Shown piece by piece: positions 1-64,000 of a stretch of DNA of 64,000 nt. Origin of the DNA: Membranipora membranacea (Eukaryota; Bryozoa; Gymnolaemata; Cheilostomatida; Membraniporidae); contig OU612067.1 of NCBI GenBank assembly GCA_914767715.1, forward strand, positions 744,001-808,000. Reading direction: 5' to 3'. The position numbers were made by a program, and so were the translations under genes. Numbering within the stretch: the stretch's first letter is position 1; every line of letters begins with the position of its first letter. A model generated the notes under the pieces. It saw nothing but the letters and a program-made list of their open reading frames with translations, was not told the DNA's origin and did no database searches.

Positions 1-2262
1 AGTATAACCTCTAGAGATGATCTAGTTCTGGCTCAATGCTCAGTGCAGATAATAACGACTTGCAGGCTGAACGAAGCCAAGGTGGATCTCTTCTGATATC
101 GACCAGGGAGTTAGAGATTCCTCAGTCCGATATACTGCTTATGTCACGAGGCTCTAGTTACTGTGTTACAACTCGCTACCCTTATCTATCACAAACACAG
201 ATACCCACAACACAAGTCTATAAAATAATGTATTATAATATTATATTATTAAGTCACATGATTTAATTTATTCTACATTATAATCAGGTGCTACATGTTA
301 ACTACCACTTACCAGGGAAGTGAGCCCACCCTGCACTAACCAGGGACCCCTCCCTGCACTCACTGTCTATCTGTCTCTTGCGTCAACTTTCGCCTTTTCT
401 GCTTTGTTGCAAAAAATCTGTCTAAAATTAACTATAGATACTTTGATCTCTCACTATTTTTTGTTAAGCTTTTAATTTTGATCGTAGAATTATTGGTAGT
501 GTGGTTTGAATGTACACTTCAAAACAAGGTGATTTTTTTCAATTTTTATATGCACATTATAAGTTTTGTATATACATATAATACTATTGCCCAAGATTTT
601 AATCAGATCTTGGTAATACTGCTACTAAAACCTTATTATGTTTTCGTACGAGATTCAGATTCCTATTTTTGTATATTGACATTTTCTATAGCATACAGTA
701 CCATATTTGTTGACGTTGTACATTCAATAAAATGTATATTATAAATAAAGCAACTTTCGCCGTTCTTTCACACAGAAACAAAATATCCAAAATTCCTGAT
801 CCATTCCTCAATATCTCTTTTTATGGATTTTATGGAGATGGCAGAATATGTACTCCAATAATTGCTGTAATGTTGTTTTTTTTGTATCCAAACTCTACCA
901 ATTCTCCTAGTCATAGTGTTGGAATAACAGTGTACAGTAGGTCCTGTAGATTGGAGGTTATGAGTCTCCCATCGATTAACTACCAAGTACACATATGAGC
1001 GGCCAGACTAACCTGACAGCCAGTCTATGTTGGTCATGGTGTGAAACTTCACACTTGAGTCACTGCCCTATAAACATATAAATATGCCCCATTGCATTTC
1101 CATCTCGGGTAAATGATGAGCTTCGTCATTTTCTTAAAGCCATAATTTCAGATATCATCATCAATTTGTGGCATATGCTGCAAACCCATGAACCAATGTA
1201 ACTCTATCTCTTCAGTCCTTACTGTCAGTAGGGCCTAGACCATGTTAGGTCCATTTCCCTGCATTACGCATAGCCAGTGGAAGGGAGCAATGATCTGCTA
1301 TTAGCCCCAAACACAATATCTCTATCACACTTAGGAGTTGTGTCACTCTGAGAGTAGAGGGCGACTATATAGATGTTAAACTGTGATCTGTTGGTTTCTG
1401 CAGGGAGGGTGGGACGGGTCGGAACCCTCCCTGGCACCCTTCCTCCCTTTCTGTATAATATGACTTTATTTGTATGGTAGTGACTGTTTCAAGCTTGTGC
1501 CATTTGCGTGCATTTTATTGTATTGCTATAACAAAATAAAGTCAGTATATAAAGTAAAACTCTAGAGGGCAAGTATATATAACAAAGGGTGCTGTGGACT
1601 GGAAGAGTTGAAGAAAACACTAGTTCAAGTTTTGCAGAGTTAGGGTCGAACATACAGTAGCTGCTAACATAACCTAATTGCGTTATTTCAAAGCAGATCA
1701 TGTTCAGTAAGTGGATGCCATCTTCCTTGATCTTCAGTGAAGAATTCGATAATGTCAGTCACAAGAAGTTTGGTCATTGGAGTACATTCCAAGTAATTCC
1801 CTGGGTGCAGAGTCTACTAAAAGGTGGCATCCCCGAGGCCCTGATATCATCATCCACTTGACCGGTGAAAACTTTGATCAGTTCCAAAAAATCTAGATGT
1901 TCTCCGAATATGGGTGAGTAGTTAAAAGATAGAGCTTCAATCCTTTCAAATGCAAATAATGTGAAGTCTCACGGGAAAAAAACTAAGGGAGAAAACTACA
2001 TCCTCCACAAAACAGACAGTGCAAAACAGCTGGGAGTAAAACTGGAGAGCTCACTCAGATCAATGAAGGAAGGAGGAAGAGGGAGTTCATTGCTCAGATG
2101 GAATGAAAATTCCATCTATATTTCCAACAAATCATCCAGCCTTCTTTGTAGCTACAATTTTTATGCCAACAAAGCATTTGGATGATACAATTACAAACAA
2201 AATTAACACCTAGCACATAAAGAGGGTTATCCATTATATTCCAAACAATATTTGGGTTCACA
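1..2262. other. Intergenic, no gene seen
   Basis: AT-rich non-coding sequence. Open frames here are short, lack splice context and match no family I recognise. A small palindrome at 1401-1433 is listed separately. Nothing else is supported. Confidence 0.5.
1401..1433. repeat. Short GC-rich palindrome
   Basis: Arms CAGGGAGGGT (1401-1410) and ACCCTCCCTG (1424-1433) are perfect reverse complements around a 13-base loop. A near-identical palindrome lies at 63047-63085, so this looks like a dispersed short repeat. Confidence 0.6.
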
Positions 2263-2359
2263 CTAGTTTAAGCGCTCAAATTGTGGCGGGATACCTGGTA
2301 GAGGCATTTCATTATCAACCACTTTCCCCATCCCGCCTCAGTTTGAGCGCTTAAACTAG
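2263..2359. repeat. Short inverted-repeat element, MITE-like
   Basis: Two 29-base arms (2263-2291 and 2331-2359) are reverse complements at 27 of 29 positions. They start and end with CTAGTTTAAGCGCTCAAA and flank a 39-base centre. It lies about 350 bases upstream of the lectin start codon. It could be a tiny foldback transposon; no clear target-site duplication was seen. Confidence 0.6.
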
Positions 2360-2713
2360 GTTCGTACAGGTTTGCTTTACTTGATTTGATGGAATTGCAA
2401 TTTCACCACATCTATCAAGGGTTCAGATGTTATGGTATTGATTTCTTTGATGATTTAGTAGTGGCTTTGTTATCTGAGAATGGACACATTACATGTCACA
2501 TAAAACAGGGAAAGAGAACTACTGAAACTGAACCACTTCGTTAGATGTCCCCTCATAATAAAGTTTATATATCACTATTACAGAAATCCTGTTACTGGAC
2601 CTTGAAATCATAATTATAGAATTATCAAAGCTACAGGATATCAACCAAGCTGTTGTTCCTATCCCAATGAGTGTCTTTCCTCAGCCGCACATTGACCAGC
2701 TGACTCAGCGGAG

Positions 2714-4713
2714 ATGGATGTTCATGTAGAAAAGCGAAGGAGACCTGATAGTCAGAGTAAAGCCATAGCAGGATCCTTTATTGTAGTCTTCTTGATGATG
2801 GCTGTAATACTGTGTGTTGGTGGAATCGGTGCACTTTACATCAAAGACTTACAGGCAAGAATCGAGAGCTTAGAGAAGGTTAGCTTTAGTATTTATTTAT
2901 TTATTTATTTATATAGGTTGGCTTGAAAGTGTACAAATAACAGATAGTTAAAGGCAACTTGTTGACTTCTAGTATATTGTCTATAGTAGGACAGCTGGAT
3001 CAGCTGTGTTCCTTTCTTTCAAAATTTGTAGGAATGAATTACTTTTTCGAACCATCTTCCACAAATTTTAAATAATATTCCAAATCATCTGAGTGTTCTG
3101 TGGCTCTCCCAATTCTACCTGCAGACTCATCGAATAACCCAAATTGTCTATATATGGTATCTCTTATATCCTTGAAAACAAAACCATTTCTTCCTCTAGG
3201 TTTGTGAACTGTCTAAGGAACGTGCTATTGACAAGCGTGAAGTTTTATCATCTTCGAAATCAGATCTTCAATCTCTGCTACTAATTCAGCTCCAGGATAA
3301 GCTAGCTACTCTACAGCATCAGTCTCAGGAGGGGGATTCTGACCTACAGAGTGAGTTATCTGAACAGGCTGCTGAACTCAGACAGGAGCTAAGGTCTGAG
3401 AGGACACAACTCAAACAGCAGCTAGGAGATGTTCGGAATACAATAGCTCAGTACCATGTTAATACATCAGGTAATATTCTTCCCAGTCTGTCTTAGAATA
3501 AAGTAAATTAGTATGATAGAATTGTGAGATCGCTTCCATAAATACAATAAAGAAGTATAAACAATTAATTTTCATTATTTTCATTGTAAAATTTTTATTC
3601 GAAAATAAACATGAAAACCATTTCCATGTGTACATCGAAATGAATTGTGAGATCATCACTAGGCCAATACCGAGACATCCTATTTCCTTGGACAAATAAA
3701 CAAGCGGACCTTCTCATACATGGCTCCAGTTACCTGAGTTCTCATTACACAGATATAACTTATGTACCCTGCTGATACCTTGTTACACAGATATTACCTG
3801 CCAATCTGGATACAGACTGAACCCATACAGAGGTACATGTATTAGATATGTGAAGACTGCTCTCAGCTGGTTTGATGCTAAGTCTAGCTGTGAGAACTCA
3901 GGAGAGTTTCTCACTACATTTGATTCCGTAGAATCAGCTTTCTGGTTAAGGCATCAACAGCTCACTTCTGGTAAGTCAGTATATACTTGATGTATCCTTA
4001 CACTCATTCTCCAAAAACTGTACTTTTCTAATATTTTATTGGATTACATTATCTGTTACTTTAGAAACATAAAATGGCCTTATCTCTTATCACAACACTG
4101 AGTAAAATTGAGTAAAGGAGTAAAAGTTAGCTAGAGTTAAGTTAAGCGAGTTAGGTAGACATAATTTTAGCTAGCATTTAATTTTGGTTAGCTAAGGTGA
4201 GAGTCTATATAGCTTAATATGAGTAAATGGTAGCTGGCTTTAGGTTTATATATTTCAAGCCTGTGCAAAATGGATAACTTACTTTTCTGTAAATACTTTC
4301 CTCCTCTAGGGTATGTGACTTTATTAGTTACCCAATACATCAATGATGTACATCCATGACTGTACGTGTGTACATTGTTAGAGAAATCATTTAGATCATG
4401 AGGGCGCAGAAAATAGTGATATTGGAACATTAACAGTAATTACGCAGCCTAATGTCTCATACCGCTCTTGTTATAATATTCAGATTGGACCAGCAGCTTG
4501 TGGATCGGAGGTCGGTATTTGGCAGACAGGGATGAGTATAGATGGTTTGGGATGAACACTGGCACTATGGGGATTAACTTCTGGGCTGTTGGCCAGCCTG
4601 ACAACTACATGAGAGACCCTTGTTTGGTAACATGGCAAAATCATCATTACTACTGGGGTGATATATCCTGCAACTACAAAAGTTATTTCTTGTGCGAACA
4701 GAAAAAAGAATAA
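2714..4713 (+). CDS. C-type lectin-like type II membrane protein, 4 exons
   Basis: Exons 2714-2878, 3200-3470, 3791-3970 and 4484-4713 join in frame to 281 residues. Exon 1 gives a short basic cytoplasmic tail (KRRR) and one membrane segment at about residues 20-45, with no cleavable signal, so the C-terminus should be extracellular. Exon 2 is a charged, Gln/Leu-rich stalk of about 90 residues, likely a coiled coil that oligomerises. Exons 3 and 4 form one C-type lectin domain: cysteines at the expected places, WIGGR, a QPD triplet (galactose-type in the family) inside WAVGQPDNY, and WGD in place of the usual WND calcium motif near the last cysteines. A ligand cannot be inferred. A damaged tandem copy follows. 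Family assignment is firm; orthology is not. Confidence 0.88.
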
Positions 4714-4776
4714 CATGATTACCGCTGTTGTATTTCCATTTGTTTGTTTCTGCTTATCTGTCAGTGTCACACAACA

Positions 4777-4782
4777 AATAAA
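4777..4782 (+). terminator. Poly(A) signal of lectin gene
   Basis: AATAAA lies 64 bases after the lectin stop codon, a plausible cleavage and polyadenylation signal. Confidence 0.55.
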
Positions 4783-5320
4783 TGAATATCTAAACAAGAA
4801 TGAACAAAGAGAGTTGTTTATAAGAAGGCCTACCATATAGGCTAGGTATAAAAATAAGAGTGTCTAGGGTTATAAACAGTGGTGTGATATTTCGAGTATT
4901 CAGAGTTGCTGGGAGTCCAGGACAGTTGACAGAAACAAACCCCAGCTAACAGAAGTTCAAAATAGTTTATTGCTCGGTGGAGCCGTTGTCTTCTCAGTGA
5001 ATGATTTTGGAATGGAATTGCTCAGTTCAAGGGCCTAAAATTAGAGGAGGAAGGGAGATGCGCCCTTAAAGATTTGGCCCCAAAAGACTCTGGGTCACTC
5101 ATTGGATTTTGTTAACCATAGAAATATTGATATCATCATGTTATATGGGTCTTAAACACCCAGAACACAATATCTCACTACCAACAACTAACCAACTATA
5201 TCCCAGCGTATTATTTATTATGGTAATAAAATCAACCAGATAGAGTGAGAGGTATGGTATATCCCACCGGCCCTGTATAAAGCCTCGATCTATGATCTAA
5301 TTTGCCTGTATTTGGCGTGT

Positions 5321-6745
5321 GAAGCGTGAAGTTTTATCATCTTCAAAACCAAGCCTCCAATCTGCGCTCTTAATTCAGCTCCAGGATAAGATTTCTACCC
5401 TACAGCATGAGTCTCAGGTGGGGGACACAGATCTACAGAGAGCGATATCCACACAGGCTGCTGAACTCAGACAGGAGCTAAGGTCTGAGAGGACACAACT
5501 CCAACAACAACTAGGAGATATAGCTTACAAATAAGTAAAGAATTTAAAGCTGTTGATACAAGCGTCGATATACTGAACCATACAATTGCTCAGTATCATG
5601 TTAATACAGCAGGTAATATTCTTGTTATACCACCTCCCTCTTTTTTCCAGGAAATGGTATTTTATTGAATACAATAGACAGCTTGTTGGATCCCCGAAAG
5701 GCCGAAATCAGATTGTCTTATTTTAGGCAAAAAATTGCAATTTCACTATGGCTACCTGATTTCTTGTTATACAGATATATAACTTATGTACCTTGCTGAT
5801 ATCTTGCTACAGAGATACAACTTATGTACCCTGCTGATATATTGTTGTACAGATATTGCCTGAATTTTTGTTACACAGATATTACCTGAGTTTTTGTTAC
5901 ACAGATATTACCTGCCAATCTGGATACAGACTGAACCCATGCAGAGGCACATGTATTAGATATGTGAAGACTGCTCTCAGCTGGATTGATGCTAAGTCTA
6001 GCTGTGAGAACTCAGGAGAGTTTCTCACTACATTTGATTCTGTAGAATCAGCTTTTTGGTTACGGCATCAACAGCTCACTTCTGGTAAGTCAGTATGACC
6101 TGTTTAGCGATCTTAGGCGCACTTAAGCTCAATAGGTTTATTTTCTCTTTCAGATTTTGACTAATTGTGCCATAAACAGAACCTTGTGTTGTAGCTGATT
6201 TCATTATTTTCCTCTCTAGTCCACCTTTCTCTATCGGTCGCGTTATTCTCATAATACGGAGGTCAGTATGGAGGATCATACCTGGCCTGCCACACAAGCT
6301 CCTACTATGACCATTTATAGTGCATACTATTATACTTGTATACAAATGACTGGAACTGAGCATATTGCTGACAACTACAGCAAAGAGAGTGAACATTTAG
6401 AGTGTTGGAATATTGTGTACTAACCATCTCTATTAGGACATGAGAATTAACTCTTGTTTCTTCTAGGATGCAGTTACCATTGATAAAAATTCTGGTGGTT
6501 GATGTTTTTTTATCTACAGATTGGACAGGTAACTTGTGGATCGGAGGTCGGTATTTGGCAGACAGGGATGAGTTTAGGTGGTTTGGGATGAACACTGGCA
6601 CTATGGGGATTAACTTCTGGGCTGTTGGCCAGCCTGACAACTACATGAGAGACCCTTGTTTGATAACATGGCACACCATTACTACTGAGGAGATATGGCT
6701 TGCGACTACGCAGCTTATCTTCTGTGTGAACAGCAGAAAAAGTAA
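5321..6745 (+). pseudogene. Decayed tandem copy of the C-type lectin
   Basis: Three blocks match exons 2-4 of the upstream lectin: 5321-5612 (stalk), 5905-6084 and 6520-6745 (lectin domain). The membrane exon is missing. The stalk frame breaks after LGDIAYK at a stop; reading continues in another frame and holds about 15 residues that the upstream copy lacks. In the last exon a small deletion shifts frame after the DPC region, and the tryptophan of the WGD motif reads TGA in the old frame. The middle exon is intact with the same splice sites. A truncated transcript is possible, but the copy cannot give a full lectin. Confidence 0.8.
5800..5906 (+). repeat. Tandem copies of 3' splice site plus exon start
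   Basis: In the lectin pseudogene the stretch TTGTTACACAGATATTACCT, which is the acceptor plus the first bases of exon 3, occurs as successive imperfect copies before the real exon start at 5905. The upstream lectin has a looser version just before 3791. Confidence 0.65.
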
Positions 6746-7654
6746 CCTTTGCTGGCTAATTCTCAACTCTCTTTGTCATTATTTAATTGTTGTGATTGTT
6801 GGAGCTTGAATAATTGTCGAGTATTAAGCTACGCAGTTGAAATGAAATCTTTGTTGAGACAAAGTTCAAATAATGCTGAGAGTTAAGCATACTCATTATG
6901 GAAAATGTTATGAGGCTGAAGGTTATAGTTCCAGGACTCACGATACAGAAGATTGACAATAAAGTGAATGATACAATATCACACAAAAGTTAAACCTAGC
7001 GAAACCATGTGTCCCCCCTCCCATAATGCTCTTGAAAATCTGAGTCGTGTCCACCTAATCATGTCGAGACAATTCCGTACACAAAGAGATTGTTTCAATA
7101 TAAATTATTATTATTACAGAGAGTAATAGGTTAGTAGAATCATGACACTACAAATCCTCAATTGTTCACGAGAAATATGGAGGAACTGCATTGTTTTATA
7201 TGACTGCTCATATGGTACAGGATCATGACGTGACAGTCAGAAGTGGTTTGGTTGTAATACTGACACTTTGTCTTTATTTGTGACAGATAAAATAAATGAA
7301 GATCTTCTCTCACAAAGGTGTGATGGAAACAGGGAGAAAATATAACATGTACATAAAACACTGATAACAAATAGATTATGTCATGAAAGTCAGGATAAAA
7401 ATAGTCTTAGGAGTTGGCCAAAAGTTTGCGTGAAAGAGCTACCGTAGGTAAATGTTTGTGTGATGATTCCCTACTACATAGTTATAAGAATATCTTATCT
7501 TAAACAGTGAGGTGAAATATAAAACAGGCCCTCTTGTACCTCTTTACAAAGTTACTCATTCTCAGCTCTCAGCCACTCATATTATTATTATTATCACATT
7601 AAAGTGGATAAAAAATGTCATAACTTGTGCACATAAAAAGCAGAAATTATTTTC
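6746..7654. other. Intergenic, no gene seen
   Basis: AT-rich spacer between the lectin pseudogene and the 3' end of Rap1 on the opposite strand. It probably includes the Rap1 3' UTR. No coding signal recognised. Confidence 0.45.
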
Positions 7655-13587
<5,933 letters not shown>

Positions 13588-16512
13588 TCTCTTACTGTAA
13601 TACGATAAACAGTCAGATGAAAAACAGCTTTAGATAAGTTTAGTGAGAATATCCCGCAAATATCCGCTTCACTAATATTGTTGACTAGAGAGAATGAGGC
13701 TGTGTATCACTGTTGTAAATGGGTGTTAGACTGTCTGATATAGAGACATAAGAAGCAGTGATTTATGTGTACAATCACTAGTCAACGAACCTCACTATAT
13801 GATCAGGCATCTGATTCATCGATAGCCCAATAATACAGTCAGTATAAAGCCAAAAGTTTATATCACTACAATGTAAACGCTACATGTAGTAATTTTTATT
13901 GATCTAAGTACAAAGAAATAAGAATGAGGTCATTGATATATCTGTAGATTGAGCTTCTAGGCTATTGAGAAGCAGACAGGGCTATAATTATGACATGAAT
14001 GCAATCTGCTAATGCGTAGATTCCGTCAGGGTTATAAACTTTAACTGGTTTAGAAATTCACTGAACGACAATAAAGAAATGTAGCATAGGTAGAAGTTTA
14101 ATAATGTATAATGATCACAATGTATTTAAACAATCCTTGCCAGCGGATACCTGGATCGCATATGACGAGTCAGAATATGGAGATGAACGTAAGATGACGT
14201 TCAGAATTAAGTTTAAAGCGTAATCCAGCTTATGAGGACAGCAAACTTTGGTGGTGGTGAATGACTCAGAGAATACACCTGATGACAAGCCGTTATCGAT
14301 CTCAAACGAAATGAAAGTTCACAAACCTGAAGTTCATATTCAATCTCTCTGTGAAAGACACAGAATTTAAAAGTTAATTCGTGTTGAATCTACAGCAAAG
14401 GCTGTGCTGATGTAGAAGAGTAAATCACACACTGATAACTAGCTGCTGACAATAAGAGTTATTCCTATAAAACGGGTCTGAAGAGCAGATGTTTTGAAGA
14501 TCTGTCAGTCTGTTCTATGATTACTTTGAGATTTACGTAAACAAAACGTCAAAATATAAACCTGCCAAACAGCTGTTCACCTTTATGAATTGGCAGTGAG
14601 ACTCTCAAATGTAAAATGAAAAGGAAATCATCAAATTCAAACTTTATCCTGATGGTGATGAAATTTATCTACATGAGCTTGACATTGATTTATTATCAGA
14701 ATAATCTATTGTCATGGAAACATGTTTGGTGCAGCGCAGAGCGCACTGATGAGTCATAAAGAGTTCACAAGGTCATGCACACCGTTTAACCTCCTGATAA
14801 ACAAGGTAGTGTTAGTAAAAACCGGCCAATATACACCTCATTGTTAACATGAGGACAATGTCGTAATCCATTTGTCTGATCATGACACGAGAGGTGACTT
14901 CATTGTTTTATTACTGCTGCCCCAGGCAAGCAGAGGTGTAAGCATCAGGACTGACACCAAGGAGTGATACGCCTTGGTAAAAGTATGTCTACCACCAATG
15001 ACCGGAACCAACAATGTGCCCAGCTGGCAAAACTATCACGTCATGTGTAGTCAAGAGATTCAAAACAGTACAGCTGAGAGAAGGTTGTTCCTGTTTGACA
15101 TGACGTGTATAAACATTAATTCCCAATTCTTTCCAAAGAAATTCTCTGTCTATTCGCAATCATCTTTCCAGCTTTGCTCACTCGCCACACCGATATCGAA
15201 ACAATCGATCGTTTGGATTGATTTAAAGCATAAGCGTTGAAGCAATTCTAAGTCAATCAATTCTAGATAGACCAAAGAAGATACCTATATTTGAATATCT
15301 CAAGAGGTTTTCTGATCTATGACTATCTATGACTTCTCCTGAACTTGCAGTAAAATATTAAATGTTTGGATCAAATGTACGATGCATGATTGACTTAGAC
15401 CAAAACAGTCAAACAGCATGCCACATTACCTAACCTCCTAATTAAGCCTTCAAATCTATGAAGTGGTGATCACATCAGCAGGTACCTAGTAAGTGAGAAC
15501 AAAGTATCGTGGACTAGAGAAAAGTTAATCCAGGTGCCTATGGGCTATAAAACTCAGTTTGGGTTTGACCCAACTAGTACTCCTTGGGTTGACCCAAAAA
15601 AGGAAAACTGAAGATGAGATTGATTAGTACAGGCACTAGACTACTAATAAAAAAAGGTGGAGAAGTTGTTATTGATTTGAAAATGCTATGATTCCTGATC
15701 CAGCTCACCAATTCCTGGAACTAACTAACCAACTTACCAGAAAACGTACAAATATATCAAACTAAATAGTAGTAGTACACAGAATACTGCAAACTAAATC
15801 CAAAATTGTCAATCAAGATTAATAAAAGTAAAAAAGTAAACACACTGTTATAATATAATATATGTAACCAAAATGTGATTCAGATTTCTTAATATTAAGA
15901 CATACCCGAGCTGTTTGCTGAAGTTTGTATGCTAGTAAGAAGATATAAAGTGGTTAGTATGTACTACTGCTGAAGGAATTTAGGAGAAAACTTTAATTCT
16001 TCCAACTTAGACAGCTCCAAAAAGTTTTTATCTGACCTGTAAACTGAAGAAACCTTGACTTAGTGCAAGCTGTTAGCATCCAACATTCAGTCTGTCACAC
16101 CCGGCCCGCTAAGCATAAATGGTGTTCTTTTTGGGAATTCCAGCTATATACTATTGGGAATTGCCTACTCATTGCTTTAGGAACAACAACTCGACAAAAA
16201 TCTCTATTGAATATAAAGATGACATCGCTCCATGTATTATCTTCCTCTCTTGTTTTACAAGGGAGAGGTTCACCCTCATCTGATAAGAGGATAAAGCATC
16301 ATGTATGATGTCAGTCAAACCCTGAGAAAGTGAGTTGAAAATCCATCTTTGAACGCAGTGAACTACGGGTCTGAATCAAAAATCCCTACACAACATTAGG
16401 TTTTTTTGTCCAACATACCTGAATTCTACAAATCCTATTTCTTTTTGTAGCTTCTTTTTTTCGTTCATTGATTTTTGAACGATCTCGGTATATCAAAAAT
16501 AGGAGGGCTGAG
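13588..16512. other. Rap1 upstream region, no gene seen
   Basis: Spacer between Rap1 (minus) and the WSC duplication (plus). It should hold the Rap1 5' UTR exon and promoter, which I could not place. The longest open frame, at 14974-15240, has no recognisable domain. Confidence 0.4.
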
Positions 16513-16753
16513 GTTAGATCTGGCACAGTTAAGCTATTTTTGATGTGAAAGCAAAGAGATAGATAAGTCAAATGACTATAACTTTGGTTTTAGATCAATT
16601 AGTAGGTGCAGGTAGTTCGGTTTGATGTGATGCAGTAACAGAATATGATACACCCTGGTTGATCATTTGTACATGAACTCAGTGAGTTTTAGTAACCTAT
16701 GATCCGTGAAAGTACACACCTATACTACCCTCATTGATATCCTTTTCCCACAG

Positions 16754-16915
16754 GTAAGGTATCACATTCTTATGTGTTGACTCAGCAATCAGCAGCGGAG
16801 TGGAAAAGTCGCTGGTATATATTGGGATACATTACTCCTCACCAATCATATTACTGTAAATACAGGAGAGACTACACAAGGATGACATCTGAGTTTCTGT
16901 TTCCGATTCTGTTAG
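16754..16915 (+). CDS. Possible 5' coding exon of WSC gene, unit 1
   Basis: An open 162-base stretch between an acceptor (CCACAG) and a GTGTGA donor. Its phases (1 in, 1 out) match the next WSC exon exactly. The translation is Trp/Tyr-rich (SAAEWKSRWYILGY) and matches no domain I know. The unit 2 counterpart (23951-24106) has a one-base insertion leading to TAA, so either the exon is not coding or unit 2 is damaged. Confidence 0.4.
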
Positions 16916-17413
16916 GTGTGAACATTTCATCAAAACAATACTTTAAGCATTATTTAATAATTGTCATTTATCCTTTATCACTTTTTTTTAAATTAATACA
17001 GGTCTTGTCACATATTTTATGTTGCTTCATTTTTGTCGTTTTTATGAGTGGCTATTATCACTCACAATAATTAATTTTCCAAGATTTTTTTGCAATGTTA
17101 TGAAACTATTACTATGAACTTCTCTACGTTGATTGTTATCTAGCTGCGGTATCAGCATCTTATCATGGATGCTGGAGAGATGGAGTTGATATGGGCAGAG
17201 CTCTGGAAGGACTAGCTATGAATCTCAGCTCCACTGGTACCATAAAATCATGTGTGCACTACTGCAGAGCTGAAGGTAACAATCAAAATTAAAGTGTAAC
17301 ATAATGCAACAGAAGACACCAAATCGTAAAGTTACCCCTGATTCTAGTACAGTTTAAATTGCAGAATCTCTAATTTAAATCATAGGCTATACAGTTTTTA
17401 TTTTGCTCTCACA

Positions 17414-18385
17414 TGTATATTTATATATTCTCAGGTTATATATTTATATATTCTCAGGTTATATATTTATATATTCTCAGGTTATATATTTATATATTAT
17501 CAGGTTATATATTTATATATTCTCAGGTTATATATTTATATATTATCAGGTTATATATTTATATATTATCAGGTTATATATTTATATATTATCAGGTTAT
17601 ATATTTATATATTATCAGGTTATATATTTATATGTTCTCAGGTTATATATTTATATGTTCTCAGATTATATATTTATATATTATCAGGTTATATATTTAT
17701 ATATCATCAGGTTATATATTTATATATTATCAGGTTATATATTATCAGGTTATATATTATCAGGTTATATATTTATATGTTCTCAGGTTATATATTTATA
17801 TGTTCTCAGATTATATATTTATATATTATCAGGTTATATATTATCAGGTTATATATTTATATGTTCTCAGGTTATATATTTATATGTTCTCAGATTATAT
17901 ATTTATATATTATCAGGTTATATATTTATATATTATCAGGTTATATATTTATATATTCTCAGGTTATATATTTATATATTCTCAGGTTATATATTTATAT
18001 ATTCTCAGGTTATATATTCATATATTCTCAGTTTATATATTTATGTATTCTCAGGTTATATATTTATATATTCTCAGGTTATATATTTATATATTGTCAG
18101 ATTATATATTTATATATTCTCAGGTTATATATTTATATATTCTCAGGTTATATATTTATATATTATCAGGTTATATATTTATATATTCTCAGGTTATATA
18201 TTGTCAGGTTATATATTTATATATTGTCAGGTTATATATTTTCAGGTTATATATTTATATATTGTCAGATTTTATATTTATATATATTCTCAGGTTATAT
18301 ATTTATATATTGTCAGATTATATATTTATATATTCTCAGGTTATATATTTATATATTGTCAGGTTGTATATTTATATATTGTCAG
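17414..18385 (+). repeat. Intronic satellite copying the WSC acceptor, unit 1
   Basis: About 970 bases of tandem units, mostly 23 bases with a shorter 15-base form TTATATATTNTCAGG (N varies). The unit equals the sequence spanning the real acceptor at 18385/18386, TATATTGTCAG followed by GTTATATATTT. The array therefore consists of repeated copies of the 3' splice site plus the exon start. No TAA, TAG or TGA occurs in any forward frame, so very long open frames run through it. One of them runs in frame into the real exon. Confidence 0.9.
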
Positions 18386-20771
18386 GTTATATATTTGCTG
18401 GAATGCAGTCAGGTACAGATTGTTACTGTGGTAACACATATGAGGAGTACGGTAGAGCTCCTAGTGAGAGTGAGTGTGGTACACCATGTCCCGGAGATAG
18501 CTCTCAGATGTGTGGTGGAGATATGAGGAACTCAGTCTTCAAGACAGGATATCTCGGTAATATTGTAGACTTGAGTTCTCAGTGGTTCTCAACATTTAAT
18601 TAACAGTGCTTCGCCAAAATATTCTGTACAAAATTTTAAATAGTAAGTTTATAGCTGCCTTGGACTTCAAGCTACCCTAATCACTGTTATAGCACATATT
18701 GGTGGATCATCATTGCTGCTTTGATCTTGGTATTCAGTCAAGAACTATTAAGTAAAGATGGTAAGCATGGTAGCTCACTTTTCTAACTAGGGGGGCTTTC
18801 AATTTGCTAATGTTAGGTCCTTATTATACTGGTTAGGATGTTGGAAGAACTCACGCAGTATAAGAGTGATGCCAGACCTCACAGAGATGTATGGATATAC
18901 TGCCTCTGTGGACACATGTATACAGATATGCCACGATAAAGGTGAGGTTTTCAAATGTTTGGTTATAATTATTACTTGTAAAGTGTTGAAACTGCACACA
19001 TTATAGAACAATATCACATAATGAATCTGTAAAACTTTTTGACCTGAGCCAATCATGAATAAATCTATCCTAGTCTTAGTGCTGAGACGGTTGCAAGTGT
19101 GTGTTTGTGGCATTACACTATCAAACCTTTCACATCACATTTCAATGATTGATAACGTTGTGCCACAACAATTGCAGCCGTCTGAGCACTTAGACTAGAT
19201 CTAATCAAGACAGGTATTTTATGGTACAGAGTAAAGCAAGACGCGCTACAGAGTGAGAAATATAAAAAACGAATAATACGGATAGCCGCACTGATTCACC
19301 AAAATTGACAAACCAGAACATAAAACAAACCTTAACATGCTATGGAGACCATTGTAGTGTATAAGCTTAATTTCCAGTTAAAATTCTCATTGAAGACATC
19401 AGATCCAAGTAAAAAATTGAAAAAGTCTCGCGGCCACTACATGAATTCATGGCAAACTCTCAGCTCCTAAGTAATCATGCAGCCTTTGTAACTTTTCATA
19501 TATTTTTAAAAGCCTAATTGTTTTTTATGGATGATAGGTTACAGATACGCCGATGTTCAGTGGATGTATCAATGCTGGTGTGGTAACAGATTTCACTACC
19601 TGGGTCGAGCTGAGGAGAGTGAATGTAACACTCCATTGTATTGGGATGTCCAACATTATTTTGAGGTGTATCTTAACAGTGGTCTCTTTATTAAGTTGTT
19701 GTAACTTTATTGCAGAAACTGAGTACTGTAACCTGTTAATAAAAGTGACGTTTTAAAATTGGTACTTGTAACATTAAAACACATTAAAATATTTGACATC
19801 AAATTGTTGTGAACGATTTAGAAGCAAATACAATGAAATAGAATAAAGCAACTTAATTATCTTGACTTACAAATTTTGACACCTTCACATAAGTATGGTG
19901 ATTCCTGGTTGGTGAGCTATAATATTGGTGCTGTTGTAGGTACTGAACCTATTAATAAAATGACATACAATGACTACGTACAAAAACTAGGTCACAACAA
20001 ATTTATGTGGCAATTGCATACATGTTGAATACAATTAACTTCAGATTAATTGTGCGTTTATAAATATGAAGATACATGTAAAAACAATAAAATACAAAAA
20101 ATGAACTTACGTATTCAGCCTTAGACTTAAGATATGTGTGATATGGTGGTGTAATGATACGCTAATTCTCCTGTAGTGTAGTAAATATTGAGGAGAAAAT
20201 TTTCCCAAACAGGTGGGTTTGACTATAAAACTGATTTCTTTCTACATTTTGATGTCTTAGTTGGGTGACGGCTAAATGACTAATGCTTTAAGAAAACTGT
20301 ATGATATGCGACAAGAATAGATTGTTTAGACTTGGCTAGCCATAGCTTAGATAATTTTGGGTATATAATGAGCTAGGACATAAAATTCACATCATGCTGA
20401 GAAAAAGTTACATCAAAATCTATGACCTTGCTTGAATATTGGCCTCTATTATGTAATGTTGATTTAGGTGAGGCAAAAACTGGGTGCATCACCTGTATAC
20501 CAATACACCAGAGGGAGAGGCTGTTTGCCTCACATACACTAAAATTCTAACTAAAAAACCTACTAAAAATAAAACTTGTGGTTATTGAGGTGCTAGACAC
20601 TGGCTATGCTATAATGATTTCTCAAATGTGTCCACCTTACAACTATGTGACAGTAGCTGACATGGATTGAAAAAGATAGATAGGATAGAGTGTGCTTAGA
20701 TTGTGTGATGATAATGTGATAAGGATAATGGTTATGGTGACATGATTATACATGATTTTGTAGGTAAATAC

Positions 20772-21473
20772 TTACATTTCCTCTACTGTAACTAGAGGCG
20801 CTATTCTATGCACACTCCTTGTGACCAGCACATCTGCAGACCCTGTATAATTACGTGCATTGCCACTTACCTTGTGCAGTTTGTATCTGAGTGAAACACG
20901 TCTTACTACACCATCCTTGTCTGGATGGATCGAAGCTACCTGGGCTACGTAGTACTGACTCCTCAGGCTGTTCGGGTCAGCTACTTGAACGATATCACCT
21001 ACCTGGTAGTCTGGTCTTCTGGTTTTCCACTTACTTTGGTTCACCATGGTAGGAGCGTATAATTCTGTCCATTTCTTCCAAAACTCCTCTGCTATGAGAT
21101 TTGTAAGGCCCACTCTGGTCTTTTGATTACAGATTCCAATCCTGGAGCTATCCAGGATGCTGGAGGTAGATCTACCTAGTAGTAGGCAGTTCGGCGTGAG
21201 AATGTTTATCTCAGAGTCTTCTGCCGGCATTCTTCCGAGAGGTCTCTCATTGAGCATGTTTGCAGCTTCATAACACACACTCATGAATTCTGAGGCTGTT
21301 GCTCTCTGACTTCCAATGGCAAACTTCAGGCAGCGTTTTGCGCTTTTTACCAATGCCTCCACAGCTCCTTGATTCCATGGACTGTCAGCTGGCCCAAAGA
21401 TCCACTGACAGCCGTTGTCCATTGCACTCCTGAAAAGGGTAGCACGGCTGACATTATTCCATATGTCCCGCAA
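20772..21473 (-). pseudogene. BEL/Pao integrase C-terminal fragment
   Basis: An open frame of 233 residues. The motif PADSPWNQGAVEALVKSAK resembles the region around the last catalytic glutamate of DDE integrases. The tail has the small basic C-terminal domain typical of BEL/Pao polyproteins (WKTRRPDYQVGDIV). Upstream pol is missing, so it cannot act alone. It stands inside the LTR element described here. Confidence 0.8.
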
Positions 21474-21522
21474 CTCTTTGCTGGTATGGACCAGCTGTGA
21501 TCCCGGGTCTAAATATATCCTA

Positions 21523-21689
21523 CAGTTTTCTTATAGCATTAGTCATTTAGCCGTCACCCAACTAAGACATCAAAATGTAGAAAGAAATCAGTTTTATAGT
21601 GTTTGGGTTTGACTATAAAACTGATTTCTTTCTACATTTTGATGTCTTAGTTGGGTGACGGCTAAATGACTAATGCTATAAGAAAACTG
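21523..21689. repeat. Perfect 77-base inverted repeat
   Basis: 21523-21599 and 21613-21689 are exact reverse complements around a 13-base loop. Both arms are LTR sequence; the right arm is the start of the truncated LTR copy, the left an inverted duplicate beside the integrase fragment. Confidence 0.93.
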
Positions 21690-22622
21690 AAGGATATGCG
21701 ACAAGAATAGGTTGTTTAGACTTGGCTAGCCACAGCTTAGATAATGTTGGGTATATAATGAGCTAGGACATAAAATTCACATCATGCTGAGAAAAAGTTA
21801 CATCAAATTCTATGACCTTGCTTGAATATGGGCCTCTATTATGTAATGTTGATTTAGGTGAGGCAAAAACTGGGTGCATCACCTGAATACCGATACATCC
21901 ATGTAGGGGAGATAACAAGCAAATATGTGGGGGAGGATTCAGGAATTCTATATGGGAGACACAACTCCAGTGTCCATGCCTCTCGGGATTCAATTAACTT
22001 TTTCCTTTTTGTTTTTTTAGTTTTTCTAGTTTTACTGCTTCTCAGGTTGACATATTATACATATTTCTGTTGAAGTACCTACATATTCCATCATCACAAC
22101 TTATTGCATATGGATATATATTGTAATACAAATAACGAGATGATATCATATGAGGCAATTGATCATTACTGGAAATCCTACCAAATAAACTTGTCCTGTT
22201 GGTGCAAGCTGACCTTTTACTTTTTACAAGGCTAAATTAAATAGCTCTACAACAATACCATTCCAGAAAGAAGAAAATACAATGCCTTCAATACCTGTTA
22301 AAGTAAGTCCCCAATAGAGATAAGGAGCAAAAAATGTTATTTACAAAGAAGGGGCATGTACCTCGACTGTTGCGAAGTTGGGTTCTAATCAGGATGGCAA
22401 GATATAAAGCAGTCCACTCACCATGAAAGTCAGTAGACAAGTGCTCATGTGTGTCTCTTCAATCAAGGTCACGGTCAAGTCAGTCTCTGTCATATATAGG
22501 TCAGGGCAGCTAATGATAACTCCTTAGTATGTACAGAGAGGACAACTCCAAGATACATGTACAAAGTACATGTATGACAACATGACAACAAACCTTGTGA
22601 TAGGACTACTCCACATCGACCA

Positions 22623-22703
22623 CCCACTTTTCACCTCATTTTCCATATGATACAGTACATCAGCTAGTGTGTGCTCTATAGTAGCAGATACTGCCTCAGA
22701 CAT
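22623..22703 (-). pseudogene. Orphan copy of ASH2L terminal exon
   Basis: On the minus strand an acceptor TTTTAG precedes ATGTCTGAGGCAGT, then [15 protein letters not shown], nearly identical to the true terminal exon at 31710-31796 (one residue shorter, Val to Met once). It arrived with the segmental duplication. The normal TGA is replaced by TGG, so the frame runs on about 30 codons. It is downstream of ASH2L on the same strand and keeps its acceptor, so it could serve as an alternative last exon. Confidence 0.75.
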
Positions 22704-22957
22704 CTAAAACAATGCAAGAGTTCAACGGGATAGAAATGAACCAGGAACTAAGTAATATGCTCTGTAGCAAGTAATTCTATCACACATAATTACTAAGATA
22801 AACTACTCATTGGTACTGTAAGGAGAGACCAAGGAATTCCGACAGATAAAATTACGATGGCACTTTAATAAGACTCTAACCGCTGATAATATACCTCAGT
22901 GGTCAGTCAGAACTGATAATATATGAACATTAAGAACTTAGAAAGGGGGACTATAGT

Positions 22958-23585
22958 TCATTCATCAGATTCATCTGATGGTTTGATCGCCGTCTGAGCT
23001 TGGGCTCCGTTGATTGGCAATATGTAGTGTTGACTTGACTGTAGCACAGTAATTTGAAGATACATCAGTAATGATCAGAAAGTCCATTATTTAGTTGTTA
23101 TCATTTTTAATGGGATCGTTTCATGTCTTAACAGCATCAAATTTATATAATAGGTCAATAACAAATGAAAATAAAAGAAAAAGGGGGCTGTTTTGGCTCT
23201 TTTATTACTACTGAGCATCACCGTAGAGTGGGTACATAAGCTAAGGAGTAAAAAGAGTAACGCTTGCATAAACCAAAGTGTAAAAGAGGTCTGTCTGGTA
23301 CAGTGAAGTCAAAGTTGATTCAGTGATATCTAGATGATACTTTTGGGGCAATTTAAAGATATAATATATCTTTAAATCATCTAGAAAAGCTTCCAGATCG
23401 GTCCGACCAAGCAGGAACAAAAAAGAAAAGAAATAGAAACTACGCGGTCATTGGTCACACTTTATTGCCATTTTGATACGTGATATTCAGCCTATTTAAA
23501 GGTGGATTCATATACTTATAAACACGCTGTTTGAAAGAATAGCGTATGACATCAGTGTTGATAGTGCCTTTAATGGCGCCTATCC
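22958..23585. other. Spacer between duplication units
   Basis: Unique AT-rich sequence between the two units with no recognisable gene or repeat. Confidence 0.4.
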
Positions 23586-23597
23586 TTGTGTGATGAT

Positions 23598-23705
23598 AGC
23601 TGCCTATGCAAGATCCTGGAAAGACTCATCAAATATTATGTAACACAACACACACCAATGGACTCATACCAATTTGCATACAAAACTAATCGATCAACTC
23701 AACTC
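23598..23705 (+). mobile_element. Short LINE reverse transcriptase fragment
   Basis: Translates to LCKILERLIKYYV and, a few residues on, QFAYKTNRSTQ, clearly like the reverse transcriptase of the LINE at 24.7-29.3 kb (LCKMLERQLKIYI, QFAYRQKRSTH). It sits exactly at the left edge of duplication unit 2. Confidence 0.75.
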
Positions 23706-24317
23706 AAGGTCAGATCTGACACAGCTCAGTTATTTTTTATGAGAAAGCAAAGAGATAGATATGTTAAATATCAGATGACTTTGATTTCAGATCAATCAGA
23801 AGGTGCAGGTAGTTTAGTTCGATATGATGCAATAAAAGAATATGATGCTTCCTTATTGTCCTTAGTACATGAACTCAGTGAGTTTTTAGTAACTCAAACT
23901 CCGTGAAATTGCACACTGATATTACCCTCGTTGACATCCTCTTCCTACAGGTAAGGTATCACATTCCTATGTATTGACTCAGCAATCAGCAGCGGAGTGG
24001 ATAAGGTCGCTGGTATATATTGGGATACATTAAACCTCATATATTACTGTAAATACAGGAGACGAGACAAGGATGACATCTGGGTTTCTGTTTCCGTTTC
24101 TGTTAGGTGTGAAAATTTTATCAAAACAATATTTTTAGCAAAATTAAACAGGAGCCATTTTTCATGCAATAAATTATTCTTGTAACAATTACAGATTATT
24201 GGTTTCTTTTTTCTTTTGTTTCAATTTCGTTGAAGGCTTTAATGAGTGGGTAATATCACTGACGGTAATTAATTTTCCGCCATAACTATGAACTTCTCTA
24301 CGTTGATTGTTATCTAG

Positions 24318-27300
24318 CTGCGGTATCAGCATCTTATCAGGGATGCTGGAGAGATGGAGTTGATATGGACAGAGCTCTGGAAGGACCAGCTATAAATCTC
24401 AGCTCCACTGGTACCATAAAATCATGTGTGCACTACTGCAGAGCTGAAGGTAACAATCAAAACTATAATAGTTATAATTTCTCTGTTCATGCAGAGTCTT
24501 TAACTATGGGTTATACAGTTTTTTATTTTGCTCTCACATGTATTAATATATTGTCAGGTTATATATTTTTATATTCTCAGGTTATATATTGTCAGGTTAT
24601 ATATTGTCAGGTTATATATTTATATATTGTCAGGTTATATATTTATATATTGTCAGGTTATATATTTATATATTGTCAGGTTATATATTGTCAGGTTATA
24701 TATTAATATATTCTCAGGTTATATATTTATATTGATTGATTGATAGGCTATCACAAACATTAAATGTTGCGAAAAATGGATGCATATACTTTGTCATAAT
24801 AAGAGCTTGCTACCAGTGTATGGAACTATGGACTTTTTAAAAAAAAGAATCTCATTAAGTGTGATGCACATTTGCCTCAGAAAACAGTCTTTGCCCCATG
24901 AGCTGCGATATTTAATATGTCTGAGAAAATCGTGTATAAAGTGGTCTTCATCAGAAAAACAGCACATGATAATGGATTTAGTTCTCTCTTTAACAATGGT
25001 ATCGAGATCGCCTATGTCAAGCCCTAAATTCTTGGCATCGTTGAAAACTTTTTATGTAATTTCTTGTCCTTAGCATATATGCTAGTGTGCAAAACAGGTA
25101 GACAATACATTAAGAGTGAAACTACAAAACTTTTGAACAGCATGGAGGCTAATGGCTTCGAACTCAGATACATAAAATTTTTTAACAACATACATCCTTT
25201 GACTTGCTTTGCCAGTTATTTTATGCACAAAATCTTTGAATCTTAGTTTGTTATCGATGTCTACACCAAGGTATTTTACCTTTTCACAAAATTATATATG
25301 TGTGCCATCTAGGTTCAGTTTAGGAGTGTTAGGTTTGAGACGTTGAGTAGAGAAAAGCATTTCCTTTGTCTTTGAAGCATTAAGTAGTAAATCTAAATCA
25401 GTGCATTGTTTGGAGATTCTATTAATTTCAGAAAAATAATTAGATACAACATACAGTGGTGCGCGTACCACTGCACAACACACAGGTCTTCAGCTAGAAA
25501 CCATGAGTCAAGCGCTGTTTCGAGGCCTTCTCTAGTACAACCTCCTCATGGCCGGCCCCAGCAGCATGAAGCCACCCCTGTGTGTTGATGAGCATCTCAA
25601 TCAATCTCATCGATCCCTCAGTGCATTTTGTCAGTTTCGGTGGTTTGACATAATTGGTGTGTTTACGCTGTTGCGCAACCAGGGAGGCTGCCAACTCGTC
25701 ATTGTTTCAGTGTAACAATGTTCGCCCCATCACTCTCGCTTATACTCTAAGCCAAACCGTGCAGGGAGGTTTGCTTTCCTTCAACTCATCGGCGCAACAT
25801 TGCTAATCGTCAAGGCACCCGCCCCTCGTGCCATAGTTCACTACTCAAATTCACCACATTGAGCATAGTACAACTTATACACAAGTCAGAGAGATGACTT
25901 GTTTGCGCTACAGCCAGTGGGCTGACTGTGATCTCCTGTCTCGCTCTGCCTGCCTTTTATGCGATGGCCAAGCTTTTAATCCTATGTTTGTAATGCCTTA
26001 GATCTAACTCAGACTCACTCTGGTTTTTCACCCTGCAGAGATTAAACTACTTTAATTTGAGTATTAAAGGCATAATCCCGCTTAGACTTCTACCCCGCTC
26101 AGTTTGCTAATCATCACTTAATCCCCTCAATCTAATCCTTACAAGGATTATAAACAAAGGAATTAAATGCTGGCCAACCCCACAAAACAAAGTGAGTGTG
26201 TTAAACCCCAGCTTACAAGCAATAGGACTACTTAGCTTTTGTCTTCACACAGTGCTGTTGCCAAATCCATGCAGATGCGCTTTCTGCCTCATGTACTATG
26301 CTTTTTGTGGCTTGTTTGAGTTCTCTGCCCGACAGCCCAATTCTAGTCAGAAATTTGGTAGCTGATCTAGCCATGAATCCACGGCAGCCAACTTCCACTG
26401 CGAATAATTCGCAATTCCAACCTTTGTCTTGGTATTGTGTCACCAGATCTTCGTATCTTGTCAGTTTACTCTCATGCTCGTTTGAGAGATTTTCTTCCCA
26501 AGGCACCGTCAATTCCATCAGTATTAGTGCTTTTTCTTTGTCAGACCAGACAATTAAGTCTGGTCTTTGGTTCGTGATCACAATATGCTGTGGCATGCTG
26601 AGCTGCTCTGTGAGGTCGCATCTCACCTGCCATTCTCCGCTGTTCATCAATCCCTTTTTGCGCAAAATCTTTTCACGCGCTTCACCTCCAGCATTAGCAT
26701 ATTCACACTTCTCCGTGACATATTTACACAACACTTTCAGGACTTGATTATGCCTATATGTGTATCTTCCAAGGCTCTGTGGGCAATTCGACAGAATATG
26801 TCGAAGTGTGCCCTTGGCCGAGCACTCGGCGCACTTCGAGTTCTCGGTCAAATTCCAGCGTTCCAGGTTCGCCGGGGTCGGTAGTTGATCATAAGCTGCA
26901 CCAACCAGAAAGCTGATCCTATGTGGCTCCATCGACCACATTTCTGTCCATTTGTATTACATAAGTCTAAATCATTACTAACTAATCCAATTACACAAGT
27001 GTCATCAGCGTATTTGAGTACTGTGATATTCGACAGTTTAGATGTAATCCTGTTTGTATAGATGGAGAATAATAGTGGCGAGAGTACACTGCCCTGGGGA
27101 GTTCCTGTATGAGTCAATATTGGTGCAGACAGTTGATTGTTGACCATTGTTTGCTGGACACGGTTACTCAAGAAGCTAGTTACCCATCCTATTACTCTGG
27201 TGTCGAGGTGTTGCAGCAGGGGGATTAGATACTCTACTCTGATGGTGTTGAAAGCAGAAGAAAAGTCCAAAAATAAACATCTTGCATAGTTAGAGGCTGC

Positions 27301-30300
27301 TTTGTCAATAAAATGTGTGATAGTTGTTGTAAGGCATAAGACAGCATCATGTGTTGATCTTTTCTGGCGGTAGGCAAACTGATGGCGGTCCATGACTGTG
27401 TGTTTAGTTATGTATATTTTAAGTTGTCTCTCTAGCATTTTACATAGGCAGCTGGTTATGGCTATCGGGCGGTAGTCTTTGAGTTGTGTTGGTGTGGTGA
27501 CTTTTGGTAGTGGTTTTATTACAGCAGATTTCCATAGCTTAGGTGTTGTATGTTGCTCTATAGAGTTATTGAAGAGTTTAGTAATAATAGGGGCTAGTTG
27601 GTAGGCACATATCCTAAGGACCTTAGGGATTAGTCCGTCGGGTCCAGCTCCTTTCCTAGTGTTGATTGTTTTGAGTTGTTTCAGTACATTTTCTTCATTC
27701 ACTTCAAATGGAGGAGCAGTCATTTTAGTTTCATCGATATCTGGGTTATTTACTTTAGGTTTCTCATAGCGTGCAAAGAATGTGTTCAGGTCGTCTGGTT
27801 TGAATTTTATCTCATGTTCAGTTGTAGAGGTTGATGTAGGAAGTCCATTTAATTTTTTTATATCTTTCCAAGCTCTAACCGGCTCATTGATTAGATGTTG
27901 TTGAATTCTTTTAGAGTATTCCAGTTTGGATTTGGTGATTTCTTTGGTGACTGATTTTTTAAGTTTATGATACAGTTTTCTATTTCCACTTTGGTGCGCC
28001 TTTTGTTTTTGAACAATCAAACCATCTATGTGCTTGGTAATCCATGGTTTCTGATTTGCATGCTTTTTAATTGTTTTCATTGGTATACACAGGTCCGTAC
28101 AGAAGTTTATGTAATCGGATATCACATCTGTCTGTTTATCAATGCAGGGTTCATCCAGAAGATTATCCCACAGGGTGATATCCAATCTAGCCTGTAGAGC
28201 TTTGCAGTTCTCATCTGTGATATATGAAGGTTTAGTTTTAGACAGAGGCTTGTAGCTAGGTATTAAATGCATGACATGGTGATCAGAAAGGCCCAGTTTA
28301 GCAAGTTGTTGGCAGTGACTGTAGCCGTTCTTGATTCTAGTGAAGCATTTATCCAGTATTTTATTGTTCCGAGTAGGTTTCTTGATTATTTGGTAGTAGT
28401 TGTTGAGTTTGATTGGAAATTGATTGAAGTCTCCCATAAGTAGTATGCAGGCATTAGGGTATTTAGTTTCAATTTCTTTTAGATGTGAAGTTATAGTGAT
28501 TATAGTCGAGGCGGTTGAATCTTTAAGTCTTGATTTTCCAGTGAAAGGGGTATAGCATGAGATAGAGATGATTGAAGAGAATTCTCTGGGTAGCCAGTGT
28601 GGTCTAGATTTAATTGTCATGATCTCGCAGTGATTGTCCGTGTGATTGTAGATAGTCTGATTATTTGTTGACCAGCATTTATCGATGTACATCAAAATGC
28701 CTCCTCCTATTGTTTTACCGCTGTCCTCGGGCAGCCTATCATTTCTAAACTGTTCATATCCATCTAGTTCTGTCCGTGATTTTGAGATGTCAGGGGTAAG
28801 CCAGGATTCGGTGATACATATAACATGAGAAAGATTTTTAAGTCGTTTGGTGTTTAGCAGTCCATATAATTCATCAAGTTTATTACATACAGAGTTAGCA
28901 TTTGTAAGTACAATTGCTGGTAGAGGGACTCTGCCTTGGTTCCTGCTTATGTTGACTCGTACACCTGATCGCCTTCCTCGTTTCTTAGTTTTTAATAATC
29001 CAGGATCAGTTTGTTTTACAAGTTTTTTATAGTCAGTGTTCCAAATTTCTTTTATTTGATCTCGTTGCAGGGAATTTTTAATGTCCATAATAGTAGCATA
29101 GTTCGCATACTCAAGGCTCCTCACTCCTCTTGGATGTAATATAAGGGTGAATATGAGCAGAAGTATAAGCAGAGGCTGCAATAACTGCGCCATAGTTGCT
29201 AGCAGTAATTATCACACAGGTATTAATTGTATAATAAATTAGTGAAAGGGGATTAAGAGAGAGAGCTTGAAAAGCACGTCTTATTCTCAGGTTATATATT
29301 CTCAGGTGATATATTTATATATTGTCAGGTTATATATTTATATATTGTCAGGTTATATATTGTCAGGTTATATATTTATATATTCTCAGGTTATATATTC
29401 TCAGGTGATATATTTATATATTGTCAGGTTATATATTTATATATTGTCAGGTTATATATTGTCAGGTTATATATTTATATATTCTCAGGTTATATATTCT
29501 CAGGTGATATATTTATATATTGTCAGGTTATATATTGTCAGGTTAGATGTTTATATATTCTCAGGTGATATATTTATATATTGTCAGGTTATATATTGTC
29601 AGGTTAGATATTTATATATTCTCAGGTTATATATTTATATATTCTCAGGTTATATATTCTCAGGTTATATATTTATATATATTCTCAGGTGATATATTTA
29701 AATATTGTCAGGTTATATACTTATATATTGTCAGGTTATATATTGTCAGGTTATATATTGTCAGGTTATATATTGTCAGGTTATATATTGTCAGGTTATA
29801 TATTGTCAGGTTATATATTTATATATTGTCAGGTTATATATTTATATATTGTCAGGTAATATATTTATATATTCTCAGGTTATATATTTATATATTGTCA
29901 GGTTAAATATTGTCAGGTTATATATTTGCTGGAATGCAGTCAGGTACAGATTGTTACTGTGGAAACACATATGAGGAGTACGGTAGAGCTCTTAGTGAGA
30001 GTGAGTGTGGTACACCATGTCCCGGAGACAGCTCTCAGATGTGTGGTGGAGATATGAGGAACTCAGTCTTCAAGACAGGATATCTGGGTAATATTGTAGA
30101 TTGGAGTTCTTAGTGGTTCCCGCCATTTAATTAACAGTGTTTTGCAAAAATATTCTGTACAGAAATTAAAAAAAATATCAGCCTTGGTTTCCTAATTACC
30201 CTAGGCGCCGTTGCAGCACATCTCCTACATATTGGTGACATCGTTGCTGCTTTGATCTTGGTATTCAGTCAAAAGATATCAAGTTGAGAGGCTATGTAGT

Positions 30301-30921
30301 CACATGGGTTACAGTAACTCTCTTTTCATTTGGGATTCGGTGGTTGATTTCAAATTGCTATCATGCAGTCCTTATTTTTACTGATTAGGATGTTGGAAGG
30401 ACTCACGCAGTATTAGAGTGATGCCAGACCTTACGGAGATGGATAAGGCCACTGCGTCTGTGGACACATGTATACAGATATGTCATGATAGAGGTGAGCT
30501 TTTACATGTTTTGTTATTTAATACTTGTTAAGTGGTGAAACTTCTGAACTTTAGTAATAATGTAAGCTATGGAAACCATTATGAGAGCTCTGTAGTTCAT
30601 GTAAAGATTCTTTGACGACAGCAGATTCCAAGTTAATATCTGAGAAGTTCTTGTTGCCCCTACATGAAGCGTCAGAAAACTCTCAGTAATAATGCAGCCT
30701 ATGTTACTTCTTGCACCTTTGTTAAATCCTAAATATTTTTGGTATGGATGATAGGTTACAGCTACGCCGGTGTTCAGTGGATGTATCAATGTTGGTGTGG
30801 TAACACATTCCATTATCTGGGACGAGCTGAAGAAAGTGAATGTAACACTCCATGCAGGGGAGATAACAAGCAGATATGTGGGGGAGGATTCAGGAATTCT
30901 GTATTGGAGACACAACTTTAG
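24318..30921 (+). CDS. WSC-domain gene, unit 2, four intact exons
   Basis: Exons 24318-24449, 29917-30087, 30389-30493 and 30755-30921 are all phase 1 and encode two complete WSC domains ending FRNSVLETQL then TAG. Domain 1 carries CYCGN and CGTPCPGDSSQMCGG; domain 2 carries CWCGN and ECNTPCRGDNKQICGG. The intron between the first two exons is 5.5 kb, made of satellite plus a nested LINE. Upstream, the possible exon 23951-24106 has a frameshift relative to unit 1. No signal peptide or membrane helix was found, so the 5' end is incomplete. The role is likely a cell-surface or secreted carbohydrate binder; this is inferred from the domain only. Confidence 0.72.
24548..24732 (+). repeat. WSC intronic satellite, unit 2, left remnant
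   Basis: Units of 23 and 15 bases, same core TTATATATTGTCAGG as in unit 1. It ends abruptly at the LINE tail. Confidence 0.88.
25452..26947 (-). mobile_element. 5'-truncated restriction-like-endonuclease retroelement
   Basis: Inserted in the LINE reverse transcriptase frame between SNDLDL and NYFSEI. It contains the frame at 26228-26941 and about 750 bases of 3' UTR with higher GC than its surroundings. The truncated 5' end is as expected from target-primed reverse transcription. No certain target duplication could be read. Confidence 0.7.
26228..26941 (-). CDS. Retroelement C-terminus with CCHC finger and RLE
   Basis: 237 residues. A CCHC zinc knuckle (CAECSAKGTLRHILSNC) is followed by RPD, 14 residues, then E in MELTVPWEE: the PD-(D/E)XK restriction-like endonuclease of R2/NeSL-type elements, used to nick target DNA. 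The reverse transcriptase that should precede it is missing, so it is a fragment. The frame is fully open. Confidence 0.78.
   Translation of the reverse strand: MWSMEPHRISFLVGAAYDQLPTPANLERWNLTENSKCAECSAKGTLRHILSNCPQSLGRYTYRHNQVLKVLCKYVTEKCEYANAGGEAREKILRKKGLMNSGEWQVRCDLTEQLSMPQHIVITNQRPDLIVWSDKEKALILMELTVPWEENLSNEHESKLTRYEDLVTQYQDKGWNCELFAVEVGCRGFMARSATKFLTRIGLSGRELKQATKSIVHEAESASAWIWQQHCVKTKAK
26948..29193 (-). CDS. LINE endonuclease-reverse transcriptase, interrupted
   Basis: Residues about 1-25 form a hydrophobic leader (LLQPLLILLLIFTLIL), unusual for a LINE enzyme. An apurinic-type endonuclease follows (LLMGDFNQF, LSDHHVM). The reverse transcriptase has DYRPIAITSCLCKMLER, LFLDFSSAFNTI, GTPQGSVLSPLLF and YADDT near residue 727. 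The natural frame stops being LINE-like at about 26948, where another element joins; the open frame continues to 26848 in foreign sequence. It was recently active by its intact frame but is now broken. Confidence 0.85.
29283..29916 (+). repeat. WSC intronic satellite, unit 2, right part
   Basis: Same satellite as unit 1, enriched in the 15-base form (seven in a row near 29740-29820) and in higher-order blocks of about 120 bases near 29280-29520. It ends exactly at the acceptor of the WSC exon at 29917. Confidence 0.9.
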
Positions 30922-31099
30922 TGTCCGTGTCTCACAAGTTGGTTTGCGCAGGGAGGGTGGCCCCTCTCCTAGTTCATGAATGTTGGTTAACTATCTAGGA
31001 ACAGATGTATTTTAGTCGCGCCACAATATATAATGACCTCCACAGCAATGGTGCAGCTTTTGTAGCTGTTCATATATCTTTAAGATCCTAAATATTTTT

Positions 31100-31165
31100 G
31101 ATAACAAGCAGATATGTGGGAGGGGGGAGGATTCAGGAATTCTGTATGGGAGACATAATTTCAGT
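31100..31165 (+). pseudogene. Third fragment of the WSC terminal exon
   Basis: From GATAACAAGCAGATATGTGG onward it repeats the end of the exon at 30755-30921 plus its flank, but with a G-rich insertion and no exon start. Preceding intron sequence is also repeated, so this is a local partial duplication. Confidence 0.7.
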
Positions 31166-31709
31166 GTGCATGTGACACCTGTTATGATTGCCATCATTGT
31201 TAACAATGTAATGTGTGCTTTATATTAAGTATACGGATAATAGCCCATCAAATTTTATTTTCTCTAATTTCCTTGATGAGTTAAGACTCTAAACACAATA
31301 TGTAATTAAAATTTTGTTGTTTGCCAATTTTCTAACTTTCACCAAGGAGTTAGACTAACTCCTTGCTTTCACAACGCTCTGATTTTTTTCTAGTTTTACT
31401 GCTTCTCAGGTTGACATATTATACATATTTCTGTCATACCTACATTACCTACATATTCCATCATCACAACTTATGTCACTTTATGTCACATAGATATATT
31501 TTGTAATACAAATAATGAGATGACATCATATGAAGCCATTGATCATTACTGATATCCTACCCAAGAAATTGGCCCTTGCGTGACCTGATCTTTCCTTTCT
31601 AGAAATACGATGTCCATAATAACAGCTAAAGTGTAAGTCACCAAGAGAGGTAAGAGACTTAAAAATTTTATTTACAAAGAATAAACCTTCCAAGGGACAT
31701 GTATCTTGG

Positions 31710-34700
31710 TCACCCACTTTTCACCTCATTTTCCACATGATACAGTACATCAGCTAGGGTGTGCTCTATAGTAGATGCAGACACTGCCTCAGACATCTAA
31801 AACAATGCAAGAGTTTAATGGGGTAGAAATGAACCGGGAACTAAGTAATATGCTCTGTAGCAAGTAATTCTATCACACATAATTACTAAGATAAACTACT
31901 CTTTGGTACTGTAAGGAGAGACCTAGGAATTCCGACAGATAAATTACGGTGACGCTTTACTAAGACTCCAATCGCTGATAATATACCTCAGTGGACCCAA
32001 CGGATATATTATGAACACTCAGAATTTAGAAAGGGGATAAAAGTTGATCCCAGCAGGTTTCTTAAACTTTTCTGTTACACTGATTGGACAGCTCGATACA
32101 ATCTGACAACCAATCAGTGAAAAAGTTCTCATTACATCAAATTCTAACTAATTACCCATAACACAAGTATTCTCATTGACATATGTAGCGTTACCTCCTT
32201 TGCACTCTCAAGTGATTGGGTTTCATATGTCAACATGATCTCACCTCTGCTAGGTTGAGGAGAGTGAAGGTACACCTAAAGGCACTATGATTTCCATAAG
32301 AGTATGCTTCTGCTTACATTATGTCTAATTTGATTTTTTGGGATACATCATTCAAAATTTAAGCTGCTCAAGTTAGAACACCAATAGCTCGAGAGCAGGG
32401 GTTATTTAGTTGGGAGGCTATAGTGGAGCCCCACTATCAGCACCAATAAAACAGAGGCGTTCACCTCCGCTATTATTAAGGGTACAGTTTTCACACTTAC
32501 TGGTTCAAACGGAACATCAGCTGGTGGGAATTTAAAGTATGGTCCAAAGTTAGCTGTCACCTGAAAAAAAGTAAAGGAAGAAAAATAAATAAACAATGAG
32601 GCCAAGCGGGGGGTATATTGAAAATAGACCAAATCTGCAGCTTGAGTCCGGTGACATGATATATATATTATATATATATGTATCATGAAAAGAGGGGAAC
32701 ATTATCAAACAGAAAAAGCTATCCACATATGGAGGAGCAAACTCTTCATGAAACATGGCAGTATGATCTGTTTGTAAACACATCAAGCCTCAGAGTAGCA
32801 CACAAAAGAAGAGTAGAAAATATACATATATTACACGAGAGGAGGTAACTTACGGTGGTATTTTTGTAGAGAGATATAGCCGGATAATACCAACCCTGGT
32901 ATACATCAGTGAAAGCTACACCCTGGCTAACACCATTCTTATAAAATATCACCTGAGAGTAGGTATAAAAACATAATTATCTAGTGTGAGGTGCTGGGAG
33001 GGTTTTGATTTGAGGCCCAATTCTTTACACACTCTGATGCCAGTAGGATGATAATGCTCCACAGAGAGGGTGTGGGTGAGAGGTAGGAGTCTGTCTGTTT
33101 CAGGCCAGCGGTTGGCGGCAGTGAGCTTTTTTTTATATTTAAAGTTATTTCGATGAATTCGGGTGTATTGAGTTTTGTGGGCAGGAAATGCCAGTGTAAA
33201 TAGCGGAAAGTGAGAAGCGAACCGAGACTTCTCGCATGATAGGTCATGATGCTATAAAATATCATCATGCTATCAATTGAGGTTTTTTATGCCTCCTTTG
33301 AGATAGAGAGAACTTAGCAGTGGTCATTCCATTACACAAACAGATCAGAGTGAAAAGTTTTTCATGTTGGCAATATGGAAATATAAGATGTCAAATCAGA
33401 AGTTACAACCTCATGTAACAGAAGAGGGCAACTCTTGCATATCTTATTTGTATCACTTATTTGTACTCATAGCGTGTTTGATGATTATTGCATAGATAAA
33501 ACTTACCTTGCTGCCTGAGGAAGGCTTTAGTGTTTTTACAGCACTATTCACCTGATCTTTGTCCTCAAAGTATAGATGACTCTTGAAGGTGATCAGAGGC
33601 TGAAAGATATACAAAAAAAGTTATTAGAATTAATAGATGGACATATTTTCATTATCACTGATACAGCGGCAGATTATCATCGAATCCATGTTGAACACCA
33701 GGTATTTTAGTTCCTCAAATGCATTCCTTCACAGTTTATCAAAAGAAAGTTCGATCATTTATTTATCTGAATAAAGGATTCCAGCCAGTGTTGAAAAGGC
33801 TGATTTTTGATCCTACAAAATGCTTTCTAATAACTATCACATATGCATGACAAGAATCCGTCATGAGCATGGAGATACATGACATCGATCTCATATGTTA
33901 GGAATTCCAGAGGGACTATTTGGTATTGTTCATGTTCATACAGATTTATCATCATGCCAAGATACCTTATGCTAAATTGTAAAACACAAGTCTGACGAAG
34001 CAAAAATTAGTGAGGCAATGATCACATGAGTAATCGACTTAGGACTTAGGTCATAGAAAATCTTAGAGGAAATAAATAGAGAAGTACTCACATACAACTC
34101 ATCATAAAATAACATTATCAGTATTAATGAGAAATAAAGATGTTATTGTTTTGGTTTTCTGTTAGTTTGTTTCGTTGCAAATCAATTTGTACTAGCTATG
34201 GTTATCGATGGGGTCACTGCTTCTATTGGTAGTTTGTCTGCATTGCAGAGATATGATTGTTGACATAGACATAACATGAGGTAGAAATGTTCAGGTTACT
34301 CAGCCAAATATTGTGTTTATTGAAGCGTCTCGGAAGTGCCCTAAGTCAAAGTTGTCATAATTTATCAAATATTGTTTGGTCTTGTCCAGTGTAGGGTTGT
34401 CTCCTCACATGAGCAGCTAGAAGTTATATAGTAATCATCACATGGATAGACCACGTCTGTACGTCTGAAGGATCCCCAGTATCTGATGCCGATTTTAGGA
34501 GTGTATAGTATACATAGTTGGTAAATTATCCACATGTATACCAGGAAGAATAAGATCTGCTAGTCAAACCTAGTGATAGGGACATTTGAATTCGATAATT
34601 ACACCTATAGTGATTTTCATGAAATCATAGAAAACAAAAATATGCCAGTCATTAGTGAGAAATATACAAAGGATTCAGGGTCACATTGAGACACAACCCG

Positions 34701-37700
34701 ACAAAAATAGAATAACAGATTACTCTAGTGTCATTCAGACACTGTATATATTCAGCATCAACAATGCATTCACTTCCCTATAAGGAAAGTTAGCAAAAAA
34801 GCTTCAAAACAACAACAAAGGAAGTTTGAGCTGCTGGTAAATATCCACGATAGTGAGATAAGAATCATGGCTAAATACTCAAACAAACACAATTGCTTGG
34901 GCAAATAGAAGTTGCATTGACGGAGATCACAGCTGAAATAGAAATGACACATTTTTCCGTTATATTATAGAATAATCGGTGTATTGTGATAAGTATGCAA
35001 GGACAGGCCAGCTGATGTCAGAGTCCCGATGTGATGAATACAATCGAACGTCCTGATGCAGTGCTACTGACATGATTATTAATACCTATAATTGAGTCAT
35101 TCAACCAATGAGCAATAAATATAAGAATCATAACTCATGCCTTCTTATTAAGCTTCAAACGTCCAAACTGAACGCCACAGAACGAAACATCTGCACCAGC
35201 TGCACATATAATAATAGAAGGAGAAGCTGAGGTGACTGACTGGCTTAACTTACACACAGCACAACGTTATTTACTTATTTGGTAGGTCATCGTAGTATTT
35301 TATCCTTACGTATAATCATATATATAATATATATAACTACCAGGATTTGTCACATATGTGCAATATCATTTGGTAACAAATTTTTAAAAACTGCTGAGCA
35401 AGACAGGGAAAAAGTCCTCAGCCAATTATCGCTGATAAATCATAGTAAGAATTTCTCATCTTCCCTCTCACTACACTTACACATAGCACTTGATAATTTG
35501 TTTTCCCCTAAAAGCCTTGCACAACGTTATTTATACGTTTTAAATACACCATCACTGCCATGATTGTCTGTTTTTTACTAGTCAGATACAGTTCACTAAT
35601 TTCCTTGACATGATTCAGGCCATGATTGGAAGACACGAAGATCATAGTATTGATCACAGAATGGTAAATTGTAAACACCAAATCCCCTTTTACACGCGCC
35701 ACCTCAGAACAGTGACCGAGCAAACCTTGTATTAAGCATGTGGACTGATGTTATTAGCACTAGAGCTAACGTCTAATTATGGAGCAGGTGATCAGATGGA
35801 TTTATGGACAAAGACTGATGGGAGTGATTTGAATTCCCCAGACACAAATGTCACAATTGTACCTACAGTGTATTATCTATACAGTCGAGTTTAGCGATGA
35901 AAGGATATGTGTCTCACAGTAGCTGCAAAATTTCCCTAATCAGATTCTAATTTATGTGTTGGTAGGGCTGAAACAATACTGTATATACTGTAAATACCAA
36001 ATTCGATTTCTCTATAACACGCCTGATTCCTGAGATGAGAATTCTGTTGCTCAGGTACAATTATCAACCTATCAGCCCCGCCGGGGGGCCGTCGGGCGGT
36101 GGGCAAAAGTCTGGGGGGCTCAGACTATATCAGCCCATATCTAATTATTGGACAAGGGTTTGGACCTTATAAAAAAAAAGTCCCCAGTAAAGAATATATC
36201 ACAGAGTAGTGCAGCACTAGTGAATATTGTCACTGTTGACGGAAGGGATATGGTTGGTTATGACTGCTAATGATCATTAGATCATCTTTGGTCTCATTTG
36301 CATCACTCTCTCTCTATTGTAGATTAGTGATTCAGCAGTTGAATGTAATAAGTTCTCATAAAGAGATACAACCAAAGACATTAGATTACTACTCTCTTTG
36401 AGAACTATGAGAGGGTGACAAACAGTATCAGCAGCTGTATACAAGTCATAGTGAACTTCTAGTATTTATAATCTTTGCTTCTACACAGAGGAGTAGTGTT
36501 TCAATAAATCTCAACAGTTTTGTGGATATAAACAAACACACATTGCATAGCAAAAAACAACAACAGGATAAGTCATCTAGTTATAAAAGGATCACAAACA
36601 GATCTGTCGACAGTAAGGCTAGCGCACAGCAGATAGCTAATCAACATGGGAGCTAACAACTCTACATCTGCAGAGAAGCAGAACGGTAAGAACAGACGTA
36701 AATCTAAGGATCCATCTCATCACGAGATCAGAGCCGTACAGAACGGAGCTAAATCAGACACTGAGGTATCTACTAATCATGGACTAAGTTCTGACCATCA
36801 GGGAGCTGACTATGACAATATGTTATATGACAACAACAAGCCATTAGGTTTTGAGGCTACGACTAGCAGGATAAGTATACACACAGACAACAAAGCTCCC
36901 TCTACAGGAGGAGTTACAGATGAGAGATTACCAGGTCGCAGAACATCTCCTGTACTAACAGAGAACAGACATCAGAGGGAAGGGCTAACAATCTCACAAG
37001 ATAACTCTCCTCGGCTCTCTCCTGGTCTCTCTCCTCGTCTACCCCGCAGGTGAGAGGAGCTTATTATCACCTTATGTGCAGTATGTCATTCAAAGTCTTA
37101 ATGCATTGATTGCAAAGCAAAATGACTGTTTTGTATTCTCGGAGAAATATTTGTATATGGTGGATCTGTTGGCCCAAGGTTGCTGGGCCTTTGGTTGATT
37201 TTTGAAACCCATTAGAACTTTGCATGTTGAGATGTTTTTGAGAATTTGTGGCCCTGATAATACCCAAATATATACCGCATTACATACTGTAGCTGACTAG
37301 GGCGTTTACTGCTAGATAAGATCAACTTGAAAATGGATCTCATTTTGATACCTAACTTTTATATAGCGACTGTCACGTATAATCCACACATTAACATGAT
37401 ATCGCTGATCTATATCCGTCCAAATATTGGCACTTCAGCTGAACTTTCCTGATTATGAAAATTTCAGAAATTTTTGTTAACACTGGTCATAAAATCCCTG
37501 ATAGCAAACCTTTGTAAGTAACCTGAGAATGTCTGTTCTTTTGATATTTTAGCATTCCAGATACATCGGCAAATAACATGAACACAATCAAGCAGGCCAA
37601 AGTAAATGTGCGCGACAAGATATCATTCCTGGAGGTGTCTAAGGCCCCCGTCATGGCAGACAGGTGCAGTAAGGGCTTAGGCTACAAATCTGAAATCACA

Positions 37701-40700
37701 TACAATGATGAGAACAGGCACACTCCACATTCTCAGTCGGTAAGGGACAACTCACAAAAGCCTCGGCTTTAGAACGTGTATGAGAGCATGTATCAAGGTC
37801 TCCCTGATGGCCAGTAGATAGGCTCAAACATTTTCCCACATTTAAAAGATAACAATGATAGGGACGTCTCCCTTCAATACATGGCTACTATAGAGATGAA
37901 GGATTTTTGAAACAATCACCTTGAGAGCCAACTGAATTCATTCACTTGATTTTATTTGATAAGGCGGATTATAACAGGTACCAAGAGGGATATGTTCCAA
38001 TTAGGGCGGGGTGGGCTAAGCTTAAATCCAACACCATCAATTAAGCGACAGCTAAAGGCCAATGGCATGTAGCTATAATTGGTAATAATGCCTTCATGTG
38101 TATTCGATCTTGCAGGATCCTATAGATTCCAGTCGGTAACTTATTATTGAAGATTAGGCTTGCCATGTGTGCCATGTTAATAATCGAAATTGTGTTATGT
38201 GACATGTGATCCATGGAAGCGGAAATCATGAGAAATAAAATATTATTAGATTTTAAACATCTCTAACTTCAATGTGCGGGTGTGTCACTTTTCCTTCCAA
38301 GCCATTTACTGAGGTATTTTTTGTCACCATGATCTTACATAGCCTCTTACAGACTGTATTGGGTGGTTGATGGTTGGGGGTACACACCACCCACCCCTGA
38401 TATTATGGTTGTGTATTATAGGTGTCAGATAGTGACAGCTGCGGAGATGAGGGTAGATCGGAGGTTATAATAGAGAAGAGATACACATCAGATACAGATG
38501 ATCTACATGTTCAGACAAGGTGAGATAGGAGAGAACAGAACGAGGAAGTTTACAGTGGATTGACCTCATCAAGTTTTCGCATGATGTGTTTCTTGTGTTC
38601 TCACAATTAAACAAACATTGTAAGACGGAAGCAGGTCACCAGATTTACCGCTGACGCAGACAGGAGAGCTTTCTTTACTTCAGCATCCACCATATTTACA
38701 TGATGCTATCACACGAGAAATCATTCAGAGGCATCGGGTGTACACAGGCCCCAAAATCACCTGTCTATTATCCTATGCGAAATGCGAAAACAAACCATTA
38801 ATTTTCCAATTGAGTTTAACACAATAAATATAAGTGTTGCAGTACTTGTAGATTCGTGTAGGCCCGGGATAATTACTACTTCTCGAGGACACATAAGAGA
38901 GGTTTTATCACTTCAAGATCTGTTCGGACCAGGCTGTCATACCAAACCATCCTAATCTATTACAAGAACAATATTTTCCTATTTCACAGGCTTTCTGATG
39001 AAGCTGTCAATTCCAACAAGAAATCCTCAGCATCCCATAATAACGGGCATATCGAGCCGGAGGTAGACTATGAGACAGAGAAAGATGGCGGCTGGAGAAA
39101 TGACGGTACACGAGTAAACACACTCGAGTATTTCAGGCATGTACCCAGACAGAACAGTATTTTAAAAGCATTCGAGAAAGCAAAGCCTGCGGCGGCGAGA
39201 GGCAAACGGGTGAGTCATGAGAAAATACTTTACTTCCTGATGATGTATGGACCAACACTCGTAATAATCACAATAGGGTATTACGTCCTGCAGACTGACA
39301 CCAATATAACGACTTTCATACTAGAGCTTACCGACTCGCTTGGATGCTCTTATAAGGTGATAGTTTATGCAATCTGTGAGATTCAGATAGGATAGGCACA
39401 TCATATGATTACTAATCATTTTTTATGCTAGCGATGTTTTCTAGGAAAGCACCAATTCTCATTGCACAAGTCAAGAGAAACCTTACTAAAATAGATCCTG
39501 TTTCACAATCTGACAGGTTGAAAAATTCCCTGTAGGCATCAGTCCGTCTTCATAGCAATATCTGCCATATCATCCGAAATCATTCATGGTAATTCATTGT
39601 TTATACAAACAGCAATACAAATTAAAGCAAACAGAAAACTATAACTGCATATTTTCTCTTAACAGACGCGGGCTGGTAATCTCCCTCGTAATGGACAGAG
39701 ACCTCAGACTATGTTTGACATGCCCTCCTCAGATATCTACTATCTGAGTAACCCTGACCTCCTGTCAGGAGGTGAAGGTCAGAGTATGGACGAGGAGAGT
39801 ATCGACTTCACCAATCAGAGAATACTGGACATGGAGAACCTGCTAACTATCAATAACAAAACAGGACAAAAATATGCGTAAGTGTCTCATTAAATAAGGG
39901 TGTACAGTCAAACCATTAAATAAGGGTGTACAGTCAAACCACCAGCAGAACTTGTCAAACAAGGCTGGACAGGATAAGCTTCATGATGCATGTAATCATA
40001 TTTGTGAAGGAGTAATTATTCAGTGTGAGCAGCACATTAGTTTCCTCCCATAATCTGGAGCCATCGGTGTTACACCAGTAACCATTTCCTAGAGTTAATG
40101 AAGCTGATAATGACTGATTATTTTATTACAGTATGGATGACGCAGCGTATGAGACTCTGTCACGGAGAAAGAAAATAGCTGGTCAGCGACTAGCGTAAGT
40201 ATCTTAGTCTTTAGTGAGTTTGCAGAAATCTAGTCTGGATATAGTGAGTTAATCTAGTCTGGATATAGTGAGTTAATCTAGTCTGGATATAGTGAATTAA
40301 TCTAGTCTGGATATAGTGAGTTAATCTAGTCTGGATATAGTGAGTTAATCTAGTCTGGATATAGTGAGTTAATCTAGTCTGGATATAGTGAATTAATCTA
40401 GTCTGGATATAGTGAGTTAATCTAGTCTGGATATAGTGAGTTAATCTAGTCTGGATATAGTGAGTTAATCTAGTCTGGATATAGTGAATTAATCTAGTCT
40501 GGATATAGTGAGTTAATCTAGTCTGGATATAGTGAGTTAATCTAGTCTGGATATAGTGAGTTAATCTAGTCTGGATATAGTGAGTTAATATTCACTGAGC
40601 AATGATTCATGTCTAGTATACATTAATCCTACTGTCTTATTTACTATTACAGTATTGGAGTGATGGACTCGCAGACTGAAAGGAACTTTCTCAAATGTAA

Positions 40701-43700
40701 GTGACATTCTTTTGGATATTTTTAAGCCATGAAGTATTTAAAGTTTGGGCTCCTATCCTCTACAGCATGGGTGGGCAACCGTTTTTTTAAGAAGGCCGCA
40801 TTTTATGCAGAATCAACACAAAAGGCCACAACATATTTTTCCGTCACAAACTTTAACGCGAAGTATAATTTCGCACTGTGTATTCTATACAAACTAAAGC
40901 AGATTTATGTGTCGATAAAAATGTTATTGTTATGTTGCAATAAGCATCAGATTTTTCAACTGCATCAGTTTAGGTTTATCTTGTTTATCTAATCTACTGG
41001 ATTTTTGTGTCTGGCAAACGGTTGTGTACATTGCTGTTTCCCAGTGTTTCGAGCATTAGGGCAAAGGGCAGGATGAGCGCTCAAGAAGTGCAGTAAATAT
41101 TTGCATACTTGTCAATGAGATTCAATCTGGAACATTTCAGGCAAAATGCTGGCGCACTTGTAACAATGTCAAATTTTTGATAGAACAACTTTTCCATTCT
41201 TGCTCAAAATGACATCTTTGCAAAAAACAGTTTGTAGTTAAATATCCAAAGGTGAAAGAGTTGATTAAATTGCTTTTCTCTCACAATATTACGTCAATTT
41301 TTTTGCTGTTTGGGATATTTATTCAAATGGAAGCGCGTGAAAAAGTAGTTGGCACCAGTACATTCATGATGCTTTTGTGTAGAATGGCTTGGGAATTTCC
41401 TTTTTTTCTACATGTAAGTAACTTAGCACATGGTTGATACAGAATGCCAATATTTTGATATCCCAACAATGAATTGTGCTTGTACAGGGTAATGCATACT
41501 TGGACATCCGCATGACAGTAAAAACTTGAATGTGTGATTTTCACAGACATGAGGCCACAATTAGGCCGCAAAAGATTACCCATAAGGCCGCACTGGCAAA
41601 AAGGCCGCAGGTTGCCCCCAAGTTCTGCATGTTTAATCTTTCTTTCAGATTTTTGTTAGAGACTCATGATGAATTTTACAAGCAGGCGATAGAGGCAATA
41701 TTTGAGCCAATCCATAGGAGGTGCCGCGGTCTTTCTGTGATAAGAGGCTCTCTAGTCCACAAAATCCATTAATAGTTAACAGATTGACTATTGGATAATA
41801 TAACTGAGAACCTGTTGTTTTTCATTCCAGCTCTGAAGAGGAATCAGCAGTTCAAACATGCTCGAGAAGAGTGCGGAAGTGATCCAGATATATACAACAG
41901 ACCGAAGCTTGCTGATATGGTCTTCTAAATAGACAGTTTTCTGAGCTCTGATTTAGGCCTCAATTTGGAGTTGTCCTCTCTCCAGTTTGGTACTTTTAAC
42001 CAACGGCGCATAGGAAAACCGTGCTGAAAAGAGGGTTATCTTGAAAACCTCTTATAATAGGATAAAAATTCTTTTTGATTCAGAATCTGCAACATTGAAA
42101 ACTCAAATAATTTTAGTATCTGGATAGTCAATTATAGCATTTTCCGCCTGTTTTGCAGACAATTTGGCAGAATATTTCATGAGTTCCGTCACTAAAATTA
42201 AGATTTATCAACATTCAAGCCTCCAATGATTTGAAAACCCTGTCTCACAGTGTTTTCAATGGTGCAGACTCTGAATCAAAAATAATTTTTATCCTAACAT
42301 TAGCGGTTTTCAATATAACCCTCTTTCAGCAGGTTTTTCCTATGCGGCAAGGGTTAAAAGTACCAAACTGGAGAGAGGATCGAATTGAGGCATAAATAAG
42401 AGCTCAGAAAACTGCCTTTTATCTCAATCTTTTATATGATACATACAACATGTCTAATGTAGTGTCGACTTTCAATACAGATATGCTTTTATCAGGATTA
42501 TTGAGAATTACTTGCCAAATTTTATGTTATTTATATTTTGTGACTGATTCTTTAGTGTATATACTATTTCTTTCTGTTATTTATTACATATTGTGTGCAA
42601 ACATTATTCTATTGTGTATTTTATATCATGTCATGTAAGCTGCTTTTTTTCACAAATAAATGACATTCCTTCTCATCACTGTCTGAATGTAACACTAGGA
42701 GATGTGCGTTGGTAATTTAAGTGGATAATATAATGAGAATTACTGATTGTAACATGCATGGAGGATTGTATCTAATTATTTACCCCGCAGTATGAGGTTC
42801 ACCATCTCGATACCTCGTTTGTTCAATTTAAATTCTGACATCTAACTCCAAACAACCCTTTCTGCCAATCTACAATATAGGAGCACTAACCTTATCCTTG
42901 TAACTCGGAGGTATAAGTTTAGTGGGTGATGTCGGGGTCGGCAGGTAGATATAAAACCCGACCACGTCTCCTTGTTTATATCCCTCATAAGCGTAATGTT
43001 TGCCTCGACTCTCGTGAAACTTTGTACCCTTCAGAGACCTCCAGGAGTAACCGAACTTATCATACCCCAGCGGAGCCTGTAAATTACCTACACAAACAAA
43101 ACAAATACCTTATGATAGTCTAATGACTTATCTGTTGTAAAGAATATTATGTTTGTAGGCCAGAAGAAAATTTTCTGAAATAATCAGTGTTATCAGGAGT
43201 AGAGATAGACCTGATCAACACCCTGGCCTGACACAGGAATCTAGTTACAAGTTGCATGTTCAAACTGAATCATGGTAGCGTGGTGAAGATGAAAGTGACA
43301 AAAGATTTATCCTATAATTTGTCTACATGTTGAACCTTGAGCTGTAACCAGAGAGTTGTCTATCCTTCTTATGTAGAGGAATAACTCCTAAAACCTAAAC
43401 TATCACTTGACAGCAGGGGAGATCGACCCAAACTCTCTGTTATCAGAGTACTACATTATCTCCTAAGTAGTGATCGACATTATAACATGCTCAATATGTC
43501 GCTGCTTCGTGTAATGTTTACATATTTCTTACCCAACTGTTGCACCCATCCGATCCTTGTAGCTGAATCAGCAGGCATATCATCAATACTGACCTCAAAA
43601 TACCATCCACCTCTGTTCACACCTAAAATACAAGACACAAGGTCCTTAATACCCTATCAGATATAATATCAGGATACATCACAAAAAACTAACTTACTAT

Positions 43701-46700
43701 GACGGTATCGGATGATTTAGCCAGGTAGTATTTATATGTACAAAAAAACACATACTCAGCATCAAATTGAACTTTTTCCCTTCACATCACGGACCTAGAC
43801 CCGGACACTAGACAGCAACTATGAGCAGCCTCAACTAATCTCAACAACAGACTTAATGATTCAGAGCAGGAGATTGTTCAGATTTAATTAGCAGACCGCA
43901 GATTTGAGCACCGTCTTATGTACTGTTTGTACTGCATGTGTATTTACTGTATAATTAGTAGGTGCATAATATAATCTCACCATGAGTAGCTCTTACTAGA
44001 GAGTAACCTTTCTCTCCAGATACAGTCATTCTATCATCACTAATCTTCAGCTGCGGAGCTGCAACATCAAACTCAGTAGAGTTATTATAACTTACCAAAG
44101 GAGGGCCATAATGAAAGAACAGTCTGTTCTAACCCACAAGTGTCAGATTATTTAAGAAAATACATATTGCTGAAAACGCAAGTCAACTGCTCAGAGTTCT
44201 ACCAAAGAGTTTTTATTGTATAGGCCACCACATATGACATAGCCTTGACTAGCACCCACTAGACTGGACGATTGTCTTGTTATAATAATTTCCCTGATTG
44301 GGAGCGATCTCTGCTATTTAAAGCTTGATCTTCAACACATATTGCATTATATATTCTATATAATATGTATATATATATTCTATATGCATATATATATATA
44401 TATATCCTATATACGTAAATATATATTTTTTCTATATACATATATCAGTTTGAGAATGTTACCCACCTCTATCTTGCACAGCTAACATCACTTGGTTACA
44501 GATAAATAATCTGTAAAACTGAGCTGAGACCAACATAGGTTTGTTTAGCTGGGATTCCATACTCTCCTCGAAGGCTTGTCTGTTGGGGGTGTGAGGGTCT
44601 GACTCTACTAGTATATATCGGTATCCGTCTTTGTTATAAGGATGATCGGTAGGCATTCCACTCGGTACAAACTTACTAGTGGCCAACGGGTCTCTGAAGA
44701 AAAAGAGCCAATTGGTGAGAAAATTACTCCGATGTGAAAATATTGAGGTCAAACTTAACCTAATATCAATTTTGGAAACTTACTGAGCTTATATTTTGTT
44801 GAGTCCAGCTTATCTGTCAAATCAAAGGATCAACATAATTCAGAATTACTCGCATTGCGGTAATAATTATAGTTTCCCAAAACACCATGAGAACATTGTA
44901 ATGTTAGCCTAATGGACTATGGATGGGATGGGATGGGAGAGATTTCCAGGCATATAAATAGAGAGCTGACACTATCTAATCATTATTAACTTGAGAACAG
45001 TAAACAAACAGTACAGGAGTATAGTAGTAGAATGAAGGGAGCATTGCTCAACAGGGTTACCTGAGCAGCTGATCCCAGAATCTAACTGAAAGACTGACAT
45101 GAACATTTATGATTTATCATAGTATTAACTATACACGAGAGTTGTCTTCTCAGGAATTATGTAACAACAGACAACTCCATACTACATAAAACACATTTGA
45201 ATATTTCAAATTGCCAGATGTTATGAATAATCCAGCAGTGATTTTACCAAAATTCACACAAAGGGTTTTGATATCAATTTTAAAAGTGAAATCTATACCC
45301 CATGAATGACCCAGTCTCATGACATCGTCGTTAGTTAGTCATACAACAAAGTTGTATTACTCTTGTTTTGGTTGAGTTTATTATTTTGCAACAAATTTAG
45401 AGCTTTCATCTAGCTTCTATAAGTCAAGAACTACCAGACGGAATTTCTTCAAAATTGGACATAGTATTCATACATATGTGTTCATTGGAAATTTTGAAAA
45501 AATATTTTGATATAATGATAACTATTGGCAGCAGGCAGCATATAGCAACAGCACATTTAATGGTCTTATGTTGAAAAAAAGTTTTATTGCGTGATCAATG
45601 GCTTCATCTGGGTGACGTCATCAAGTTTAGTTTACTTTTGATTTATAAAAAAACTATCAGGAAAGGAAGCCAGTATTGATGATGATGCAATTGCCTGAAA
45701 TTGAAACTAAAATCAATTGGTCAATCTTATAACGTTTCCTTAGGATATTTTTTGTTGGCTATCCTTTGGTTCAGCTTTAATGATAGATTATGTTGTATGA
45801 CTTTATATTCGCTTGTGAATATAGCTACGCCATTTCTAGTTCTTACTTGTTTCTGGGTTTGCCGACAACAGGAGACGACTCTTTATTATCGCTGGCAGCC
45901 TTTCTCTTACTGACTCTACTCTGTGTGGGCTGTGTCTGCATATCAGATAATTTGAAGTCTTTATAAGTCGGTCCAATCACTGATAAATCCTGTAAGATAT
46001 ATGAAGAGAAGATTAAATAAAGATACACTACAATTAAATCCTCATATCTCAACATGTTTATCGTAGTTCTATACTGGTGGCAATGTTGTGTTCTTAAGAA
46101 TCACGGTCTTGTACAGATTGTCTGTTTATCTCAGGTGTTAGACAGGGGGGGGGGGGTCTTCCAATAAAAAATAGCCGAAATCACTAACCGATCGCTCACC
46201 CAATGGGTGAGTGAGACCTGCTAGGGGATGACCTCCAAAATCACTCAGTCATCGATGGGACTAATTACATTCTGAGTGAACAATTTAGGAATGAATTCTT
46301 ACCGAAAGACCAAATGGGCTAAGTGATAGTGATTATTTCCTTTAAAATACATCGCTCATGTTAGTTAAGAGGTCCCCTGTGTAACATTATACATAGATGA
46401 CCCTGACCTTGTTTCTCAGACTGTAACATGGATCTGAAGCTAACTCCTCTATATGAAGGAAGAGCTCAGACTCTTTAGACATAGTCTTCATCACAGTATT
46501 GTGCCACTTAGTACGGCTACGAGCTACGGAGGTCAGAGACTCCCAGTGTTTGTCTATGAATGGTACTATCTCCTAAAAGAGAGGCCAAAGTGAGAAAAAC
46601 GGGCTCAATCAAAAGACAAAATGATCATGTATATATTGTCCTAATCAATGTAGCAAATTCATTCAATTCATTTCATTCAATCTATTTCATCCACACAGCA

Positions 46701-47519
46701 AAACCTTTCATGGTATTTTTATCCTGGTGACAAAAATTAAGTGTTTTTGGAGTTCATAAGCTTTTCCACAGTAACCTTGTCTTTAGAGAAGAGACGCTTG
46801 TCAGGATGATTAATGCTAAGATTAGCCACTGCAGTCAGACATATCTGTGTGAAAGCTAAAATAAATAAGAGAAGTAACTGGAGATGATCATTATGAAGTA
46901 GAAGTATGAAGTAGACATGACATACGTTTCCACCAACTACCTCAAGATCATCAAGTTACATATTTACTCTTTTTTCATTTTTCGTCAGCATCATCATCAG
47001 GGATTTTTATTTTATTGGTCAAGTTCTGCGGATTAGATTTTTCTATAACGAAAGAAGGGAAGACCTTCATACTCGATCATGATAGCCCGTTGTGAAGCAT
47101 CATGTACTTACTGGCTGGTTTCTTCATATAGCTTTCTATCCCAGACGGGTGGCAGGTCTTACATATAAACGCGTAGCTAGTCATACATGGGAGGCAACTC
47201 CTGCAACCATACAATGATAAAGCAAACCATATTGGTTATTTTGAGATCTGTCATCATGCCAGATGTTACAGAGTCAGATTCATACTATGGAGTGCTGAAG
47301 TATGCTCCAATAATACAGAGAGATAATTGAATTGGTCTTGCTCATTTATAAAAAGTTCACTGATACATTTAGGACTTGAGATTTATTTGAACAGCGAGAA
47401 TCAGAGATATACTGGGGCTAATAACTTACCCAAGGTAACAGCTAACACATCTCTCATGAAACCAACCACTACAAAGTCCACATTTCAGCTCTACCTTCTC
47501 AGGGTTTCTTATCTTCCCA
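31710..47519 (-). CDS. ASH2L: ASH2L, COMPASS/MLL complex subunit, 5' end missing
   Basis: Thirteen minus-strand exons join in frame (~498 residues): 47519-47430, 47200-47112, 46855-46776, 46572-46408, 45989-45847, 44693-44467, 44058-43981, 43622-43533, 43087-42891, 33599-33507, 32952-32854, 32560-32501, 31796-31710. ASH2L activates H3K4 methyltransferases with WDR5, RBBP5 and DPY30. Seen in order: atypical PHD finger ([20 protein letters not shown]); winged-helix region ([21 protein letters not shown]); basic linker; SPRY domain ([38 protein letters not shown]-like [16 protein letters not shown]); and the DPY30-binding helix [15 protein letters not shown]. The first coding exon (upstream of 47519) was not found. 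Intron 9 is 9.3 kb and hosts an opposite-strand gene. The terminal exon is duplicated at 22623-22703. Confidence 0.96.
33600..36645. other. ASH2L intron 9, 3' side
   Basis: Intron sequence with AT microsatellites near 35310-35340 and a GC-rich dispersed repeat near 36075-36128. It also serves as the upstream region of the nested plus-strand gene. No other gene seen. Confidence 0.5.
36075..36128. repeat. GC-rich dispersed repeat
   Basis: Shares GGGCAAAAGTCTGGGGGGCT and CAGACTA with 63170-63222, and in reverse with 11581-11625; a weaker match is at 10360-10400. Its base composition is far richer in G than its AT-rich surroundings. Confidence 0.65.
36646..41928 (+). CDS. Unrecognised N-myristoylated protein nested in ASH2L intron
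   Basis: Eight exons join in perfect frame to 441 residues: 36646-37049, 37553-37739, 38422-38519, 38990-39209, 39666-39877, 40132-40194, 40653-40696, 41831-41928. The N-terminus MGANNSTS fits the myristoylation rule (Gly2, Ser6), so membrane anchoring is likely. The first 300 residues are polar, low-complexity and rich in Ser, Asn, Asp and Lys, with [15 protein letters not shown]. The C-terminal third looks folded and conserved ([47 protein letters not shown]). I do not recognise the family. It lies wholly inside ASH2L intron 9 on the opposite strand. A minisatellite fills intron 6, a hAT remnant intron 7, and a MITE begins two bases after the stop codon. Confidence 0.85.
40229..40588 (+). 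repeat. 24-bp minisatellite with four-unit order
   Basis: Fifteen units of 24 bases containing GGATATAGTGAGTTAA. Units 3, 7 and 11 read GTGAATT instead of GTGAGTT, giving a 96-base higher-order period. It starts 34 bases after the donor at 40194 of the nested gene. Confidence 0.95.
40763..41627. mobile_element. Non-autonomous hAT-like element
   Basis: Ends begin CAGCATGGGTGGGCAACC and, reversed, CAGAACTTGGGGGCAACC, followed by GGCCGC repeats inside. This is the terminal style of hAT elements. No transposase was found and no clean 8-base target duplication was seen. Confidence 0.6.
41931..42417. mobile_element. Long-TIR MITE, copy A
   Basis: Begins AGACAGTTTTCTGAGCTC and ends with its reverse complement (one mismatch, CTGCCT). 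The inverted arms extend roughly 160 bases with drift. It sits two bases after the stop codon of the nested gene and so should form its 3' UTR. Same family as 59631-60026. Confidence 0.85.
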
Positions 47520-49357
47520 CTATAATTAACAAGTGTATGGCTAAGGCTTTGACCTCTTATGTTGGAGATTTACTTTACATGCTACTATATTTTGGTGTAC
47601 TTCAAAGTAAAAAGCATAATGTCAAAATCAAGAAAGTGGTTTTTTAAGATTATGACTAACTGGTGAGAAAATCAGAAGAAAAACCTGGCTTATACAGCAA
47701 GTCACGTTGCTTCATTGTATGCATGTGCTCAAATTATTAAAATTAAACAAAGGGGAATGATAAAGCAGAACATATTACCAATAGCAGGTTGGGTCTGGGC
47801 CCGTAGTATCCATCTCAGTGTTACGCCTGTTATCTCTTATCTACAGCAGAGAAATAGACGATTAATAACAAACTGGAAAAATGGACAGCAACCTGTAGAC
47901 CTGCTGATAAAGACACTGATTCACTATCGCTTATTAAAAGGAGCTACCGATTTGGAAAATTTGTGGAAGACAAAGGGAGTTCTAGGCATCACTGTCTCTC
48001 ACTGGCTACCTACTCCTACAGTACAAGCTTGTACCAGGAATGAGCCAATGAACTCCCTCATTGAATGAGCTCCCTCTTCATTGGTGCTAGAGACTTGGCC
48101 ATTCACTCAAGAGTCAATATTAATTAATACTACATAATTACAATCTTCCAAGCATGTAGGCTTCTGACCACACAAATTTTGTGAAAGTGTGAAGAAAGAT
48201 AATCATATACAGAGTTAGTTGTACACCAACTAATTAGCCTTGAGAGCCAACTCTATTCTGTGCCTACAGACAGCCTACCATCAGCAGGGGTCCCTGGGCC
48301 TGAGACTATTTTGCTCACATGCAGTCATCAACCAACCATCCTTAAACCGATTTCTTCGACAAATCAATTGGATGTGCTACCTCATCTGAGGTAAGGAAAC
48401 TGAGGAAAGGAAACAATGTTGACACATATTATTAGCTGTCCATTGGGCCAATGGACAGCTAACAATGATTGGCAAAATACAGGCTTGCTTGTGCCAGGGA
48501 TGATGGTTGGGGAAATAGTTTGAAATTAAATCAATGATTGGTCAAATCAGTCTCTTAATCTTCTCATTCACTAGACGTAGACCAAGGAGTGGCTAGACTA
48601 CCTAACTAACAAAGAAAGGAGCTGCACTAACTTAACTTCAAGTCTACTAAAAAGAATAATTAGAGTTTTGCTGGTGAGTTTTATTGGCCTGTCTAGTTGT
48701 TTATGAAGTAATAACTCTTTGATTCAATAAGGCATGGAACTAATAATTATATCTATTTAATACTGAGGGTTACTTCAAGGTTTTTTGAAAATAAACAAAA
48801 AATTTCCTTTCTTTTTCAAAGCTAAAATATCTAAATGCAGACTCGGCAAAACTTTAAAAGAGTAATTATGATTGGTAACCTCAACCACAGAAAACTATGA
48901 TTGGTCAAAAGGATGGTTAATTATGTACATGAAGAGCAAACAACTCCCTTACATGTTTTGATCATACTAGAATACTTGCACCTTCCAATGCCCATTCAAT
49001 GTTAAATCAAAAAAGACAACAGAAGACCATTGTGTATTACTAGTTAAAGCAGTCAGTAATTTACCTGTAAGAATATCTTCTCCCATACAAACATTATTTT
49101 GTAGATCATAAACAAAAAACAGTTTCCCAGGCAATTATTTGTTTGTTGTTGTTAGTGTGTTTCAACGAGGTTAACAACCACTCAGCAGCTCCCAAATTAT
49201 GGTATCATTCAGTCAATATCATGGCTATCATTTGTTATATGCCGTGTTATACTCTGACTATACTGAAGTTCAACACTATATTTCAATAACTGGTCATAGA
49301 TAAAAATATCTACTCTTGCAAGGAAATTCTTCAATAAGTTTATCACAGTAAAAAAAA
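47520..49357. other. Spacer between ASH2L and RNF25
   Basis: Should hold the ASH2L promoter and first exon and the RNF25 3' UTR, both minus strand. I could not identify the ASH2L start. Open frames on the plus strand (47327-48068) have no recognisable domain. Confidence 0.4.
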
Positions 49358-52300
49358 TCAGTTCAAAGCAGATTCAGTTTTTGCCCCATTAAGGTTGGTG
49401 GGCTTGGTTGAGGTAGCCTGTTGATGTTTTTGAATAGCCTTGCTGTTGTAATTTTCTCTAGGGGAGTGATTATGAGTCCTATGTGAAGCTTGACGGGAAT
49501 CATATCCCCCTCGTCCTCGACCAGAGTAAGGTCTACCCCTACCTCTGCCTCGACCTCTAGCACCACCAAAACTTTGCCCACAATCTTGAGACCCATGTCC
49601 TTCATGTACAACAGACCCAGAACCTTTTGAATGATTCGATTTGAGTTCTGAGCGATTTTGATGTGCATCAGACTTTTCCTCACTTTTAACTGAAATTTTC
49701 ACAGTTTCCTTTTCACCTCCCCTATCTAATTGGTCTGTTGTGCTAGATTTGATACGAGAAGGTCTGGATTTAGCACCCTTGGTATTGTCATATCTCTTAG
49801 CACCGTTTTCAGCACCAGCTTGTATGTCTTGACTTGTTCTGTCTGAATAATGCACATTGTCACCACTTCTCGGTATCTGAGTATCTGAACTCTTCTGTGA
49901 AGGTGGTCTTTGTCGATGACTATCTCTATGATGTCTGCCTTTACCTCTGCTAGTTGGTCTGTCCTCATAATTATGTCGGGGAGAACCGACCGACGCTTTG
50001 CTGGGCCGGCTATAATCTCCTTTTTTAGCGTTGCCAGCGAGTTGTGTTGATGAAACAGCTAATGATTCGATTCCAGACATTGAGCTGGCAGGGACTTTAT
50101 TCTCTTCACCTGTTGCCTGTATTGATATATAATATCGGCATTCATACATCATGTCCATCATTAGCTTTGTTCTATGGATTCTATGATTTTCTGATGATAA
50201 ACAATGAGGAGCAATAATATTCACGGACATTATAATATTGCCATAATGATCGGATAAGTAATGGCTTCGGCCTACCTGAGCTCCAGATTTATCATCATTG
50301 CCTGTTTCCTCCTCTTCAGGCGGTGGTGAGGGGGGCGGGGTAGGTAATCTATGTTTCCTCTTCTCATACTCTAAATCTATAATACCTCCCTATAAAATAT
50401 GAGAGGTTCAGCAAAATTGGTCTACTAGCCTAATTGATGACTATTTGATTTCGACTGAACATCATCAGCAAACACTGTTTGACAAACAGATTGTAAAATG
50501 AAACATATCCATTAAATTTTAACAATATGACACAATAAACCTGAAATCTGTATTCTGTTATTTGAAAATCCTCATTACAACTGACTTGCCACGACAGTGA
50601 TATTATGGATTACTAATAAGTTTTTTAGTAGTTTTTAATTTCAATGAACTGCCAAACATTTGTACAACATCCTTAACAAGACATATTCCCAATGAGTCTA
50701 GTCATTTCTTAAATGTGATGGTAAGAGTATCGTTTGTTTACCACACCTGAGCTTTCTGTTTCTCAAATATCTTACTCCACTCTGCTTGCTTAGTTTTCAT
50801 TTCCTCAGAGACTTTGTATACAAATCTTTCTTCATCAGCATGGTCTTCACAGGGCATATATGTAATGGAGGTCAGGGGCTCTCGACACTCCGGGCAAATA
50901 AACTACAAGGGGAACAATTTTAGAAATCGTCTTTTCGTGATAAAACAGAAGGCAACCGCCACATGGAATGTGAATTCATTTTGATATTTTCGTTATACAC
51001 AACGCAATTGGTGATGGTTCAACTACCTTTTCCTCATATACTAGCACCTCTAGACCTAGAATGACATGTCAAATTCAATGATGGAGAAAAGGATTGTTAG
51101 TTAAGCTGTTTTTCTTTTGACTGTAATTCTAACCTGTTCTTTCTTGTGTTGTTGATATACTGGTAGTTCCATTCTTTTCTTCTCTTTCTCTTTATGCTCC
51201 GCCTCCCAATGCTGCTGATATTTACTCATACATGCAGCATGGAAATAATGATAACACTCTGTACGTATGAATTGTCTCCCCTCATCAAGGAAGTCACATA
51301 GACAGATAGCACATACTCCGTGAGGTATGTTACTCTCCGTTAGGGTCTCTCTGATAAGCTGTAAATGAAAACCTGTTACTATTGATTGTTAACCAAAATT
51401 TTTCTCAATTTAAATTCTTTGATCCTGTAAGTTGAGGTACTTAAAGTACCAGGAGTGCCTGGGGTAAAGACAGTGTTTTAAAATATGTGTGCATTGCTTT
51501 AAAAAACACAATATTCTCAACAAAGGTTTTGGCTTTTTCATATATGTGAATGTAATATGCATTATTTTCATAAACACCTCTTTGTTCGTGATAATAATCA
51601 ATCAATCAATTTATAGCAATCAGATGGTCTCAGCTGACATTGCCCAATATGATATGTTGATGAGTACCCCTCAATATCATATTTGGGGATTCCCAAAGGA
51701 AAATTATTCAATGTTGGCAAAATAATCTGTCCCTCTATTCTTTGCTTGATGTTATACCTGATCTGAATTTTAGAAATGTTGCATTGTGGGAATGGTGTTA
51801 CAGTGCCCTAATTGGCTGGGAGGATGAATGGACAACCACAAAAATGTTTTCCTCATTTGGGTGATTGACGTTGCGCTATGATGCATCCTCATAAAATTTA
51901 TAATAAGAGATGGCCAGTAAAATTATATAAGAAAAGACAACATTTAATACCTCAAAAAGTTGCATCATGACTGGACTCCCTATCTCTTCCTGAATATAGT
52001 CGGCTAGTTTCTTCTCAAGTCTAAAATGAAGTAAGTAGCATTTAGTAACATATGTTATATCAAATCAAAATATGAAATACTGTCATTGGTGACATAATCA
52101 ATCAAGCAAAGTCTCATCATATTTAAATAATATCAATAATATTGGGCTGGTATTTACAACAAAATTTCGTATGTCCCTTGTTAAAAAATGATACTAAAAT
52201 ATCTTTGACTACCTTTGACCAACACTGCTTTGTGATAATTTCTGGTGTATGTATAGCAGCCTGAAAACTGTCTAGGCGAGCAAGGGCTGGGATTTCTGCT

Positions 52301-53381
52301 ATACTGTGAGTGGATTATCATTTTATTTTCAATCTAAAAACTCCCTTCTAGAGCCTGGGTTTTCACACTTTGATATCGGTTACATAATTCAATAATGTCT
52401 TTGCGGGAGTAAATTTAGTTTTTTTCGTTTACTGCTATGGATATGGATAGTGCTTCCCTAAACACTTTAAGAACGGTAGTATTCATACTACATTCGGATT
52501 TCTGAGTAATTTGTAATTACAAAAAAGGAAAAACATACATTACTAACTAACCTTGAGAGTTTGTTATCAGCGAGTCCCCTGGGGTTGTGTAACTCTAGCA
52601 GGGGAGATTCATCAGGATACTGTAAAATACAAGAGAAGATGTAGAGGTGAGATTATCAATGTTAAATGGGCAGTGGGTGAATGAAGTTTTATTCCCTAAA
52701 TCATTATTCATAAATGTTTTGCAAGCACTAGATATATGCCAATCTCACCACTTGGCTAAGCTTTGCGCTGTTAGAAATTGATATGTATAGACAAGAAGTA
52801 TTGTGGCAAGGTAACTTACATTTGGCGTGATAATAACATGAAGTTTTACACACACATACTGCTCATTGACATTACCGGCTGTGGCAGGATGCACTGTCAT
52901 AATTATCTTCTCAACACCACCTCTGTCAACAAAATGTGAGATCATCAGTTCTCTTTAGATCAGGTTTAAGCTGTGGGTTGAGTGTGCAGCAACAAAAATG
53001 TAGATCAATTTAAACTGAGGTTCTTACATGTCCTAATTATCATCACTCACTAAATACGGCCTAAGTTTAATTTAGTGCAGTGAAAATGGGCTTTGGAATG
53101 TTAAGTCAAGGCCTACTTACAGCTCACCATATACAGTGTTAACCTCATCATTCGTGTAAACGTTCTCTAGGAAATCCAACTCTTCCTGTAGCCTACAAAT
53201 TAAACAATATCATTAACAATACAATTCCTTTCTTCTCTTTGCTCACTTTAAAATGGACAACATAGACAGTTAACTTTATATTTTTGTAAAAATACAATCT
53301 CAACTTTCCACTTCTTATCTTTACACTTGATGCAACAATACAAACTCACCTCTCATCGATAACTTCAGCATCATCTTCCAT
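49358..53381 (-). CDS. RNF25: RNF25, RWD-RING E3 ubiquitin ligase, complete
   Basis: Nine exons, 53381-53350, 53192-53121, 52922-52820, 52619-52552, 52020-51951, 51358-51134, 50902-50747, 50389-50276 and 50116-49358, join to 532 residues. RNF25 (AO7) ubiquitinates substrates with UBE2D/UBE2E enzymes; in vertebrates it is linked to ribosome and replication stress. Seen: RWD domain at about 10-125 (MTVHPATAGNVNEQYVC, HNPRGL); RING ligands C131, C134, C150, H152, H155, C158, C193 and C196, with the long internal insert typical of this family; GGIIDLEYEKRKHRL, nearly the human GGIIDLEAERNR motif; and a basic Ser/Arg tail with an RG-rich stretch near residue 455. The start MEDDAEVIDE is the only in-frame Met before the RWD. 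Secure. Confidence 0.96.
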
Positions 53382-56300
53382 ATTTCAGGCTAGTATCTAA
53401 AAGTAGACAAAACAAGATGATGAGGCGGTCATCATTAGCCTTCTCCATGATAAAAAACACTCCTGACAATGATCCAAAACATTAAACATAACATGCCTCT
53501 CATTTATCATGGAGATGACTGTGTTACATGTTAGCTATGAATTTTATGTCCAGACAACCATGCAGCAACTGGGCAGTCACGGTTGGTAAATACACAATAG
53601 GCATCTGTCTGTATGGGAGCCAATGTTTTGGCTCTTATTGATTTGGAAGAGAGTCAATGCCAGGTCATTATGGTCCCTTCAGGAAAGTACCATAATGACC
53701 GGTTAGTACGTTTGACCTTTGCATTGCCTAACTTATGACAAATGTGGGATCAATGTGTTCATTTGTAGGATACTGGATAGATGAAAATTTGATGACCAGA
53801 TGATCCCACATTTATTGTCCCAGGGGCCCATGTGTCAAAGGTTCTTTCCTGAAAGTACCATACAACCTGACAAATTAGTTCTTTCACTCCACCCAGCCAA
53901 TCAGAGCCATCACATGGCTGTCCGGATGTGTGCTTATCAGGGCTGTATCCATGGGTTTTGAAGTGGTAGGGCCAGGCGTGGAGGGTGTGGTAGGGACGCC
54001 CGAGCGCCTTCCCGTTAGGGGGTATGTAAGATTGACAAGAAATTGGCCACGGGGTTTTAGTGTAACAGAAAGGGACATCATCGTATCCCTACTGTGATTG
54101 ACTGGATGCTTAAAATTGAAAAAATCGGTGAACATATTATGGAGAGAAGATGAACAGTAAAATTGTTTTAAGGTGGTTGATAAAAACACAAGGGAGTTGT
54201 AGGAGGTGGGTGCCATATGTTTAATTACCTGCTCAACAGTCAGTAAAATAAATGTGATATTGTCCATGAAAAGATTTAATAATCATTTTTGTGTGAGCAA
54301 TTTTCATCAAAATTCGAATCCATTGACCACCATCATAGAGTAGATTGTTGGGATAAGATGCCATAAACTTGCCAACATTGAACTTCTATATGCTCAATCC
54401 CTCTCTGCAACTAATTTACAACATGCAATGCTCTGACACTTTTTGTTCAAGTTTGGCACAAAGGTATGTTTTGAGGGGGGCGGCCATGGCGCAGAAGAGA
54501 AGAATATTAATTAATTTATAGTGAACATTCATTGGCTCTTTTCCTCTACCATTCAGACAGAGAAACATAATAAGGCCTTGTATACAGTTACACACTCACA
54601 GCAAGGAGTGTCCCGGACCCTTCTAGTAGTTTCAGTCCCACTAAATATATACGTATGATATATTGACATGAATGTAGAGCTTGGATATGAAACAGATTGA
54701 AAATTTTTCCAACTTACAATGACAGAAATTCTCTTCTAGCCCCAGCCCCAGCATACCAAGCATATTCAAGGCTCTGAGACCTCCTCCCCTAAAATATTAT
54801 TATTCTGTCATAGCCAGAACATGGGTTATGGCCTTAAAAACTTTATCTATGACCTGTACAGGAAAGGCAACTCCACAAGGCCTGCTACTTGCATTTATCA
54901 GAGATCTCATGGCAGCAAGGAGTTGATCATCTATCAGTCATTGCTGTGTGTACAATTAGACCTGTCAACCATGCGCTGAGATTTGAGGGGCCAGTGGTAC
55001 AAGTCGCCACATGAGGGTGCAGCACCCATCCGAAACAGCTGGTGGGTATTAAGGGCGCTGTGCTGCGCTAAGAACCCATCCGGATGCTTATTTGGCAACC
55101 ACCAGATGTCTGTGTGGCATCCGGCACTCGGACAACCGCCGTATGCCAAAAAAACTTCCGGTTGAATGTCAACATCCGAACACTATTTGACAGAGGCGGA
55201 TGTGTTCTTAACAAAGGAGGATGGGTTGAAAACACTCATCATCAGGTCGACAAAACAAACCAGTTGCGCGAGTGCCAACCAGTTTCCTATTTGGCAACCA
55301 TCGGTGCCACGCAAAAATCCGACGGTTGCTGAATAGGTATCTGGATTGGTTCGTGACAGTCATACTTTGAGATTTATACAAGGTGAAACAGATGGCCGGT
55401 TAGCACTGACGGATGGGTATTTGTCATAAGCGGATAGCCCTTTTACAGAGATGTCTGGCGGATGACCATTTACCGGACATATTTTTAGCGCGACATGCTG
55501 TAAGTCCCTTCCCCTTTGGGCCCAGGTTGCCGGAGAAGCTTAGAGCATTTTTACATCATCATGTGCATCATTTTTAACAGAACTCAAAGCAGCTCACTTT
55601 GGATTTTAAATGAATCATTTCCCGGACATTAGAGGGAAATTTTCATTTCTGAAACAGTTTACGTAATCCCTGGAAAATCTCTTGATTCTCAGGAGAGTTG
55701 TTACATATGTGAATGATTGGCTATTCACTGCCAGGTGTTTGGTGCCGTAGGAGTTGTGGGTTTAAGTCCGACCAGGGGAACTTTCAAGGTTAAATTGTTC
55801 CAGCCTTAGCACCAGACGAAATAAAACTCGAACAAATACAAACGCCCTGCCACTTGCATTATTCAAACCTGACGCAGAGATTACAACGGAAGACTAGACA
55901 AACTATCACCGCCCAAAGTCACAAGCTTTCTGCATTCTAACTGCAACAACCACTTCATCAAAATATCACACTGCAATGACTCAATCAACCACTCACACAT
56001 TAACAATAACCACAGGACATCCTCTCGTAAAGCTATACTTGACCGTTACCGCCCCGTTACCGCCTAGATAAGTGCAGGACCACAAAAAGACAGAACACTT
56101 TTTTTGAAAATTATATGAGATTTTTTAACTGGGTTTTTTATTTGGCCGTGATTTCTATATGATTTGGATGGATTTTAAGAAATAACAATAAACCAACTTC
56201 AAACAATCAATAAATTATATAAATATAGTATCATTTATTGACCTAATGTTCATAAAATTAAGAAAAATGTTCAAAACATCCAAAAGCGACTGTTTAAACT

Positions 56301-58265
56301 ATGAATTACTGTTGAGACATAGGATGACTTGAAAGGGCTTCTTCAGCTGTTATCACAGTAACAACGAATAAACAGGATACCTCAGCTTATCAGTTAAAAG
56401 GCGTTCATCAATCCTTAATCACTTCCAGGCTTGATATTCTCTCATCAACTGATAAAGGGAATATCAAACTTGGAAGTGAATGACGACATATTTGGTTTAT
56501 TTTTCAGCAAAACAATCATTCTAGACTAGACCAGACAGTATTTGTATTTATCAACTGCTTTCCAGACATTGGCATTTCATTTGGGTAGCACAAGGTATTT
56601 CCGTTTTCAAAGATGAGAGAGAATAATTTTTGTTTTCATTACAACAAAATAAAAAGAAAAACTTCAAACACCAATCCTATAAGTCTTCAGTGATTGATCC
56701 TTGCTCCAATCTATTCACTGTACTGAACTGCCTTCTCTTAAGTGCTGAGATGTCAGATCATGTGGAGCTATACTGTATTGTATTATGTTTACAGTTTTAT
56801 TTGTATTCACCATCATCTGTAGATCTTCACCTTGATGCGCAAAAAAATTACTATAACCAAAACTAAAATCAAGGCAATAAAAATATTAATATCGCTCAAT
56901 CCACTGAAAGCGAATGTTTTGACAATGCCAACTAAATTTTCTTGTAACGGCTCGGTGGCTTGTACAAATCTGAGGGGTTTTTTGAGATCTGATTAAAATG
57001 TCTTCAAAGAACACTAGCACTTTAGATTTATATCCACCAACGCCATCCATCCATGTATATTTATACATTTCTAGCTCACTATATAAATCATCTCATCTTA
57101 TAAGATCATGTGTTACAGTCACTATTACATTGATGGCATTTTTCTATGATTTTCAAAGCTTTTTGGCAATAAAACCGCCTAACATATGGGATGGATATAT
57201 ATGTAGGTACTACTACATACACAAGTGGTAGTGAAATCAGTTTCATTTAATTTGCTCAAATGATCAAATAGAAATTGATATCCCCTCTAAAATGTCCGCT
57301 GGCGGTTCAGTCAGACATCCTACCTAGATCAAGTTTGATCCGATTTGCCTGCAGTTCGGTCTTTCCCATTCTACTGGTGAGCCGCCTGCTCAAAACCTAT
57401 ATGCAGGTAAGTTTTATCATGCTTGATCTACATCCTACCTGGGATATACATCGTTTTGGGGATAAAAAAAATGAACCACACCGGCAGAGCGCCTGAATGA
57501 TTGGTGATGAATATATGGGATTATCAGAGAACGTTTATGATATATCATATATCATCAGGCCTATGTCTGTTAGACATACTGCCCTGTTTATAAACTGGCA
57601 GCTACTGATTCGATTATTAGGCCACGTTTTCAGCAATCCCTGTTACCGGCTAGTATCTGGGCAGCTGCCGCAGAAATTTAATTATAAATTTTTCAATTAT
57701 GAAACTTGTATAACTTGCAAAATCATGTCATAAATATACCCTCAATAGTTTACAAAATATTGACGAAAATAGCATAATAGCAATGGTGTGGCTGGTGGCC
57801 AGTCACTTTGGATGCTCAATCAGACATGTGGTTTTGTCTATGACCAATATTTTAGTACTTTAGATTCGGTTTTTGACTTTTTGTTCAGCAGGGAAAGCTT
57901 GAGTGCACCACAAATATGTGAGTGATTGTTCATTTGCACGGGAAAGCATTATTCTTGCAAAAGTTCAGTTTGGTAGAGAAACCTAGACATATTATGTCAT
58001 AATCCTTCCATCATCCACCCACCCAACCACACTTGACAAGATATTACATAACTGTTCTATAACAAACAACATGGTTACAAAATCATTCTGTTTGTTTCAT
58101 AAGTAAATTTGATTCTGTTCCAGAAACGCAAGGGATCAAGACCCGCTCCAAAAATAAACCTACCACTTGTTTGGTTTTAGTGCACTTAGGATCTGTGGAT
58201 ATAGAGTACAAAACCAACACGTTAATGGGTATCTCACAATTTTGTGGAAATACCTGTGATATCAA
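53382..58265. other. Intergenic region with unassigned repeats
   Basis: RNF25 promoter side followed by AT-rich spacer. The stretch 54960-55560 is richer in CpG and repeats words like GGATG and CATCC. A possible tRNA-derived repeat is near 55715-55810. No gene recognised. Confidence 0.45.
55715..55810 (+). repeat. Possible tRNA-derived SINE
   Basis: GGTTTAAGTCC resembles a polymerase III B box, and TGGTGCCGTAGGAG about 10 bases before could be a worn A box. An A-rich 3' part follows (AAATAAAACTCGAAC). Only one copy was noticed, so this is tentative. Confidence 0.25.
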
Positions 58266-58560
58266 GTCAAGTCAAGATAACAATAATACATAAGCATATA
58301 CTTAACAAAGATAATTTCTATATTTATGACGGATAAAAAAAATCATTCTATGTCAAATTTACATTGTGAAATTGTTGCAATCTTCCCTTTTGTCTTGGTG
58401 AAATCAAGCAGATGATGCTGATGCTGATTGTTTATGTCAAGGGTACATCACCAAACTGAAATTAGGGTCAATCTTTTTTTAAGCATTGCTTTTAAAATAA
58501 CAAGGTCACGACTCTCAAGGTTTCCATAAAGAGGCACCTTCCATAGTATTGAGCCAAATT
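58266..58560 (-). mobile_element. 3' end fragment of a LINE
   Basis: The minus strand translates to ILWKVPLYGNLESRDLVILK, typical of the C-terminal region of CR1-type LINE proteins, and ends in a TTGAC-type simple repeat at about 58266-58285. It abuts the plus-strand LINE. Confidence 0.5.
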
Positions 58561-60990
58561 GACAAGCAATAGCATAAATGACAAAGGAGCTAGCCAAGAC
58601 AAATTGGGATTTCAATTACAATGAATTCTCACTCAATGCGAAAGTTGAGAAGTTCCAGGATTATGTATTGTCACTATATGATGAGCATTTTCCTATTAAG
58701 AATATCGGTGTACCTATGGGCAAACCTGCTATCACCTCTCCACTAATACGTAAGTTGAAACGTGCAAAATACAGGGCTCATCGTAAAAACAACCCTGCTT
58801 GGAAAGCCCTGTCAGCCACTCTGAAATTTCATCAACAGAAAGAACTACAGAAAAATACTGATAACGAAATAAATTCAGCAACCAGAGGATCTGAAGATTG
58901 GTGGAACAGCATAAAGAGATTGACTGGAGGATTAACAACTCCCATTTCGTCTCCAATGGTGAGGGTCAATAACAATTGGATCACAAATGCAGAGTTCTCA
59001 GGTTACTATAACAGTTACCTTACCAACAACGACAGTGTCATTGAATTCCCTGACTATAATGTTACAATTGATGACATTCCATCGGTAGAAGAATACACGG
59101 TAAACTCTCACCTAGAAAATATAGATACCACTAAGGCAACCATATCAGAGAATTACCCTTCATGGATATCAAAAAATAACTCGCATATCCTCTCTGAGCC
59201 TATAGCACACATCATTAACAATATCTTTGAGTGTGGAAAATTTCCAATGCGATGAAAGCGAGCAGAGGTCGTACCTATCAACAAAGTACCTGATCCATCT
59301 ACATATAAAGATTACCGCCCAATAAGTATTTTACATCATTTGAGCAAGGTTGCTGAGAGAATACTCTCCTGGCAAATTACAGAGAAACTTCCCACTCTCA
59401 AATACCAAGATGCTTACACAAGGAATATTGGTACAACAGATGCTTTGGTGAACTTTTCATCTAGTGTGGCTAGCTTGCTTGATTGCAATGACAATCTCGG
59501 TGTTCATGCAATAATGCTAGACTTTTCTAAAGCATTCGACAAAATGCGTCCAGATCTCGCTGTCAAGAAACTTTTAAAACTGAAAATAGATGGATGTCTT
59601 GTAGCTATTGTTCAGGACTTTCTCCCTAATAGACAGTTTTCTGAGCTCTTATTTATGCCTTAATTCGGAGTTGTCCTCTCTCCAGTTTGGTTCTTTTAAC
59701 CCACTCCGCATAGGAAAAACCTGCTGAAAGAGGGTTATCTTGAAAACCGCTTATGTTAGGATAAGAATGAAATTTGATTCAGAGTCTGCACCATTGAAAA
59801 CCCTGTGGGACAGGGTTTCCAAATCATTGGAGGCTTGAATTTTGATACATCTTAATTTTAGTGATGAAACTCATCAAATCAAAAATAATTTTTATCCTAT
59901 TATAAGCGGTTATCAAGATAACCCTCTTTTCAGCACGTTTTTCCTATGCGCCCTGGGTTAAAAGTACCAAACTGGAGAGAGGACAACTCCGAAAGGAGGC
60001 CTAAATCAGAGCTCAGAAAACTGTCTATAGAGAACAATGTGTGAGGTTTCGCAACGGAAAATCCATCTTCAGTCCAATTAATATAGGTGTCCCCCAAGGG
60101 ACAGTACTAGGTCCTCTACTCTGGAATGCATTTATCTATGACTTGTCACCACCAACACCACATCTTAAGTACGCCGATGACACAACTTTATACCATCCGC
60201 TATCAAAATCTAACTGTCTCATGACTGACTCTACTGCTCATCGGGCAACTGTGAGCATCAGCGACAACCACCTTCAAAGAGCACTCGATTACACCTCTCA
60301 GTACTGCACTGTTAACTTTCTGCTGTTGAATGTGAACAAAACTCTCTCCATAAACTTCACTTTGCAAAAAACACTCACCATTGACACCTATAACATCAAT
60401 CACTCTGAAATACTCTACACCCCAAATGTGAGGCTCCTTGGTGTGATATTTGATGAGCACCTGAAGTTTCACTCCCATGTAAACCATATCATTGACAAAA
60501 CAAAACATGTTCTGCATGGTCTTATAAAGCTAAGAAAAGCTGGTGTGAGATCTCATTCACTGATATTATTTTACAAAGCTAGAATTTTATCGGGTTTATC
60601 ATATGCAGCCCCGTGCTGGTTCCCACACACCACTCAAAATGATAAGGATAAACTGGAGAGATTTCAAAAGCTCTGCCCCAGAATTATGATTCCATATGAG
60701 GAAGTCTATGAAGAGAGACTTTCTTTACTAAAGCTCGAAGAGCTAAAAATACATCTTGATCTTCTTTGTTTTCGATATATTGCAAAGGTTAAAGAATATG
60801 AGAATCATCCATGTAAAATATTTTTGGAAGCCCGAAATCACCGTTCTATAAATAGGACAGCATTTAAAGACAATGATATTTTTCATTAATACACCTGACT
60901 GCTTTGTTTTTATTTATTTATTTATGCATGGTCTTTATTTGTCATTGACTTTGATCGGCAATAATAAAGTATATATATATATAACTTTGA
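58560..60990 (+). mobile_element. 5'-truncated LINE with MITE inside
   Basis: Reverse transcriptase frames at 58578-59255, 59256-59660 and 60041-60889: KDYRPISILHHLSKVAERIL, MLDFSKAFDKM, GVPQGTVLGPLLW, KYADDTTLY. A TGA at about 59253 replaces the Trp expected in the (W)KRAEVVP motif. A MITE at 59631-60026 splits the frame after VAIVQDFLPN; outside it reading resumes at CVRFRNGKSIF. The 3' end is AATAAAGTATATATA near 60962. The endonuclease is missing. Confidence 0.85.
59631..60026. mobile_element. Long-TIR MITE, copy B
   Basis: AGACAGTTTTCTGAGCTC at the left and its exact reverse complement at the right. Removing it with one AT dinucleotide restores the LINE reading frame, so the target duplication is AT (or TA). 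It is shorter than copy A in the centre. Confidence 0.88.
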
Positions 60991-61679
60991 CAAAATATAT
61001 CAATAATAATTCGTTTGATTATAGGTATTAGGGTGCCTTTTTGACACAAAATTGCACAGATAATAATAAAGTCATCATTTGAGCGGTATAGAGCCAGAAA
61101 ATTTAATGACTGAATATCACACTAACAGGTAAAGGGGAGATGGGTTATCCAGGTCAAAGGGGAAACTCCAGAACTTCAAAGATCCTGAGAGAAAGCTGAT
61201 ATTTACCCTCTTTGTTAAGCTGTTCTGGCTTATATTGCAGGCTGATTTTTAATTTTGAATAATGATAATATTACGTTTATAGTAACAAAGAACAATATTA
61301 TTAGGGCACAGTAGCCATGGAATCACCTGCCAATTAAGAGGTCTTTCTTCTCATAAATCTTCTGTTATAACAATAATTTTTCTCAGTTTGTTTGGTTTGA
61401 TCTCATTACCCTATCTCTATCAATGGAGCATAAACAGCCAATTGTCATCTCTTTGGTCAATATAACTGGTAATCTACATAATTTGTTGCCAAAAATTGGA
61501 AATAAATGTAGACAAAAATTGGTCAAGTTTGGATAAGTTGTAGGAGTTTGTGAGGGGTCACTGACAGACTTATGAATAACTCAAACCTGTCACTGACGAT
61601 AGTCTGCATGTGCTATGTGTGACGGTATGCAGACCATCCAGGGACCCCTGTGGTTACGTGGTAGTCTGCAGAGCTCGTG

Positions 61680-61687
61680 TATATAAG
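61680..61687 (+). promoter_or_regulatory. TATA box of EF-hand-hemerythrin gene
   Basis: TATATAAG, 32 bases before an initiator-like TCAGTT whose A at 61712 is the likely transcription start. The 5' UTR would then be 72 bases. Confidence 0.65.
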
Positions 61688-61709
61688 TGGATGTGGATTA
61701 GAGAGTAGA

Positions 61710-61715
61710 TCAGTT
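61710..61715 (+). promoter_or_regulatory. Initiator element
   Basis: TCAGTT matches the animal Inr (TCAKTY) and lies at the canonical distance from the TATA box. Confidence 0.55.
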
Positions 61716-61783
61716 CATTGCTAGCCACACTGCACAAAGGATCACTACACACTCGACTACAGACTCATCTACCTACAATCATC

Positions 61784-63709
61784 ATGGTATTATTCAGATA
61801 ATAATTATAATTCCGACAAGCAATCGAGCTTTCTTTCTACATTAACTTATTTGTAATTGGACTTATTTCCAAAGTTTGCCGCCTACCGAATGACTTTTCT
61901 GTAGTGTAACATTTCAATTCCATTCATGATATTTATGTTGTCTTGTGTATCATATGAAAGGTCTGATTTGTGAGTATTATTTGTAGTCTAAAGCAGATTT
62001 GGATTGGCTGAAGAGCTCAGTGGAGAAGCTGACACCTGAGCAGAGGGCTGAGTACAGAGAGGCATTTGATCTCTTCTGTGATGGGAGTGGAAAGGATGCC
62101 GTCATCACATCCAGTCAGCTCAAATCTTCTCTGACCTCCCTCGGTCTCGACCCGACTGATAACGATATCAAGGCCATGCTGCACAAAGTTGATCTAGATG
62201 GTAAGTATTCATTTATGAGCAAAGGAAATGTTATTGACTTATTATGTATTTTGCACAATTCAGTAGTTCTACAAGCTACAGGGCAAAACTTTCTTGACCA
62301 TAGCAATTACCTACCTTGCGCAATTTTGCAAAATATGAGAGTTAACATTTTACCCACATGGTTATAATTTATTATAAAGGAAATGGAGTAGTAGACTTTG
62401 ATGAGTTTTTGGTGATGATGGCCGCCAAGGTTATAGAAGGTGGCCAATCAGGCATCAGCTGGGCCCACAAAGTACCAATCCCATACGTCTGGGACAAGTC
62501 ATTCGGAACACTCGTAAGTGGCTTTATATATCTTTTTTATATTTACTCCAATACATATGTCTGTCAACTCTCTTTGATTGAAAGCCATTACCTTACAACA
62601 AATTTAAAAGCATTGTACATGCCATTCTGCCTACACGAGTATCAAAGCATGCATGGTAATAGGTTTTGAAGTTTTGGTTACTTTGCTTACAGTACCAGAG
62701 AATCGATGACGAGCACAGACATCTGTTCCACACAATCTGGGCTTGTTATGATAATAGGCAGTCCTCCTACTCTCTGTTGAACATGGTGGCCACAATGCAG
62801 CAGCACTTCACCTACGAGGAGGGATGCATGAAGGCATCCAAACATGACAATTATGACCGCCACAAACAGGTAATTATTAACTTTGTCGCGATCGAGGGTT
62901 GCTTATGTTGTAGTTTTTAAATGAATGATATTCATTTGAACATCACTGTATTGGAACTTTTGAAGAGGTTTGAGGTCGGTTTCTGCATTTGTTCTTGTAT
63001 ATTATGTTGTAAGCTAGATTTTTTAAAAAAGCGTTGAAACTATCAAATCAGGGAGGGTGGGATATACCCTACTACCCTCCCTGATCAAACTGTACTGTTC
63101 AGATCCATTTAGAGTAATCTCCCCTATGCTCAACATCAGATAACTCTCATTTCTGGCTTCTGCTTTTTCCCCTCCGGGGGGCCATTGGACAGGGGGCAAA
63201 GTCTGGGGGGCTCAGACTAGACCTGATATTATGATATAATTGTTACAGGTGCATGATGCATACATGGACAAACTGAAATACTTCTCTGTACCAGTGGCTG
63301 ATAAGGACATCAAGTACTGCATGAGCTGGTGAGTAAATTATCACTTCATTTAGATGGCACTTCGCAAAAACTTATTTGTTTATAACATACTTATTATATA
63401 TATGAAAACCTTAATAAAAACACATAATTCAAATGATGATGTCGCCAATAAAAATTATAAATATCCTGAGAGAAACCAAAATGAAAAATAATTCCTTGAT
63501 GGCTTTCTTTGGTTGAAACAATTATTTGAGACAGGGCAGATAACTAAATGAAATGGCTTTTCAAAGGCACACCCTATCATTATTTGAGCACAAATCTTGA
63601 CCGAATATGTTTCTCCATTATTAGGTTGGTCAACCACATCAAGAACACCGACTTCAAATACAAAGGCAAGCTGCTGACCACAGCTGGTGGAGAACTCCTT
63701 GCCGCCTAA
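61784..63709 (+). CDS. EF-hand-hemerythrin fusion protein, complete
   Basis: Exons 61784-61786 (ATG only), 61987-62200, 62380-62513, 62693-62869, 63249-63328 and 63625-63709 join to 230 residues. Residues 1-90 are a calmodulin-like EF-hand pair: LTPEQRAEYREAFDLF, a degenerate first loop, and a canonical second loop DLDGNGVVDFDE (70-81) with all calcium positions filled. Residues 104-230 are a hemerythrin (PYVWDKSF, DDEH, HFTYEE, WLVNHIKNTDFKYKGKL). All seven di-iron ligands are present: H125, H155, E159, H174, H178, H207 and D212, spaced as in myohemerythrin. Expected to bind O2 reversibly and calcium; cytosolic, as no signal peptide is seen. Exon 3 holds both the second EF-hand and the hemerythrin start, so the fusion is not a model error. 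Animal hemerythrins are normally single-domain (about 120 residues). Confidence 0.94.
63047..63085. repeat. Short GC-rich palindrome, second copy
   Basis: Arms ATCAGGGAGGGT and ACCCTCCCTGAT are perfect; same core as 1401-1433. It lies in intron 4 of the hemerythrin fusion gene. Confidence 0.65.
63170..63222. repeat. GC-rich dispersed repeat, second copy
   Basis: Contains CCGGGGGGCC and GGGGGCAAAGTCTGGGGGGC, then TCAGACTA, matching 36075-36128. Located in intron 4 of the hemerythrin fusion gene, 26 bases before the exon 5 acceptor. Confidence 0.65.
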
Positions 63710-63792
63710 TTTGTCGGCCCGATTCCCTGATTACTAATAACTGTCTGGCATTGGACTCCATTTTTAGATGTATGCGATTTATATTGTTTGAC

Positions 63793-63798
63793 AATAAA
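63793..63798 (+). terminator. Poly(A) signal of hemerythrin fusion gene
   Basis: AATAAA 84 bases after the stop; a second AATAAA is at 63904-63909. Confidence 0.6.
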
Positions 63799-64000
63799 TA
63801 GCATGATATCAAAATACTTTTTTGACAACTTTTTAATTTTCACGTTTTATTTTATTCTAACAGGCAACACACTTTATGTTTTCACAACTTATTTTTATTG
63901 AAGAATAAAGTTATTTTAATCATAAACTAACTCATTTACTGAGCCAAGGTAGACTTGTGGAGCAGCAACTTAGTTAAACTGAAGCTGACGTTGTCCTTTA

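Follow-up and report, generated by a model that had tools for sequence, protein, structure and literature searches.

Hemerythrin, a classical oxygen carrier of animals, has mainly been known as a protein that stands alone. A reading of 64 kb of the genome of the bryozoan Membranipora membranacea (contig OU612067.1, positions 744,001 to 808,000; hereafter the window), made from the letters alone, proposed a gene of a different build, with a calmodulin-like EF-hand lobe in front of a complete hemerythrin. Is this fusion a real gene, where does its calmodulin-like lobe come from, and what could calcium do for an oxygen-binding protein?

Gene model and domains of the window gene

The exon coordinates given by the sequence-only reading proved exact. 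The gene occupies positions 61784 to 63709 of the forward strand, and splicing of its six exons, separated by five introns that all have GT-AG borders, yields one frame of 693 nt, i.e., 230 codons and a TAA with no earlier stop. Its features, in window coordinates, are as follows.

61680..61686 (+), TATA box (TATATAA), a motif match only
61710..61715 (+), initiator-like TCAGTT, 30 bp 3' of the TATA box, a motif match only
61784..61786 (+), exon 1, the start codon ATG alone, from splicing; alike in both paralogues
61987..62200 (+), exon 2, N-terminal helix, EF-hand 1 and the first part of EF-hand 2, from splicing
62077..62118 (+), EF loop 1 (CDGSGKDAVITSSQ), degenerate and two residues above canonical length, from alignment
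62191..62405 (+), EF loop 2 (DLDGNGVVDFDE), canonical, split by intron 2 into 62191-62200 and 62380-62405
62380..62513 (+), exon 3, remainder of EF-hand 2, linker and hemerythrin start (KVPIPYVWDKSFGTL), from splicing
62469..63673 (+), hemerythrin domain, residues 103 to 219, exons 3 to 6, from Pfam, PDB and NCBIfam matches and alignment
62693..62869 (+), exon 4, with iron ligands H125 (62714), H155 (62804), E159 (62816) and H174 (62861)
63249..63328 (+), exon 5, with iron ligand H178 (63252)
63625..63709 (+), exon 6, with iron ligands H207 (63635) and D212 (63650), the C-terminal tail and the TAA stop
63793..63798 (+), poly(A) signal AATAAA, a motif match only, with a second copy at 63904

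Exon 2 ends in phase 1, inside the Gly73 codon. The TCAGTT at 61710 is a possible transcription start, and a TATA motif is also found 5' of the ATG in both paralogues described below.

The proposed order of domains, an EF-hand lobe followed by a complete hemerythrin, is borne out by Pfam matches above cut-off on both sides and by the alignment of all seven ligands. The EF-hand pair PF13499 matches residues 37 to 86 with 36.3 bits (cut-off, 30), PF13833 matches residues 38 to 87 with 37 (cut-off, 28), and Hemerythrin matches residues 117 to 218 with 34.0 (cut-off, 25.3). The NCBIfam model TIGR00058 gives the window protein 133.2 bits against a cut-off of 131.85, and gives the product of paralogue gene B 129.9, slightly below it. 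A sequence search of the PDB places residues 103 to 219 closest to Themiste myohemerythrin 1a7d (E value of 6.1e-32) and matches residues 14 to 90 to calmodulin. Five His, one Glu and one Asp (H125, H155, E159, H174, H178, H207, and D212) stand in order at the aligned positions that we take to be the iron ligands of myohemerythrin. As had also been claimed, loop 2 fits the canonical 12-residue pattern, while loop 1 fails it, carrying a two-residue insert.

Themiste myohemerythrin (2mhr, 1a7d, 1a7e) is 44% identical to the fusion over 117 residues and has the seven ligands in common with it, together with the four-helix fold, which is present in our structure model; unlike the fusion, it is a stand-alone chain of 118 residues without an EF-hand lobe. 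At 230 residues with this lobe, the window chain likewise differs from the usual single-domain hemerythrin of about 113 to 126 residues. In a first structure model the EF lobe was poor (block means of 48 to 75) because calmodulin rows were absent, and a second model was then built. No signal peptide was seen by eye in the window protein.

The surroundings of the gene contain traces of repeats and pieces of other genes. A reverse-transcriptase-like frame, recognized by eye at 58578-60889 (+), stops about 0.8 kb 5' of the TATA box; it is interrupted by a stop at 59253-59255 and broken by an insert of about 400 bp (about 59629-60028) whose arms are inverted repeats of 101 nt and 53 nt, 90% and 87% complementary respectively. 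Two long repetitive reading frames (17348-18603 and 29246-29906) adjoin coding pieces of a WSC domain, one below the Pfam cut-off (17104-17289) and the other clearly above it (29907-30110). A reading frame at 20775-21530 (-) encodes DUF5641, which we take to be found in BEL/Pao-type retrotransposons. Single exon pieces belong to a C-type lectin (4477-4710, +), a Ras-family protein that looks Rap1-like by eye (10060-10314, -), and a RING protein that looks RNF25-like by eye, with RING scores slightly below the Pfam cut-offs (51107-51388, -). The downstream neighbor (locus L001, about 1700-7500, -) resembles, by eye, an eIF4E-transporter (4E-T) gene. No further tandem copy of the fusion was found in the window and the next 10 kb, and a tRNA scan of the window found none. 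Locus L003 likewise gave no tRNA in a scan with the bacterial code, a result that says little about a mitochondrion.

Paralogues, joined transcripts, and database relatives

We searched the M. membranacea assembly (339,339,785 bases in 18 contigs) with the fusion protein; the published assembly, according to the accessible part of its description, has 339.4 Mb in 21 scaffolds (PMC10290214). One contig of 14,741 bases (C18) carries mitochondrial genes in the invertebrate mitochondrial code, named by eye. The COX1 of this contig has 92% identity to that of Membranipora grandicella; among the 120 of 8,000 scored candidates listed, ten bryozoans come next of the named hits, ahead of insects. The search gave 18 exon-level matches, 14 of which fall in fusion genes: 5 in the window gene and 9 in two genes on contig C4. 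The other 4, on C1, C2, C6, and C8, correspond to the EF-hand part; those on C1 and C2 extend into the linker, and that on C1 reaches residue 114. The two C4 genes, gene B (L027 2112-3885, +) and gene C (L027 6150-7889, -), lie tail to tail with about 2.3 kb between them, and both are spliced through GT-AG introns into open frames of 232 amino acids. Introns 1, 2, 3, and 5 have identical places and phases in all three fusion genes; intron 4 is absent from gene B. EF loop 1 is canonical in gene B and degenerate, four residues longer, in gene C.

Transcript evidence comes from gene B. P0003 is a protein of 223 amino acids whose source is a JGI contig of 1,193 bases; this gene contains it letter for letter. 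With its introns, the corresponding genomic stretch measures about 1.57 kb, longer than the contig, which must therefore be spliced; since P0003 spans the junction of EF lobe and hemerythrin, joined EF-hand-hemerythrin transcripts exist for gene B in the same or a near-identical animal. These data bear on the suspicion that the fusion is an artefact of the gene model, made from a calmodulin-like gene and an adjoining hemerythrin gene. In its favor, the transcript support belongs to the paralogue and not to the window copy; against it, P0003 crosses the junction in spliced gene B, the junction lies inside a single exon, and seven database proteins have the same layout. For the family the artefact is refuted, and we give it practically no credence.

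How widespread is the fusion? In a first protein search, 8 proteins matched among 254 candidates, 7 of them along the whole fusion with 63 to 88% identity; the eighth, P0008, is a fragment. Precomputed Pfam annotations list both domains in six of the seven. P0005 is without an internal stretch, between LLN and EASKHD, that holds H155 and E159; either its assembly is faulty or it comes from an unusual transcript whose product would have no working di-iron site. P0008 and P0066, two fragments that each resemble one exon of a relative with ends of introns attached, were excluded from all alignments. A profile search matched 187 of 2,617 candidates, and among the 120 listed the same seven proteins were the only fusions, none of them from a UniRef or nr source; most of the other matches listed were single or tandem hemerythrins and calmodulin-type proteins. 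The protein search for EF-hand plus hemerythrin suggested by the sequence-only reading therefore returned just these seven among the 120 of 187 matches listed, and with the joined transcripts of gene B and the two paralogues they establish the fusion as a real architecture. Among the other matches, 35 proteins from environmental sources (P0009-P0043) all have two to four HFxxE motifs per chain and are tandem hemerythrins. Like the fusion, they hold animal-type hemerythrin domains in longer chains; unlike it, they repeat the hemerythrin motif, and no canonical EF loop was found in them.

Nine family proteins can be counted: those of the window gene and genes B and C, P0001, P0002, and P0004 to P0007 (P0003 is counted as gene B). 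All nine have a canonical EF loop 2 and four a canonical loop 1, and all seven iron ligands are present in eight. The window protein, gene C, and P0001, each with a lengthened loop 1, cluster together (98/97). A quick tree of hemerythrin domains was built from 78 of 141 extracted domains, comprising 7 fusion rows, 56 single hemerythrins, and 15 domains taken from 7 tandem proteins; lacking a complete hemerythrin domain, P0005 dropped out, and the remaining tandem proteins were omitted for reasons of size. The 7 fusion rows form one side of a branch with an SH-aLRT of 99, and the 7 tandem proteins occupy a separate part of the tree. A position of the fusion hemerythrins beside the Magelona protein P0053 is not claimed, its SH-aLRT in this quick tree being only 81.

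Substitution estimates were made for two pairs, the pair of window gene and gene B being excluded for a saturated dS (3.74) and an undefined hemerythrin value. Between the window gene and gene C, dN is 0.060 and dS 1.06 (EF part, 0.086 and 0.91; hemerythrin part, 0.041 and 1.22); between genes B and C, dN is 0.163 and dS 1.32 (EF part, 0.325 and 1.65; hemerythrin part, 0.068 and 1.12). In both pairs dN is far under dS in both domains, and the EF lobe changes faster than the hemerythrin domain, the more strongly conserved part. Judged from these values, the fusion is conserved and under selection. A pseudogene was rejected, given open frames in all three genes and the low dN in the two pairs. 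A processed copy is ruled out by the introns, and chance is ruled out by two paralogues with the same layout and largely the same exon structure and by seven database proteins with the same layout.

Are there ordinary hemerythrins in this genome as well? With the annelid hemerythrin P0052 as query, three genome places were found at E values up to 0.001, all in the three fusion genes, in a search that scored only the best candidates exon by exon, so that a divergent extra gene could escape it. The Pfam Hemerythrin model gave no match in the whole genome. We rejected this result as a sign of absence, since the several exons that share the domain hide it from the model, which failed to find even the window gene.

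The sequence-only reading knew of no described animal EF-hand-hemerythrin, and this held up in the literature we covered. No published description of an EF-hand- or calmodulin-hemerythrin was found in the accessible parts of the open literature, a scope beyond which lie subscription papers and a 2013 hemerythrin survey; the latter may mention the architecture. None is described in the available portions of PMC2175520, PMC11453091, PMC7730656, PMC4693282, PMC11101318, PMC8933713, and PMC3573947, and the word EF-hand does not occur in those of PMC4919030, PMC5363010, and PMC2556348. Hemerythrin has been reported from Bryozoa (PMC5363010, PMC6400237), with no mention of EF-hands in the accessible text. 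For the bryozoan Watersipora subatra (assembly, PMC13326412), RefSeq may already contain unnamed members among its annotated proteins. By their sequences, the domains are known ones in a combination for which we found no published description, conserved and present in three bryozoan genes.

Source of the calmodulin lobe

A direct comparison is possible with the genome's own calmodulin gene (L029). The N-lobe that it encodes shares 38 of 75 aligned residues with the fusion. The calmodulin exon begins at Ala2, and the Met must therefore lie in a separate upstream exon, for which ATG|GTAAGT at L029:2898 is a candidate; a phase-1 intron falls within the Gly codon of loop 2 (DADG|NG). All three fusion genes have an exon 1 with the start codon only and a phase-1 intron in the corresponding Gly codon. 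Introns 1 and 2 of the fusion thus fit those of the calmodulin gene in position and phase, the ATG exon of the latter being a candidate only. These common introns show that the lobe came from a calmodulin gene, and most likely the 5' half of such a gene gave rise to it together with the introns. Within exon 3, the stretch matching the end of the calmodulin N-lobe precedes the junction with hemerythrin.

The lobe has also departed from its model. Calmodulin is defined by two lobes with four EF-hands, whereas the window protein has one lobe only, with a degenerate loop 1, an extra N-terminal helix, and hemerythrin in place of the second lobe. The nine residues compared, presumably those of the calmodulin target cleft, are common to both and kept in all eight proteins compared. 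The N-domain of cardiac troponin C also combines one dead and one live EF loop, as the fusion does. In its intron plan, however, the fusion follows calmodulin, and the likeness to troponin C may be convergent.

Calcium and the di-iron site

What might such a protein do? The sequence-only reading suggested that calcium tunes the handling of oxygen or iron, which is plausible given the retention of loop 2, of the calmodulin target cleft, and of every iron ligand. We give about an even chance to an intracellular, myohemerythrin-type O2-binding protein that is docked on a partner by its calmodulin lobe when Ca2+ rises. The di-iron site would bind O2 reversibly, so that O2 could be stored or passed on in the tissue. 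A rise of cytosolic Ca2+ through muscle, cilia, or nerve activity would load loop 2, and the loaded lobe would open a calmodulin-type hydrophobic cleft and dock, via the flexible linker, on a helix of the partner. Docking would put the O2 store, or iron chemistry, where and when Ca2+-driven work consumes O2. Paralogues would differ in the binding capacity of loop 1 and respond at different Ca2+ levels, as expected from the loop 1 differences between them. Ca2+-dependent docking of a cytosolic O2-binding protein seems the economical reading, and direct control of O2 affinity the bolder one: a store gated by Ca2+, in which Ca2+ on loop 2 would alter how tightly the di-iron site binds O2 or how fast it releases it, strikes us as quite improbable.

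The EF lobe may instead be a Ca2+-independent module that aids folding or solubility or that constitutively tethers the protein to a calmodulin target, for example an IQ motif; the protein would then be a tethered myohemerythrin. The degenerate loop 1 in five of the nine proteins and the faster evolution of the lobe agree with this, but a canonical loop 2 in all nine is hard to explain without Ca2+ binding, and we consider such a module unlikely. The same canonical loop 2 could be taken to indicate mainly a Ca2+ buffer in the manner of parvalbumin, with hemerythrin as a passenger; the stronger conservation of the hemerythrin domain and the seven ligands in eight of nine proteins make this very improbable.

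A further alternative concerns the chemistry. Instead of storing O2, the di-iron site may handle iron or another metal, or carry out reactions of peroxide or nitric oxide, and Ca2+ would then switch this activity. L204, kept in all eight aligned rows, corresponds to the Leu that presumably adjoins the O2 site in myohemerythrin, and its retention speaks against this alternative; so does the grouping of the domain with animal hemerythrins by its TIGR00058 score and its identity to myohemerythrin. On the other side, hemerythrin-domain proteins with other roles exist. In the accessible parts of the sources, FBXL5 is a protein of iron sensing (PMC4693282), BRUTUS/HRZ acts in plant iron regulation (PMC11101318), YtfE is linked to nitrosative stress, and an annelid myohemerythrin is linked to cadmium (PMC2175520). 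FBXL5 and BRUTUS/HRZ join the hemerythrin domain to other domains, as the fusion does, but with E3-ligase parts and iron sensing in place of the EF-hand lobe. On balance, we regard chemistry other than O2 storage as rather doubtful.

In this bryozoan genome, every hemerythrin gene found carries a calmodulin lobe, and the intron pattern of these genes is a record of the source of that lobe. With the fusion, one can test whether Ca2+ is able to place or tune an oxygen carrier directly. The three paralogues amount to a natural experiment, with two canonical EF loops in one of them and a single canonical loop in each of the others. If the Ca2+-gated store were true, O2 would be freed as the zooid contracts or beats its cilia, and half a calmodulin gene placed before hemerythrin would have made an oxygen carrier under second-messenger control in one chain.
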